Source of the DNA: Paracamarosporium sp. OC-R06-R3
Lineage: Eukaryota > Ascomycota > Dothideomycetes > Pleosporales > Didymosphaeriaceae
Direction: 5' to 3'
DNA length: 64,000 nt
NCBI GenBank assembly: GCA_019828545.1
Contig: JACVRA010000124.1
Span: 124,001 to 188,000, forward strand
Within the stretch, counting starts at the first letter, position 1, and every line of letters starts with the position of its first letter. Both the position numbers and the translations under genes were made by a program. Positions 1-64,000 of this stretch are shown piece by piece. The notes below the pieces were generated by a model. It was not told the DNA's origin and searched no databases. It was given only the letters and a program-made list of their open reading frames with translations.

Positions 1-2255
1 ATGCAATAGGTCCTTTTCCCAACCCTGCAACCATCCATCGTCGTGGGTGTCATGCTCCAAGGGTGCCATAATAGGAGACGTCGGGGCGACAGCAGCCGTA
101 CCCCAAACTGTGCGAGATGCAGACGGGCTCGTTGAAGGCGATGCCAGCGAGGCAAAGCCCTGTCCTCCTCTCCTTGGGGGCCATGGAGGCGATGTTGAAG
201 CACTCTCCGCGTCCGCCTGTCCTTCCGTTTCAACAACAGGAACAACACCCGAAACAAGTGGCTGAAAGTCGTCCACTGAAAACCGATCTGAGATGCTATT
301 CCTTTTCCGCCGCGCCGCCGCAAATTCTGCGTATTCAGCTTTCTCCGCTCGTAGCCGAGCCTTTTCCTCCTTTGACTCCTTATCTTGGTTCTTCTTCCTC
401 CGCCGTTCGATTTCCGGTTTGAACTTTTCTAGAATTTCGGGTGCCACCGTATCTGTCCAGTCACATTCCAAGAAACTTACCTCGCAACCGTACGGTAGGT
501 GGGCAAGGTATTTGGTACGTTTCCGCAAATCGTCATCGACGACGTGGCCGGTGGACACGCGCTCGACTCGCGGTAGTATAGTCGAAGGAAACGATGCAAA
601 ATTCCCAAAGGCGGCTTTCAGGATACGTATGTCTAACGGTGAGAGATAGTAATGCAAAAGCGCTTGATAAAAGAAATATTCAGAGGGGGTATGTTGGCTG
701 TCATGTTGCTGACGGTTGCGTATTTCAGCAAGTGTAGGTCCGATACCATGGCTTATTCTGGATGAATGTGATGACATGGACAGTTTTCTGGTGTTTCCGT
801 CATTTCCATTGACAGGCTGGCCGTCCATAGCCATTTCTGGGGCAGGAGTGGGGACTTGTGATGGTAGGCTCTGGCCGGACTTGACTGCATTCTGCAACGA
901 GTACATGGTAGGCGTCTCCTCGTCGATTTCATGGAACACGATAGGTGCCTTCTTCGGTTTCGGTTCGACTGGCTTGGTTGGCATCTCAGGCGGATTACCC
1001 ACACCCCTAACCTTTTCCTTCGAATCTTGAATCGATCGTATCGCCTTCCTCATCCACTCAATGTTGTCTTCACCAAACATGAGCTCATCCTCTTTCTCTT
1101 GTTGTTGAAGCTGATGAATCTCAGCATCAAATTGCTCGACCATATAGTCCTCTCCACCCCGCATAACGCGGGCGTAGTCCATCACCTCAGCAGCATGGAA
1201 CCAAGGAATATCCGCCTCCTTGCCCAATGCATCAGCGCCATCACGAGGCATAGCCAGCGTGCTGCCTGCTGATCTCATGACCAGCCGTAAGACGACGTCG
1301 CCCCCCTCTCGTGGTGGCAGGCCTTCTTGGCCCATGTACCAGCGCACAGGTCTCGTCTCAGAGATGTAAATGCTATCCCAGCATAACGGGCATGCCTTCG
1401 AGCGTGCTCTTCTCTCTGGAACCACCTTGCCTTCGTCTTCTGAATGCATGTAGCGTATCAAGCAGGGCAAACAAAATATGTGGCCGCATTTGGCCATCCT
1501 TGGGGCTACCGGAGTCCCCAGGCATATCGGGCAAGACGCATCCTGCGACTGAGAGGACGCTAATATCTGCAGGACATTGTTCCAGTCTAGATGGATATCG
1601 GCGTCGACGCTCTGAGCGCGGTAATCACCGCGCGGATCGACAATGAAGCGATAGTTGGCGTGTACATACCTAGTCCGCGTTAGCTTTTCGGTCCTTTGTG
1701 AGTTGTATGCTGAACAGCAGAGGAGATATATGCGAGGGAGGGAGCCACTGACCTCGCCTTGTCAATGGCGTGATAGCCAGATCCCAGACCCCATGTCGGG
1801 TTCCTCCGGTAGCTCCTGCCATGGCCGTGCGAGTGATGGTTCTGCGGGCGTGGCGGGAGACTGAAGTTCATGAGGTGGGTGATGTTGGTCTGCCCCTTGC
1901 GGCTATTGAACGGGCGCATGTTGAGCTACTCCGAGTTAGCATGGTGTCGGTCCACGGCCTCTACAGGATAGTATACGGCCTTGAACTGGCGGGCACTCAC
2001 CGACTCGGCAATGGCATCGTCGTCGACCTTGGTGAAGCGCTTGGAGGCCTTGTGCTGCTTGCGGCCCTGCTGGGTGCTGCGGGGCGTGGGACTTGCACGG
2101 GAAGCTGCCCCCGCGCCGAAGCTGCTACCGCTGCGTCGCTGGCCGTAACTGTCCCCGGCCGGAGCAGCGTTCGGTTGTGTCTGCGCAGGTGAAAGCTGCC
2201 CAGAGGGGGCTTGAGCCTTGGACGAGGTCGGGATCGCGGGCGGGTTCGACGACAT
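1..2255 (-). CDS. RING E3 ubiquitin ligase, Mag2/RNF10 family (3' end cut by window edge)
   Basis: Exons on the minus strand: 2255-2001, 1925-1753, 1669 to beyond base 1. Introns 1926-2000 (gtgagt...gctaac...tag) and 1670-1752 (gtcagt...gctaac...tag) keep the frame open. The protein starts MSSNPPAIPTSS with a low-complexity basic N terminus. It then has the segment YVHANYRFIVDPRGDYR, then a C3HC4 RING at about 1540-1390 (SCPICL, KCGHIFCLPC, ACPLCW). Later come the RNF10-like block FFYQALLHYYLSPLDIRIL and, near the end, YLAHLPYGCEVSFLECDW followed by a charged helix. The block order matches human RNF10 and yeast Mag2. In those families the enzyme ubiquitinates 40S proteins uS3/uS5 in ribosome quality control. 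That role here is inferred from family membership. It is divergent from the Ubp3-like gene at 3119. Identity is well supported; the C terminus lies outside the window. Confidence 0.88.
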
Positions 2256-3118
2256 GGTCCCACCGGTGCGGGCGGCGGCGATGACGATGGCTGCAGGGCT
2301 CTGCCGTGCTAGAGCAGACTGCCAGAAGAGGGACCACGCTGAGATGCAACAAAAGAAGAGGGAAAGGAATAAGAACACGGCGGGAGGTGCAGCAAGAGTG
2401 TGGTATGTATTTGGCGTTTGGGTCCCCCAGACGGGATGGACTTGGAGAAGAGGGAGTCACAGTGCTAACGGGCGAGATGACATGGGGCAATCGCCATCAG
2501 ATCACGTGGGCGCATGACTGGGCAGGCCGTACAGATGTTTCGGCCGGCCTGGCCGAGCACAACTCCGCATCAGCACGCTCAGCGCCCCTCGCAGCCTCAT
2601 CGCCAGACACTGCACTCTCTCAGGCCAGCCTGCGTCAATCGCACGGTTGCTGTTCGACGGAACGCTGCCACGCTAGACGCCACCTCCCCCGGCTCGTTTG
2701 TTCTGCGCACAGGCCGCCGCAAGCTGCTTTGCGAGAGACGTTCGAACTCCTTCCATCAGTCGCTCAGGCACGACCACCCTCACCCCTCTGTCCTCCTCTC
2801 CGTCCTCGTCTCTCCCCACGGGTAGGCCATCACGCTGCCCGCTATGGACTGCTGAGGCAATGCCCGCGACCACCTCGTGCAGCCGCCTCGCACCCACAGC
2901 TGCCCGCTCTCCGAGCTCGCGCGACGCATCAGACCCCAGCAAGAATTCTTGAGCGCATCACCTCCAGGCTCCGCGCCGCGCCCCCGCCTCACGTCGACGA
3001 GTCGCCGGGTAAGTATATAGTGTCTTACCGCGCTCCCTCCCCCGTTGCCTCACACGTTGGCTGCTTGGTCTCTGGCCGGCTCCCAGCTGTGTGAAGGCAA
3101 CAGCACCGCACCTTCCTC
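2256..3118. promoter_or_regulatory. Shared promoter region between two divergent ubiquitin-system genes
   Basis: This 863-bp segment separates the start codons of the Mag2/RNF10-like gene (minus) and the Ubp3/USP10-like gene (plus). No convincing coding frame is present; the long open frames here look like compositional shadows in C-rich DNA. A possible 5'-UTR intron of the Ubp3-like gene runs from gtaagt at 3009 to an AG at 3086, but no clear branch site is visible. CT-rich tracts at about 2760-2820 are typical of fungal promoters. No TATA box is evident. Confidence 0.5.
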
Positions 3119-5910
3119 ATGATGCCGGGCCACACCATACCGCCTGTCGTCCCTTTCCATCCGGGAAGGCGACATGGCGACCACCAATATTATCAGCCGC
3201 CCCCGCAGGCCCACTCGCCGATTCACCACAACCACAACCACAACCACAACCCCTACGCCGCATACCCGCAGCCGCACTATGCGCCGCACGCCTCGCCGTA
3301 CCCTCCGCAGCCGCACTGGTACGGTGCCATGAACCCGTACGTCCAGCCGCAGCAGCAGCATCATCATCAATATGCCATGCCTCCGCGCCAGTTCCAGCCG
3401 CATGCATCGCCCGTTGTGGTATCCTCACACCCACACATGGCGCACTTGCCGCCTGTGAACCGCACCATGGGTCATACGCCGCCCATCGTGCATTCACGCA
3501 CGCCTCCCGCACCACCACGCATCCCCACCCCTCAGCGAACACCTCAGCCTGTATCTTCCACTCCCTCTGTGCACTCACAGCAGGCGCCGATATCCACGCC
3601 GACCCCGCCGACCACTCAAGCTACAGCAACACCGCCACCCACGACTCCTTCGGTAGCTTCAGTATCCATGGGTCCGGTATCCCTCCCACCAGGAACGTAT
3701 ACGCCCTTCTACCCGCCGCTGCCGTGGCTCTCAGTCGCTGATGTAGATTTTCCGCCCGCAGCATCACAGAGGAGACGACGAAGGAGAGCTCCGGTACCGG
3801 CGCAAGAGGATGACCTTGCTCTACCGTCTCGCGGGCAGGTCGCAGAGGTCGAGGAAGCTCAGGGATCAAAGTCAGTACCAGATGACGCCGACCACACCTC
3901 GACTGAGGAGCCGGAAGAGTCACAGGCTTCCACAGTGGCTCCCGCTTCGGAGGCAGAGATCGACACCCCACAAACTTCACATCCTCCTTCTGAAGTCGAA
4001 TCTACACGTCCATCAGCTCCGGCTTCACAGCCTGTGCGCGCATCTCAGGGCTCGCACGCTCGAACGCAAACGAAGCCTGCTGTTCCGCTCATTGCCATCA
4101 AGCCTGCCAAGGCACCCAGCATCACATCACCCACACAAAAGTCGGTGAAATCAACGACAGTAGTTAAGGAAGAAACGAAGTCGGAGGCTACAACATCTAC
4201 TCCTGCGCCAGAGATCAGCGGCAGCGCTGAAGATGCACCAAAAGCGTCACCTCCCCCTAAAGCAGCACCTGGATCATGGGCTGCGCTACTTCGTACGAAG
4301 AACTCTGCAGCTGCGGCCAAAGCCTCTACTGTTTCCAACGGGGTTGCCCCCACCAGTGGTTCGGCAGTGCCTAAGAGCAATTCTCTGGGCGATGTCCTCG
4401 CTTCCTATTCTGTTGATTCTAGCAAAAAGCTTAGTTTTCTGGAGCCCCGTGGCCTTGTAAATACGGGTAATTTGTGTTATATGAATTCGGTAAGAGGATC
4501 TCCACGTCTCTCACTTCCGCGGAAGTTGCTAATGATTTGTAGATTCTTCAAGTTCTTCTTTTCTGCGTACCATTCTACGACTTCCTGGATCAGTATGCGA
4601 AGCGCGTCGTGCATAGCTTCAAATCTGAAACACCCCTTGTTGACGCCATGTAAGTACGAACTACAACTTCCCGGAGCAAGTACCTAATGTTACACAGGAT
4701 TATGTTTATGCGCGATTTCAAAGTAATCGATTCCGCCGAATCTGCCGAGAAGCTCCGCATGCGCTTAAAGGACAACGAACTCGAGCAGTATGGAGAACCT
4801 TTGACACCAGAATACGTGTACGACGTCATCAGACGCTTGCCTCGTTTCGATAACATGAAGCGGGGTCAACAAGAAGACGCAGAAGAGTTCTTGGGTTTCT
4901 TGCTCGCAGGCCTCCATGACGAATGCTCTCATGTAATCAAGAGCTCACGATCTTCGACTGGGGACGGTGCGGTTACCTCGCCTAATGCCGAGCGTTCCCG
5001 GTCTGTCGATGGAGGCTGGCTCGAGGTAGGGCCGAAACAAAAGGCGTCTGTCACACAATCCTCAGGAGCTGTTGATGTTGAGAGCCCACTTACCAAGATC
5101 TTCGGCGGCAAGATCCGTTCCGAATACAAGCGGCCAGGCGAGAAGCCGTCCGTCACCCTAGAGCCTTATCAGCCTCTGCAATTGGATATAGGTTCACCCA
5201 ACATCAACAACATTGCCGATGCGCTGAAGGGCTTGACACATCTGGAAACTCTAGATAGCACCACACGAGGTGCACGTGCCTCTACCAAGCAGATGTTCAT
5301 CGAGACTCTGCCACCGGTACTCATCCTACACCTTAAACGTTTCCACTACGACGTCAACGGCCCACAGAAGATCTGGAAGAAGGTTGGGTATCCTCTCGAG
5401 CTGGATATCCCGAAGGAAGTGTTCCCGCCACACAAGCGAGGTGCGATGGGTGCACGCGGTGGATCACCACGCTATCGATTGACAGCGGTAGTCTACCATC
5501 ATGGGAAGAATGCAAGCGGCGGTCACTATACAGTTGACCTCCGCCGACAGGAGGGCCGCGAATGGATTCGCATGGACGACACGATGATCCGTCGTATCCG
5601 TGCAGAAGATGTTGCCGAGGGCGGTGCTGAAGAGGACCCCAAGGTCCTCGCCGCCGCGCTCGAGCAGCACAAGAACGATACCGGCACGAGGAAAAACTTC
5701 TTTGAGCAAATTGGCGACGACACGGAATCAGACCGGGGCGGCTGGAGCCAAGTAAATGGCTCAGAGAATAAGAAAGAGAAGAAGTGGACTGGCGTGGTCA
5801 ACGGCACCGCGACCCCCAACTCGGCGGGCAAGAGAACGCCGTTACCAAAGGAGAATGTGCGGGACAACAAGGTTGCGTATATTCTTTTCTACCAGCGCAT
5901 CGAGTTTTGA
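3119..5910 (+). CDS. UBP3: Ubiquitin carboxyl-terminal hydrolase, Ubp3/USP10 type
   Basis: Exons 3119-4489, 4543-4649, 4698-5910; 896 aa. Both introns are about 50 nt with GTAAG donors. The first 430 residues are low complexity (His/Pro/Gln-rich, then Ser/Thr/Pro-rich). The USP domain begins at the Cys box GLVNTGNLCYMNSILQVL (catalytic Cys453, which lies just before intron 1). It carries the QEDAEEFLGFLLAGLHDE block, the USP10-like insert (WLEVGPKQKASVTQ, then TKIFGGKIRSEY), and the His box NASGGHYTVDLRR (His769) followed by MDDTMI. The insert sequence is what points to USP10/Ubp3 rather than another USP. Family members form a Ubp3-Bre5 (USP10-G3BP) complex and deubiquitinate 40S proteins and trafficking factors. 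All catalytic blocks are intact. The ATG at 3119 is chosen because it opens the frame directly; an upstream coding exon cannot be excluded. Confidence 0.92.
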
Positions 5911-6451
5911 AGAGCATGAGCCTTCAGGAGCGCTTGTACGCTCGATGAAATATATAGGACGTCGCTCTTCGAGTAGATGGGTTGGCGATACAAAAGTTTC
6001 TTCGGGCATTTGTATTGGGCACATGCATTGCGGGTTAGCGTTCATGACGGTTCTCTGTCGCCTTGACGAAGGGCTTGTAACGCATTTGCATGAGCTTGGA
6101 TGATGTTAGGAATGAGGAGGGTTTTCCCAGCACTAGGCTACGGAGGGATTGATACCCTTGTGAGAGTGGATGATCAAACAAGGGTGAGAGGTAATCTTAA
6201 AATGCCCTGTTCAATGTTCGTACATGCTTGGTGATGTCGTGAGACTGCTTTTTACAATATGTGAAATCTACTTGCCGTTGCTAACGCATGTTGATTATCT
6301 CAGCTACGCTCTAGCACGACAGCGTAGCAAATGCCTTGCTGCATTACGTGGACCCAGGACAGACAATCCAGTCAACCGATCGCTACATCGATACCGAGCA
6401 CCCGCCGAACAACTCCTCTCTGTTGGGCCCCTAACCCCCAAAACCCACAAC
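5911..6451. other. Intergenic, convergent 3' ends
   Basis: Lies between the stop of the Ubp3-like gene and the stop of the minus-strand dienelactone hydrolase. I see no gene, RNA or repeat; it presumably holds both 3' UTRs and terminators. Confidence 0.5.
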
Positions 6452-7728
6452 CTAGCACACGTCCTCCACCTCAAGGCCTCCACCGCTCCGCGGACCCAAA
6501 TCGGACCGCAGCGTGCGGTTAAACAGCTCCTTCAGCATCTCAAAGCACACGCCGCTCAGCGCCGCATCGTACCGTCCCTTGCTCAGCTCGTCGCGGATAA
6601 ACGCATGCTGCGCCCACGCATGCTCGTAGAAGCTGAACGTCACGCCCGCCTCGTGCAGCGTCTTCCGGATCAGGTCGCGGCCTGCGGGCGGCACGTGGTT
6701 GTCTAGCTTGCCGAAGATCATGGTGAGTTCGCCCTTTGGGTTTGTCAGCTACCTCACGCATGGGAGATGGGTGGGTAAGGAGGGTGGGATGGGATATAGG
6801 GGGGAAAGTAGAAGAAAAAGATAGATGTAGATACCTTGATGTCTTTCGCGCGAGCAAGCGAGTCGTCGTTCTTGTTTAATCCGAGTGAGTGGCTGTGTAT
6901 ATCCGTCGCGAAGTAGCACACTGCGGCTGACACGCGGGGATCCAGCGCGCATCGATAGGCAAGGTGGCCTCCGAGACACATGCCTGTTGCCCCGATGCGG
7001 CCATTACACGTCTCCAGACCTTTGAGCAGGTCGATGGAGAGCGTGGCGTCTTCGTCATAGGCGGAGAGCTTTTTGGTTATCTGGGGAGGGGTTAGTTGGG
7101 TGGTAAGTGGTGAGGGGGGTCAGGGATTCTGAAGGGAGGGTTGGAGATATAATACCTTCCATTCGTTTCCGGCGTCTGTGCCGGGCACGTCGTAGGCGAG
7201 GGGTTCGGGGCCCGTGAATTCGTGGTATGAGGAGGGGGCCGCGACGATGTAGCCTTGGGAGGCGATTTGGCGGGCGAAGCGGGCGACGGGGCCGGTTACT
7301 TGGGTGTGTTAGGTGGGTTGAGAGTTATGGGATTGGGAGGGTGTAATTTTGGGAGATATATGGCCTGGTAGAAGGAAGGAATAGAGACATGGTTATACTA
7401 TGAGAGGATATGTGATTGTGTTGAACAGGGATAGATGAGAGTTTTGAAAAGGAAGGAGGGTAGATCAAAAAGAATGACGGGTTAGATTCGATAGTAGATG
7501 AAGATGGCTTCTGAGTTACCAAAACTGCCTTACCTTGGTAAATCTCACTGAACACTACAACACCTGGGAACTTGGCCTTGGGGTAGTTCGAAATGGTAGG
7601 ATGGAAGAGAAAAATCCCTAGCCTTTGCATTAGCACCTCACATTCCCTATCAAGCGTGGAAAAGGTCAACTACTCATGTCGCCGCCCGCCTGGGTCGGCA
7701 CATCCTTGTGTGACTCTTGGATGAGCAT
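6452..7728 (-). CDS. Dienelactone hydrolase family protein
   Basis: Minus-strand exons 7728-7674, 7617-7534, 7298-7156, 7080-6835, 6733-6452; 269 aa. All four introns splice in frame, the first with donor GTAGTT and branch GCTAAT. The protein starts MLIQESHKDVPTQAG and continues RIFLFHPTISNYPKAKFPG, the usual start of fungal DLH enzymes. The alpha/beta-hydrolase triad is visible: nucleophile Cys in GATGMCLGGH, Asp in IFGKLDNHVP, His in HAWAQHAF. DLH enzymes hydrolyse cyclic lactones and related esters in aromatic catabolism; the substrate here is unknown. No signal peptide, so probably cytosolic. It sits divergently from the SDR at 8055, about 330 bp apart. Family assignment is secure; pathway is not. 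Confidence 0.9.
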
Positions 7729-8054
7729 AGCGCGTGTGGTATATGCACTTGGTGTTGTTTAGGGCTCGGATTGAGGCTCGGAACGGCTCAAAGTGCGGGG
7801 TGGAGGGGTCGTTCAGGATGCTCCGGATTAGTGGGGAGTCACGAGATATGGAGTGGGTGGTTCGGCTATACTTTCCCGTAGCGCACGTATTCGGACAATA
7901 TGATATATATAATATAACGAGCTTCTTTGAGCGTCGAAGATGCATATATGCTGACTACCTGCCTGGTTAGACAGGACTTTTCTGTAGGAAACAATCGTGC
8001 TTCTCAAAGAGTCGTTTTCGCACTTGCGCCATACCATTCCTGGTCTGTGCGGTC

Positions 8055-8819
8055 ATGTCTTCTTCACTTGCGAACAAACTCATTACCATCACTGGTGCGG
8101 CATCAGGTATTGGTCTTTCCACAGCGCGCATTCTAGCCAGACGTGGAGCATTGCTATCCCTAGCGGATTATAACAAGGTCAACCTGTCGAAGGCACACGA
8201 AGAGTTAGCATCCCTCTCCAGCCCAAAGAATATCAGTTCCACGTCCCTGGATATCCGTAGCTCCGATTCAGTGTACGACTGGCTCTCTACCACGCGCAAA
8301 CACTTCAACAGAACAATCGATGGCTGTGCAAACGTGGCCGGCTTCCACCCACTCTGGGCACCCAAAAATATCGAGGATATAACAGACGAAGAGTTCGAAG
8401 AGACAGTCCAGATTAACACTGTTGGCCTTTTCAAATGCCTTCGCGCCCAACTCACCAAAGGCGTACTCTCATCACCATCCAGCATAGTGAATGTAGGCTC
8501 TGTGTCCGGACTCATCGGCTTCGCAGGCGACTCAGCATATGTCGCCTCCAAGCATGCTGCTCATGGGCTCACGAAGGCAGTATCAAAAGAGGCAGGCAAG
8601 CGCGGTATAAGAGTTAATGCTGTGGCGCCCGGGCAAACGAATACGCCGATGGTGCAAGCTATGGCTGCCGAGAAGGGTACGCTACCGCTGCCGGCCTTGA
8701 CTTTGGGAAGGGATGGGCAGCCGGAGGAGATTGCGGAGGCTATCGTTTGGTTGCTGAGTGAGGAGAGTTCTTATGTTACAGGAAGTATTTATAGAGTCGA
8801 CGGCGGGATGCTGGACTAA
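8055..8819 (+). CDS. Short-chain dehydrogenase/reductase (SDR)
   Basis: Single exon, 254 aa, the normal length for a classical SDR. The Rossmann glycine motif TGAASGIG (residues 13-20) binds NAD(P). An acidic residue after strand 2 (LADYN) suggests NAD(H) preference. CANVAG (91-96) replaces the usual NNAG. The catalytic Ser lies in GSVSG (149-151) with Tyr162 and Lys166 in AYVASK. VNAVAPG and the C-terminal GSIYRVDGG are typical. Substrate unknown. It could be a general fungal alcohol/ketone dehydrogenase. Its divergent neighbour is a dienelactone hydrolase, but nothing proves a joint pathway. Confidence 0.92.
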   Translation: MSSSLANKLITITGAASGIGLSTARILARRGALLSLADYNKVNLSKAHEELASLSSPKNISSTSLDIRSSDSVYDWLSTTRKHFNRTIDGCANVAGFHPLWAPKNIEDITDEEFEETVQINTVGLFKCLRAQLTKGVLSSPSSIVNVGSVSGLIGFAGDSAYVASKHAAHGLTKAVSKEAGKRGIRVNAVAPGQTNTPMVQAMAAEKGTLPLPALTLGRDGQPEEIAEAIVWLLSEESSYVTGSIYRVDGGMLD

Positions 8820-9936
8820 GAATGGAGCGATTTGGGTGTGGTGTCGTGGACTTCTCCAGGGAGCTGGTTATAGTAATCCACTACAATGAGCGGGCAGAGA
8901 TACAACCACAAGATCCACTACGAGAATAGGGTCCTGTAAAACCTATGAGACCAGGGCAATATCTCGGTCTCAAGAGCTCGACAACAAATGTTGTTGGTAC
9001 TGTTCCAATGAGAATCTCTATCAAGGCTGCTTGCTCCTTGTGCAGGACTGTTATGCTTTCTTTTCTTTCTAAATGTCTGATTGGAAGAGTAGCATACAGA
9101 TAACACATGCTTACATTTAGACGTTGCAGTGGCCCAACCCTCCTATCTCCGGAATGATTGAGTAGATGACTATGGATATTGGTACGCCAGACTGGTGTTT
9201 CCGTTATTGCCCAACTGCGACGTTATCCATGCATCACCTCGCACCACTGTGAAGCTCAGCAACGCTTCTAGTGTTAGAGTGTGTGTCTCCCATTGACTCT
9301 CTAAACAGCGAGCAGGCGACCATATTATGCGCCAGCGACGTCGTTTACTCAGGAATATTGTATACAAGTATCGCTTGATGCCCTGACTATGTAATAACAA
9401 CCTAATCGTTATGTAGTAGGCCCTATGTAGAAGGCCTATAGTGTGGCAACAAAGCTTTTCGGATTTTATCAGCGCTGTCTAATTTAAGATGGCTGAAGAC
9501 GAACCAAATCCACTTTCATGAACTCTTAGAGACTGTATAACGAAATATGGATCTGGCCATAAGAGTATCCCAGCCATAGCTCGGCAGGGTGATGTCTCTC
9601 GTGATATCGTCTATTACACCGCTGAAGATGGAAATGTTTAGCTAACCTTATATACACCGTGTAGATGCTCTCACCCTATACATAGCTGTAAGGCTTCTCC
9701 AGTCTCGTTTTCCACTGACGTAGGTGGCGCGCTTTTTCGCTTTTTCTCTTTTTCGGTGTATATTCTCGATGTACGTTCTTTGATGAAGTTAACCTAGAAG
9801 GATCAGTCTAGAGGTGGCACCACGAGTGAATTAAAAAACATAAATGTGACTGTATCCGAGCTGCATAATCATGTTTAACTTCGTCGAGAACTAGTCCCCA
9901 ACCTCCAAGCTCTACATATTTCGCATCGATCTACTT
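8820..9936. other. Gene-free interval with a doubtful transposase scrap
   Basis: No complete gene is visible. At about 9490-9640 the plus strand contains short interrupted frames; one reads TLRDCITKYGSGHKSI then PAIARQGDVSRD. It faintly resembles the helix-turn-helix start of pogo/Fot1-type transposases. The frame is short and the match is by eye, so I do not call an element. The remainder shows nothing. Confidence 0.3.
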
Positions 9937-11823
9937 CTACGTCATCGGTTCGAGACTTGAACACCCTTCATGATGTTCTCTCAGTCTTACTCGTAGATGT
10001 CTCGCCTCCTTCTCCATCTCTGATATCGTTGAAATTTGCCCTGAAGTATGGGTATCCGCAGAGAGACCATGGAATAAAAGAGGTAAAAACGAAGACTTCC
10101 AGGCAGATCGGCCTTTCACTCCGCTCAAAACAACAGTGAAGATGAGAAGTAGGAAACTAAGCCAGGCGACCGCGGCAGGCAGAGCTATCCAACCCCAACG
10201 CACATTGATGCACGTATCTAAGACGTGTACTTCAGCTCTTACTATTCCCTGGCCACCCCAATCTCCGAGAGCCCTTTCCCCCATGTCCCCTGTCAAGCGG
10301 ATGGCCGCGGTCATTGAGTCTGATATCGAATCGAGTATTTCATCAATGTACGTATAATTTGTAATCCCTTTGTTGTACATGATATCCAAGACTTCACTAC
10401 TGGAAACGCCTTCTCTGGATACTCTCCCGGACACAGTTCCGTTCCAGAATTGCCAAAAAAATCTCCCAGCAGCCGCGGCAAAGTTTGCAGTTACGGCGTA
10501 TGTGCATGGGCCGTCGTCATCGATCCGGGAACTCTTTCTCACACATTCTTCGTGGGGATCAATCACGATATCCCAGGGATCAGAACCAAGTTCATCACCA
10601 TGTTTCATCCAACCCCCTCCCCTCCGAATGACCTTTTGATTTCGGTCTCGACTACTGCACCCTCAATCACGGCCGCAGTATAGGTGCGAGCGCAAGGGAA
10701 AAGGGAACACTCGGCTGCGATGGTGTTGAATGGCATTTTTGGATATCCGATGGGCATATCCAGGCAGGCGTTCGGCTGGTCTATTGTACAACTTGAATCC
10801 GAGGAGACATTGGCCAGAATAGAGACGTTAGTAAAAGTCCCTGGTATGTTGCCCAGCACCTCCGTAACTGAAGTGGAGTTCACAGTTTACAAAATTCTGC
10901 AGCGGAGCGTCTCCATTCCTCGAAGAGTGAAACAGAATCTCTTCATCCGTATAGCTTTCCAAGAATTGTCCGTTGGACAATGACCAAGTACACGGAGACT
11001 GAGTTACGTTGTTCCCGTTTGAAGAAGGGGTTTGATTGCACGAATTCATGATCGAGGAAGATATATCAGCACACCTGTGACATACCCCGATGGTTGTGTA
11101 CCTCGGGAAGGTGCAGTTGAAACCGGGACATACGGCAGGGACTGTGGATGCATTGATCACAGTGGTTGCCGGGCTGTACAGGCCGCTGTATATAGCTGCC
11201 TTCATTGCTGGATCAAGTGAATGCCAGGGTCTGCCCCATAGTCTGAATTCGCTAGGATCATTGCTAGCTTGTCTGTTCACCCATTTATCGTAGACTTCAG
11301 CGGTTGGTATGACAGTTGTTCGGTTCGTTGACATGGCGGGACAACCATGGACCTCGACAATATTCTGTGTGAATGGATCTACAGCCAGTGCTATGACAGT
11401 AATGAATGCTCCTGAAAGAGCAATCTTGCTTGATTGGTTGTCAGTGCGTGTGCTTAGCATCGACGCTCAATACTTACGGCCCGCGGACCCAATTGAGAAT
11501 CTTAGCAGAACCTAAGGGTCCCCTACTTGCGCTATCAAGCCGATGAAAATCATTCAGCGTGTGAGTTGACTCAAACCACTGCCATCTTGTCTGGCCAAGA
11601 ACTATAATGCGTTAGTTAGATATACGAGCCTGGTGAAGAGGTGATAGCCTCTGTCACAATGAGCATTAAAAAAAGTGGAGAGAAGGGCAATCACCGCATT
11701 GATGGACAGATGATAGTGTTGTTCGCGCCAAGTAGTCATGGATTTGTCGTGTGCGTTGGCAAGCACCCCTATCATTGCTGCAAGTGCGCCTATTGCGATG
11801 GAACCACAGAGGCATTCTCGTAG
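9937..11823 (-). pseudogene. DUF3176-type membrane protein gene, 5'-truncated and twice frameshifted
   Basis: Readable pieces on the minus strand: 11823-11658, intron (GTGACA...CTAAC...TAG, 11657-11602), 11601-11478, intron (11477-11429), then 11428 to 9937. Family features: a first membrane segment (SIAIGALAAMIGVLA), NAVIALLSTFF, the block SASRGPLGSAKIL, the segment FITVIALAVDPFTQNIVE, a Cys- and glycosylation-rich ectodomain, and a final membrane helix (IALPAAVAWLSFLLLIF). Breaks: no ATG precedes residue 1 and a dispersed repeat lies just upstream. A 7-bp near-duplication at 10877-10890 shifts the frame. The C/G run at 10613-10625 shifts it again. If the two shifts are sequencing errors, only the missing 5' end would remain. 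Function of DUF3176 proteins is unknown. Confidence 0.72.
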
Positions 11824-11944
11824 CTATCCGTCAACGATGTGTCTTTGCCACGCATTCGGGCGCCGCGCTGAAGGTGAGGCTGAAGGCGCTTGTTCTTTCG
11901 CGACGTGAAAGTTGTGTTGGAAGGCAGGTGTATGGAGTTGCATT

Positions 11945-12215
11945 GTTTGTCGGGATGGGCGCCGAGGCCGTGGATTGCGACGATGCTGGGTGACGCACTG
12001 TAAGTCTGAACAAGTGAGCACTGCGAGGTGAGCGCCTACCTCAGCTAGTACCTGCTGAGCCGACGCGCGCCAAGATTACGCGAGGTTTTAGTGTGGTCGC
12101 CTCAACGGTTTTCGCGGAGCTCCTTCCTTCCACACTGGTGCCCCGCGTAGCACCTTCAGCCCGCTTCAGCCTCTTCAGTCACTAGCCAGCCCTAACCCAC
12201 CCCGCGTTAGCCAGC
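11945..12215. repeat. Dispersed repeat (composite family A copy)
   Basis: Two blocks recur elsewhere. About 11945-12000 matches, on the opposite strand, the block at 31866-31920 (cagcatcgt-gcaat-cacggcct-ggcgcccatc), and in the same orientation 30967-31010. About 12060-12215 matches 31485-31635 (gcgccaagattacgcgaggt, ctccttccttccacactggt, ccccgcgtag) with small indels, and is inverted relative to 26205-26335. The copy abuts the truncated 5' end of the DUF3176 gene. Confidence 0.75.
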
Positions 12216-12339
12216 ACGAGTCATGTCCACGATGACGGGCATGCGGAGCGCGGGCTAACGTTTCTGGCCAATGGCGCGTCTGCATGCCCAAACGCCGTGT
12301 AGCTGCCCAGCCAGAACGCCCGCAGCGCCGGGCCACTCT

Positions 12340-12510
12340 GGCTGAATAATTAACTGGGACGAGCTTTTTTTGTACTCAAGCTGGCCGGCTTGCTCGTATA
12401 CCACCTACGTCTCTGGCATCTGCTCGCACGTGCGATACGTATACTTTGTCGCCACTTGCAGTCTGCTGCACCGCCGCGGCCGTTGGGCCTTGCACGACTC
12501 GCAGAGTAGC
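12340..12510. repeat. Dispersed repeat fragment shared with 51990-52140
   Basis: Starts with taattaactgggacgagct and runs through 'ccacctacgtctctggcatc', 'tgctcgcacgtg' and 'cagtctgctgcaccg'. The same order of words is found at about 52005-52130 with scattered substitutions. No coding capacity. Confidence 0.7.
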
Positions 12511-12741
12511 CCTGACACTGTGTTCTTAACTAGACTCCAACGTAGTTAATTTATCAACTCCTTCATGCATCTGGAAACGGACAAACGGGCCTATGAATAG
12601 TTTTCCATTATGCCGTGGAATATCCAGGTATTGGGGTATTCTATATGGGGCAGTGCTTACCATGTCTCTGTAAGTAAGAATTCGTTAAGATCTGACTGAG
12701 ATATCCAGTGTTGAAGATGGAGGGCTTGTAGAGCTTGGCTT

Positions 12742-12826
12742 ATCAGTGATGCATCCATCAGTGCTGCATCCATCAGTGCTGCATCCATCATTACTGCATC
12801 TATCATTACTGCATCTATTCTGCGGT
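12742..12826. repeat. Minisatellite, 15-bp unit
   Basis: About five and a half copies of a unit close to gcatccatcagtgct, drifting to gcatctatcattact at the right side. Lies upstream of the short paralogue gene at 13202. Confidence 0.8.
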
Positions 12827-13038
12827 GTTCTGGCACATAAACTCAATGTTACATACATCAACTCAGCCACGATACCGAACATTTAGTACCTGAACACCTG
12901 TTCACGGCATCCACCCTACCGACTTAGTCATGAACTTACGCCAAACTGGTAACTTCTTTGGCCCGTATAAGGCGGTGCACGTATCTGTCCTTTGTCTCAA
13001 CCGTAGTTCCTAAACAGGTAAAAGGTTTTATCTCTGGT

Positions 13039-13060
13039 ACGCTGAGTTGTTCTATATAAG
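13039..13060 (+). promoter_or_regulatory. Conserved core promoter block with TATA box
   Basis: tacgctgagttg then tctatataag. The same block, one base different, lies upstream of the paralogue at 14304. The TATATAA box is about 145 bp before the ATG at 13202. Conservation in two tandem paralogues supports a promoter role. Confidence 0.6.
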
Positions 13061-13102
13061 TAAGGCTCCGTCGCTCTTAATTGACTTCGTATCACACACT
13101 TG

Positions 13103-13176
13103 CTAAGAATTATCCAACCTCCATCGACTGAATAGGACGCTAAGAATTATCCAATCTCCATCGACTAAATAGGACG
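13103..13176 (+). repeat. 37-bp tandem duplication in the 5' leader
   Basis: Two adjacent units, 13103-13139 and 13140-13176, both starting ctaagaattatccaa and ending aataggacg, with two substitutions between them. The ending word taggacgtttgaa is shared with the leaders of the paralogues at 20054 and 24999. Confidence 0.85.
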
Positions 13177-13201
13177 TTTGAACAAGTTACGACACATCAC
13201 T

Positions 13202-13594
13202 ATGGGTGACAATGATGGTTGGAGCCTTAGAATAACCTTCTGTTGTCGCGTAGCCTTTGAGACTTGCATTGAGAAGCTAGACGGCGAGCACAAAGACTAC
13301 ATTAAGGTCCAATTTGCAGAATGGCAGCGCTGGGTTGATAGTATAGGCGTTCAGGATGGGTTGCCAGACTGGCTATTTGCTCAATTTCGTCGTAATGAGA
13401 CTATATGCACCGGCTTAGTATACTTGCTAGACGACACTGTAGAAGTCTATCAGAAGTTAGTTCTCGGACATGGCAGGCAAGACCAGATCAGAAACGCCAA
13501 AGAGAACATTGAGATATATCTAAAGCAACTAGAAGAGTTTCGCTCTCGGATGCAGCCTGACTTGGATTTTCGGAGGGCTATGCTATCTAAGTAA
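13202..13594 (+). CDS. Short stand-alone protein, N-terminal-domain paralogue of the C2H2/TPR protein at 20054
   Basis: Single exon, 130 aa. The ATG at 13202 sits where the paralogues start, after a cacatca-type leader; the frame extends upstream without another ATG. It aligns with the N-terminal domain of the 932-aa protein at 20054: a Cys at CIEKL, LDGEHKDYI, a W-x2-W-x-D element (QRWVDSIGV), PDWLFAQF, and VYQKLV, followed by a charged helix. It ends where the domain ends and has no zinc finger or TPR. Predicted all-helical, no signal peptide, no membrane segment. This is the most diverged copy. Function unknown; the domain in large fungal proteins is N-terminal to C2H2 and repeat modules. 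Confidence 0.75.
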   Translation: MGDNDGWSLRITFCCRVAFETCIEKLDGEHKDYIKVQFAEWQRWVDSIGVQDGLPDWLFAQFRRNETICTGLVYLLDDTVEVYQKLVLGHGRQDQIRNAKENIEIYLKQLEEFRSRMQPDLDFRRAMLSK

Positions 13595-14196
13595 GCCACC
13601 CTTGTTCTATTTACCTCAGCTTGCTTCCGGAAAGCTTCCGGAAAGCTTCTAGTTAGTCTCTACCATAGAAAGAAATAGACTTTCTAGTCTACTTTAAATA
13701 AGTTGCAGTGTGGCTTGTTGTGAGAACATGTAATTTGCCTTATAAAGTCTGAATTCACTAAAATCGAAAAAATAAAGGATTTTGATCATGTCGTAGACAC
13801 GAACACGTGATCACATTGCTGCGACCGAATTGCTATGATCACATGATTTCTTCCTTTGTACCTAATACAGTTTCAGATCCTGATCGCTTATTCAATAGGC
13901 CAAGCTCATCTGATCTCTCTTATGTAGTAATAAATTAATTATTGCTCGCTGGGCCGAGCTTTCCAATCGTAGTTGATCATGCAGCGCCGCCGTGCCAAGG
14001 ATTGGAAGGTCCTTGCGCTTACGCTATGCACGATACCCCGCTTGCAGGATTCGTGGGGCAGCCGGAAACGGACAAGTGTGCCTATGAATAGTTGTTTATC
14101 ATTATCCCCAACACTGGTTCTTGACTAGGCTTTGACCTATTAAAATTGAGCTAAACTAGGGACGTCTTTGTCAAGTATAAGGGATGCATCACTAGT

Positions 14197-14217
14197 ACGC
14201 TGAGTTGGTCTATATAA
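14197..14217 (+). promoter_or_regulatory. Conserved core promoter block with TATA box
   Basis: tacgctgagttgg then tctatataa, TATA at 14211-14217, 87 bp before the ATG at 14304. Nearly identical to the block at 13039-13060. Confidence 0.6.
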
Positions 14218-14303
14218 TCAGAGCTCCAGTGCGCTCAATCAATGTTCTATACACACCCGCTGAAAATCTTTCAACCCCCACCAACAAGTTACAACACAGC
14301 GCC

Positions 14304-14765
14304 ATGGAGCCAACGCAACAGGAAAACACCGAGCAAACGATTAGTCGCCCAGCTCGCAGGGCGGTCGCTAAGTGTTGCCAAACCTTCTCTACATGTTCTG
14401 CCAGGCTACCAAAGGGCGGCGAGCACAAAGAATTCATTGAGCGGCAGTTTACACAACTGGATTGGTGGGTCGAAATGATGCGCGTTTTTCAAGACGAAGA
14501 AGAAGAAAAGTCGCTGGACTGGCTAATTAGCCAAAGAGAAGGTTCCCTGACTGTCTTCAATAACTTGATAACCCCACTAAAGAAGTCTGTGGAGGACTAC
14601 AAGAAAGCGGTTGTTGAACAGGGCACCCAAGAGGAGATTGACAAGTGTGAAGAGGACATTTTTGTATTTGTAGCGAAACTGTATCTGTTTAGCACTTGGT
14701 TAAAGGGTGGGGAACGCGCTGACCGGGTTGAGCCAAACTTGCCTGTTGCTGCATCCAGTAGTTAA
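14304..14765 (+). CDS. Short stand-alone protein, N-terminal-domain paralogue
   Basis: Single exon, 153 aa, starting MEPTQQENTEQ, almost the same first residues as the 932-aa protein at 20054 (MEPTQQDRADD). The body aligns along the whole domain: GGEHKEFIERQF, a tryptophan pair (LDWWVEMM), KSLDWLISQ, SVEDYKKAV, and an acidic segment before the last helix. An Arg-rich stretch (RPARRAV) precedes the Cys-Cys of the first helix. A 25-residue tail unlike the paralogues ends the protein. No zinc finger, no TPR, no secretion signal. The ATG at 14304 is chosen because it matches the paralogue start; the open frame runs further upstream with no other ATG. Function unknown. Confidence 0.8.
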   Translation: MEPTQQENTEQTISRPARRAVAKCCQTFSTCSARLPKGGEHKEFIERQFTQLDWWVEMMRVFQDEEEEKSLDWLISQREGSLTVFNNLITPLKKSVEDYKKAVVEQGTQEEIDKCEEDIFVFVAKLYLFSTWLKGGERADRVEPNLPVAASSS

Positions 14766-15010
14766 ACTGGAGCCATAAGCGGCTTGCCTCTTGTTTTCCA
14801 TTTACTTCTGTTTACTGCTATTTGTTGCTATTTACTGCTATTGTCTATTTTCTCTGTTATTTCTTGTTGTTTCCTGCTTTCACTGCTATTTACTTGAGAA
14901 GGCTTTGTAAAGTAGTCATACTGCAAATGGTAAAATACTGTTTAGACCACCTCAGATTTTCAATGACAACATACTGCCATACGCCATTTCCGGCCTGGTA
15001 CCTGTGATAC
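14766..15010. repeat. Duplicated 3' flank, related to 25440-25930
   Basis: Pyrimidine-rich stretch built on ctgtttactgctatttg-like words, then accacctcagattttcaatga and acatactgccata. The flank after the paralogue at 24999 has the same order (tttactgctgtttactgc, then aaccacttcagatttccaat, agcatactac). This suggests the genes were duplicated together with their downstream DNA. Confidence 0.6.
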
Positions 15011-15377
15011 ATGTAATCTGCATAAAGGGTTTTGATAATGCGGCGCCGCTTCTCTGTTTCATACTATGGCAAGGACCTTCCGATCCTTGCGCAACGGTCT
15101 TGATGCAGGAGCGAGCAATTTGGGCGGCGAATACAAAGCTGCTTGCTGTCGCACAGCCAGCCGTAAACCAGCTTGAACGTGTTAGCGTGCCCGTCCTGCC
15201 ATCCTGCGAGTTCGACGCGGTCGGCAATGTCGCGAGATCTCCCCACAAAAGAGCTATCTGCGAAGGAACTTGTTTTTATTGACTATTTGGCCACAGCGCT
15301 TGAAATGAGCTCATTAATAACGTGGTGCTAAAGCCACATGTCCATGCCAACAGTCGTGGATGGAACACAGGACATAT

Positions 15378-16211
15378 CTAATATCTAATGCATACGTCAT
15401 CATCTCCAATGGGGATATCCTTGTAATCGTTCTCTTCTTCCAGGTCTCCATCCAGCTCTTCCTTAGTGCCCTCTACCAAATCAAGTGGCTCGTCATCGTC
15501 CACCCTACCAGACCCCGTCATGAACGCCGCCCTGTGCTCCAACAGGTCCACGTCCACGCCGGCCCGCTTATGTCGGATGACATGCACCTGGTACGCATAT
15601 ACAATACCCGGTGCCGTCTCATACGAGTCCGTCACCTTAGGCTCCCCATGATGTGCCACGCTCGCCCCCAGCTCCAAGGGCACCAGCCCTGGTATCGGCG
15701 GTCCGGACGCGGACAGCTCTACCGTATGGTCCTTGCTTGCCCCCTTCGTGACTGTGAATGACGTCTTCGCGATCCTAACCCCCGAGACTATGTACACGGC
15801 GCGCTTGCCAAACAAGCCACTAGCCATGCGCTGCTGCACGACTGGCAGTGCCGCAATCTTCTGGGCCGTCTCTATCGTCAGCGACTTGGCGAAGGAGCGG
15901 ATCTCATGGTCGACGGGGCCGTAATTGACAGATGCGCTGCTGCCAACGTCGATATTGGCCGAAGCAGAGGCGAAGGTAACGAAGTGCGTGAAAATGCTGA
16001 AGGCGTTGGACTGAGCATCCGATCTGTTGTGGGCGTGGTTGGGCTCGGTAAGGATGACCGTTTCTGGAAGCGTTATGCCAGAGTCTGGTAGGCCAAGGGA
16101 GATGATGAGCTTTGCGGGATGTTTAGGGTGGGCGATGACGTCGCCGAGCTCGAGCTTGCCGGGGGTGAAGGTGAAGTCTGGGGGAAGGAACCAGGTAGAC
16201 ATTTTGGGCAT
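15378..16211 (-). CDS. Gasdermin-like protein (HET-Q1/RCD-1 type), candidate pore former
   Basis: Single exon, 277 aa from the ATG at 16211; a second in-frame ATG follows at 16202. It starts MPKMSTWFLPPDFTF and has alternating beta-type segments (LELGDVIAHPKHP, YIVSGVRIAKTSFTV). A basic stretch (HVIRHKR) precedes a 60-residue, strongly acidic C-terminal tail. Two points suggest a fungal gasdermin: the length, close to the 278 aa of Podospora HET-Q1, and the neighbour, a subtilisin-type protease on the same strand 600 bp upstream. In fungi, gasdermin genes are commonly paired with S8 or CHAT protease genes, and the protease removes a short C-terminal tail to release the pore-forming part. The tail could play that inhibitory role. 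No signal peptide. The family call rests on pattern and context, not a profile search. Confidence 0.62.
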   Translation of the reverse strand: MPKMSTWFLPPDFTFTPGKLELGDVIAHPKHPAKLIISLGLPDSGITLPETVILTEPNHAHNRSDAQSNAFSIFTHFVTFASASANIDVGSSASVNYGPVDHEIRSFAKSLTIETAQKIAALPVVQQRMASGLFGKRAVYIVSGVRIAKTSFTVTKGASKDHTVELSASGPPIPGLVPLELGASVAHHGEPKVTDSYETAPGIVYAYQVHVIRHKRAGVDVDLLEHRAAFMTGSGRVDDDEPLDLVEGTKEELDGDLEEENDYKDIPIGDDDVCIRY

Positions 16212-16802
16212 TTTGGAAGTTGTGAAGTTCTTGGAGCCGTAAAGATTCAATAGCTCACGTTGATGGTGTGCATACAGGTTGAGGAGTGAGAGTAAGAGTG
16301 TGAGTGGGAATATTGGAGGTAAGCTTGTGTTTGTCAATTTCCGGCTTGCTCAACTTAGTCATGCAATATATGTGTGCTACCTAGACGCGAAGCACGTGCA
16401 GTGGTTGCCTAGTGCACAGCATATGCGCTTCATATACAAGACCGAGCACGAGCAAATTGCAACAATAGAGCATGCGTATCGCCCGTGCGAGGAATTGCCA
16501 GAGACGTAGGTATTATAGGCGTATGCAAGCCTGAGTAGGTGCCTGAGCGCTGTGAATGAGTAGTCGGAAAAACGAGCTCCATCGTCGGTCAATTATTATT
16601 ATACTCGTACATGTATAGTTCGCACACCCTTACAACAAATATCTTGTACCATTATCTCTCCGACTTCCAAATTTCGATAGACTTGGGTCTATCTATCTCA
16701 TTTCTCCTTATGTGGTAACGATTGACACATCGCACGGAACATGCGCATGTAAACAGGCTGGACCGGCTGGTCTGACTGATTCGGCTGACGCAGTTGGCCC
16801 TT

Positions 16803-19704
16803 CTAGAACAGAATTGGATTGATGAAATACTGCTTTTTATCACCCCACGATTTCGCCATGCCAAGAAGCATATCTCGCATGCCGTCAGTCGTATTCAGGT
16901 CTGAATATAAGACCTCGGCATTGCACCCTTGCATCTTATGTGGTACTATTGCCGCGTACGCCAGCGTCACAGCCACGACACCTGCCGCCACCGCTGTCGC
17001 AATCGACGTCCCGGCACTAAACTCCCCTTGTGCAAACCGAGCGCGCAGCTCCCTCAGGACAGTGTCTGGGATGTTATCGCCGTACGTGCCCAGCCAGAAC
17101 TGCGAATCCTTGGGCGGGAATGGATTGGTTTTGAGAAAAGTACCAGTGCTATCGGTAGCGTACATGGAGATGACAGAGGGGTTGCGGGCTGGATAGGCCA
17201 CGGAGCGATTGACATCGTTGCCCGGGCTTGCGAGGAAAATAATGGCGTCTCCGCGGGACCTTTTCACATCGTAGATGGCATCCCCAATGGGCTGGCTGGA
17301 GTGGGGGAAGCCGAAGGACATGGAGATGACGTCGACTTCCCACTCCTTGGCAGCATATCTTATAGCCTGTAGATACTGCTTAGCAAATCAAAGAGTGTAT
17401 GGGTCGGAGGAAGGTGACCCACCTTTGCCACGTTTTCTTCCTTGCCATCCAATTGCTTCCTCTTCTGCGCAATACGCGCAATGTAGATCTCACAGCCCAG
17501 CGCCACCTGCATCACAAGCCGCGCCATGAACGTGCCATGCCCATCTTCATCAACCTCAGTCTCAGACGGCGGTTCCACCGCAAAGTCGGACCACCCCTTG
17601 AAGCACTTCTTGTGGAAAGATCCCAAGGTCGAGTCACGACCTGTGTCGAGAATAGCGATCCGTACAGGGCGCAGTTTGATTCTTGGTTCGCGTGGTCCGC
17701 TTTCTAACTTACGTCTCTGATCGAATACATACGTAGAGATTTGCTGGATTTCCTCGAACCAGTCTTCAGTACTTTTCTTTGCTCCCTGATCGCTATTGAA
17801 ACTTGGGTTCTGTAAGCGTATCCTGAGCTCCTGGATCTCAGCTTCGCCCGGGTCGTCTAGGAAAGTAGACTGGCCATGCGCCTTGGTGTGTTGCTGCCTG
17901 CGGGGTTTTAAGGATATTACATGTTCTCTGTCGATTTTGATGGCAGCAGCAAGCCAGTCGAGCCGCGACACAACGTTGCGGTAGATGGCCTCTCGGCGGT
18001 ACTTCAAGGCGCGGTTCTGGTTCTTTTCTGAAGTAACTCGGCTTCTTATTTTGTGGGTGCTGCGGCTTTCGATAAATTTGCTGGGGTCTAGGCACTCTGA
18101 AATCGCATCTTCGAACATTTTCTTGTACTTGAATCTTTGCCAGACTTCTTTTTTGAGCACTTCTAGTCGACCGTTCGCATATGAGTGTGCTTGGTTTACA
18201 CTATTACGCAGTTCCTCAACGTTTCCATTAGCAGTTAGTGATGGAAATCCCAGCCTCTCGCCGCACCCAATCTCAAGCAGGATAATACCCAAAGACAAAA
18301 TTCGCGGATAATCGTGCGTCAAGTTATCCAGATCCAGAAATTCATCCGGTCCCGGCGGGTTTTGCCCAAATGGGCAGCTCACAAACGCCTTGAGCTCCAA
18401 ATTCTCGCTGCTCGTCTGGTATTTCTTCCGCCATGGCAAGAACCATATGTCCTCACTACACCACCGCGTTGTTGTCAGCTCGCTCCCGTAGAACTCCCAG
18501 AAGCTGCGCGCGACGGCAAACGATAGCATAATCTTGGCTTTTGGTGTGAGATCGTACTGACCGTGGTCGAGGAGTTCGGCGAGCGAGAGGCTCTCGCGGT
18601 GTGACTCCGGGTACGGGAGCGCCCGCGGTCTCCGGTTCTTGTGCAAATGGCAGTTGTGGTCCAGCTTGAGAACGTACTCTACACTAGATTGCGCGTTGCG
18701 TTCGCGCTCAAGGATGCTGCAGACATCGCCGGCTTTCATAACGGTGGATTGGTAGTATGTGTCGTTCGGTGGTCCGACTGGAGTCATGGCACCAGATGGC
18801 TTCTTGAGCTGTTCGTTAGGGTTTCTTAGGGGTCAATCAGCTCGAATCACACAGTTTGACTGGATATGCTACGGATAGACTCACGGTGCAACATCCAGCG
18901 AGAAGTCCTGCCAGAACCTAGAATCCATAGAAGCCATGGTCAGATTGAACGTGACAAGCTGTTGTACTTTTCGTCCCTCGGTGCTGAGACATAATCTGGT
19001 GGGATGGTGACCATCCATGCCCACTGTGACTTCTGACTTATGCGCCGAGGGTTCACACACCGCATGCTTCTCCAGTGCCGTTATCAAATTCCCGAGGACG
19101 TCTTCCGGGTAGACATCATCGTCGCGCGGCTTGAGATTTCCAATGTCCAGGCTGCTCTGGCTTACGTTGTTGAGCTTTCGATTTTGTGCCCCTACCAGGT
19201 CGAGCAGCTCCCGAAAGCGGTTGCAATAGAATCTCACGGCGGTCTCCGCGGTCATAAAACTCCTGATGCTTGCGTGCATCTCTTTCAGTCGCGACGAGTA
19301 TAGTGTTTGTAGTTCGTGGCAGACGCTGCTCGAGCTCGGAGGCGACCGCCGCTTATCTTCATAGGGCGACTTTGCTGGCCACTACAGGCTTGACAATTAG
19401 CAAATTGCTATGTAACAGGCTGATTGGGAAAGCTCTTCACCTTGCAGATTGTCAGAGAATCCAGCAGAGCTCGGCGCGAGAGTTCCTGGACCTTGGGAGG
19501 GATGTAGGATAGCTGCATATCCTTCAAGGACCCTATAATGCAGTATAGCGCAGAGCCGATCTGCGAGACTAGCTCCTGGAGTGACCTCGATGACCGCCTA
19601 TTGTTGATGGCGCAGTATACAATCTCGTCGGCCGCCAGTAGACCGAACTGGACCAACAGATCCGAGTTGGATGCCTCGTCGGATGCCTCGTCGGACGAAG
19701 CCAT
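16803..19704 (-). CDS. Subtilisin-like serine protease (S8) with N-terminal helical and DUF7580-type regions; candidate gasdermin activator
   Basis: Minus-strand exons 19704-19441, 19381-18885, 18824-17423, 17366-16803; 908 aa. Introns of 56-60 nt splice in frame. Residues 1-250 are helical (MASSDEASDEAS start). About 320-520 resembles the kinase-like DUF7580 domain of fungal proteins (SLAELLDHGQYDLTPKAKI, WCSEDIWFLPW, PRILSLGIILLEIGCGERLG). A charged linker follows, then the S8 domain with intact triad: Asp647 (RIAILDTG), His683 (DEDGHGTFMA), Ser842 (AGTSIATAVAAG), and oxyanion Asn771 (ASPGND). No signal peptide, so probably cytosolic, unlike secreted subtilisins. The architecture and the neighbouring gasdermin-like gene parallel the HET-Q2/HET-Q1 pair, where the protease cleaves the gasdermin and triggers cell death. 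That role here is inferred. Confidence 0.85.
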
Positions 19705-20053
19705 GGTAAACTGAGTACTTCTCTGCCAGACCGGGCGATACCCGTCTAGATGGTCGTAAATTTGGAAAAGAGGAGGTTTCGGCAGTAGTAAGCTAAGTTG
19801 TTTCGTGTGTTTGGGCTTGCAATGAGGGGCTTGATTGAAGGCAGCTGCCATGGTGCCCGATCAGGCAAGTCGCTAAGCCTATCCAGGATGGCCGACCTGC
19901 CTTGTCCCTCCATCACTCTTACAATCAACAACCAACTTGTTTACCTACTGTATGAGCTATTTTGTACACTACTACTTCTGAAGCCTCCCGCACGCCACCG
20001 TCAAAAATCATACCAGCCGAGTAGGACGCTTAGAGAAATCACAACACATCGTC

Positions 20054-22899
20054 ATGGAGCCGACGCAGCAAGACAGGGCCGATGATGCGACCCGCGCGTG
20101 TTTTGCACGCTTTCGTTCGTGTATTGCTGCGCTAGATGTCGAGTACAAAGACCACGTCGAGGACTGGTTTACGGACCTAAAGCTGTGGGCCCACAGTGTG
20201 GGCGCCCTGGCTCAGGGAAAGGCGTCGCTGGACTGGCGACACAGTACAGACCCACGGCGTGTATTCGTCATCGCCGGCCTGCTGAACATGTTAGAGCGGT
20301 TTCTAGAGAGCTATAAGACGGCGGCCAAGCATGGAGACCAAGACGAGGCTGAAGAGGCCGAAAAGAGTATTGATGGGATGATAGACCAACTGGTGTGGAT
20401 TGGCTCTGTGATTTCACGGTCCGGAACGAGATCGCGACTGCAAACGGCCGACATGTTCTACGAGCGCGATAGAGCTGGGGAAGACAAGCTACAGTGTGAC
20501 CAGTTGCGAGCACATCTTATCTTCATCATCAACTCCAGAAAAACTGAACGCACCAGGTCTGAAGACGACATGAAGGATTTTCACAAAACGGAGCTCAACG
20601 AGATACAGAATCGGCTGGTGGAGGCTAATTTACGACGTTGGCACAAATTTCGATATGCCCAACGCCACTCTGACGTCCTCAGAGCCTCTCAAGCTGCTCA
20701 AAACATGCCAATGCATTTCATTCCAGAAGGCACGGAAGGCAGTGCATCTAGTTCCGCAGCAGAGCCGATGAATGTCCCCGCACCGCGAACTAATACTGCC
20801 GCCGTAAAGCAAAGAAACGAAGCTAACAATGATGACGAGACACGCACTACCGTTGGATTGTCACCCGCGGCGTCTGGGAGTGATGATGAAAGACTAGAGG
20901 GCCAACATACTCGACCGGCGAAGTCCACGATCTCGCCGGTCAACACACTCGCCGGGCCTGCTCGCATTGCAGAACCAAAGAAATCACAGACGCAACAAAA
21001 GACAGTGCTGTGCCCTTGTTGCTGCCAGGCCTTACCAGTAGAAGAAGCTGAGGATCCATACTCATGGGCGTAAGTATCCTACCCCTTCAAATCACTCGCT
21101 TTACTCACCCATGCAGGAAACACATGAAGAATGATATCAGACCATATACCTGCATCGTAGAAGACTGCCCTACACCGTATTGTCTCTACCTTACACGAGA
21201 CGAATGGAGAAACCACGTTCTATCCGACCACCGGCCAAAGTGGAGATGCTCCTGTTGCTCAGGAGTCCGTCCTATATTTCGATCTCTGCCGTCATTCATG
21301 GCTCACCTTGACCTAAATCATGAAAGCGAGGTCTCTGGTCCAAATTTTGAACGCATAGTGGCCAGTTCAAAATTTCATGACTTTGGCATAACCAACTGCC
21401 CTCTGTGCAACGAACACGGTCGCAAAGACTCTCTCGAGCTCATTGGGCACGTCCTTGGACACATCTACGAGTTTTCCATGTATGCTCTGCCCTGGCGAAC
21501 AACACCCCAGACAGTCCTAAAGAAACCAAACCGCACCTTCAATGACGTCGCTCCAGTACTTGATCCAGATGACAATGCAGCCGCCACTGAGATGCGGATG
21601 TTCAACCACATTAGGGTTCTAGAATGGGTCGAAGAACCTCATCCAAATGAGTACGACTTTACTCCCGAACAAAAGGCAACGATCCGTGCCCTTAATTGGG
21701 ACAATTACCAGGCCATGGATGATGAAAACAAAGGGGACCCCATCGTGGACGATCATTTCAGCCGCGCTGACATCGATTATTTCGAAGACTATTCTAGCAC
21801 GAGGCCGTTATCGATCTCCTCTAGTAGTGCGTATTCGAGTCATACCCAGGATGATCTTCAAGAAATGTACTTCGCTCTTGCCGGGACGACTATCTTCGAC
21901 GACAACGACGATGACGACGACGACGAGAACTTTCCTAACGAGGAGGATACCGAGGCAATGTACAAACAGGCGTTGCAAAGCTTTGAAGAGTTAGATGGAC
22001 CAGAGCACACATCGACACTCGATGCGGTCAATAACCTAGGCAAGCTCTACGCCGATCAAGGCAAGCTAAAGGAGGCGGAAGCCATGTACATTCGGGCGGT
22101 GGACAGCTACAATGACGTACTAGGACTTATGAATTCTGAAGCGTTGCCCACTATGAAAAATCCAGCGTCGACATACAACAGTCGAAGGAGCCGGGTTTAC
22201 CGTGCCATCGGGCTGTTTCAAGAACTGCTTGGCGAGGAAGATTCGATCATACTCCACAAGCTAGACTATCTTGCTTGGTATTATAAAGAAGAAGGGGAGC
22301 TATTCAAGGCAGTAAGGCTATTTGAGGAAGGAGTAGTACGGAGCAAGAAGACGTTTGGCGAGGACCATCTCGAGACGATCCATATGCTAAACGGCCTTGC
22401 TCGTACGCTCGGAGACCAAGGGGAGCTAGATAAAGCAGTAAAGATATTCGAGAAAATATTAGAACTGACAAAGAAGGCGCCGAGTGAGAGGTTCAAATAC
22501 ACATTCTCAGGGCTACACGACGTTGCTCGGACGCTCAGAGACCAAGGGAAGCTGGATAAGGCAGTAAAGATACTTGAGGATATACTGGAACTAACAAAAA
22601 GGACGCTGAATGAGAGAGATCCATACACAATCTCAGCGCTAATCGACCTTGTTCAGGTGCTCAAGGACCAAGGGGAGCTGGATAAGGCAGTCCAGAAATC
22701 CGAGGAAATCCGAGGATTGATAAAGAAGATTTTGGGCGAAGAGAGTCCGTACGCGATCTCGGAGCTGGAAAAGCTCGATGACATCCTTCATGGCTACAAG
22801 GGTGAGCGGAGGTGGGTGAGCGTAGTTAGGGAGCCAGACGAGGCAGCAAAGGTAGAGGAAGTGATAGAGAAGCCAAGGCCCTGTCTAGTAAAATCATGA
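20054..22899 (+). CDS. Receptor-like protein: helical N-domain, AcuF-type C2H2 fingers, TPR repeats
   Basis: Exons 20054-21069 and 21117-22899 (47-nt intron); 932 aa. Residues 14-125 form the helical domain shared with the short paralogues (RSCIAALDVEYKDHV, KASLDWRH, ESYKTA). About 126-315 is a charged, Ser/Ala-rich linker. About 318-470 is Cys/His-rich (CPCCCQ, YTCIVEDC, WRCSCC, NCPLCN, with paired His), resembling the AcuF-type C2H2 region of fungal multidomain proteins. An Asp-rich stretch lies near residue 600. About 618-880 contains tetratricopeptide repeats of the kinesin-light-chain type (repeated LGKLYADQGKLKEAEAMY and LRDQGKLDKAVKI patterns). No nucleotide-binding domain is seen, so it is not a full NLR. 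Such proteins are thought to act in signalling or recognition; no function is proven. It is adjacent to and divergent from the protease gene, start codons 349 bp apart. Confidence 0.82.
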
Positions 22900-24998
22900 T
22901 CCGCCATGTCTAAATCTGATCTCTTCTGAATGAGAGTTTCGGCGGACTCCATCAAGGTCTTGTTCGTTACAATTGTATTTTTGATGTCGTTGAGTGAAGT
23001 CCTAATTGGTCCTATATTCCGTTAGCATAAACAATAATCTCTCTTATTACGGCGGTTGTTCCGTTACGCGCATACACGCATCAGCAATCTGTGAAGCATT
23101 TTCCAGTATAATGTACATAGTGTAATGAGCCCCATAGGAGGGGGTGTCTTGCGACTACAAGCTCGCTTACTTTGAGCTAGTAGATCTCAGCATTTAGCTA
23201 TTAGCTGCAAGTAGTAAGGAGCGTCCTAGGGTCTCTACCAAAGGTCGCTTGCGCAAAGGGTGAGGCCAACGTTGCTAAATACTGTAATCAGCGCCCCTCT
23301 CTGCTTCCCTCCATATTCCCTCGTCCCGCACGAAGGACAAAGATAGCCAACCCCGCAACCACGCCCGCGCGCATGCATTTGCATCTCATAGGCATGCATG
23401 ATACCATAGACTTTTATTGATACCGTATGAGCCAAACACCAATCACTGACCGTCCATCGTCCCGATGACCCACTTTTACGCTCTTTCCTGTTTCCCGATT
23501 AGCTCTCAGCACTCCCTGCTCATACGGTATCAGCAAACGTCTACGGTATATTTTTGTGGGTTCGTGGCGTGCGGGGTCGCGGACGGTCTGGACTGCGGGG
23601 TTCTAGGCTCGGCTCAGCCTTGTGGATAGGATAGTAGTGTTGATGGGAAAATAAGAATTACGATACTGGTTGTGTGCGGGGTTAAATATTTGAAATTCGC
23701 TTTGTACGGGTATGCCATGGGATGCTTTTCAGTGGAAGTACAGATATTGGGTGCGAAGCATAGTTAGAAAACCCGATCGAAATTGAAGGCGAGGCATTTG
23801 CTTGGAGACGAGCGGAAAAACTGCAGACAATGCTGGAATATTCTGCGATAGGTTGCCATCTAGCTCGCCTGTGCAGATCATATGGACCAGGATGGACATG
23901 TAGTGGTGTATTAGATGTTGATGAAGTAGCTATGGGGATGAATCAATCTACTTGCTTAGGGTAGTTTGCTGTGTCTCCGGTCTTCTATATTTATGACCTA
24001 TAATTAATGTAGCATGTTTGAGAGTACCGCAAATCATTATATGGTGTATTCCTGATGTGCAGACAAGAACCAAGCTCGACACATAGTGATACATATACAA
24101 TATAAAGTATATGACCCTCGCATTGAAAAAAAAGCTCGACACAAATGGTAGGCTGACCTAGTTAGTCATTGATCTTGAATCTTTGCGCATCATTAGCTTT
24201 TGCTGATTTATACGATTACTCTTCCTCGAATATTAATTGGTAGTTCCATCGACTGGGATTGCCAAAGTATCGTGAGGGCCAACATCGTTGCGCTTACATG
24301 GTTGAAGTGGTACCGATGAATCGTCTGCTGCTTGGATGCAGGATATATCTTCGTGAGCATGGTGCGTCGGACACTACTTATGAAGCTCATATTTGAAAAT
24401 AGGGATGAGCTGCAACGCCTTTGTTTGGAACTAGGTAGTATACAATCTCGCTAACAGATAACTGGAAATCTGCATGACGACGGACGTCTCGACTCAATAT
24501 ATTAGAGGAAGTGGCTGTTGCTAATACTATAACCTTCTTAAGGGTCATCCTTCACTTGCCTGGTATCAGTGCTATGATATGGTAAGAGAGTAACTACGAG
24601 ACGACGTACAGCGTTACAAGCTCTTTAAGTCACTTGAGGCTTTTCAACAAGAACGTGGCTTAGCACACCGTATTTAGCTACTCGTTCAACAACGGACAGC
24701 GTGGTCTTTACCGGTCCGTTTGCTAAAGAACCTTGTGTCAAAATAGAACTAGAAAGACACTTAATCCCTTGCCAGCGGTCCGTTGTAGGCGCGAACAATG
24801 TAATACCTTTGTAACCCCATACTCCCTTCTTCAATTACAATAAACCTAAATATAGAGGTGGTTTTAGTAATAGTAAACTGAATTCTTCTACATAAGTAGG
24901 GCTTCAGCGTTTGTAATAATCTCAGATCCTACACACACCCGTTGACAACAACCTCCACTAGCATAGTAGGACATTTGAAGAAATCACAACACATTACG
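22900..24998. other. Gene-free interval
   Basis: 2.1 kb with only short interrupted frames. No recognisable gene, tRNA or repeat family. The last 40 bases (taggacatttgaagaaatca, then caacacatt) are the leader shared with the other paralogues and belong to the gene at 24999. Confidence 0.5.
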
Positions 24999-25424
24999 AT
25001 GGACCCGAAGCAACAGGAAAAGACCGAGTCAATTGATGAAGCGGCCGGAAATGTGATGAAGCCGACACGACAAGACAAGGCCAGTGATGGGATGCGCGCG
25101 TGTTTGAAGCGTTTTGAGTCGTGTATTGCCGCTCTAAACGGCGAGCATAAAGAACACCTTGAGAACCAGCGTTCAAGATTTGCCACATGGGCCGAAAGTG
25201 TGGACGTAATCCTGATCGGAGAAACGTCTTTTTTGGACTGGCTGCTCGACCTACACATTAATGCTCATTTAATGATTACTTCCCAGTTTCTCATAATGGA
25301 GAGGCTTGTGGAGGGTTACAAGAAGGCGGTCGTAGAGCACAACCAAGACGAGATCGAAGATTGCAAAGAGTGTATTGATGAGATGATAAACCAAGTAATG
25401 TGGTTAGTCCATAGCTCAGCTTAA
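24999..25424 (+). CDS. Short stand-alone protein, N-terminal-domain paralogue with doubled leader
   Basis: Single exon, 141 aa. Closest of the three short proteins to the N-domain of the protein at 20054: RACLKRFESCIAALNGEHKE against RACFARFRSCIAALDVEYKD, then FLDWLLDL and VEGYKKAV, CIDEMINQVMWL against SIDGMIDQLVWI. It stops just after this point, where the large protein continues into its linker. The N terminus has two successive leader-like segments, MDPKQQEKTE and, 20 residues later, MKPTRQDKAS. This looks like an internal duplication of the paralogue start. No signal peptide, zinc finger or TPR. Function unknown. Confidence 0.8.
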   Translation: MDPKQQEKTESIDEAAGNVMKPTRQDKASDGMRACLKRFESCIAALNGEHKEHLENQRSRFATWAESVDVILIGETSFLDWLLDLHINAHLMITSQFLIMERLVEGYKKAVVEHNQDEIEDCKECIDEMINQVMWLVHSSA

Positions 25425-25439
25425 CTTCCTTGAAGGAAA

Positions 25440-25930
25440 TTGTAGCTGCAAGCTCTTAACTGGTCCCATGAGCGCGATTGTTTTGTTGTGGCTAAAGCCG
25501 GGTAGGAAGAGGCGATTCGCCATAGCGCAGATCGTACTAAGCCATCTACCTAAGCCAGTCCCCTTTATTAGTTACTGCATATGATTTTTGAATTGAAGCC
25601 TTAGTAGGTCGTTGACCAGATGAGTGGCTGATGGATGAAACAAGTCGCTGGCCTTCTGTTTTCTGCTCACTTTTGTATCTGTTGTTTCTTGTTGTTTACT
25701 TCTCTTTACTTCTCTTTACTGCTGTTTACTGCTGTTTACTTCTAGAAAGCTTCTGTTATTCCTTGTTGTTTACTTCTCTTTACTGCTGTTCACTTCTAGA
25801 AAGCTTCTATGAGAAGATATAAAGCAGTCCTTTGCTTTTGCTATAGATAGAAATCAACCATTCAACCACTTCAGATTTCCAATAACAGCATACTACTTCC
25901 ACAGCCTCGCACCTATAACTTATCAATATA
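25440..25930. repeat. 3' flank related to 14766-15010, with simple tandem repeats
   Basis: Contains tandem copies of tttacttctctttactgctg and acttctagaaagcttct at about 25680-25810, then the aaccacttcagatttccaat word shared with the flank at 14945. No coding frame. Confidence 0.6.
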
Positions 25931-26089
25931 CAAGGTGTAGTGTATTCATCTTGTCACAGAGTCCTTCTCTAATGAACTAACGATGCACGGTCATATGTAG
26001 ATCACAACACCCTTCACCGCAGCATTCCTCGGAATACATGTCGCAACAGCCACCATTTTTACAGCACTGATTGAGCCCTACACAGGCTT

Positions 26090-26335
26090 TGCCGGGTTGC
26101 TCGCAGCATATTCTCGCGGCTTTGCATCTTGCAGCTTTGCATCTCACAGCTTTGCATCTCACAGCTTTGCACCTCAAATGGGCTAGATGAGTGGACGCGT
26201 AGACTAGTGCCAAACGCTAAGCCGTGAATCCCATACGCTAAGGCTGACGCGGGGTAGGCTAGGGCCAGCTGGTGACTGAAGACGCCATCGGGCTGAAGGA
26301 GCTACGCGGGGCACCAGTGTAGAAGATGCCATGCT
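26090..26335 (-). repeat. Dispersed repeat, composite family A, inverted copy
   Basis: A short minisatellite (agctttgcatctcac units) at 26113-26180, then the reverse complement of the block at 31485-31635: ctaaggctgacgcggggtag, gactgaagacgccatcgggc, tgaaggagctacgcggggca. It is degenerate at both ends. Confidence 0.78.
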
Positions 26336-26875
26336 CCGAATGCTTGAATGCTGATTCTTGCAAGCCATCTCTAGAAAATGATGGCCGATCACAGTCTTAT
26401 TAGGAACTGGGTATTCTTAGTTATAGTGAAGGCCAGCCCAAGATGGGATATAATTCTGTCGATTCTCTCGCTTTGCCCTATGACTAGACATAAAGAGTTT
26501 TGCAATGTATGCCTACTCATACTGAGCAAAAGCCACACGCGCAAGGTCAACGGAAATGATTATAATTCCCAAGCCCGTGTCCCAACCCTAATAATTGGCA
26601 AGAATTAGCTCCGTATACATTGACAAATTCAACGACCGAAACCTCCACGGATAAACGTAAGAAATGAAGAATCCCCGTGCATACACGTAATCTTTTATCA
26701 GACTATACTATAGTGCTAGGCCTTAGAACACATCAACCGGTCCCCCTTTGTTTCCTAATCGGATCTTGAGTTTATATCGCCCCAGATCTTCGAAATTGTC
26801 GTCGCGAATCACAAATGCAACCGCACATTGCCATACAGCTGTATCATAACCTCGCTGAAAGCTTACGCCATAATG

Positions 26876-29517
26876 TTATTCGGGGAATGACAATGTCGGT
26901 CCTTTCGTCTGAAAAGGTGATGTAGGATCAAGCTGATCTTTATGAACCGTCTTGCCGTGCTGCATGGTCTCCACGTGAGGTTCAGGTTGCGCAATATCTC
27001 CAGATGAAAATTCGGCCTGTCCCTGAGTCTCCTGGGAAGTACCGGTTTGGACCCGAGTCTCTTGTGGAGTTTCGGCTTGCTCGGCTTGTTCAGTATCTAC
27101 GAAAGACTCGACTTTCGAAGCCGCCGTAATAGAAGGGGACGAGGGACTTTCCAGCAGTGTGGTAGCTTCCACACATTTGCAAGGGCGCTTCGATTCAAGC
27201 GGCAAATCTGCAAGCTCCACGTCTTCTGTAGTTGCAGGTATTTCTTTATCGAGGCGTTCCCATGTCCCTTCATCGTGAGCCTCATATGCGCGACGTAGAA
27301 GCTGGAATGTGCCGTCTTGGATCCAGGCATCGATGCGAGGGGCAAGTAAACCTCTAACTTTACGCCGATAAATGAGGAATTTTAGGAGGATGAAATCTAG
27401 GGCGGTGACGACGACGCAGAATGTGGTCACGAATGCTAACGCGAAGACGTTAATGTTTCTTTTGAGCGTTAGTATACCATAGTACGAAAAGGGTGGGCCG
27501 CTTAATTGACATGTCAGAGGGAAGTCTTACACGAATCCTCCGGGACTTTGCATCAGTTGCAGTCCACATAAATTCCTCTCAGCTTCTGTGTAGTTGGTTT
27601 TCAATATTGTCGCCGCACCCAGGTCCAGGGTCGAACGACCAACAGCATGAATTGATAAGGCGATCTGTAACTGGGCTCGCGCATTGTTCTCTAATGATTC
27701 GAACTCTCGGATCCATTGATTATTAGGGAATGGCGGGTTTAAGCGGCCCGTCCTTAGCCGAGTAGGTGAGATAAAATCTGCTGCAGTGGAACTTTCGTGC
27801 GTATAGAGCAAGTCCACAAGGAGCCTTAGAAGCGCTGACTGGAATTCATTTGCACCTGGAAAGTCCGATGCAGGTTGTTCTGGTGGCAGGCCTTGCAGAT
27901 GCGTACAAGTATCATCCTGACCCTCATGGGCGAAGCAAAATTGATACTGCGGTATGCTTGAGTTAGCGGCGTAGTACTTGATATATGCATAAAAACTTAC
28001 TCGATATTGGCAACCAAATGCGAACATAGGCGAATCTGGAGCGTAAAGCGTTTCATTTGCGGTTGTAGCCATATAGGAGGCAGCGTTGTGTGCTGGGAAC
28101 AGAAGATCATCTACTGGTGCCATATAGTGCACACCGCTCATCGCGATGAGATATACTATTAGGTCGCTATCGTTACTATTCAACTGAGGAATAGGGTAAA
28201 ATTCACTGTAATCCGATGAAATGTAGTAATTCCTGGCACTGGTATACAGATTTAGCCCCTCATAGGCGGTTTATACAGATAGTGTAACACTTACGTAATG
28301 CCTATACGTAGACTGTTGCTGCCTGGCGTAAACCCGAGTAGCATCGTCTCATTACCACTACCATCATTAACAGTCCTCCCCAGTTCTATCTTCATGACCT
28401 GTACTTGTGTGCACAACTTTTGATTGAAGCGTTGTATCTGCTCATCTTCAGAATAATACGAACTGTTCTTAATACTGACATGGTCACGAAGTTCGAGCAC
28501 AGCGCACGATGTTCTTCGTCGAAATTTCATATTATCTCTGGTTGCGAGATTGAGACCAAAATCCTTATTCATATCCATTAAGCCCGTGTCAATAGTGAGG
28601 CCCGGCTGAGAAACGTTCTTACATAGAGGAGTTGCAAAGGGGCATGACGTTCTTTCTAGTCGGTAAGGTAGCCTCGGACGAGTAAAGATCCTACAACGTT
28701 CCGGTACTGTGGTCGTGTTTGCATAGCAGTCCCTCGCGTATGAATCTGCTAGCACGGATACTTTGTCCCTGTAGGCAGTGTAGTAATCGTCAGTGCCACG
28801 CATTGCATCCACATCAACTAGACCGCAATGAGGGCTTTCAACGAGAACAGTGACTAAACACAACAGCACATTAGTTTCATGGAATTATTGAACGAAGGTA
28901 CTCCAACTTGTAGCTCGGCCAAGGGAACAAAAATAAAGACATATTCTCTATATGCAGATTATACGTACTGTTGGAGCTGTCCACAAGGGAGGACGAGAAA
29001 ATCCCAACCACGACTGTTGCGGCCGCAAATAACAATGCAAGAATAGTAAGTGGCAATGAGCGTAAAAGAGTCCGGTTGACACGCTTTCTCCATACCCACC
29101 ACAGCTTTAACCAGTCTGAGAGCGCTACAGCGGGCGCTGGGAGGGTTCGCATTAGAGCTTGCTGCTGTCTATATAGACCGTCCGTAGGATGCTGTTTTAC
29201 TTGAGTCTGGTGGTATCCAAAGATAAAAAGGTTCCAAAGATGACTAGTCCCAAACGTTGTTAGGACAGCCATCAGAGCGACCACTAAATTCCCAGTCTGG
29301 GTGTCTGTTGTGATGGTTTGGCCCATAACGGGGCCTTGGGCATTGTTGACCTTTTGTATGTATTAGTAGATATAAGAACTCACAAAAGCTGAGAGACGTA
29401 TAATCGAAGAGTTATGGCTACACAGTAAATAGATACGAAAACTTCTCTCGATTACAATAAAGAAAATGCACTCACCCAAAAACCACGTTTAACGAACTCT
29501 GAATTAAGCTGCGACAT
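26876..29517 (-). CDS. Large uncharacterised fungal membrane protein with Cys-rich ectodomain
   Basis: Minus-strand exons 29517-29476, 29350-28969, 28853-28295, 28238-28001, 27946-27531, 27458-26876; 739 aa. All five introns splice in frame; two are 115-125 nt, the others 54-72. It starts MSQLNSEFVKRGFW. Membrane segments: NLVVALMAVLTTFGTSHLWN near residue 35, LPLTILALLFAAATVVVGIF near 125, and FVTTFCVVVTALDFILLKFL near 560. Between the second and third lies a region of about 400 residues with many Cys and N-glycosylation sites, so probably outside the cell. The cytosolic C-terminal tail of about 170 residues is Gln/Glu/Thr-rich with TPQETRVQTGTSQETQG-type repeats. I recognise the layout of a lineage-specific fungal family but know no function. 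Not the DUF3176 protein at 9.9 kb. Confidence 0.75.
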
Positions 29518-30536
29518 GTTGCTTTACGGAATGGCCAGCACCGTTAGAAAGACTAGTAGAACTATTGATGTTATATATGCAGTTCGCCCTTTGCCAAAGC
29601 AGACCCAAGCTCCATATCTTTCGACTTCACGACTTTGCGCCCCATTGAGTGGATGCTCATGAGTTTATTCTGGGGCCAACTTGGGTCGGAAATGACATTG
29701 CCGATGATTGAATCCAAACTTCGGGGATATCGTTCGTCGGCTATCCTCCAGTCGCACGCCGGCCCCAAATGATATGCAGCGCGTCACCGGCAGAACGACT
29801 ACTTACTGGTTTGGCCACATATCATGCATACCTAGGTACCATAGATATGCATGGAACTCTGTGAGACATCATGCTGTGAGATGTAATGAATTCCCAAGCC
29901 ACAAATATTCATTGCAGAATTGCTTCAGTACATATGTAATGTGGGGAGAGCCAAGCAAAGTTTGCAATTAGTAACGAGTTACTTGCTGCACATGTCATGA
30001 CTCGCTAGCAATGAAGAGCTGCACAGAAAATGAAATCAGAATGTAGCCTTCCGTGTACAAGGCTGAAAACCCGAATACTTGGTTTTACCGAAAAGGTGTG
30101 CCAGTACGCGTTTTGATTGGTTTCCATCGTCATGGGCATTCCTCCAGCATATAAACTACCGCCCCATATTGTTAATTTTACTTATTGCATGGTTGTTATG
30201 AGAAAGCCTCTCAATGGCTTGCGTACGATGCTGATCAAAGTCTGGTTCCACCGTTGATCCCTAGTTCTTAGCGGCTGCCAATCTATACATGTGCGAGTCT
30301 GCCTGCCCCAAACGACGTGGCTTGACGGCAGAGGACATTTGATCTGGAGTCGGGGAATACAAAAGGTGGTTTGTATACCATTTTGGGAGTTGATGATCTT
30401 AGGTCAAACCTTCGCAGATGAAACTAGCATTGACACATCGCAGACATTGCGGTCTTTCGCAGTCGCATTTGACTTTTTAAGAACGACAAGTCCAACAGCT
30501 TGATGAGAAGAGTCAGCAGTGAATATTCGTCGTTAG
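29518..30536. other. Gene-free interval
   Basis: Promoter side of the membrane-protein gene, then about 900 bp in which I see no gene, RNA or repeat copy. Confidence 0.45.
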
Positions 30537-31015
30537 CTCAGCTACGCGAGGCACCAGTGTGGAAGGACGCGGCTTTGCATCTTGCGGCTTTGCATCTTGC
30601 GGCTTTGCATCTCACAGCTTTGCACCTTACAGCTTTGCACCTTGCGCCTTTGCGCCTTGCGCCTTTGCGCCTCTTGGGCCTTCGCACATCGCAGCTTTGG
30701 CCCCTCTCTCACAGCCTCCTTCACGGCTTTTGCGCCTCTCGAGCTTTTGCGCCTCTCGCAGCTTTTGCACCTTGCGCTGTGCTAAGCCCCAGCACCGCCA
30801 AATTCCTCCAGCACCGCCAAATCCCCAGCACCGCCTCTACTCTACATGCAATGTATAACGCTTCCTTGCCAGACTATTGCAACTCATATCTGTATCGCAT
30901 AATGCGCGCGTTTAGCGCTATTACTGGTAGCATACCCCTGGTAGCCGCATTCTTGCACCAGCTATCGTCGGGATGGGCGCCGTGGATTGCGACGATGCTG
31001 GGTGATCCACCATCT
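30537..31015. repeat. Composite family A copy with extended minisatellite
   Basis: Begins with an inverted stub of the A block (gctacgcgaggcaccagtgt, 30541-30560). At 30568-30775 follows a 15-bp minisatellite (ggctttgcatcttgc units drifting to gcgcctttgcgcctt), and then acatgcaatgtataacg. It closes with tcgggatgggcgccgtggat, which matches the block at 31866-31920 inverted. The long open frame here is a by-product of the 15-bp period. Confidence 0.8.
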
Positions 31016-31023
31016 TTATAATA

Positions 31024-31100
31024 AATCTATCTTCTATCTTCTATCTTCTATATAATAAATCTTCTTCTTCTTCTTCTTCTTCTACTATATAATAAATAGA
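31024..31100. repeat. Microsatellite (ctatctt / cttctt / atataataaat)
   Basis: Imperfect tctatct, ttc and tataataaat runs directly after the repeat copy ending near 31015. Simple-sequence DNA, no coding value. Confidence 0.85.
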
Positions 31101-31479
31101 GTAAATCGGTCTCAAGATCTAAGGACCTGCACGCCTTGTTTTTAGTATCGTACGACGCGTAAAAATCGCCTCTAACTTTATTTTACCCTCCGATTAGGGG
31201 TTTTTGGCTTGTAGGAGGCGCTATCGCCTTGCAAAGTTGATAGTTTTCGTCCGTGCATGCTCGCTAACGCTCTCGCGAACTTCTTCTACGAGTCTTGGCG
31301 GACTTTTGGTGTTGTCCTTTATTACTGCTAGCCTATCTGTTGGCCCTATCCATCACCCCTATCCATAACCTCTTAGCAAATCACCCCTGGCCCTATCCAC
31401 TGGCATAAGTCTAAACAAATAAGCACTACAAGGTGAGCACCTGCCTCCACTAGTGCCTGCCTCCGCTAGTGCCTGTGTA

Positions 31480-32070
31480 TACAGTTGAGCCGACCAGCGC
31501 CAAGATTACGCGAGGTTTTCGCGGAGCTCCTTCCTTCCACACTGGTGCCCCGCGTAGCTCCTTCAGCCCGATGGCGTCTTCAGTCACCAGCTGGCCCTAG
31601 CCTACCCCGCGTTAGCCTCAGCGTGTGGGGCTTCGAGCTGCGAAAGTCGAGCCCCAAGCATCGCATTGACCATGAACGAGGCGCACCCATGTACGTACGT
31701 TTACGGCTTAGCGTTTACCACTGGCCCGCGCGTCCACTCAACAGACCACGGTTGCGACTTGCTCTGCCATGCAATCCGTTTCTCCAGCGATACAGCCTTG
31801 TACATTGCATGCAGAGTAGAGGCTGCGAGCTGCGAGGCTGTGAGGTGCAAAGCTGCGAGGCAGGCGCTACAGTGGGTCACCCAGCATCGTTGCAATTCAC
31901 GGCCTTGGCGCCCATCGTTAAACATCCACGCCAAGGTTCCACAAAAAAGCTCGTTTTTATTGACTGTTCAGTTGCCAGCCAGCCACGTGCTTGTCGCACT
32001 TCCATTTCCATCTCGTGTCCTTGTATTGGTCGAGGCGCGCGGCATGGTACGCGAACTGGACTTCGCTGTC
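31480..32070 (+). repeat. Longest composite repeat copy: families A, tail and start-proximal block
   Basis: Order: A block 31485-31635; spacer with gtttacggcttagcgtttac (also inverted at 26200); a minisatellite remnant (gctgcgaggctgtgaggtgc); the block at 31866-31920; a tail ccacgccaaggttccacaa then agctcgtttttattgact (31925-31980, also at 51950 and inverted at 34965-35010). It ends with ttccatttccatctcgtgtc and ggcatggtacgcgaactgga (32005-32062), shared with 34260, 38035 and 50450. It directly abuts the Zn2Cys6 exon at 32071. Confidence 0.75.
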
Positions 32071-32328
32071 ATGGCCAGCAGCAACAGCCAGCCCATGGGC
32101 TCTCCCCTCCCGCCGCCGCAGCAGCACGGAATGCCGCAGTACTATGCGCATCCAGGACACCCGCCGCTTGGCCAGCCTATACCCATGGGCCTACAGCATC
32201 TCGCCATGCGCTACCAGCTGCCGCCCCAGCCCGGCGAGCAGAGGATGATGTCGGGCGGTCGCCACAAGAAGGAGATCAAGCAGCGCACCAAGACGGGCTG
32301 CCCAACGTGCCGCAAACGGAGAATAAAG
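32071..32328 (+). pseudogene. First exon of a Zn2Cys6 transcription factor, rest of gene missing
   Basis: Open frame of 86 codons starting MASSNSQPMGSPLPPP, Pro/Gln/Met-rich, ending with the start of a binuclear zinc cluster (HKKEIKQRTKTGCPTC, then RKRRIK). It stops at a good splice donor (gtacgtgtg at 32329). In this family the next exon would carry the remaining cysteines. No such exon follows: the next 100 bases lead into the ctctctacacttgatctgca repeat word. A repeat ends exactly before the ATG. I read it as a captured or stranded exon. It could still be transcribed. Confidence 0.75.
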
Positions 32329-33090
32329 GTACGTGTGCAATCGAGCTCGACGGTGCGCGTGGAGCGTGTTGAAGGTACGGGCACGTACTTGGAGACTGCG
32401 TGCTGTGCCTGTCTGCTTTTACCTTCTCTCTACACTTGATCTGCAACCCGCAACCCGCGACCGTTGATGCCGGCGGCGTAGGCGCGTCGTCCTGCCTCAG
32501 CCGCTTGGGCCTGCGGTGAATGGCGCTCGTTCCTGGCCAAGGGAACTCGCAGAGATGCGCCCTTCCTGCTGCTTTGCATCAATTGCAGGGCAGAGCGTCT
32601 AGGGCTATCAGCACGCGGCCTAGGAGTAAAGGGGCGTAACAAATTATTGTAGATGCATTTCTGCTTCGCGCTCTAGCAGGAGACATAGGCAATAGGATTG
32701 CGTATTGCGGGGAGCAGTCGACGTTTTCAAGGGTGCGGGCCATACGCTCGACGAAGCTGCACTATGTGCGCCAGCATCGTCTAAGGAAGCTACGCCGATA
32801 AGAGAGACACATGCTAATAAGTAGAGGATAGCGTCTTGTTCGTGTTTTGGTTTGACCTGGTCAGGCGGAGGTCGGCGCTGTTGCGAGGTGCTGCGACCTG
32901 GTCCGGTTCGTGTTCGGCGTGTTGGAGAGACAACTCGTTCAGAACGTCTCTCAAAGGACTTGCGCTTGATGAACCCGAAATCATGACATTTGATGGTCCT
33001 GAGGTTTTCGATGGCAGTCTACTCCCGTATGGCGTGGGAATAGCCGCAGTACTTTTCGCCAAGCGTCTTGCTCTGCCTTGTCTACGGACA

Positions 33091-33147
33091 GCAGCCGCGG
33101 CGCCCGCATTGCTCGGAAACGTGGTTATCTGGAAACCAAGTCCCGGC
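33091..33147 (+). pseudogene. Possible fragment of delta-1-pyrroline-5-carboxylate dehydrogenase
   Basis: One open stretch reads TAAAAPALLGNVVIWKPSPG. The part PALLGNVVIWKPSP is the signature around the NAD-binding region of fungal P5C dehydrogenases (proline catabolism). Flanking residues do not continue the family in any frame I can follow. The match is short but distinctive. Confidence 0.45.
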
Positions 33148-34234
33148 AAGCAGTCTCATCTAGTTCAGTTTGACTTGTTGCAAAGTTTGCTCATGATTCG
33201 GCGCCGTCCAGAGAGCCGGCACCGGAAGCTCAACGGCCGGAAGCACGCCGGCAGCCGCGCAGTCTGCAGAGGAATTTTTCTGCTCCTCGCGTGCGTCTGA
33301 GGAAGGCGTCTCTGGATTCGATCTCTTTGCTTGCACCTATTTCATCTACGCGTCCGCTATTCCCTGTCGCGTGAGCGCGTCGCGTCATCGCCCTTAAAAC
33401 GCACTCGACGCACTCGACGCACAGAGCTGCTCAACAAATTTGGCGAACAAGACAAAGACGAGGTAGGTCGTGGGTCGCAGGTCGCGGGTCGCAGATCAAG
33501 TGTAGAGAGAAGGTAAAAGCAGACAGGCACAGCAGGCACACGGGGTGTCGCAGTGCTGGCACACTGCGATACCTCGCGCATCCATCTTGACAACGCTATC
33601 ATCTACAAATCACCATGCAATCCATCTCTTCAAGACCGACGCAGACAGGTAAAGAAATTCGTGGACGAGGCGATGGGGGAGGGGAGCATCGCGTGGATGC
33701 AGGAAATCCTCAACGCTGTCGCTGCTACAAAGTCGGGCTGAGCAACGGCGACGACGTTGAGATGGGTAGAAAGAAAAGGGCGAATACAGGGTGTATGCGA
33801 AAGGCGTATGCGCCGGGATAGTAGGCGTACGCATTGTTGGGGTGGCCGTGGATCGACTTAGATAGCATCTCTTTTCATCCCATAGCCATAGAAAAGATCG
33901 ACTATTCCCTTCGTTAACGAATTTCATAGCATTAATGATACTGTGAGATGGCGAGGGTCGTGAGGGAGGGAACCCGCGGTTGGAGCAAGAATGCGCCTCA
34001 GATAATAGCGCTACCATTAGTATCAGCGCAATTGTCTTCGAGCTCTTCGCATAGTGTTGAAATTGAAAATTATTAGTTCGATGCGCGAGGTGCAATTGGA
34101 GGCCGGGGAGCGGTCTCGACGTGCCATGGCTGCGGAAAGGCAGAAGATCGGCTCGGAAAATGCAAAGTACCTTAAAAAAAACGATGACATCTTCCACTGT
34201 GAGATCCACAAAGTGAATGTACAAAGTGAAAAAC

Positions 34235-34420
34235 GCCACCGCCTCGACCAATAGAAGGACGCGAGGCAGAAATGGAAGTGGGAAGCATAGACTACGACGG
34301 AGCCGCGTTCAGTCAGGCCCGCCCACCCACCCACCAAGCAGCCGGCTGGACGGCTACACCGCGTTCCGCATACAGACGCGGCGTTGGCGTTGGCGTTCTA
34401 GAATGCGTTGAAATGGAAGT
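34235..34420 (-). repeat. Dispersed repeat, inverted copy of 50320-50500
   Basis: Words in order: cctcgaccaatagaaggacg, cgaggcagaaatggaagtg, ggctggacggctacaccgcg, gcgttggcgttggcgttct. The reverse complement of 50320-50500 has the same words with few changes, so the two copies lie 16 kb apart in opposite orientation. Confidence 0.85.
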
Positions 34421-34689
34421 GCGAAGCGCGGGCTCCCGCCAAGTACGTGGCTGGCTGGCAGGGCAGCTGTACCGCCTTCTGGCTGCGCAGGTCGCGGGTT
34501 GCGGGTTGCAGGTTGCAGATCAAGTGTAGAGAGAAAGTAAAAGCAGGCAGGCACAGCAGAAAATGTAGGTGCAGGAGGTTCAGGAAGGGGAGCGACCCAA
34601 AGATTGGCTGTTTTTATCTCGCAGGGGGGCAGCAGGAGATAGCACGCAGCATGTTGAGGAATTCAAGCATCTCTCCAAAATCACGACCC

Positions 34690-34890
34690 CTGCCCGCCCT
34701 ATGCCGGTCCGTACGTCTGCAGCCACTTAACAGCAGCAAATTTCGCTGGAGCAGTCCCTGCTGGTCGCGGTAGCGTCGCCGCCAGCACGCACACGTCCAG
34801 TTCCGGTGGAATGCTCAAAAAAGGGCCGACTTGCAAGGCGACGTCAAGCAGCAGCTCAATAGGTAGCCTATAAGTAAGGAGACATAGCAC
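34690..34890 (+). repeat. Dispersed repeat family C, copy 1 (others at 36140-36245 and 36476-36630)
   Basis: Shared words: tatgccggtccgtacgtct, cgctggtcgcggtagcgtcg, ccagcacg, aaggcgacgtcaagcagcag, cttaataggcagcctg (the last with small changes). The copy at 36476 is nearly full length; 36140 has only the right half. All are in the same orientation and each is followed by a 'gcgtagtccagtt' type word. Confidence 0.85.
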
Positions 34891-34934
34891 AGCAAAGCGT
34901 AGTCCAATTCGCGTACCATGCCGCGCGCCTCGAC

Positions 34935-35015
34935 CAGTGGAAGCACGTGGCTGGCTGACAACTGAATAGTCAATAAAAACGAGCTTTTTGTAGAACCTTG
35001 GCGTGGCAGGCTAAC
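34935..35015 (-). repeat. Dispersed tail repeat, inverted copy of 31925-31990
   Basis: Contains cacgtggctggctgacaact, caataaaaacgagctttttg and accttggcgtgg, the reverse complement of the tail at 31925-31990 and of 51950-52010. Confidence 0.8.
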
Positions 35016-35623
35016 ATGGTGAAGGCTTTAAGCGATATCATGGATTTACGTTCCAGCAGGCCCTGATGGGTTCGACAGTTCCCTGGTGTGGCCACTCTTG
35101 ATTGCCGGCTCTCTGGATCACTACCCAAGTCGCCTTTCGGCACAATGTTTTCGGAACGAGCCAACCGACTAGGCGAAGCCTCGGATTTTGCTTCATTTGG
35201 TAGGATGAAAAGAGCTCCTCAAGGAAGTGTGGCGCGTCAACGACGAAGCCCTCGCAAACGGCGACAATACCAAAACCGAAGAGAAACCCCTGGCCAGTAC
35301 AGCGTAGTCCAGTTCGCCTGTGTATGCCCAGCGGAGGGCGAGGGTGTACGCGGCGAGTGCGTCGAGGCGTTCTTCCTCACATCCGGATTCCTGGTTGCGC
35401 TCTGGGGTGCCGGGATCCTCGCAGCGGACTGTGACGACTAGTGATAGGCCCAGGATGTCTTGCTCCAGGGGACGGAGTCCATGGCTGAGTATGCTGTTCT
35501 CCATGGTTTGGCTTTTGCAACGAGTTGGGACTTGGTGAAGGAGAGCTGGGCTTTGCTTGGGAAGATTCCTGGGTGCTGGAATGTGGTTTTGCGGGGAGGT
35601 GAGTTTGGTTGGCGATGCGAAGG

Positions 35624-35965
35624 CTAAAGATACGGCATGGACTTGTAGAGCGCGTGGTCGTCTAGGAAGACTGCGATGAACTGCGCGGCTTTGAGCATGG
35701 CCGAGTTGATGTTGTTGAGGTTGTCTGCGCTGCCGATACGCACGAGCAGGAGGTATACGTCTTTTAGCATTTGCTTGAAATTTTGAATGCTGGACGCAGA
35801 CCAGGTGGAATTGGTGTAGCGGAGGATTTCTACGGCCCGCGCCCATGTTGAGGATACCCAGCCTAATTGTAGTCCTGGTTGCTCTGGGGCGCTGGTACTT
35901 ACGTGGGCTTTTAGCACGGCGCTCCATGCGTTGAAGATAGAGATGGCTTTGGCAGCGGGTGTCCC
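35624..35965 (-). pseudogene. Unidentified host-gene fragment with an intron-like gap
   Basis: The minus strand reads AISIFNAWSAVLKAH, then after an apparent 40-nt intron (gtaagtacc...ttag) WVSSTWARAVEILRYTN, SASSIQNFKQMLKDVYLLLV and AMLKAAQFIAVFLDDHALY. It looks like natural helical protein. It might be the C-terminal part of a fungal Zn2Cys6 regulator, perhaps the one whose first exon lies at 32071, but I cannot prove this. The frame does not join cleanly across the intron, and stops follow at 35624. It is surrounded by repeats. Confidence 0.4.
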
Positions 35966-36037
35966 TGCCACGCACCTCGTAGTCCAGACCACGTACTATG
36001 CTATGCACCTCATAGTCCAGTTTGTATACTATACTAC

Positions 36038-36886
36038 GAGGTAGGTCGCAGGTCACAGGTCGTGGATCGCAGGTCACAGGTCGTGGATTGCAGGTCGCAG
36101 GTCGTGGGTCGCGGGTCACGGGTTGTAGTGCGTCTGCAGTCACTCAATAGTAGCCCCTGGTAGCGTCGCCAGCACGCACGTCTCCAGTTCCAGCAAGGCA
36201 ACGTTAAGCAGCAGCTTAATAGGCAGCCTGTAAGTGCGGAGGTACAGCATAGCACAGCACAGCGTAGTCCAGTTCACGTACTATGCTATGAGGTAGGTCG
36301 CGGGTCGCAGGTTGTAGGTTGTAGGTCGCAGGTCGCAGGCACAGCACAGCACCTCGTAGTCCAGTTCACGTACTAAACCACGAGGTAGGTCGCAGGTTGC
36401 GGGTTGTAGGTCACAGGTTACGGGTCGTGGGTCGCAGGTCGCAGATCAAGTGTAGAGAGAAGGTAAAAGCACAACTTTTACCCGCCCTATGCCGGTCCGT
36501 ACGTCTACAGCCACTCAACAGCAGTCCCCGCTGGTCGCGGTAGCGTCGCCAGCACGTACGCCTCCAGTTCCGCCAAGGCGACGTCAAGCAGCAGCTTAAT
36601 AGGCAGCCTGCAAGTAAGGAGGCACAGCGCAGGTCGCGGGTTGCAGGTTGCGGGTCGTAAGTCACAGATTGTGGATCGCGGGTCGCGGGTCGTAGGTCGC
36701 GGATCAGAGATCATGGATCGGAGGTCATGGATCGGAGGTCATGGATCGCAGGTCATGGATCGCAGGTCATGGATCGCAGGTCGTGGATCGCAGGTCGTGG
36801 ATCGCAGGTCGTGGATCACAGGTCATGGATCGCAGGTCGTAGGTCGCAGGTCGTAGGTCGCAGGTCGTAGGTCGCAGGTCGCCTCC
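36038..36886 (+). repeat. Arrays of an 8-14 bp repeat (ggtcgcaggtcgtggatcgc type) interspersed with family C copies
   Basis: Tandem stretches at 36038-36120, 36290-36345, 36385-36450 and 36629-36886, in which ggtcgcaggt, ggtcgtggatc and ggtcatggatc words follow one another. The last stretch is the longest (about 250 bp). It is mirrored as an inverted array at 37505-37662. Short related stretches occur at 33460-33500, 34490-34525 and 37353-37402. Confidence 0.9.
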
Positions 36887-36904
36887 AGGAGGCACTTATC
36901 CATC

Positions 36905-37330
36905 TTTACGCCGAAACCCTTACTTTCCTTGCCACGAGCATGAAAGCCTTCGAAAAAAGCACCACAGGTACTTTCGGATATCTGATTCTCATTATGAGAT
37001 TGTGTGTTGATGATATATAGGTCGTATCCTCCGCAATGCAGTGGCCACATGTGGCGCGCCCGATAGATTGAAAGCCATTCAGGCGGAGGAAGAAGACGTG
37101 CGAAAATAGACAGCACTGGCCGACGCCCAAAATGCACAGCAGTTCACAAAATCAGCTGTGGATACGCTACGCGATGTAGATCTTCGCGTCCGTAGGTTAA
37201 TAGACGTGTTGAAGCTGGTGTTGAAGTGAATGTGGGCAATCTTGTCGGTGAAGATGGCATTGAACATGGTGGCCAGCGACTTTGCCAAGGGCGAGGTGCT
37301 GACGATGTTCCTCCACGTGGCCGTCAACGA
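36905..37330 (-). pseudogene. Possible fragment of nitrogen permease regulator 3 (NPR3/NPRL3)
   Basis: The minus strand from 37330 reads LTATWRNIVSTSPLAKSLAT then MFNAIFTDKIAHIHFNTSFN, which resembles the NPR3 segment that precedes its SEACIT-complex core. Further on, in another frame, IYRARHMWPLHCGGYDLYII resembles the later NPR3 block with RAR, PLH and YI residues. The intervening part is missing and frames are broken, so this is a relic. It lies inside the inverted repeat arms described nearby. NPR3 in fungi acts in amino-acid sensing upstream of TORC1. Confidence 0.45.
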
Positions 37331-37504
37331 TTCTCGGGTCTCCTTTGCGGTTGTGGGTCGCGCAGGTCGCAGGTCGCAGGTTGCGGGTCGCGGGTTGCAG
37401 GTGGGTATCCAACGGGTAAGCGATCACATGACGTCGGCGCCGAAGCAGCTAGTGGCCGACAGGGGCCCGTGCCATGTCGACGGAGAGAATAGCAGCAGGC
37501 TCAA

Positions 37505-37662
37505 GACGATCTGCGACCTGCGACCTACGACCTGCGATCCATGACCTGCGATCCATGACCTGCGATCCACGACCTCCGATCCATGACCTCCGATCCATGA
37601 CCTCCGATCCATGATCTCTGATCCGCGACCTACGACCCGCGACCCGCGACCCGCTACCTCGT
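37505..37662 (-). repeat. Inverted arm of the short-repeat array
   Basis: Reads cgacctgcgatccatgacct and ccgatccatgacctccgatc repeatedly. Its reverse complement reproduces the order found at about 36670-36755, including the odd word cggatcagagatcatggatc, so the two arms derive from one array. Confidence 0.9.
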
Positions 37663-37714
37663 GGTATGGTACGTGAACTGGACTACGAGGTGCGTGGCAT
37701 AGTATAGGCGCTCC

Positions 37715-37905
37715 TCTGCGCCGTTATCTTGACTAAATCCTAGCGGCGCAAGCACGCGGCGTCGTCATCTTTTGACTAAGTTCTATCGGCGTGAGCAAAC
37801 GGCGAATGTCTCTGCGCCTTCATCTTGATTGAATCCCAGCGGCGCAAGCACGCGGCGCCATCATCGTTTGACCGTATCCTATCAGCGCAAGCAAGCAGCG
37901 TATGT
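37715..37905. repeat. Tandem repeat, about 97-bp unit made of two related halves
   Basis: Four half units of about 48 bp, each with an 'atctt-tgact-a-tcct-' start and a 'cggcgcaagcacgcggcg' end. Half 1 pairs with half 3 and half 2 with half 4 (cggcgtgagcaaacggcgaa against cagcgcaagcaagcagcgta), so a 97-bp block was duplicated. Confidence 0.75.
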
Positions 37906-37999
37906 CTCCGCGATGGCCGCGTGCCCGTAAGCTATGCGATCTCAGAGGCGTATAGGAGCTATTTGCGTTTTGAAGCGTGTTTGTTGAGCTGTACATGGT

Positions 38000-38240
38000 C
38001 TTAGACTGGTCAGTTGGCGCGCAGCCTACGCTTTCTACTTCCATTTCCATCTTGCGTCTTTGTATTGGTTGAGGCGTAATCCATGGCGTGCTATACTTGT
38101 TCACCTACTTGAACCATCTCTCAACGCACTCCTCCCCGTAGATTGCTATGCGGTACTATACTATAGACCCAACGTAGCAAGCTAGCCAGCCAGCCAAAAC
38201 TCCCGCGCGAGTCCCAGGCCCAGGAAAGCACACTGAGTCT
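38000..38240 (+). repeat. Dispersed repeat, direct copy of 50430-50670
   Basis: Shared words in the same order: cttccatttccatcttgcgt, ttgtattggttgaggcg, catggcgtgctatacttg, ctcctccccgtagattgc, gctagccagccagccaaaac, tcccgcgcgagtcccaggcc. Differences are scattered substitutions and small gaps. Confidence 0.85.
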
Positions 38241-38754
38241 AGAGGGCGATAAAATTCTCCTTCGCGACCGTATCAAAGACGGCGTATTTCAAGAGTTTAA
38301 TCTCTCCGGGACAGATCGCAAGGGGATACTCTTGTTCTCCAAGCAAATTAGCACCAAAGAATCTTGAAAACGGTTTCACTCAAAAGCAAATCATAACTAA
38401 TTAGCTTCTTTCTTCTCACTGAGAGTATAAGAGCTATCGCCTTGGCACTGCTGCTACCGATGCATCTGCGATGTCTCTCTCTCGTTTTCAAGGGGAGAAA
38501 AGGTAGCTTTGGCAGGCCCAGCAACACGGAAGCTTCATCATTTACAGACGCTCAGTTCTTCCATATCTTTAATTGCTTGACAGTCCTTTTTAGCAGCTAA
38601 GAGAAGAGGTGAAGCCCTTGAACGCATTACACGGGTCGAACGAAGGGTATACATTAGGGGAAATTTTAAGAGTGATATCATTCATAGAGACGGTGCTATA
38701 CACAATACTCAACCAACTAATAATATAACAAATCCTTCTTAGTTATACATCACT
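38241..38754. other. Gene-free interval
   Basis: Transition from the repeat patchwork into the 3' side of the sugar-porter gene. Only short interrupted frames; no recognisable element. Confidence 0.45.
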
Positions 38755-40381
38755 TCACGCATCCGCCTCATCGAAATGATAAGAACCCATCTTCCTCGGC
38801 GGGACACGAGCTGCAAATAACGCGTCGACCTCACGGTTCGTGCGGCCTTTGAGCTCCGGGACATACAGCCAGGACCCAAATGTCGCTATCGCAGCGAGGC
38901 CGCCGAAGACGAAACCGACCTTTCCCTTCAGATCTGCCTCGTCTGGATTAACCATGTATGGAATGGCGATGTTCATGATGATGCCGAGAACAGATTGTGT
39001 CGCCGTTGCGAGAGCGGCGGTGTGCGCTCTCAGTCCCATGCTGGATGTCTCGCCCAACAGTACGAAAGCCATAGCGCCGATAGTCATGAAGTAGACAAAG
39101 GCGTAGATGACGGTGCAGGACGCTTGAACCCATTTGGATGGACCGGTTGGTATGACGTCCATGATGCCGATCAGAAGTAGCAGAGCGGTGAGGGTTGTCA
39201 TACCGCCAACGAAGACCTTGCGACGGCTGTACGAGTGGACAATAAACCAGCTCGCGATATTCCCGGCTACACCACACGCCGTGACACCAACACCGAGGTC
39301 GAAAGAGCGACTTGTATCCAGGCCAGCAAGCTGGAAGAAGTACGTCGAGTATCCAAGCACAAATATGATGCCAACGAAATGCTGGCACGCGAATACTCCC
39401 GTCGAGATGCAACTGCGCAGGATGTTGGTACCCCGGAAGCAGTCGACGAATTTCGACTCCATCTGGCTCTCTTCTTCCTGGACCGTGACCTTGAGCATTG
39501 CAAGTTTATCACTGACGTCGGTTTTCTTGCCCCATAGTCTCTGCAAAGCATCAAGAGCTTGGTTATCCTTTCCGTTGCGGACCAGGTACCACGGAGATTC
39601 TGGCGCCCAGGGCAGGCCGCACACGAGGAACAGCGAGAAGAACAGCTGGATAGCGAACGGCGCAGCGTATGCCCAACGATCGGTCCTCTCACCGAAGCCC
39701 TTGACGACTGCGTTCGATAGCAACTGCCCGATAGCAATGCCAAGGTTGATGCCAGAAGTAGAGATCCCTCGGAGGACCACGGGTGCGATCTCGCTGCAAA
39801 CAAGAGGTCCGATCGTGAGGTAGAATCCAAGTCCTAAGCCTAATATGAGCTTTGATGCTAGGAAGGCACCCTTGCTAGGAGCGAACATCTCTCCGAAGGC
39901 ACCGCCGGTGCACAGCAAGATGCCGCATAACAGCGAAGCTCGTCGACCCATCTTATCTGCAAGCGTACTGCATGCGAATCCTCCAAACAGCTGACCGACT
40001 GAGCTGATCATGTTGAACGCAGTTTGCCAGCTGGCAGGCAAGACAGGTTCACCCTCGAAGATGTATCCGAAATCTTGGTGGAAGGAAGCGACAGAGATCA
40101 TGGCTCCGTTGATCTGGGCGTCGAATCCCCTGTCGAGGTGTATTAGTTGTTGTTGGAGAAATTCAACTTGTCCAGGTGTTTTCTCACCATCCAATGGCAC
40201 ACATTGACCAGTAGAACGACCATCCTATGAGAGCTGGATGGTTCTTCAGGACTTCTTTGAGGGTGAGCTGGTGCTCATTGATGTTGTCGGCAATTGCACG
40301 CTTGGTCTCAGTGATGCTGTGATTCAGCTCGTTGGGGTTGAGGGATTCCTCGTGGTGCGTGACAGAAGACGGCTTCTCCAT
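38755..40381 (-). CDS. MFS sugar porter (alpha-glucoside/maltose permease-like)
   Basis: Minus-strand exons 40381-40188 and 40129-38755, intron 58 nt; 522 aa. It starts MEKPSSVTHHEESLN, has a cytosolic N terminus of about 50 residues and then twelve predicted membrane helices. Sugar-porter marks: GFDAQINGAM in helix 1, LADKMGRRASLL between helices 2 and 3, PESPWYLVRNGK after helix 6, and VPELKGRTNREVD at the end. The N-terminal block (TLKEVLKNHPALIGWSFYWS) is typical of the fungal maltose/alpha-glucoside:H+ symporter group; the exact sugar is a guess. It is divergent from a Zn2Cys6 regulator and near a GH5 glycosidase, which suggests a sugar-use module. Confidence 0.88.
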
Positions 40382-40765
40382 ACTGGATGATCGTAAGAGG
40401 AAATCAGAACCAGAGATAGATGCGCGTTGGTCTCCAGGGGGCCATTACGTGCGACTTTATATTGCTTGAAGCGATGAAGCTGCGCGCTAATGATGGTTCT
40501 CGACGTGGAGATAGCCTGATCGATCGGAGAGTCGGTGTACCAAACATACATGCGAAACCTGGGGTAAAATGTGGAGGACGATACTCCGCGATGGTATGCC
40601 GGTCTAGGTCCGTTTAGGTGTTATTGGACCATTTGTTGGTCACGCCCAGGGTCTTGTCGGCGCACCAAGTCTAGCCTAAGCAAGCGTGGCGACGGCGACT
40701 CGCCAAATGAGCGACATTCCGCGCTCCATCTCCCTTTCTTCACCCACACATCTCTTGACACGGAT
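40382..40765. promoter_or_regulatory. Shared promoter between sugar porter and its likely regulator
   Basis: 384 bp between divergent start codons. No exact inverted CGG triplets of the Gal4 type could be assigned with confidence. The arrangement suggests co-regulation, as is common for transporter/regulator pairs. Confidence 0.45.
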
Positions 40766-42709
40766 ATGGACTCACCCCAGCATCATCCAACACCCCCGCA
40801 TGTTCCTGCGCCGAGCACCGGCACTGGTCAGAAAAGACCCGCGCCACGTGGATCGGCTTCTTATCCCCGCAAACGCGCCGTGACAGCCTGCCAGGTCTGT
40901 CGAGCACGCCGAACCAAATGCGACAACGCGAAGCCGGCGTGCTCCTTTTGCGTCAAGGTTGGCGCAAAATGCATTCAGGCACCGGTTGATCTCTCGAGCT
41001 TTGATCCTGCGAGCCTGCACATACTACAGCGTCTTGACGATCTGGAACAGCTTGTTCGCGACGGCGGTGGCACCACCTCAAGGAAAGAGGATTCTGGGTC
41101 AGCACTGAACGAGCCGAAACTGGATCCATCGCAGCTACTTCCATGCTCAATCGACGACATCCTGGGATGGGAATCGCTAAGGAAATTGCGCGCAGGCCAC
41201 GAGTTGAACACTCCAGCATTCCCTTGCACCAATACGTCAGCGTTGCAGATGACGACTTCTCCACCGAGATCTGGACTCGATGAATTCGAGCCTCATCAGA
41301 TCAAGCTATTGCTTGACAACTTCTTCAACTACGTGCATGTAAAGAACCCGATCCTGGACGAACAGCAGACACGGAAAGTTGTAAACAGAGTCTGCTTGCA
41401 TGGTATAGATTGGTCGCCAGATGCCTGTCTTGCCTTGCTAGTCTGTGCGCTCGGTACCATAGCTACGCCGCTCCACGGTGGGTACGTCCCTCGTGATTCA
41501 GAAGCGTACCGTACCGCTGAATCGTTCTTTCTGGCTGCCAAGAAGAGGCTCGGTCTTGTTCTGAGCACATCGAGTCTCATTGAGGCACAGTGCATGTTCT
41601 TTGCGGTAAGTCCCACGTTCCCATATCGAGGTAGGGAACGGAGCTAAACCATGTGGCTAGGGTGTGTATAGCATGTGTAAGTACATCGTAGGCGGAAGCG
41701 AGCCGAAACCAACGTATTGACCCCCAACACAGGTACGTTTGAAAGGATGCCAGCATGGCGGTACTTCATGCAGTCGTTAGCTTGCTGCCAGACGTTTCAA
41801 TCATTGAAAGCCTTTAGACAAGAGTACGGAGAGCAACTAGACGAGGCAGGACGCCGTTCAGCAGCAGCCGAGCAAGCCATCTACTGGTCAGCATGGAAGT
41901 CCGAGCGCGAAGTGAACGAGGATTTGAACCTGCCCGGCTATTTGTTTTCAGAAATCGACATCGCTGGGTACCCGCCGCTTTTCCCGACTCCGCCAAGCCA
42001 TGACGGCGAAGTACCAAGGTTGGTCAATCCGGAAACGGAAACACGCGAACAGACGTCTTGGTATTTCTACCTTTCTGAGATATCGCTACTGCGGCTGCGG
42101 CGCCGCATGGCTAAAGAGGTCATGGAGTTCGTACCAAATCGGGGACAGAGCCATATCGTCGGGCTCGCTCACAAAGTCGCAGATCGTGAATCCCAGATCG
42201 AGGACTGGATCCAAGCGTTGCCTGAGAACATGTCCATGCAAGCCCCAGCAGAAGAAGACAAAATCTGCCGCTTTGTTCTACGTGGGCATCTTATTAATGT
42301 GTGGGAGGTGCTGTACTGGCCATTCGTCAATTGGGCCATTACATCGGGTTCACGCACTCAAGACGCACCGCTCGTGCAGCATATAGCCAACAAAGGCCTG
42401 CAGATACACGTAGATCGAGTTCGTGTAAATCGTCCTGGTTTTTCGCATAGACACCACGGCACATTTTGCATGATCAAGTCCTGCACCCGCAGTGCGCTCG
42501 TACTGCTCGCCGCCGCGAACAGCTCCGCTTTTGTCGCTCTTGGAGAAGAGGGCTCCTGCGAGATTGAGAATGTTTACCATATGCCAAACGGTTGGTGCCG
42601 GGCTGTCGAAGAGGTCATCCAATTGGTCGAGGCGTGGGAACACGAGGCAGCTCATCTTTCTACCTTGGCGGCCAGCCTCCGTCTACTGTACCACAATTCA
42701 CTAGTGTGA
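40766..42709 (+). CDS. Zn2Cys6 transcription factor with 16-nt microexon
   Basis: Exons 40766-41605, 41661-41676 (16 nt) and 41733-42709; 610 aa. Start chosen at MDSPQHHPTPP; the open frame begins further upstream at 40571 but that part looks like leader. The zinc cluster has Cys42, 45, 52, 59, 62 and 69 (ACQVCRARRTKCDN, then CSFCVKVGAKC). After a short coiled-coil-like stretch (ILQRLDDLEQLVRDGG) follows the fungal-specific regulatory region, with LLLDNFFNYVHVKNPILDE, LVCALGTIATP and RMPAWRYFMQSLACCQTF. Probably controls the adjacent sugar porter and perhaps the GH5 gene. The microexon is required to keep the frame open and gives GVYSMCTFERM across the joins. Confidence 0.88.
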
Positions 42710-43053
42710 TTCGATGAAGGAACTAAAATCCGACCAGGCAGATTTCCGTAGAGAAATAGCATGCGGCTAATGACGACTCGTGCTCTTCAATTCCTAGACG
42801 TGCGCATACAAAGTCGGCTTTACCAGATACGGCCGCCCGCTCCACAGGCCTTCGCGGAGTGTCGGAAGCCGCAAGAACTTCGGATCGATGAACCTCGAGG
42901 GATATCTCCGGCAGACACAGAGTTAAGAAGCAAGACGTAAGCTATTTGAGAGCTCTAAACTTCGTCCGCAGACATCAGCACTTGTCAGCATCTCGACGTC
43001 GTCGCTACCTCGCTTTCACACCCCGTTCTTTCCATCTTGTTCCTGACTCCATC

Positions 43054-44499
43054 ATGGCTATTCATCCTACAAACCCAGCTTGTCAGCCACTGCGGGTACA
43101 TGGTGATGCCATCGTAAACGCCGCTGGTGAGCGTGTTGTGCTGAAGGGCACAGCTCTGGGTGGCTATCTCAACATGGAGAACTTCGTTACCGGGTACTCA
43201 GGCCACGAACACGAGCACCGAGCCGCACTTGCTTCTGTTCTAGGCAAGAAGAAGGCAAAGTTCTTCTTCGACCGGTTATTGCACTATTTCTTCACCGACG
43301 CAGATGCTGAGTTCTTCGCATCGCTGGGCATGAACTGTATCCGGCTGCCGTTCAATTACCGCCACTTTATTGACGACCAGGACCCGAAGTCGTTTAAGAA
43401 AGAGGGCTTTGAACTTCTCGACCGCGTCGTTAGCATCTGTTCAAGATACAATTTGTACGTCGTGCTGGATCTCCACGCCGCGCCGGGTGGTCAGAACCAG
43501 GATTGGCACTCTGATAGCGGGCTCAACAAGGCCATGTTCTGGGAATACCGCGTGTTCCAAGACCAGGCCATCGAGCTCTGGAAAGCAATCGTCGCACACT
43601 ACAAGGGCAATCCCGTAGTCTGCGGCTACAACCTCCTCAACGAGCCAGCAGATCCCGAGCACATCCGCTTAATCGCGTGGTACGAGCGCGCAGAAAAAGC
43701 CATCAGAGCCGTAGACCCGGACTCGCTGCTCTTCATCGACGGGAACACGTACTCGATGGATTTTACGTATTTCCAGAACGTCCTGCCGAATGCCGTCTAC
43801 GCGTGCCACGACTATGCCATGTTCGGGTTTCCGATTCCGGGACAGCCACTGTATTCTGGGAGTGACCAGCACAAGGACAAACTCAAGCGGCAGTTCGACC
43901 GCAAAGCGCTGTTCATGCGGGAGAACAAGGTGCCGATCTGGAACGGGGAGTTTGGCCCAGTGTATGCGAATGAGCGCGGTGATCCAGAAGCAGAGAAGGT
44001 TAATAGCGCACGCTACCACATGCTGCAGGACCAGCTGTCCATCTACGACCACGACAAGGTTAGCTGGAACATCTGGCTGTACAAGGACATCGGGTACCAG
44101 GGCATGGTCTACGTCAACCCGGACACGCCGTACATGAAGCTCGTTGGGGATTTCGTCGCCAAGAAGCAGAAGCTCGCACTTGACTTCTGGGGCTGTGTGG
44201 ATAAGGAGGGCGTCAAGGATGTGTATGGGCCGTTCGTGGAAGGCCTGAAGAAGATGGTGCCGGAGCACTTGCAGAAGAAGAAGTATCCGCATATCTGGAC
44301 GTTTGACAGGCAGATAGAGAGGGCGGTTAGGGAGTGCCTGATGAGTGAGTACTTAGGGTGGGAGTTCGCCGAGCTGTTCCAAGGGAAGACAGAAGCAGAG
44401 CTGGAAGAGTTGGCCAAGAGCTTCGCGTTCGAGAACTGTATCAAGCGGGATGGGTTGAACAGGATTTTGCAGGAGGATGGCAGAAAGTCGGCGAAATGA
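43054..44499 (+). CDS. Glycoside hydrolase family 5 enzyme, cytosolic
   Basis: Single exon, 481 aa from MAIHPTNPAC at 43054. The TIM-barrel GH5 marks are clear: LGMNCIRLPFNYRHF (89-105), VVLDLHAAPGGQNQ (137-149), acid/base Glu197 in YNLLNEPAD, CHDYAMFG, and nucleophile Glu299 in VPIWNGEFGP. No signal peptide is present, unlike secreted cellulases and exo-glucanases of the family. It probably acts inside the cell on an imported sugar or on a glycolipid; the substrate is unknown. The C-terminal 90 residues are charged and helical. Lies downstream of, and on the same strand as, the Zn2Cys6 gene. Confidence 0.9.
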   Translation: MAIHPTNPACQPLRVHGDAIVNAAGERVVLKGTALGGYLNMENFVTGYSGHEHEHRAALASVLGKKKAKFFFDRLLHYFFTDADAEFFASLGMNCIRLPFNYRHFIDDQDPKSFKKEGFELLDRVVSICSRYNLYVVLDLHAAPGGQNQDWHSDSGLNKAMFWEYRVFQDQAIELWKAIVAHYKGNPVVCGYNLLNEPADPEHIRLIAWYERAEKAIRAVDPDSLLFIDGNTYSMDFTYFQNVLPNAVYACHDYAMFGFPIPGQPLYSGSDQHKDKLKRQFDRKALFMRENKVPIWNGEFGPVYANERGDPEAEKVNSARYHMLQDQLSIYDHDKVSWNIWLYKDIGYQGMVYVNPDTPYMKLVGDFVAKKQKLALDFWGCVDKEGVKDVYGPFVEGLKKMVPEHLQKKKYPHIWTFDRQIERAVRECLMSEYLGWEFAELFQGKTEAELEELAKSFAFENCIKRDGLNRILQEDGRKSAK

Positions 44500-47400
44500 T
44501 TTGGGATACTTTCCATTGTTTGAGGCATTGTATCGGAGGTTTTCAATATGCGAGTATAGATGGGCTGTGTGACACATAAAGCGCCAGACACCTCATGGTA
44601 TGATGTAGCTTTTTTCGGAAAGGGGTGACGGCAGGTAGGTATATGCCTCACGTTTACAAGAAAACTGAATAGACGTTGATGATTAATCCTCCGTATCACA
44701 TCTTTGGCCTGCACAATTTTTGTTGAGAAGCTTGCCTCAGAGATACCGACTGTATGAAAAGACCTTGGAGAGCCGGCGACGAAAAGTTTTGTTCTAGCTG
44801 CATGCCGGCAACGTCTGCTCCAAAACTGATTTTTTGGGTAGGACCGATTCTGTCAAGCTTTTCGTGCAAGTTCGTTCGACTCGAGAGTGTTACCAGTGAA
44901 ACAAGTCCTTCGAGGATACGCTGGGGTGAGTTATGTCGTAGATAGAGCAATTTTTCACAGTGTGCCGATGACAGCCAGAATCGTGTTCAAGGTTGCTCGC
45001 ATGTTATTCGCCCGCTGTATGTCGGCGCTCGACATGGTCGTGACCTAAAAACATGCCGATGAGTGAATTCATGAGGTAGGATGGGCCGCGGATGGCCTCA
45101 AAAAGCCTCAAAACAAGATGGCTGAACGTGAAGAATTTTCTGCCTCTAGTTTCCTAACGTATGTTGCGGTCTAAGCTCGACGAGAGGTTTGTGTGGACCT
45201 GCCAGAGCGATGCCCGAGCATCGACCGACTCTTCAATACAGTGAGGCGTCAAGCGCCTATCCAGCCACCTTGTTGTTGCTAGATCTGCGAACGCCCTACC
45301 CTGCGAATCAGGGTCTTTGTATATAATGGCGTGGCCTAGACGACTGTTCGGGCTGTCATGCAGGGTCAAGGCTCTTGCATCGGGCACTGTCACCTAGGAA
45401 ACCCGAGCGCTACAATAAGGCACGTTGTGGTGAAACGGCCCAACATGCTCCACCATCGGAGTCCGGAGGGCCTTAGACTAGCTCCATTTGACAAGCACTG
45501 TCCTCGATGCAGCAAGACAGCGGCAACCATCAACCACGTCCAAGGATTCGAGAGGAACGGTCCGTCGATCGCGTTGGAGTGGAGTGACGCGTATGCATCG
45601 CATTCTCCTAATGATGCAATCTCGGTAAACAAGTCAGGAAAGGTCAGGTTGTCAGGACGATACGTCATGTCAGGTAGATGTGATGGCAAGGGATCGCAGT
45701 GTTCGTCGACACTTTGGCCGGTGTGCAGTCGGCACGCGGATAGTTTCTGCTATCGCAAAGGATATAAACAGAACCGCGACAGTGTTAGCTGTTCGAGGAA
45801 GCGAGCGCTAGTTCAGTAGAACGACCGCGTGGAGTCGGCGTATGGTGCGGCCGCGGCTTCGGTTTCGAGGCGATCGCCCCTTGTGCTCTCTGGGGAAGGT
45901 GTGCAAGGCTGCAGTTCGGAGTCTCTACGGGCGTACTGGATTGTGTCGAAAATGTCCGGTGAACGCACCCCAGGTAGTCGCAAACCGACGTAGGGGGTTA
46001 TGCTCGATCACTGCGACTCCGTGGAAGGCGAAACATGCGCGGGCAGCTCGGACACAATGCTGCTTCACGCGCGCAGCGTCTCTCGTGACTTTGCAGCATG
46101 GTCTGAGGGGGGAAGAATATGGGAACTGGCGAGAGACTAGGTTGGGACGTGTTCGTGGGGCAAGAGCCGCAGGAGCCGCGCTAACCAAAAGCAGCACACA
46201 CTAACTTGGGTGTCGGAGCTGGCACCGCGATTGGAAGGGATGCACACAAAGGTCAACGAATCTACAAATGACAGTGCTCGGAGCGATGATGAAGCCATTG
46301 CGTTGCGAAGCCTAGGGACGAAGCGAAATGATGAGTTGGTTTGGGCACTTCACGCCAGGCCGCGGCTGCGTAAAAGTGGAACATGTCGCAAACACCAAAG
46401 TATCGTCGTCCACGGGCGAAAGCTAACAGATGCGCGTGGCTTTTTGTATAAGCAGCGAAAGGGAGAATTTCATGGTCGATGCTCAAATCTGACGTCGTCC
46501 GGTAAGGCTGAAATTGCAGTTGATGATCGGCACCGATGCGTGGGTCTAGTTGACGGGGCATGGAGTGCACGGTACATCAGCTGAATCAGCGCCCTCTCCT
46601 TTGCCGCGCTGCAAGGACTGCCCTATTCCAGCATAACTAAAGATGCACTGTCGAAATCTGGCAAAGAGCTCGAGCTCATGCGACGCTTCAGGGCAGCTAG
46701 AGGTGAAACGGAATCGAGAAGCGCGGGCGCATGGGCGATGGATGATGCCAGCGACCAGGCGGCAGGTTACAGTGACGGGGTCGCGGCGGAGAATTTACAG
46801 CTGCGGAAAGAGATCGCCGGAAGTGATCCCAGGATTCCGGACGCGGCCTCGAGAGCGACCGTGAATGAGTCGACAGCAGACTCTGGCAGAACAAGGTTGC
46901 CGCGTCAAGCGGCCAGCGAAGCTTGAGAGGGCTCTCCGCGCAGGGTGCAACGGCCGACGAGAGCTACTGTGTGCGTCGTGTGGGAGCTGGCACGGGGCGT
47001 CCTCGGCAGTGTGCGCATCTGCGACGGCGGCGCGGTGGAGGGAATCTGGCTCTTTTGAGGGTTTCCACGTCGTCATGGGCCCGGAATAGGCTGGTTTGAG
47101 CGTTGCTGGCGGTGTCTGGCCCTGAGTCAGCGTGGACGGACACGCCGCCCAGTCGCATGGGCGCGTGAGCACGGCGGTCAAAGGACGACGAGGACTGCCG
47201 GTCGTCGAGGCGGTCAGACGGCGAGAGGCCAGGGCGACAGGCTGTCAGGTGCGGCGTGGGCTGGCATGCATGAGCAGCCCGATGCTGCATCGCCAACGCC
47301 CGCAGCAGGGTGCAGCGATCTGGATCCGGCGCCACAGAGGAGGGGATGCCTGCTCCGGCCGGGCGCGCCAGAAGCAACGGGCACTTAATACGCAGCGCAG

Positions 47401-47942
47401 TCATTCACCCTCCGCCATCCGCCATTTGCCATTTACCATTCACCTCCTGTGACGCCCTGTCTCGCCCGTGCGGCACCGTGCGCGCTTACTGCCCTGGCTC
47501 TGGTCCGTTCGCTGCTCCAAACCGCAACCGCAACCCGCACCCCGGCCCGTACACAAGAGCATACAAAGAAGGAGCCTCCCGCGCCACAGCTCAGCTGCAC
47601 CTGCTCCCTCGTCCTCCCCGACTCGCTGCACCACCTCCCCTCTCCTCCGCCTGGCCGCGCCGGCTCTTGGACGCCGCTGTTTTCTTCTTGCTCGCCGCCA
47701 ACAAAGACACCCGCATTCCGTGGTACTGCTCGCTTCGGCCCAAGCTACGCTACCAAGCCACTGCATACCGGGGAACCCACCCATGTACCGCTTTCATCTC
47801 GCGCTCCGTCCCGCATACAAGACCCAGTCCCGCCGCAATCGATTCCTCCCCTCGTCTGCTGCCGCCTTATCTGGTCCTGTTCCCTGAGCCGCCAAAGTGC
47901 GTCGCCCTCCAACATCTCCTCTCCACCTTACCTTTCAAAGTC
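44500..47942. other. 3.4-kb GC-rich interval without recognisable genes
   Basis: Several open frames of 80-150 codons exist on both strands, but none has natural protein texture or family marks; arginine-rich frames come from the base composition. The dispersed repeat families of 30-38 and 50-52 kb were not recognised here. The last part is the promoter and leader of the PH-domain gene. Confidence 0.45.
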
Positions 47943-49568
47943 ATGGATCCTACTGCCACAGGAACGTTGCCCGCTGCCCGCTCGCGGAGAGCCGAGCCAG
48001 CAGACCGACCAAGCAGCAATACGAACGCCCAATCGACCCCGCCCAGCTATGGATATCACAACACCTTTCACACTCACGCCACCCCGGTAACAACACTTCC
48101 GCCGTCTTACCAAATTGCAAACAGCTCCAAAACGCTCACGTGGGCCTACACGAAGCACCTTGAAGAGGCAGAGGCCGTGTGGAACAACACGTCGCCTCCG
48201 CCCTATGAATGCACCGTATTCAAAGGCGGAATCATGGGAATGAAGCAAGAGCTGACGGCCGTTTTCCAAGTCTCCAGGTCGAGAGATTGGAACGACGTCT
48301 ATGTCGTGTTGCAAGGGACTCAGCTCAACATCCACCGCATCAAGAGCCCCAGCATCCTCAGCAAGAACCGATCCCCTCTACCAGGACGCTTGATCCGGTC
48401 CTTCACCCTGCAGCATTCTGAAGTGGGCGTGGCGTCGGATTTCAAAAAGTCCCCGCTGATTCCGAAATCTCCGTTCGCACACCTGATCCCCGTCGCCGCC
48501 CGTAACAAATTGTATGAAACTGACCCTCATCTTTTCGAACCGGTCCGCGAACATGCAATCCGCTTGCGCTTGGAGACCGAACAGTTCCTGCTTTCCGCCA
48601 GCAGCCAAGAGGAGATGCTCGACTGGATAGAGATGCTGTGTGCAGCCGTCGACATCAGTCAGCCGTTGGAAGATCGATGCGAGCCACGTTATCGTAGCTT
48701 GCCTAGACGAACCCGGCGACAGCGTGTGCTGGATGGGTCGCGACTTGGCGAAAACTTAGAGAACCTGTCCAGTCTAGAGGCCGGCCGACGCATCATAGCT
48801 GAGCAGGAGGAAATTATCCGACAGCTCTATCCCCACTTGGCCGAAACCGCGAGTATTCCACAAGTGCAGGCACCCGATCTGTCCAATGCGTCTGGAGACC
48901 TGGATCGAGAAGAATTCGACGCTGATGATGTGCGATTCCCTTCGCAGCGGCCTAGCAGCGCCTCGCTGAGCCGATCTGCGTCCAACGAGGGCGAACCCAC
49001 CATGGAGGAGCGCCCTACGACCAGGGAGACATATGTGGACCCCAAAGATGCTCCCGTGATCCGGCCAAGTCAGTCTCAGATTCTCCGTTACCGACGACGA
49101 TGCGCGCCTGCGCTGCTTGCTTGCTCCCCGCGTGTCAGCGACGTTGTCATGTGCGGTGGCGAACGCGTGCGCATCAACACGAAGGAGAACGTATTGGTCG
49201 TCTATACCACGCACCCGCCCCGGTACGATGCGCATAATTTCCCGAAGACCAAGCGGGCACCGAAGATGCCCAAACCCACCCCTGCCCCCATTCACGTGGA
49301 GAGGCCTTCGTCCCCTCTGCGCGGCGTCAGCGACACATCGATTGAATCATTCGGATACGATCTGGCATCTACGTCTTCCGACTCGGCCGCCGAAGAGATC
49401 CGAGCTGGTGCTTCGTCGGAGCCGCCTTCGCCAACTGCATTGACGCAAGCCAAAGCCGATGCAGCTCGTCAACTGGTACGCATTGGCAAGAGCAGGCGAA
49501 GCGGCGACGATGTCAGAGAGAACGGCTTGAACCCAATGACGATTGGCGTTGCCGGACTCCTCGTCTAA
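47943..49568 (+). CDS. PH-domain protein of unknown role
   Basis: Single exon, 541 aa from MDPTATGTLPAARSRR. The open frame runs 211 codons further upstream, but that part is a Pro/Arg-rich shadow, and this ATG matches the first good protein texture. A pleckstrin-homology domain spans about residues 92-237: FKGGIMGMKQELTAVFQVS, DWNDVYVVLQGTQLNIHRI, then HAIRLRLETEQFLLSASSQ and EMLDWIEMLCAAV, the closing helix. The middle has a short coiled-coil (LEAGRRIIAEQEEIIRQLY). Ser/Pro-rich linkers and a conserved-looking block near 380-430 (CAPALLACSPRVSDVVMCGG) follow. PH domains bind phosphoinositides or proteins, so membrane recruitment is likely. No enzymatic domain. Confidence 0.82.
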   Translation: MDPTATGTLPAARSRRAEPADRPSSNTNAQSTPPSYGYHNTFHTHATPVTTLPPSYQIANSSKTLTWAYTKHLEEAEAVWNNTSPPPYECTVFKGGIMGMKQELTAVFQVSRSRDWNDVYVVLQGTQLNIHRIKSPSILSKNRSPLPGRLIRSFTLQHSEVGVASDFKKSPLIPKSPFAHLIPVAARNKLYETDPHLFEPVREHAIRLRLETEQFLLSASSQEEMLDWIEMLCAAVDISQPLEDRCEPRYRSLPRRTRRQRVLDGSRLGENLENLSSLEAGRRIIAEQEEIIRQLYPHLAETASIPQVQAPDLSNASGDLDREEFDADDVRFPSQRPSSASLSRSASNEGEPTMEERPTTRETYVDPKDAPVIRPSQSQILRYRRRCAPALLACSPRVSDVVMCGGERVRINTKENVLVVYTTHPPRYDAHNFPKTKRAPKMPKPTPAPIHVERPSSPLRGVSDTSIESFGYDLASTSSDSAAEEIRAGASSEPPSPTALTQAKADAARQLVRIGKSRRSGDDVRENGLNPMTIGVAGLLV

Positions 49569-50319
49569 GCGTCTCATCACATGCAACACGAGACTCAACT
49601 CTCACAAATTCCTTTGTTAGCTTTCCTTTGTCAGCATGAACCGGCGTCTTTCACACGAGATATAGACCACTCATTACTCAGCATCACATCCAGGCGTTCC
49701 ATCACTTCATTTCCAGCGTTCCTGAGTCCAACAAAGTGCAGGACACAGACATTTCCTACTAGTCTATGAGATACCCATTTGCTCGTTTCGGGCGCGGAGG
49801 CCTGTTTCGGCCCGGCTGCGCGCGTTGGTTGGAGTTTCAGTATAGGCGGGCTCCGCGATATGCACGCGTCATATCTGTATATAGATAGCTATAAGACGAG
49901 AATCGAAATGGGAAGCAGATGCAGGTGCTCGTTCGTTCGCCGAATGACTCAAAGCGTCTGGCTGCATCCAACACATTGCATCTCAACTTGACTCATTGCG
50001 ATTGTCTGACGTCTCGTCCATGGTATGCGTGCGTGCAGTGGCTGATGCATGGTATCGTAATCTGACAGCACAAGATGGGACATGTTTCTGGAAGCGAACG
50101 GACCGTAGGAATGCACTGCACTACTGTTCTATACCAACGCGTCGCAACCAAAGCAAACCCACAGACGCCAATCCCACACCCAGTCACCAGGCTACCTGTC
50201 CACCATGCTAGCCAGCCGTCACCCTCCCACGCACCAAACCACGGCTGACTCCCCCCGCTGTCCCCATGCACGCAGCATCCTCCCTGTACCTGACCCACCG
50301 CACCGGCTCCGTCCGCCTC

Positions 50320-50670
50320 GCAACGGATTCCAGAACGCCAACGCCAACGCCGCGTCCGCATGCGGAACGCGGTGTAGCCGTCCAGCCAGCTGCTTGGCGG
50401 GCGGGCGTGACTGAAGGCGGCTCCGTCGCAGCCCACGCTTCGCACTTCCATTTCTGCCTCGCGTCCTTCTATTGGTGGAGGCGCGGCATGGTACGCGAAG
50501 CATGCCGTGCTATGCTTGCCCACGCACTCTGGCCCCATCTCTCTCCACACTCCTCCTCATAGATTGCACTGCGGTACCGTAGATCCGACACAGCTAGCTA
50601 GCTAGCCAGCCAGCCAGCCAAGGCTCCCGCGCGAGTCCCAGGCCCAGGTAAGCACGCAGAGTCCAGAGCC
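50320..50670 (+). repeat. Dispersed repeat, fused copy of families seen at 34.2-34.4 and 38.0-38.24 kb
   Basis: The left half (50320-50440) is the inverted partner of 34290-34420. The right half (50430-50670) is the direct partner of 38000-38240. The junction word cttccatttctgcctcgcgt occurs in all of them, so this copy shows the fuller element of which the others are parts. Confidence 0.85.
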
Positions 50671-51945
50671 GCGTCGCGAGCGTTCGTGTGCGTGCGCTAC
50701 AGGCTCTGGGTACGAGCGGGTGGCGTGCCGGGTGGCTTGGCTGGACTTGCCTCTGTGGCATGGGCGGATCGAGCGGGCGGGCGATCGGTCGGTCGGGGCG
50801 GGCAGGCGGGCGAGGAGGCTGGGGATGGATGTGTGGAGGATGGATGTGTGGAGGTGTACGGGGGACGGTTCGGCGGAGCACGTGATGGGATGCGATGTGA
50901 CGGTGCGGTGCGTGCACGTCGTACGTACGCATAGCCAAAGGTCGATCTGGGAGCTGCTCGTGCGGGTGCAACGTGCCACTGAGTTCGGTCGTGGCGTGAA
51001 TGCGCGTCACGGCGGAGCGTAGCCCGGCATGCGGCGAGGGGGGGAGGAGGAGCATGTGCGCGCTCAGACATTTCCACCGATCACGCCTGCGTGTCGGCGG
51101 GCGACGGATGGTGTGATTCCAGAACAAAGTCGCTCTCTATGCTGTGTGCGGGAGCCGGAATGTGGCGATGTGCCTGCGTGCTTATCGGCGGGCTCATTTG
51201 AAATACGGGGTCGCGTACGAGCCAGAGGAATGCGCTTGCATGCTCCGGATATTGGGGGACGTTATTGTCAATACTGCTCCTCGCGTAGGTACACACGTAT
51301 GTAGCGGTGCGCATGAGAGGAGATACGCACGCGCCGGCGTGGTTGTGTACGGAGAGCGAGCGATAAGCATGCACCGCCGGGCGATATGAGATGCAACGCT
51401 CCAACTGCACGTATCCGCTGAACACTCGAGGGGTTTTATTTTTCCTTGCCCTACGGTGCGGATGTCTGCGAAGCCAGCCTCGCCTCCAGCACACTCTGAG
51501 GCCCAGTCGGACCCTTGTCGCACTACGATGCATGCCTGGCTCTTGTCCATGTGAAGCGGACTCCCATTGCACTGGTCCACACCCCCAACCGAAGAAGTAC
51601 GGGGTCGCCAAAGCGTCCAAAAGGCCATTGGCCAGAAATCTTACCCCGCGCTACGCATGCCCGTCATCGTGGACATGACTCGTGCTGCGCTTGCTGTCAG
51701 GACGGTTTGTACGTGGTTTTGCTACGGAGCTTCGTCGCGAGCTGGCTTGAACCTGAGCATCTTGCGCTTGCCCAATACCGCCATGCTGGTCTACCAGCTG
51801 CAGCACCGCTTCTTTATTTCGCGTCGTGTCAAGGGTTGCGTCGCGCCCGCGGTGGCGAAGGCAGCGATCTGGATTGCGGTCTTGGAGCTAGCGAGTTGGG
51901 CGTCGAATCGAAAGCTGACATGGCGACTTGCTGGACATGTTATTA
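50671..51945. other. GC-rich gene-free interval
   Basis: Low-complexity tracts (g-rich at about 50750-50860, cccacc-rich on the other strand) and frames without protein texture. A possible scrap of an unknown gene at about 51690-51940, open on both strands, is not identifiable. Confidence 0.4.
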
Positions 51946-52340
51946 GCCTGCCACGCCAAGGTTCTACAAGAAAGCTCGTGTTTATTGACTATTTAGTTGG
52001 CTGAATAGTTAATTAGGACGAGCTTCTTTGTGCTCGTACGCGCCCATACCACCTGCGTCTCCGGCATCTGCTCGCACGTGTGATACGTATACTTTGTCGC
52101 CAGTTGCAGTCTGCTGCACCGCTGCGGCCATGCCTACAAGGTGCGTGGCATGGTACACAGTCTGCACTACGCTGTACTATGCTGTGCCTACTATGCTTAC
52201 CCGCTCTCTCCATCTTTCTCCACACTCCCTCCTCATAGGATACACTGCGGTACTGTACCGTGGATTAGGCGCGTGGCATGGTACACGAACTAGACTATAA
52301 GGTGCGTGGCATAGTACGTGGTCTGGACTACGCTGTGCCT
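51946..52340. repeat. Dispersed repeat cluster: tail block, 12.3-kb block and GTAGTCCAG-type block
   Basis: 51950-52010 is the tail (ccacgccaaggttctacaag, ctcgtgtttattgac). 52005-52130 matches 12340-12510. 52190-52265 resembles 50530-50590 and 38110-38160. 52265-52340 contains ggcatggtacacgaactaga and gcatagtacgtggtctggac, the unit also seen at 36000, 36350 and 37670. Confidence 0.75.
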
Positions 52341-52454
52341 GCTCTCACCTTCTCTCCATACTCCTCACGCCTGCCTACCCGCTTAATCTGTGTATGCCAC
52401 AAAACCACGTCCACATATACGACGCTTGCAACGCGGCTCTATGCACCAGTAAGG

Positions 52455-52580
52455 GAGCAGCCTTCTAGTAAGATCAAAGCTGGGTGGAAAGCAGCTGGAT
52501 TATCTGCGTTCGATCCAAGAAAAGTGTTGGAAAATCTGCAGATTGAAGGGGCCTACAGAATTCGTAATCCTCGAAAATAG
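52455..52580 (+). pseudogene. C-terminal relic of a pogo/Fot1-type transposase
   Basis: Plus-strand frame ending at the tag at 52578-52580: KIKAGWKAAGLSAFDPRKVL then ENLQIEGAYR. The pattern GW-x2-(A/T)G(L/I)-x-(P/A)F-(D/N)P-x2-VL is the usual end of DDE transposases of the Tc1-mariner/pogo group in fungi. Upstream sequence is repeat DNA, so only the C terminus is left. Confidence 0.6.
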
Positions 52581-52996
52581 TAACGTAGCTGGACAAACCG
52601 AATAAATTCAGCGAACACCGCTCACCCTTATAATTCAAGTGACTACTGAGGGCGTTACATGATTACAGGGGATGATCAAAAAGGACGCCGAGGTTTTTAG
52701 GCCCAGCTAATAAACAGTGTCTACACAAGCACTTGAGTTAACTTGAGAGCGCAGCCCAAATGTCTTTCCCTGGACAGGCCCTTCTTACAGGTAAAAATCC
52801 ATCTTTGATCAAAGTAGATAAGGTATAGACGGGAAGACGCAATAACACGTTTAGAAAAAAAAAGGCAAGCGTTATTAAATACCCTTCTCAGCTTTATGAA
52901 CTTGAGATACACATGTTTAATATAGTGCTCGCTTGTGAGCTAGAATACTATAGCTATTTACACAACATGAACTTGGTACCTTTCGCCGCTGCTATG

Positions 52997-54847
52997 TTAG
53001 TACGAGTAACGGAAAGCAGGATCCTCTTTGTCGGTGATATCGATGGCGGGATCTCCATTCACATCGAGTACGCAAGCCAATTGAGGGCCACCGCTGTCCT
53101 CTTCCTGATTCGCATTTCTGCGCGCATTGTCCTTCCAGCAAAGGTACCAGTAGCCTATCACAAAGGCGAACAGCAAGCACCATGTGACGATGGCAGTGAC
53201 CACGCCTTTGAAGTATCGCGGCCGCTCTGTCCACAATTGCGGAGAGCCGATGCAACCAGCGCAGTATCCGATGAAAAACATGGCATTGACGATAGCACGT
53301 TTCGTGTTTCCTTTCGTGTTGGATGCTGACAGGGAGAGGAGGATGGACATAACTGCTGTGATGCACGACGCCTGTATATAGTGAGTCGGTAACCCAATTC
53401 AATTCATATGTGCTAACAACTTACAAGCCATGCTGCGACGATAACGCCCCATTGGGCAGCGATCTCGAGCTTCATCAAGAGAATATTTCCGATCAGCGGT
53501 GGAATAATCAAACAAAGTGCCACCAGGCACCTCTTTCTAGGGAAAAGGAGGCAACCGACAACACCAATCCATATGAAGACCATTTGAACAGCACCGGAAG
53601 GAGCTGTATACAGCATTGTTTGATATCGGTCGGACGCGATCCCGTTGATTACAAGCGAGGCGAACTGTTTCATTCTGTCAGCAAGGAACGATTGAAAGGG
53701 GCCTGAGTCATACGGTCAGTACAGGAGACTGCATCGTCACAAGAACGCCAAAAGCGAATATGAACCACGACTTCGTATCAAGAAGCGTCTCGCGGAGCTG
53801 TTTCATGGAAAAGTTCGTTTTATCGCCGCCCTCGTTATCGTTCGCTTTGCGAAGAGCAAGAACCTCTTTCTCCCTCGCTGTCAAAAACCAGGCATCTTTC
53901 GGGCTGCCAGGCATGACGAAGTAGAACGCAATACCGCATGCCACCGTAAGGCAGCCGCAAACAATAAACAATACGCGCCATGGCGCAAGGCTTAGTGTTT
54001 TGTTCTTCGCGATGCCATACATGAGCAGGCAACCGATCACCTGCGCAAGTCCATTCATAGTGACCCAAATGCTGCAACAAATTAGCATATTTGAGCCTTC
54101 CAATTTATCTTGAGGCATACGCTGTGCGTAAAGCGTGTTCTTTCTTGCGGTACCAGATACTTGTCAGTGTGACAAACGCAGGAGACACGGCGCCTTCGGT
54201 GAAGCCAAGTAAGAAACGGACGGCCGCAAAACCAGCATAATTTTTCGGCGCTGCAAGACATATGCAAACCACACCCCATACGATACTATCGAAGAGAGGA
54301 AATCAGCAGTTATTCGTTGCACAAAGTGGCTGAATAGACAACATTTCACTACGCTAGAGAATTGATGTCTGCACTTACATCGTCACAGCAACAAATTTGG
54401 TCAGATGTAGTCGACTCATCAGGTAGATGAAGGGGTACTCTGATACCAGCTGGCCTGCCCAGATCAGAATCTACTGTAGTCATTCGAACGTCAAGCTGAC
54501 TTACCAATATAGAAAATGGACGAACACCATGAATATTGGGTCGACGTTAAGTTGAGGTCGGTAAGCAAGCCAAAAACCGAAGCATAGCTCAAGCTCTGCT
54601 TGTCGAGATATTGAAGAAAAAAGACCATACACATCTTGACAACAAAATCAGCCTCTCGCATTGTCGTTATGCACTGGACAGACCTGCTGAGCATACAACT
54701 TACAAGAGGTAATACGAACATGTCAATTTTCCTCAGGACTTGACGTTCTTCTTCGGCTGTGTAAGAGGTAGCTGCTTCTCCGATCCCATCAGTCATGGAT
54801 AAGCTAGTGGGCTCCAAAGAAGGAGTTGTTGATTTCTCGTCGGACAT
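52997..54847 (-). CDS. MFS transporter, Dal5/allantoate permease (anion:cation symporter) family
   Basis: Minus-strand exons 54847-54704, 54634-54505, 54454-54379, 54285-54121, 54071-53714, 53664-53425, 53371-52997; 495 aa. Six introns of 49-93 nt splice in frame. Start MSDEKSTTPSLEP, cytosolic N terminus ending EERQVLRKIDMFVLPL, typical of the Dal5 group. Then FFLQYLDKQSLSYASVFGL, FYIGQLVSEYPFIYLMSRL, FLLGFTEGAVSPAFVTLTS, WYRKKEHALRTA, and a PSDARF-like cytosolic loop after helix 6 (PGSPKDAWFLTAREKEVLAL). About twelve membrane helices. The family carries allantoate, nicotinate, dipeptides and other organic anions; substrate unknown. Neighbours are a carboxylesterase, an amidohydrolase and a Zn2Cys6 regulator, so uptake of an ester or amide substrate or its product is plausible. 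Confidence 0.88.
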
Positions 54848-55406
54848 GATTGCGAAGTGGAAGTCGGTCGCTTGGCGAAAAGAATACGATGCCTAAATCT
54901 GAAAGCAGAACGCAAAGTCTCTTTATTCATCGAAGTTCATGACTGTTGCGATTTTGACTCTGGCTCGCCGCCCGATATCAGAGACTAAAGTCGGGTAATT
55001 GTTCGTCTGCTTGCACGTTGCCGATTGATAACAGCTTCCAAGAGCGGCTCGGCCTGTTATCGAGATAGTGGAGCGCGGGGACATGTTTGACTAACCGCAT
55101 CGGGTCTAGTATAAATATGCGTTAGCTGAAGGCATCACCGCAAGATTCGCCAATCGTGTCGGGTATTGCTTGCCGTCGACCGGCAAAATGCCGCGCTACT
55201 ATCATGTGGTCTACATTCAGATGAGTAATTGAACTGTTAAAGGTCAGATATGGTTTTTCGGGGTTCAAAACGCTGCTAGGAGCTACCCGAATGTATCATA
55301 TCAGTCGTGAGGACTGGTGCATATCTACAATGGCCCTCTCGTACCAGATCTGAAATCGAACCATCCGCCTCGGGTTCAACGTCGCCATTGCAGCTTTCTT
55401 AAAACG

Positions 55407-57317
55407 ATGTCAGTTCTGCTAACTCAGCTCTTCTGGGCCATTGGTCTCCTAGCTGCTGCAGCAGCTACTGCACCAGAAGCTCATGTTCGCAATGGCACAT
55501 ACGCAGGCGTGCACAATGCGTTCTATGACCAGGACTTTTTCTTGGGTATTCCATATGCCCAAGCCCCGTTAGGAAGTCGCAGATTTAGGAGTCCAGAGAG
55601 TCTGAACTCAACATGGGTTGGATCGAAGGATGCATCGAGCTATGGAGAGATTGTGAGTGAATATCAGCAAATACTGTTTTATACTAATAATATACTCAGT
55701 GCATGCAATACACGGTACATATGGTCGCATGAGTTATGATCAACAATTAATCGTGGTCAAGGCACCTCCATCATCGCCTATGTCAGAAGACTGCTTGTCT
55801 CTAAATGTTATTAGGCCAAGTATTAATGTAACGGATCTTCCGATCGCAGTATGGATTCACGGGTAAGTCATGATTGTGGGGACACCGCGTCTTTAAACTG
55901 ACAATTCTGCAGCGGCGGCCTATACTCTGGAAGCTCTAGAGAAGTCGGCTACAACTTATCCAACTTCGTGCAGCAATCTGTGAACATAGGAAAACCGATC
56001 ATCGGGGTTTCCATAAACTATCGATTGACTGCATTCGGGTTTCTCTGGGGAAGTGAAGAGATTAGAGTGAATGGCAGTAGCAATAACGGACTTCGAGACC
56101 AGAGGCTTGCACTGCAGTGGATACAAGAGAACATCGCTGCATTCGGCGGCGACGCAACTAAAGTCACAATCTGGGGCCAAAGCTCTGGCGCATTATCTGT
56201 TGGAAAACACTTGATTGCTTACAATGGCCGCGATGACAAATTATTTAGAGGGGCGATAATGGAGTCTGGCAGCATGGTTGAAAAGTGGCCTTACAACATC
56301 AACGATCCCGAAGTCTACACAGAGACGCTCTATCAGAACTTGACCCGGAGTACTGGGTGTGCAGACTCCATAAGCCCTCTTGAATGTCTGCGTATGCTAC
56401 CCTTAGCGCAACTTTCACACGCGCTTAATATCACAAACACAGAGGTATTCTCGGGAACAGGATTAGGCCCTTGGTTGACCGTCAAAGATGACGATTTAAT
56501 TCGCGACACGCCAACTGCCTCGCTTCGACGAGGACACTTCCTTCCAGTTCCAATCATTCACGGCACTGCTACAGATGAGTCGATGGTATTCGGACCAGGT
56601 ATCATCAACAACGATCAAGAACTGGAGGCAGCCATCGCAGCTGGTGGTCCGGACAAAACAACTATTGAGATATTGAAGGTCCTCTACCCCAACGTCAACG
56701 CGGTCGGGCTTCCAGCCAATTATGAACCTCCTGCCAACAATTCTCTTGGGCTGCAATGGAAGAGAAGCTCTGTGATGTTCACTGATTTTGTCGAAACAAC
56801 CTCGCGGCGTATGACGTTGAATGCATGGGTTCAGCATGGAGCCACGGCCTACAGTGCGAGATTCAATGCCGTCCCAATCAACTCGAATCCAGCACTGGGA
56901 GCAACACATTCTAGTGAGGTACCTTTTGTATTCAACAATGTTGGCGCTGCCAACTACGACAATCAATACCTGCAGGCCCTCTCCATTTTGATGAGCCGTA
57001 TGTGGGTTTCTTTCGTTCACGACTTGGATCCTAACAACCACGGATGTGAGTGCATGCTTTCCTATGACACCATATTTGTTTGAGCATATGTCTATGGTGT
57101 AACTCTTCCTCTGGACTTAAAATTGCTTACCATATACATAGTGGACGGATACCCTATTTGGCCCCAGTGGCAACCGACTCTCAATGAAATGGGTTCGAAC
57201 TTTGTCTTCGACGGCAACGGAGACTCAGATGTTCAACCCTATGTCGAGTCAGATGACTTCAGGGTCGCACAAACAGATTATATCGCGAGCATAATGGACA
57301 CACAGATGAAGTACTGA
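55407..57317 (+). CDS. Secreted type-B carboxylesterase
   Basis: Exons 55407-55656, 55700-55862, 55913-57045, 57142-57317; 573 aa. The start MSVLLTQLFWAIGLLAAAAATA is a clear signal peptide. Early family marks are DFFLGIPYAQAPLGSRRF and SEDCLSLNVIRP. The oxyanion loop HGGGL follows across intron 2. The nucleophile elbow is GQSSGA (Ser228). Acid Glu360 lies in ATDESMVF and His470 in THSSEVPF. Many N-glycosylation sites fit secretion. The first intron is only 43 nt, and its donor was chosen (second gt) because it is the only one that keeps the frame, so that junction is the least certain. Type-B esterases cleave carboxylic esters such as lipids and plant or xenobiotic esters. Probably part of the 53-62.5 kb cluster. 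Confidence 0.87.
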
Positions 57318-58290
57318 TAGAGAAGGAAGGTTCTGGGACATCTCAGCGGTTGTGTTATTCACGGGGCGTCAGCGCATTATAGGTATATATGTGTGACAAA
57401 TGTCAACGAGAATGCGATAGAATACTTGAATCTTACATTGTTTTGTTTTTGATAGATTGATCGTACATCGAGGACACAGTGTTATGATGCTGTGATTTAT
57501 TATTTTGTAATGGGTACTAGGGCAATGTTCAATTGTAAGCTTATTATATACTTTCATTCGGAATTCGCGCACGTGAACGTAAATATCTACGCGCATCTCA
57601 TCGCATAACGTCATTTTCAATTGCTTGGTGTATAAATGTAAGCCAATATAGATCTGAGATAGCGCGTCGCTTCGCTTCTTTGCAATCCGCCGATTACTTC
57701 CACGAGCTGCGCAATCGATCATTTTCCGTAGCATCGATAGTATTGTAACGAATGAATCCCATAGAGAGATAGTGTATGATAATTTGAACCTATTAGGTGA
57801 GCGGTCATGGCGATCAGCGCTTGCGAAATCTTACCAATATGTCTGCTATCCCCGAGTAAGGTAAAGTCGGATCACGTGATGATAGGCGGGGGTAAGAGAT
57901 GCTCTTTGTACTCACATAGCGTATGATGTTACTAGGCATTCCAGTCATGGTGATGGACACGAAAGAGTCTGAGAACTAAATCGTACTGATAGTCAGTTGC
58001 CGTGTCTTAGCGAACGAACCTTATCTGGCTTCGTCGGCAATTTGCCGCTGTTTCCCCACCTCTCGGCAAGCAGCCGCATCATATCGTCACGATTCCGACA
58101 ACGCGCTCTTGCGATATCATGGCAGTTACTGCATAAGCTCCTACAGTAAAAGGTAAAATTGCCGTTTCGCATCTAATCTGTCACTAAATTGCTTCTCTGT
58201 CTTGCTTTCTCTCTATCTTCTGTATCATCATTGGCATACGAGCGACTCAAAGTTTCGTTTTACCTTGGAAACGCTCCATATTTCCGGAAC
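57318..58290. other. Gene-free interval
   Basis: 3' flank of the esterase and promoter of the amidohydrolase. AT-rich, short frames only. No repeat copy or RNA gene seen. Confidence 0.45.
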
Positions 58291-59628
58291 ATGACGAGCG
58301 AAGCGCTTGTCAAGCCCTGGAAGCTCCCTCAGCAGAAAGTATATATCTTTCGAAATGGAAATGTCATCGACGTCGCGACAGGAAGCATTCGACGCAACGC
58401 CACAGTAACCACAAGAGATGGAATAATTGAGTCGGTAGAGGACGATACTCTTGCAAGCCCACCGCCAGGCAACGCCATTACAGTGGAGCTCAATGGCCGA
58501 TTCGTATGCCCAGGCCTCATCGACTGTCACGTCCATTTGATGGCTGTCCCGGGCTTCAGCGACCTCAGCCAAGCATTTAGCAACCATCATGATGTGTCTC
58601 TGCTTCGGCAACCGTATCTTTGCGGTCAAATCCTAGGTCGTGGCTTTACGACTGTTCGGGATTGTGGTGGTGCGCTACTAGCTTTGAAAGAAGCAATCGA
58701 AGACGGCGTATTTCCTGGACCTCGCCTATTCATCTCTGGCCACGCGTTGTCACAGACCGGGGGCCACGGTGACACAAGAGGACCTCATAACCGCACTATG
58801 TGCTGCGGTGGCCACACCACCGGGCTTGGTCGGCTGTGTGATGGTGTTGCCGAGTGCGCGAAGGCTGTCCGAGAGGAAATCCGTAGCGGAGCTGATTTCA
58901 TCAAGGTGATGGGAGGTGGTGGTGTGAGTACACCTACAGATAAACTCGAGCACCTGCAATTCACTCCCGAAGAGATCCGTACCATGACTACTTGTGCGGC
59001 CAACGGTGGCACCTGGGTAACGGCGCACGCGTACACCCCGGAAGCTATCAGGCACTGCGTCGACAACGGCGTCCGAGGCATCGAGCATGGCAATTTCGTC
59101 GACGAAGCTACAGCCAAATATATGGCCGAGAAAGGGGTTTTCCTCACGCCGACGCTTATCACTTATGCAGAGATGGCGTCACCGCGCTGGCCTAACTATC
59201 TTCCTCCCGAGTCAGTGGCCAAGAATAAAGTCGTTTTGGAAGCAGGGTTACAGTCGTTGAAGATTGCTGCAGATGCTGGCGTAACCATATGTTATGGAAC
59301 TGATCTCTTGGGACCATTGACAGTAGCGCAGACGCGAGAGTTTGCTCTACGTTCTGAGGTCCTGTCGCCCCTTGCTTTGCTACAGACGGCGACGATCAAC
59401 GCAGCAAAGTTGCTGAGGCAAGAATCCTCTCTCGGCCAGATTCAGCCTGGGTTTAAGGCCGACATTCTGATCCTCCAAAAGAACCCACTGGAAGACATGA
59501 CGGTGTTCGACGACTCTAGCGACTGTCTAGCCGGGATAATGAAGGATGGATATCTGTACAAAAGCAAGTTGAGTAGCGTCAAAGAGGAGTTCTCCATTGT
59601 TTCAAAGATATTGAAGCCATCATTATGA
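58291..59628 (+). CDS. Metal-dependent amidohydrolase (imidazolonepropionase/ochratoxinase-like group)
   Basis: Single exon, 445 aa from MTSEALVKPWKLPQQ; the frame is open further upstream without a better ATG. Metal ligands of the amidohydrolase superfamily are all present: His80 and His82 (GLIDCHVHL), Lys205 (ADFIKVMGGG), His246 (WVTAHAY), His266 (RGIEHGN) and Asp338 (CYGTDLL). The N- and C-terminal strands form the usual composite beta sandwich (GNVIDVATGSIR; GFKADILIL). This group hydrolyses amide bonds of Xaa-Pro type dipeptides, imidazolonepropionate or ochratoxin-like amides; the substrate is not predictable. No signal peptide, so cytosolic. Same strand as the esterase. Confidence 0.9.
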   Translation: MTSEALVKPWKLPQQKVYIFRNGNVIDVATGSIRRNATVTTRDGIIESVEDDTLASPPPGNAITVELNGRFVCPGLIDCHVHLMAVPGFSDLSQAFSNHHDVSLLRQPYLCGQILGRGFTTVRDCGGALLALKEAIEDGVFPGPRLFISGHALSQTGGHGDTRGPHNRTMCCGGHTTGLGRLCDGVAECAKAVREEIRSGADFIKVMGGGGVSTPTDKLEHLQFTPEEIRTMTTCAANGGTWVTAHAYTPEAIRHCVDNGVRGIEHGNFVDEATAKYMAEKGVFLTPTLITYAEMASPRWPNYLPPESVAKNKVVLEAGLQSLKIAADAGVTICYGTDLLGPLTVAQTREFALRSEVLSPLALLQTATINAAKLLRQESSLGQIQPGFKADILILQKNPLEDMTVFDDSSDCLAGIMKDGYLYKSKLSSVKEEFSIVSKILKPSL

Positions 59629-59845
59629 GGCGATATTAGAAATTCAGTGTTAAGATCAAAACGTTAGATTGGATTCCTGCAGAATATGACTCTTTGACAG
59701 CCTGCTTGACTTTGGTCGAACCAATGTCATGCAGATAGAAATCATTATGCACCCAGGATGCCAGCATGGTAAAAAGTTGAATACTAGAAATACTATAAAT
59801 GCATCGATGACTGAGTTCATCGCCCAAGCAGGACTTCTTAGAAAT

Positions 59846-62487
59846 TCAACCCACAAAGTCTGCCCAGTTTAGCACATCAAAGCCAGTCAAATCCAGCACT
59901 GAAAATTCCTCGTTGCTGGGTCTGTTGTTCGCTAAAGACCGATGCATATTGTTGTCTCTCTGTGACAGGTTGTGATCCACGGAAGGACATAATGGATCTA
60001 AATATGCGACATTCGATCGGGCCTGGAGGTTTCCGGTATCCATTGCTAGTACTGCTGCAGGGATGGGTCCGTCTCCAGATTGCAGATCCTGCTCAGATGA
60101 TGCGGGCGCGTTCAGATCTTGGTCATTCAACGATTGTCTCTGCCTCATCGGGTCTCTGGCTTGTAGGTTAGCATCACGCTGGCCTGGAAACCAGGATAAC
60201 CAAGCCTGATACTCGTTGGTAACCAATCCCGCAGTGTCCGCGGCAACACTGACGGATGGCTGTCTATTAGTTGTTACCGCACGAGCGGCACGCAGTCTTT
60301 CGGCAGCCTCGTTAACGATCTCTCGAAACTTTTGCACAAAGTTGACCCCCATCTCTGCTGAACTATTCCCAGCTGCCAATGACCGGAGACAACTAACTCC
60401 GAATTCGATTAGTCTCATAGTGGTCGCGTCGGAGTTTAGAATAGTTGCAAGTAGCAGTACGATCGTGGCTATACTGACACCTTGAAAATCGGTGAATGAG
60501 AACTGTGACAAGCTCTCAGTCAGATACAAACGTTCAAAGAGCTGCAGTATCTTGGTTGCAGCCCTGATACAATGCCTAGCCATGCTTTTCACCTGGTCTT
60601 CCGGCGTTTGTGATGAAGTTTCAACAAGCGCAACGTGCAGATGATGCTGGACAGTCGCTAACAGAGACGCTCTGCAGAGAATTATCCAGCCATAGCGATA
60701 GTTTTGATGAAGGTGAATGACCGTCCGGAATCCTTTTGTAGTTTGCGTGATGTGCTGTAACTGCAAAAAGATCGGAAGTGACCGCTTCCAGTCCTGCAGC
60801 CTAACCAGGAGTCCTTCGATAACCGCTTGGTCACACGAGGAATTGCTAAAAGACTATTGTTAGCGTGCAGTCTCACTAGCCTGTTCGATACATACATGTT
60901 TCCAGATATTTCGTCTAGTAAAAGCACTAATCGACTGTTCGCAATCTGGTGTTCGATATTGTCAAATGGTTGGTCGTTGTCCAACGAGCGCATTCGCTCA
61001 GGAAGAGGGGCTTGGATATTTTCTCTTTTGAACGTGGGGTGAAGATTTAGTTTAATCGAAATGGTGCTGTGGTTTATGTCTTAGTCCGTTACCTGTGGTG
61101 ATTGTAGGGAGATTGCCACAACGTACCGTTCAAGCGAAAATAACGCCCACCATGTACGATGCCGAATTTCTCTCTCTTCTAAGCTTAGGCAAGGATCATT
61201 CTGTTCCTGATGCAGCCCGTTCGCTACCGCCATTCGCATAGCCATACCCATGTACATGTGCGCAGTACTACGTGCCTTCGCTGGCAACAAATACACCCCT
61301 ATCATGAAGCACGCCTGGACGGACCTGAGCGAGGAAGACTCTAGTACCAACGGTACAAGGTCCCGGGCTGCCTCATAAAAGACCCATCCCGGGTCCTGAT
61401 CTTGTGCCGCAATCTTTGAATTAGCTTCTTGGGATACAAGTGCAGCAAATTGACTGCCCAGCGCGAATTCCATCAAAGCCTGGCAAAGGAAGTTGCAATC
61501 TAGGCGGAGGCTGCAGGAGGGATCGGCATACAATTGATCGAGTTCATGTTTAAATGACTTCTGGTGGTGATAAAAGAAACAATCCGTACCAAGATCCATA
61601 CAGACAGTGGTGAGAAAATCGGCGACCTGCTTTGGAGGGAAGATGCGGAGGGCTTCTTGGATACGGGCCTTCTCTTGGCTTGACAGAGGGATGACGTTAT
61701 GTAGCACAGGCTATACAAGAAATTATCAGCACTTTTGAAATGCTTTCGGAAGTTTGACCCACCGGTTCGACTCCGTAATCATCTTCATTTCCACAAGGTG
61801 GAAGACACATTGCCTCTCTCAGCTTCGAAAGTAGGGTTGATGGCCTCAGGCTCTCTCCAGATGCTAAAAAGCTTAAGACCGATGCCACACGTCTCAGAGT
61901 CGCAAAAGTGATTACCTTTCTGCAAAAGTCCATCAACAAAGAGATCTGCACTTGCATGCCTGCGACGAGTTCTGCCGTTATCTTGCACAGGAGCTTCGTC
62001 TGGGCGTGAAGACACCGAATAACCGAGACCCTCTGCAAATTGCTCCAAGTGGTCTCTCTGCTGGACCATATGCTCATGAATAGGCGACAAAAGCCCCAAG
62101 TCTATGTCTTGCATGGAATCTGGGGGTCTTGGTTCCACCATCAGCCGATAGTCTTCAGTAGTCGATCGCACGACCTGGATACGTACCTGATATGGGACGA
62201 TTCATGGTCAATCAAGGATTCTGGTGGGGTTGGCGTCGTGGTTCTTTCCTTAGAGAACTTGCACAATACCCCAACTCTTAGGCATCGCTGACATGCGCCC
62301 TCTCCAGTTTCGATGCATTTACTTTTCCGGTCCTGACATCGCTCGCATCTGACCGATCGAAATTCATTAGCATACAAATGACGATGAAAGGTGCGTCTTA
62401 CGCCCGTGCTGCCCGCTTCCTATTTTCTTTTGCGACTCTCCTTCGCTTCCGCGCCATCGACATGGAACCGCTTTCTTCGGGCTGCAT
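59846..62487 (-). CDS. Zn2Cys6 transcription factor with fungal_trans region
   Basis: Minus-strand exons 62487-62402, 62348-62187, 62127-61916, 61863-61763, 61710-61127, 61066-60896, 60845-59846; 771 aa. Start MQPEESGSMSMARKRRRVAK; a second ATG is 8 codons later. The zinc cluster is split by intron 1: Cys30, 33, 40, 48, 51 and 58 (ACERCQDRKSKC, CQRCLRVGVLC). The middle homology region contains VLHNVIPLSSQEKARIQEAL, HMYMGMAMRMAVANGLHQE and RHRTWWALFSLERTISIKL, then ENIQAPLPERM, a classic fungal_trans order. The intron at 61067-61126 was set because only it links SLER to TISIKLNLHPTFK. The acidic C terminus (VLDLTGFDVLNWADFVG) could be an activation domain. Likely regulates the neighbouring esterase, amidohydrolase and transporter. 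Confidence 0.88.
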
Positions 62488-64000
62488 GCTCTAACTACCA
62501 AAGCTACGGTACTGCAGACTGTTCTTTCGTATTTTCATTGTCTTACCGAAAGCTACATGTGTGGCTCATAGTCTCTAAGATTATAATCGACTTTGGAACG
62601 AGACAACGCCATGCGATCACTTTTCGGAAGTCCGCCATTCCTTGGCAACTCTCGGCCGGCCACTCTTATCGCCTGACAGGTTGATCTTAGTCATGACGCT
62701 AAACACCCGACTAGTAACGTGTAATTTCCGAAGTTTTCTTTCCTCTGACGCGAATGCTCTTACGAAAAGTTGTCTGGTTCCGATGTGTCTTCTCCCGCGT
62801 AATGCACGTGAACTGTAGATGGAAAGATACTACTGTCCCTGTCATGATCCTACTTATATAGCTTAAGCAAAGATCTGAGAAACATTAGGTCGCTAGAGTT
62901 ACACGGTAAACTCAGGTACCACTGCTTGATTACCGATATCCGGAAATGCTCAGCAATCAACTTATATCGCGGGAAGTTTTGTGAACCAGTTGCGCATTGC
63001 CTTGCAGTTGCATGTTCGAATCTTCGAAGCACAACGATTCAAGCACTCTGAAAAGTGCTAAGTATATACAACGACCCTACCTTTGTCGGTGGATAAGTAT
63101 CATCATACGCAAAAAAATAATTTACTACGTACCCTACAAGTATTGCTCTCAGGGTCGTCGCTCAGAATAATGTCTGCAGAAGTGCATGATGAAGAGGCCT
63201 CTGCGGCCGCGTCCTCCTCCGTTTCGCCAAAGTCGTGCATTGCGTCGTTAATATTTAAGTCAAAGAGGTCTCCAGCAGGACTCATCAAGGAGGCTTCTAG
63301 GACAGTGCTGCGGTTGCGCCATAGAAGGAAGAAAGTAAGTTAATAGCCGTGCAGCAAAAGAAGTCACTCTTATCGATGTCATTTAAATTCTCATTGTCCC
63401 CATGGGCATTTTTGTTGCTGCTGCTGGCACCGTTTCCCAGGGCATGCCTTGTGTAGATGGCATGCGCTACGTCACCGTGGATGCCATTGTTCGCTGCTGC
63501 TAGCGCCATTCTCCAATGTGTGACTCGTGTGATAGGAAATCGGGTTGCTGGTTGTCCGCATGATGGGTTTCATAGCATTCAATGAGGCTCGATGATTTAA
63601 TATACACCCGAATACTCGTTTGTTGTGTGGTATTTGTGGAGGTGATACCCTTGCCCTCAAACTTTATAACTCGAAACTGTCTGATCGTCTTGGCACAGAA
63701 CCCTTGAAGAACACGCAGAGAGGTGAAATGCGACATGTCTTTTCTTCAAATAAGAGATGCTTTTTACACCTAAGGATTGAGTTCCTCGCCACACGGCCTG
63801 AATAGCACTGAGTGCACTACAGAAGTATTCAACACCACAGTCTGCTAGCGCGGTGGAAGGAAAATTACCACCTTTTCTTGGCACCTTGCGAAGCAGCTGC
63901 CTAGGTTTCAAATTGTTTAGCGGGCTCCATGGGTTCATCACGCCGTGTTGTGCGCAGTTGTGCACAGCTGGCTCAGCATATGGTTTACTAGGGGTCCAAT
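62488..64000. other. No resolved gene; possible degraded or spliced minus-strand gene near the right edge
   Basis: At 63160-63560 the minus strand has short natural-looking pieces (MSPAGDLFDLNINDAMHDF, then GETEEDAAAEASSS; NGASSSNKNAHGDNENLNDI) and at 63500-63736 another (RQFRVIKFEGKGITSTNTTQ). They do not join into one frame with credible introns. I name no product. The rest of the interval shows nothing. Confidence 0.3.

Follow-up and report, generated by a model that had tools for sequence, protein, structure and literature searches.

The window, a stretch of 64,000 nucleotides from Paracamarosporium sp. OC-R06-R3 (contig C21, positions 124001-188000, of a 43.1-Mb assembly of 337 contigs, denoted C below), carries on its minus strand a small intronless gene downstream of a gene for a subtilisin-type (S8) protease, and on its plus strand a candidate third gene (Table 1). 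Genes with introns and nearest relatives among the ascomycetes fit a filamentous ascomycete. The first-pass annotation had read the first two as a gasdermin-like gene paired with a cytosolic protease, the small gene lying 600 bp downstream on the same strand. The open reading frame of its 277-aa protein was reproduced, and the distance from the protease stop to the gasdermin ATG was measured at 591 nt, within the 10 kb that is one mark of Q2L proteases.

Table 1. Genes, domains and tail features in the window (positions counted from its first letter)
Feature	Position	Strand	Basis
Gasdermin-like gene product of 277 aa (274 aa if begun at ATG 16202)	15378..16211	-	ORF, fold and profile matches, homologue starts
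Terminal motif I-G-D-D-D-V-C-I-R-Y, residues 268-277, with Cys274	15381..15410	-	Conservation counts
Acidic tail at the C-terminus, residues 231-277, expected to be cut off by the protease	15381..15521	-	Charge and conservation counts
Phe230, proposed cut site	15522-15524	-	Inferred
Protease exon 4, C-terminal part of S8 domain, Ser842 at 17004-17006	16803..17366	-	Gene model, Pfam, triad
Protease exon 3, DUF7580 and Asp/His part of S8 domain	17423..18824	-	Gene model, Pfam, triad positions
DUF7580 (PF24476), read as degenerate kinase-related domain	17957..18730	-	Pfam E 2.7e-21; family-level kinase link
Protease exon 2, N-terminal helical part	18885..19381	-	Gene model
Protease exon 1, N-terminal helical part	19441..19704	-	Gene model
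Candidate third gene: TPR repeats, weak C2H2-type zinc fingers	20054..22899	+	Two ORFs, assumed intron, Pfam

With ATG 19704 as start and the stop at 16803 as end, removal of three introns (59, 60 and 56 nt) reproduces exactly the 908-aa protease of the earlier annotation; intron 2 requires the acceptor AAG, and the other two end in TAG and CAG. The S8 domain retains the Asp-His-Ser triad typical of Q2L proteases (Asp647, His683 and Ser842, the same serine as given before), and each triad column holds 53 identical letters and one gap among 54 aligned relatives, the gaps falling in three different rows. Subtilases fill the matches in a fold search of a protease relative, which bore mainly on its protease domain and hardly on its N-terminal and DUF7580 parts. 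The reported lack of a signal peptide agrees with an N-terminus without a strongly hydrophobic stretch, as judged from hydrophobicity windows only: the largest 19-residue mean, for windows starting at residues 1-22, is 1.45 in the protease and 0.54 in the small protein. Among the 54 relatives, no Pfam match to HeLo or related helical domains was found at the N-terminus, except NNH2 in two (best E 0.0012). Translation from the in-frame ATG at 19851, upstream of 19704, would make the protease 957 aa long, and because the extension (19704-19851, minus strand) resembles the N-terminus of the relative P0121 (WQRS..TMASS), the protein may begin upstream of the modelled start.

The kinase relationship of DUF7580 appears at the family level. 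A profile of seven DUF7580 pieces from the source genome matches kinases (B-Raf at E 3.5e-7), and the Pkinase match of one piece (2.4e-5) falls below the Pfam cut-off; the nine protease-linked copies used alone as a profile matched no kinase. The position aligned to the HRD aspartate is Arg or Lys in 48 of the 54 protease relatives and is followed by Trp in all 54. No mention of DUF7580 was found in the literature searched.

The gasdermin-like protein and its acidic tail

The profile search and structural comparison that the first-pass annotation had proposed as checks both bear out the gasdermin identity of the small protein, since gasdermins ranked first in each. As a single sequence it matched no Pfam family and no PDB chain; only profiles and fold recovered gasdermins. 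The predicted structure, of middling confidence (pTM 0.60), has the gasdermin N-domain fold with long paired strands, and its rmsd to pore structures is large. The profile of its own family matched RCD-1 weakly (E 0.0029) and did not match HET-Q1. In profile-profile comparison, this family matched a second family at E 7.3e-24, which in turn matches RCD-1 at 3.5e-36 and HET-Q1 at 1.7e-9. Furthermore, the merged profile matches the HET-Q1 structure 9uv9 (E 7.5e-10) and the bacterial gasdermin 7n51 (E 5.5e-6). Judged by these profiles, the small protein is homologous to RCD-1 and HET-Q1. A Pfam scan of 60 of its relatives gave weak, scattered matches (best E 0.026) that were put down to chance. 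With 198 relatives at E <= 0.001, the family is widespread and recognisable, and belongs to the known gasdermin-protease type of fungi. In most of the aligned relatives the sequence starts at the second ATG (16202), which makes a product of 274 residues as likely as one of 277.

An acidic tail of 60 residues had been described previously; its acidic character was confirmed, and its length proved slightly too long, with 47 residues (5.3 kDa, pI 4.05) following Phe230. From residue 226 onward, all 60 aligned sequences run for 51-61 residues with a net charge between -9 and -17. In the same alignment the tail is conserved almost to the degree of the core (mean consensus identity 0.54-0.57 by segment, core 0.56-0.68), and individual positions stand out, namely Phe230 (98%), Asp256 (98%) and Glu259 (93%). 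Phe230 lies at the start of a linker (residues 228-242) with pLDDT under 50, and, by analogy with HET-Q1, a cut just after it, freeing the 47 residues, is proposed as the most likely.

The commonest ending among the relatives is I-G-[DE]-[DE]-[DE]-x-C-I-x-[LF]. A cysteine occurs within the last 15 residues in 100 of 116 relatives (the best 120 minus four shorter than 255 aa), where about 2% would be expected by chance from its 0.12% share of the remaining sequence, the counts coming from related sequences and not from independent events. This cysteine is the sole one in 69 of the 116 relatives listed, as is Cys274 in the 277-aa protein. Among the 16 relatives that lack it, 15 have Tyr, Phe, Leu or Trp there, as assigned by eye, and one ends earlier. 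Such hydrophobic residues in its place speak for a plug more than for obligatory lipidation. In the second gasdermin family, a cysteine is present in the last 20 residues of 12 of 18 members, against 10% expected. No description of such a feature was found in the accessible portions of the literature searched for fungal gasdermins with palmitoylation or cysteine.

Recurrence of the gasdermin-protease pair

Pairing with S8 proteases recurs, both in the same genome and in other fungi. The genome contains 33 S8 matches, and 20 loci around S8 or DUF7580 genes were examined in addition to the C49 locus. Gasdermin-like ORFs adjoin S8 genes on C49, C81, C104, C209 and C229, making six pairs when that of the window is counted. 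The latter is tandem, and the other five are convergent. A whole-genome search with the C81 gasdermin-like protein recovered those five genes, missed the window gene and added one doubtful fragment on C330 (E 0.007, one stop). No gasdermin was found at 11 of the 16 examined 10-kb loci around S8 matches, nor at eight shorter loci around the strongest ones. Wherever DUF7580 and S8 occur together (three places: C21, C104 and C229), a gasdermin lies next to them, and the five examined of the 11 DUF7580 places without S8 yielded no gasdermin, only one chance-level match (E 0.92). In the S8 protease on C49 (L011:2501-5838, plus strand), several basic repeats, each some 50 residues long, precede the protease domain, and no DUF7580 match was obtained.

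In other fungi, a protease relative from the same organism and a contig of identical length, hence by inference the same contig, was found for at least 22 of the 58 NCBI-named proteins among the best 120 gasdermin relatives, as matched against the best 120 protease relatives; the other 36 have no same-contig partner among the matches listed. Eleven of the 22 pairs have consecutive gene numbers (10 locus-tag pairs and one protein-number pair), for instance QQS21_009054/009053, PV07_09761/09762, BHQ10_000690/000691, N7494_009401/009402 and TWF696_001014/001013. The distance matrices of the two families across 23 pairs (21 named, one other relative and the window; Xylogone, whose 8-Mb contig bears two candidate proteases, was left out) correlate at r = 0.943, which none of 9,999 shuffles reached (largest 0.343) and which plain joint inheritance would also produce.

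Between a Chaetothyriales strain and Trichoderma chlorosporum the proteases show 83% identity, and between that strain and Diaporthe 80%; the Cladophialophora and Trichoderma proteases are 38% identical. More broadly, a near protease clade (P0121-P0127, P0005-P0014) is 77-92% identical across ascomycete orders, apparently classes, and 37-39% identical to a farther member. In quickly built trees with 25 and 26 rows, hand-picked from the listed relatives, the class labels are scattered; shuffling gave values as low in 30 and in 14 of 200 cases, respectively. Movement of the gene pair between fungal classes as a unit is only a lead from these sequences, with contamination and deep paralogy as alternatives. 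A Starship-type mobile element near the window was considered and rejected: the four matches to DUF3435 (Starship captain-type) lie on other contigs (C318, C241, C265) and have stops inside.

A candidate third gene

The candidate third gene is divergent from the protease gene, with 349 nt between the two ATGs, and its region before the zinc fingers is probably helical. Its relatives adjoin DUF7580 genes on C229, C104, C60, C172 and C46, so that the family occurs at six of eight examined DUF7580 loci, window included, against none of 14 10-kb loci without DUF7580 (Fisher p 0.0004); as the idea arose from three of these loci, leaving them out gives 3/5 against 0/14 (p 0.01). The window gene connects to the other relatives solely via the C60 gene (E 5e-4), and the matches on C46 (E 0.0016) and C172 (E 1.6e-4) are weak. 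A further relative on C67 has no DUF7580 match among the matches listed, and coordinates suggest another zinc-finger/DUF7580 case on C234. The zinc-finger genes of the window and of loci L012, L013, L027, L028 and L029 are mostly divergent from the DUF7580 gene, but on C104 from the gasdermin gene instead. Elsewhere in the window, the first part of the gene recurs three more times as copies or fragments (13169-13591, 14196-14762 and 24900-25421, plus strand), a local expansion within 12 kb. The accessible portions of the literature searched for fungal gasdermins with a zinc finger and pseudokinase held no description of such features.

Proposed mechanism and known systems

About 1,900 fungal gasdermins are known; for some 80% of them a protease gene lies in the same cluster, of the S8 type in about 63%, and both two- and three-gene clusters occur. 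Q2L proteases, which are multidomain sensors, show 18 architectures, and some carry fused kinase-like domains (PMC10197012, PMC12881547). The pair fits this kind in every feature tested. HET-Q1 of Podospora anserina, at 278 aa, is close in length to the 277-aa protein and likewise has a short C-terminal tail and an S8 partner; it loses about 5 kDa, or 40 residues, after Phe238, compared with 47 after the proposed Phe230 (PMC12881547, PMC10989679). Phe238 could not be mapped onto Phe230 because the alignment with 9uv9 stops short. HET-Q2 has 388 aa and het-Q1/het-Q2 are idiomorphs, whereas in the window a 908-aa DUF7580 protease lies beside the gasdermin (PMC12881547, PMC10989679). RCD-1 of Neurospora crassa shares fold and family with the small protein by profile; a difference is that its killing needs co-expression of two antagonistic allelic variants (PMC10197012). 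Bacterial gasdermins resemble the pair in having a linked protease and a short C-terminal peptide, which is inhibitory in bacteria and predicted to be so here, and their lock is a palmitoylated N-terminal Cys3 touching a Phe of that peptide (PMC9079055, PMC10989679). The N-terminal cysteine is retained in some fungal gasdermins (PMC9079055), whereas the sole cysteine of the small protein, Cys274, lies near the C-terminus. The available portions of the reviews on Q2L-gasdermin clusters do not name DUF7580, the tail motif or the zinc-finger gene.

Altogether, the structures of the two genes, the homology and predicted fold that link the small protein to gasdermins, the triad, recurrent pairing, parallel divergence and conserved tail make it very probable that the pair is a fungal pyroptosis-type two-gene cluster, in which a cytosolic DUF7580-subtilase sensor would cut a tail-inhibited gasdermin. 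The short acidic tail would keep the gasdermin inactive, and the N-terminal helical region and degenerate kinase-like DUF7580 would restrain the subtilase. Upon a trigger, the subtilase would cut the gasdermin, most likely just after Phe230, and the 47-residue, 5.3-kDa tail would be lost; the freed domain would then reach the plasma membrane and form an oligomeric beta-barrel pore, leading to death of the cell or hyphal compartment. The cell-death role draws on published work on HET-Q1/HET-Q2 and Q2L proteases, known through reviews, and the biological role may be non-self or pathogen recognition. Weighing against this reading are the lack of Pfam and PDB matches to the single sequence, the weak RCD-1 and missing HET-Q1 match of the own-family profile, the middling model with its large rmsd to pores, the joint inheritance that could explain the matrix correlation, the 36 relatives whose partner is not among the matches listed, and a tandem layout unlike that of the five convergent pairs.

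HET-Q1/HET-Q2 and RCD-1 are allorecognition systems (PMC12881547, PMC10197012, PMC10989679), and the pair could likewise be a het locus, polymorphic or idiomorphic between strains, that kills fusion cells. This is unlikely, as both genes occur together here, apparently intact, unlike het-Q1 and het-Q2, which occupy one locus as different genes (PMC12881547), and the reviews see allorecognition as secondary among the uses of such pairs (PMC12881547, PMC10197012). That another protease cuts the gasdermin, the linked DUF7580-S8 protein acting on other substrates, is conceivable in a genome with five more gasdermin-linked S8 genes, but it is made very improbable by the recurrent linkage and parallel divergence of the two families and by the gasdermin neighbour at every DUF7580-S8 gene. 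Equally improbable is a regulator or decoy that keeps the fold and has lost pore-making, for although the family is divergent, with a direct RCD-1 match at about E 0.003, its core segments hold 56-68% mean consensus identity, tail and Phe230 are kept, and long paired strands are predicted.

A three-gene death module is a tentative and rather doubtful extension of the two-gene cluster. In it, a divergently transcribed helical zinc-finger(-TPR) protein would sense or license the DUF7580 pseudokinase-subtilase, which would then unlock the gasdermin. A C-terminal motif with the sole cysteine, or with a bulky hydrophobic residue in its stead, would latch the gasdermin tail and so mirror the N-terminal palmitoyl-cysteine lock of bacteria; joint transfer of the two genes from one fungal class to another is also conceivable on this reading.

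What makes the locus interesting is chiefly the motif in the tail, the DUF7580 sensor and the candidate third gene. How fungal gasdermins are inhibited has been termed an open question (PMC10989679), and a tail conserved in sequence makes it testable by point changes. The triggers of fungal protease sensors have likewise been called unknown (PMC12881547); should the zinc-finger neighbour prove to be a genuine partner, it would provide a handle on what triggers these sensors.
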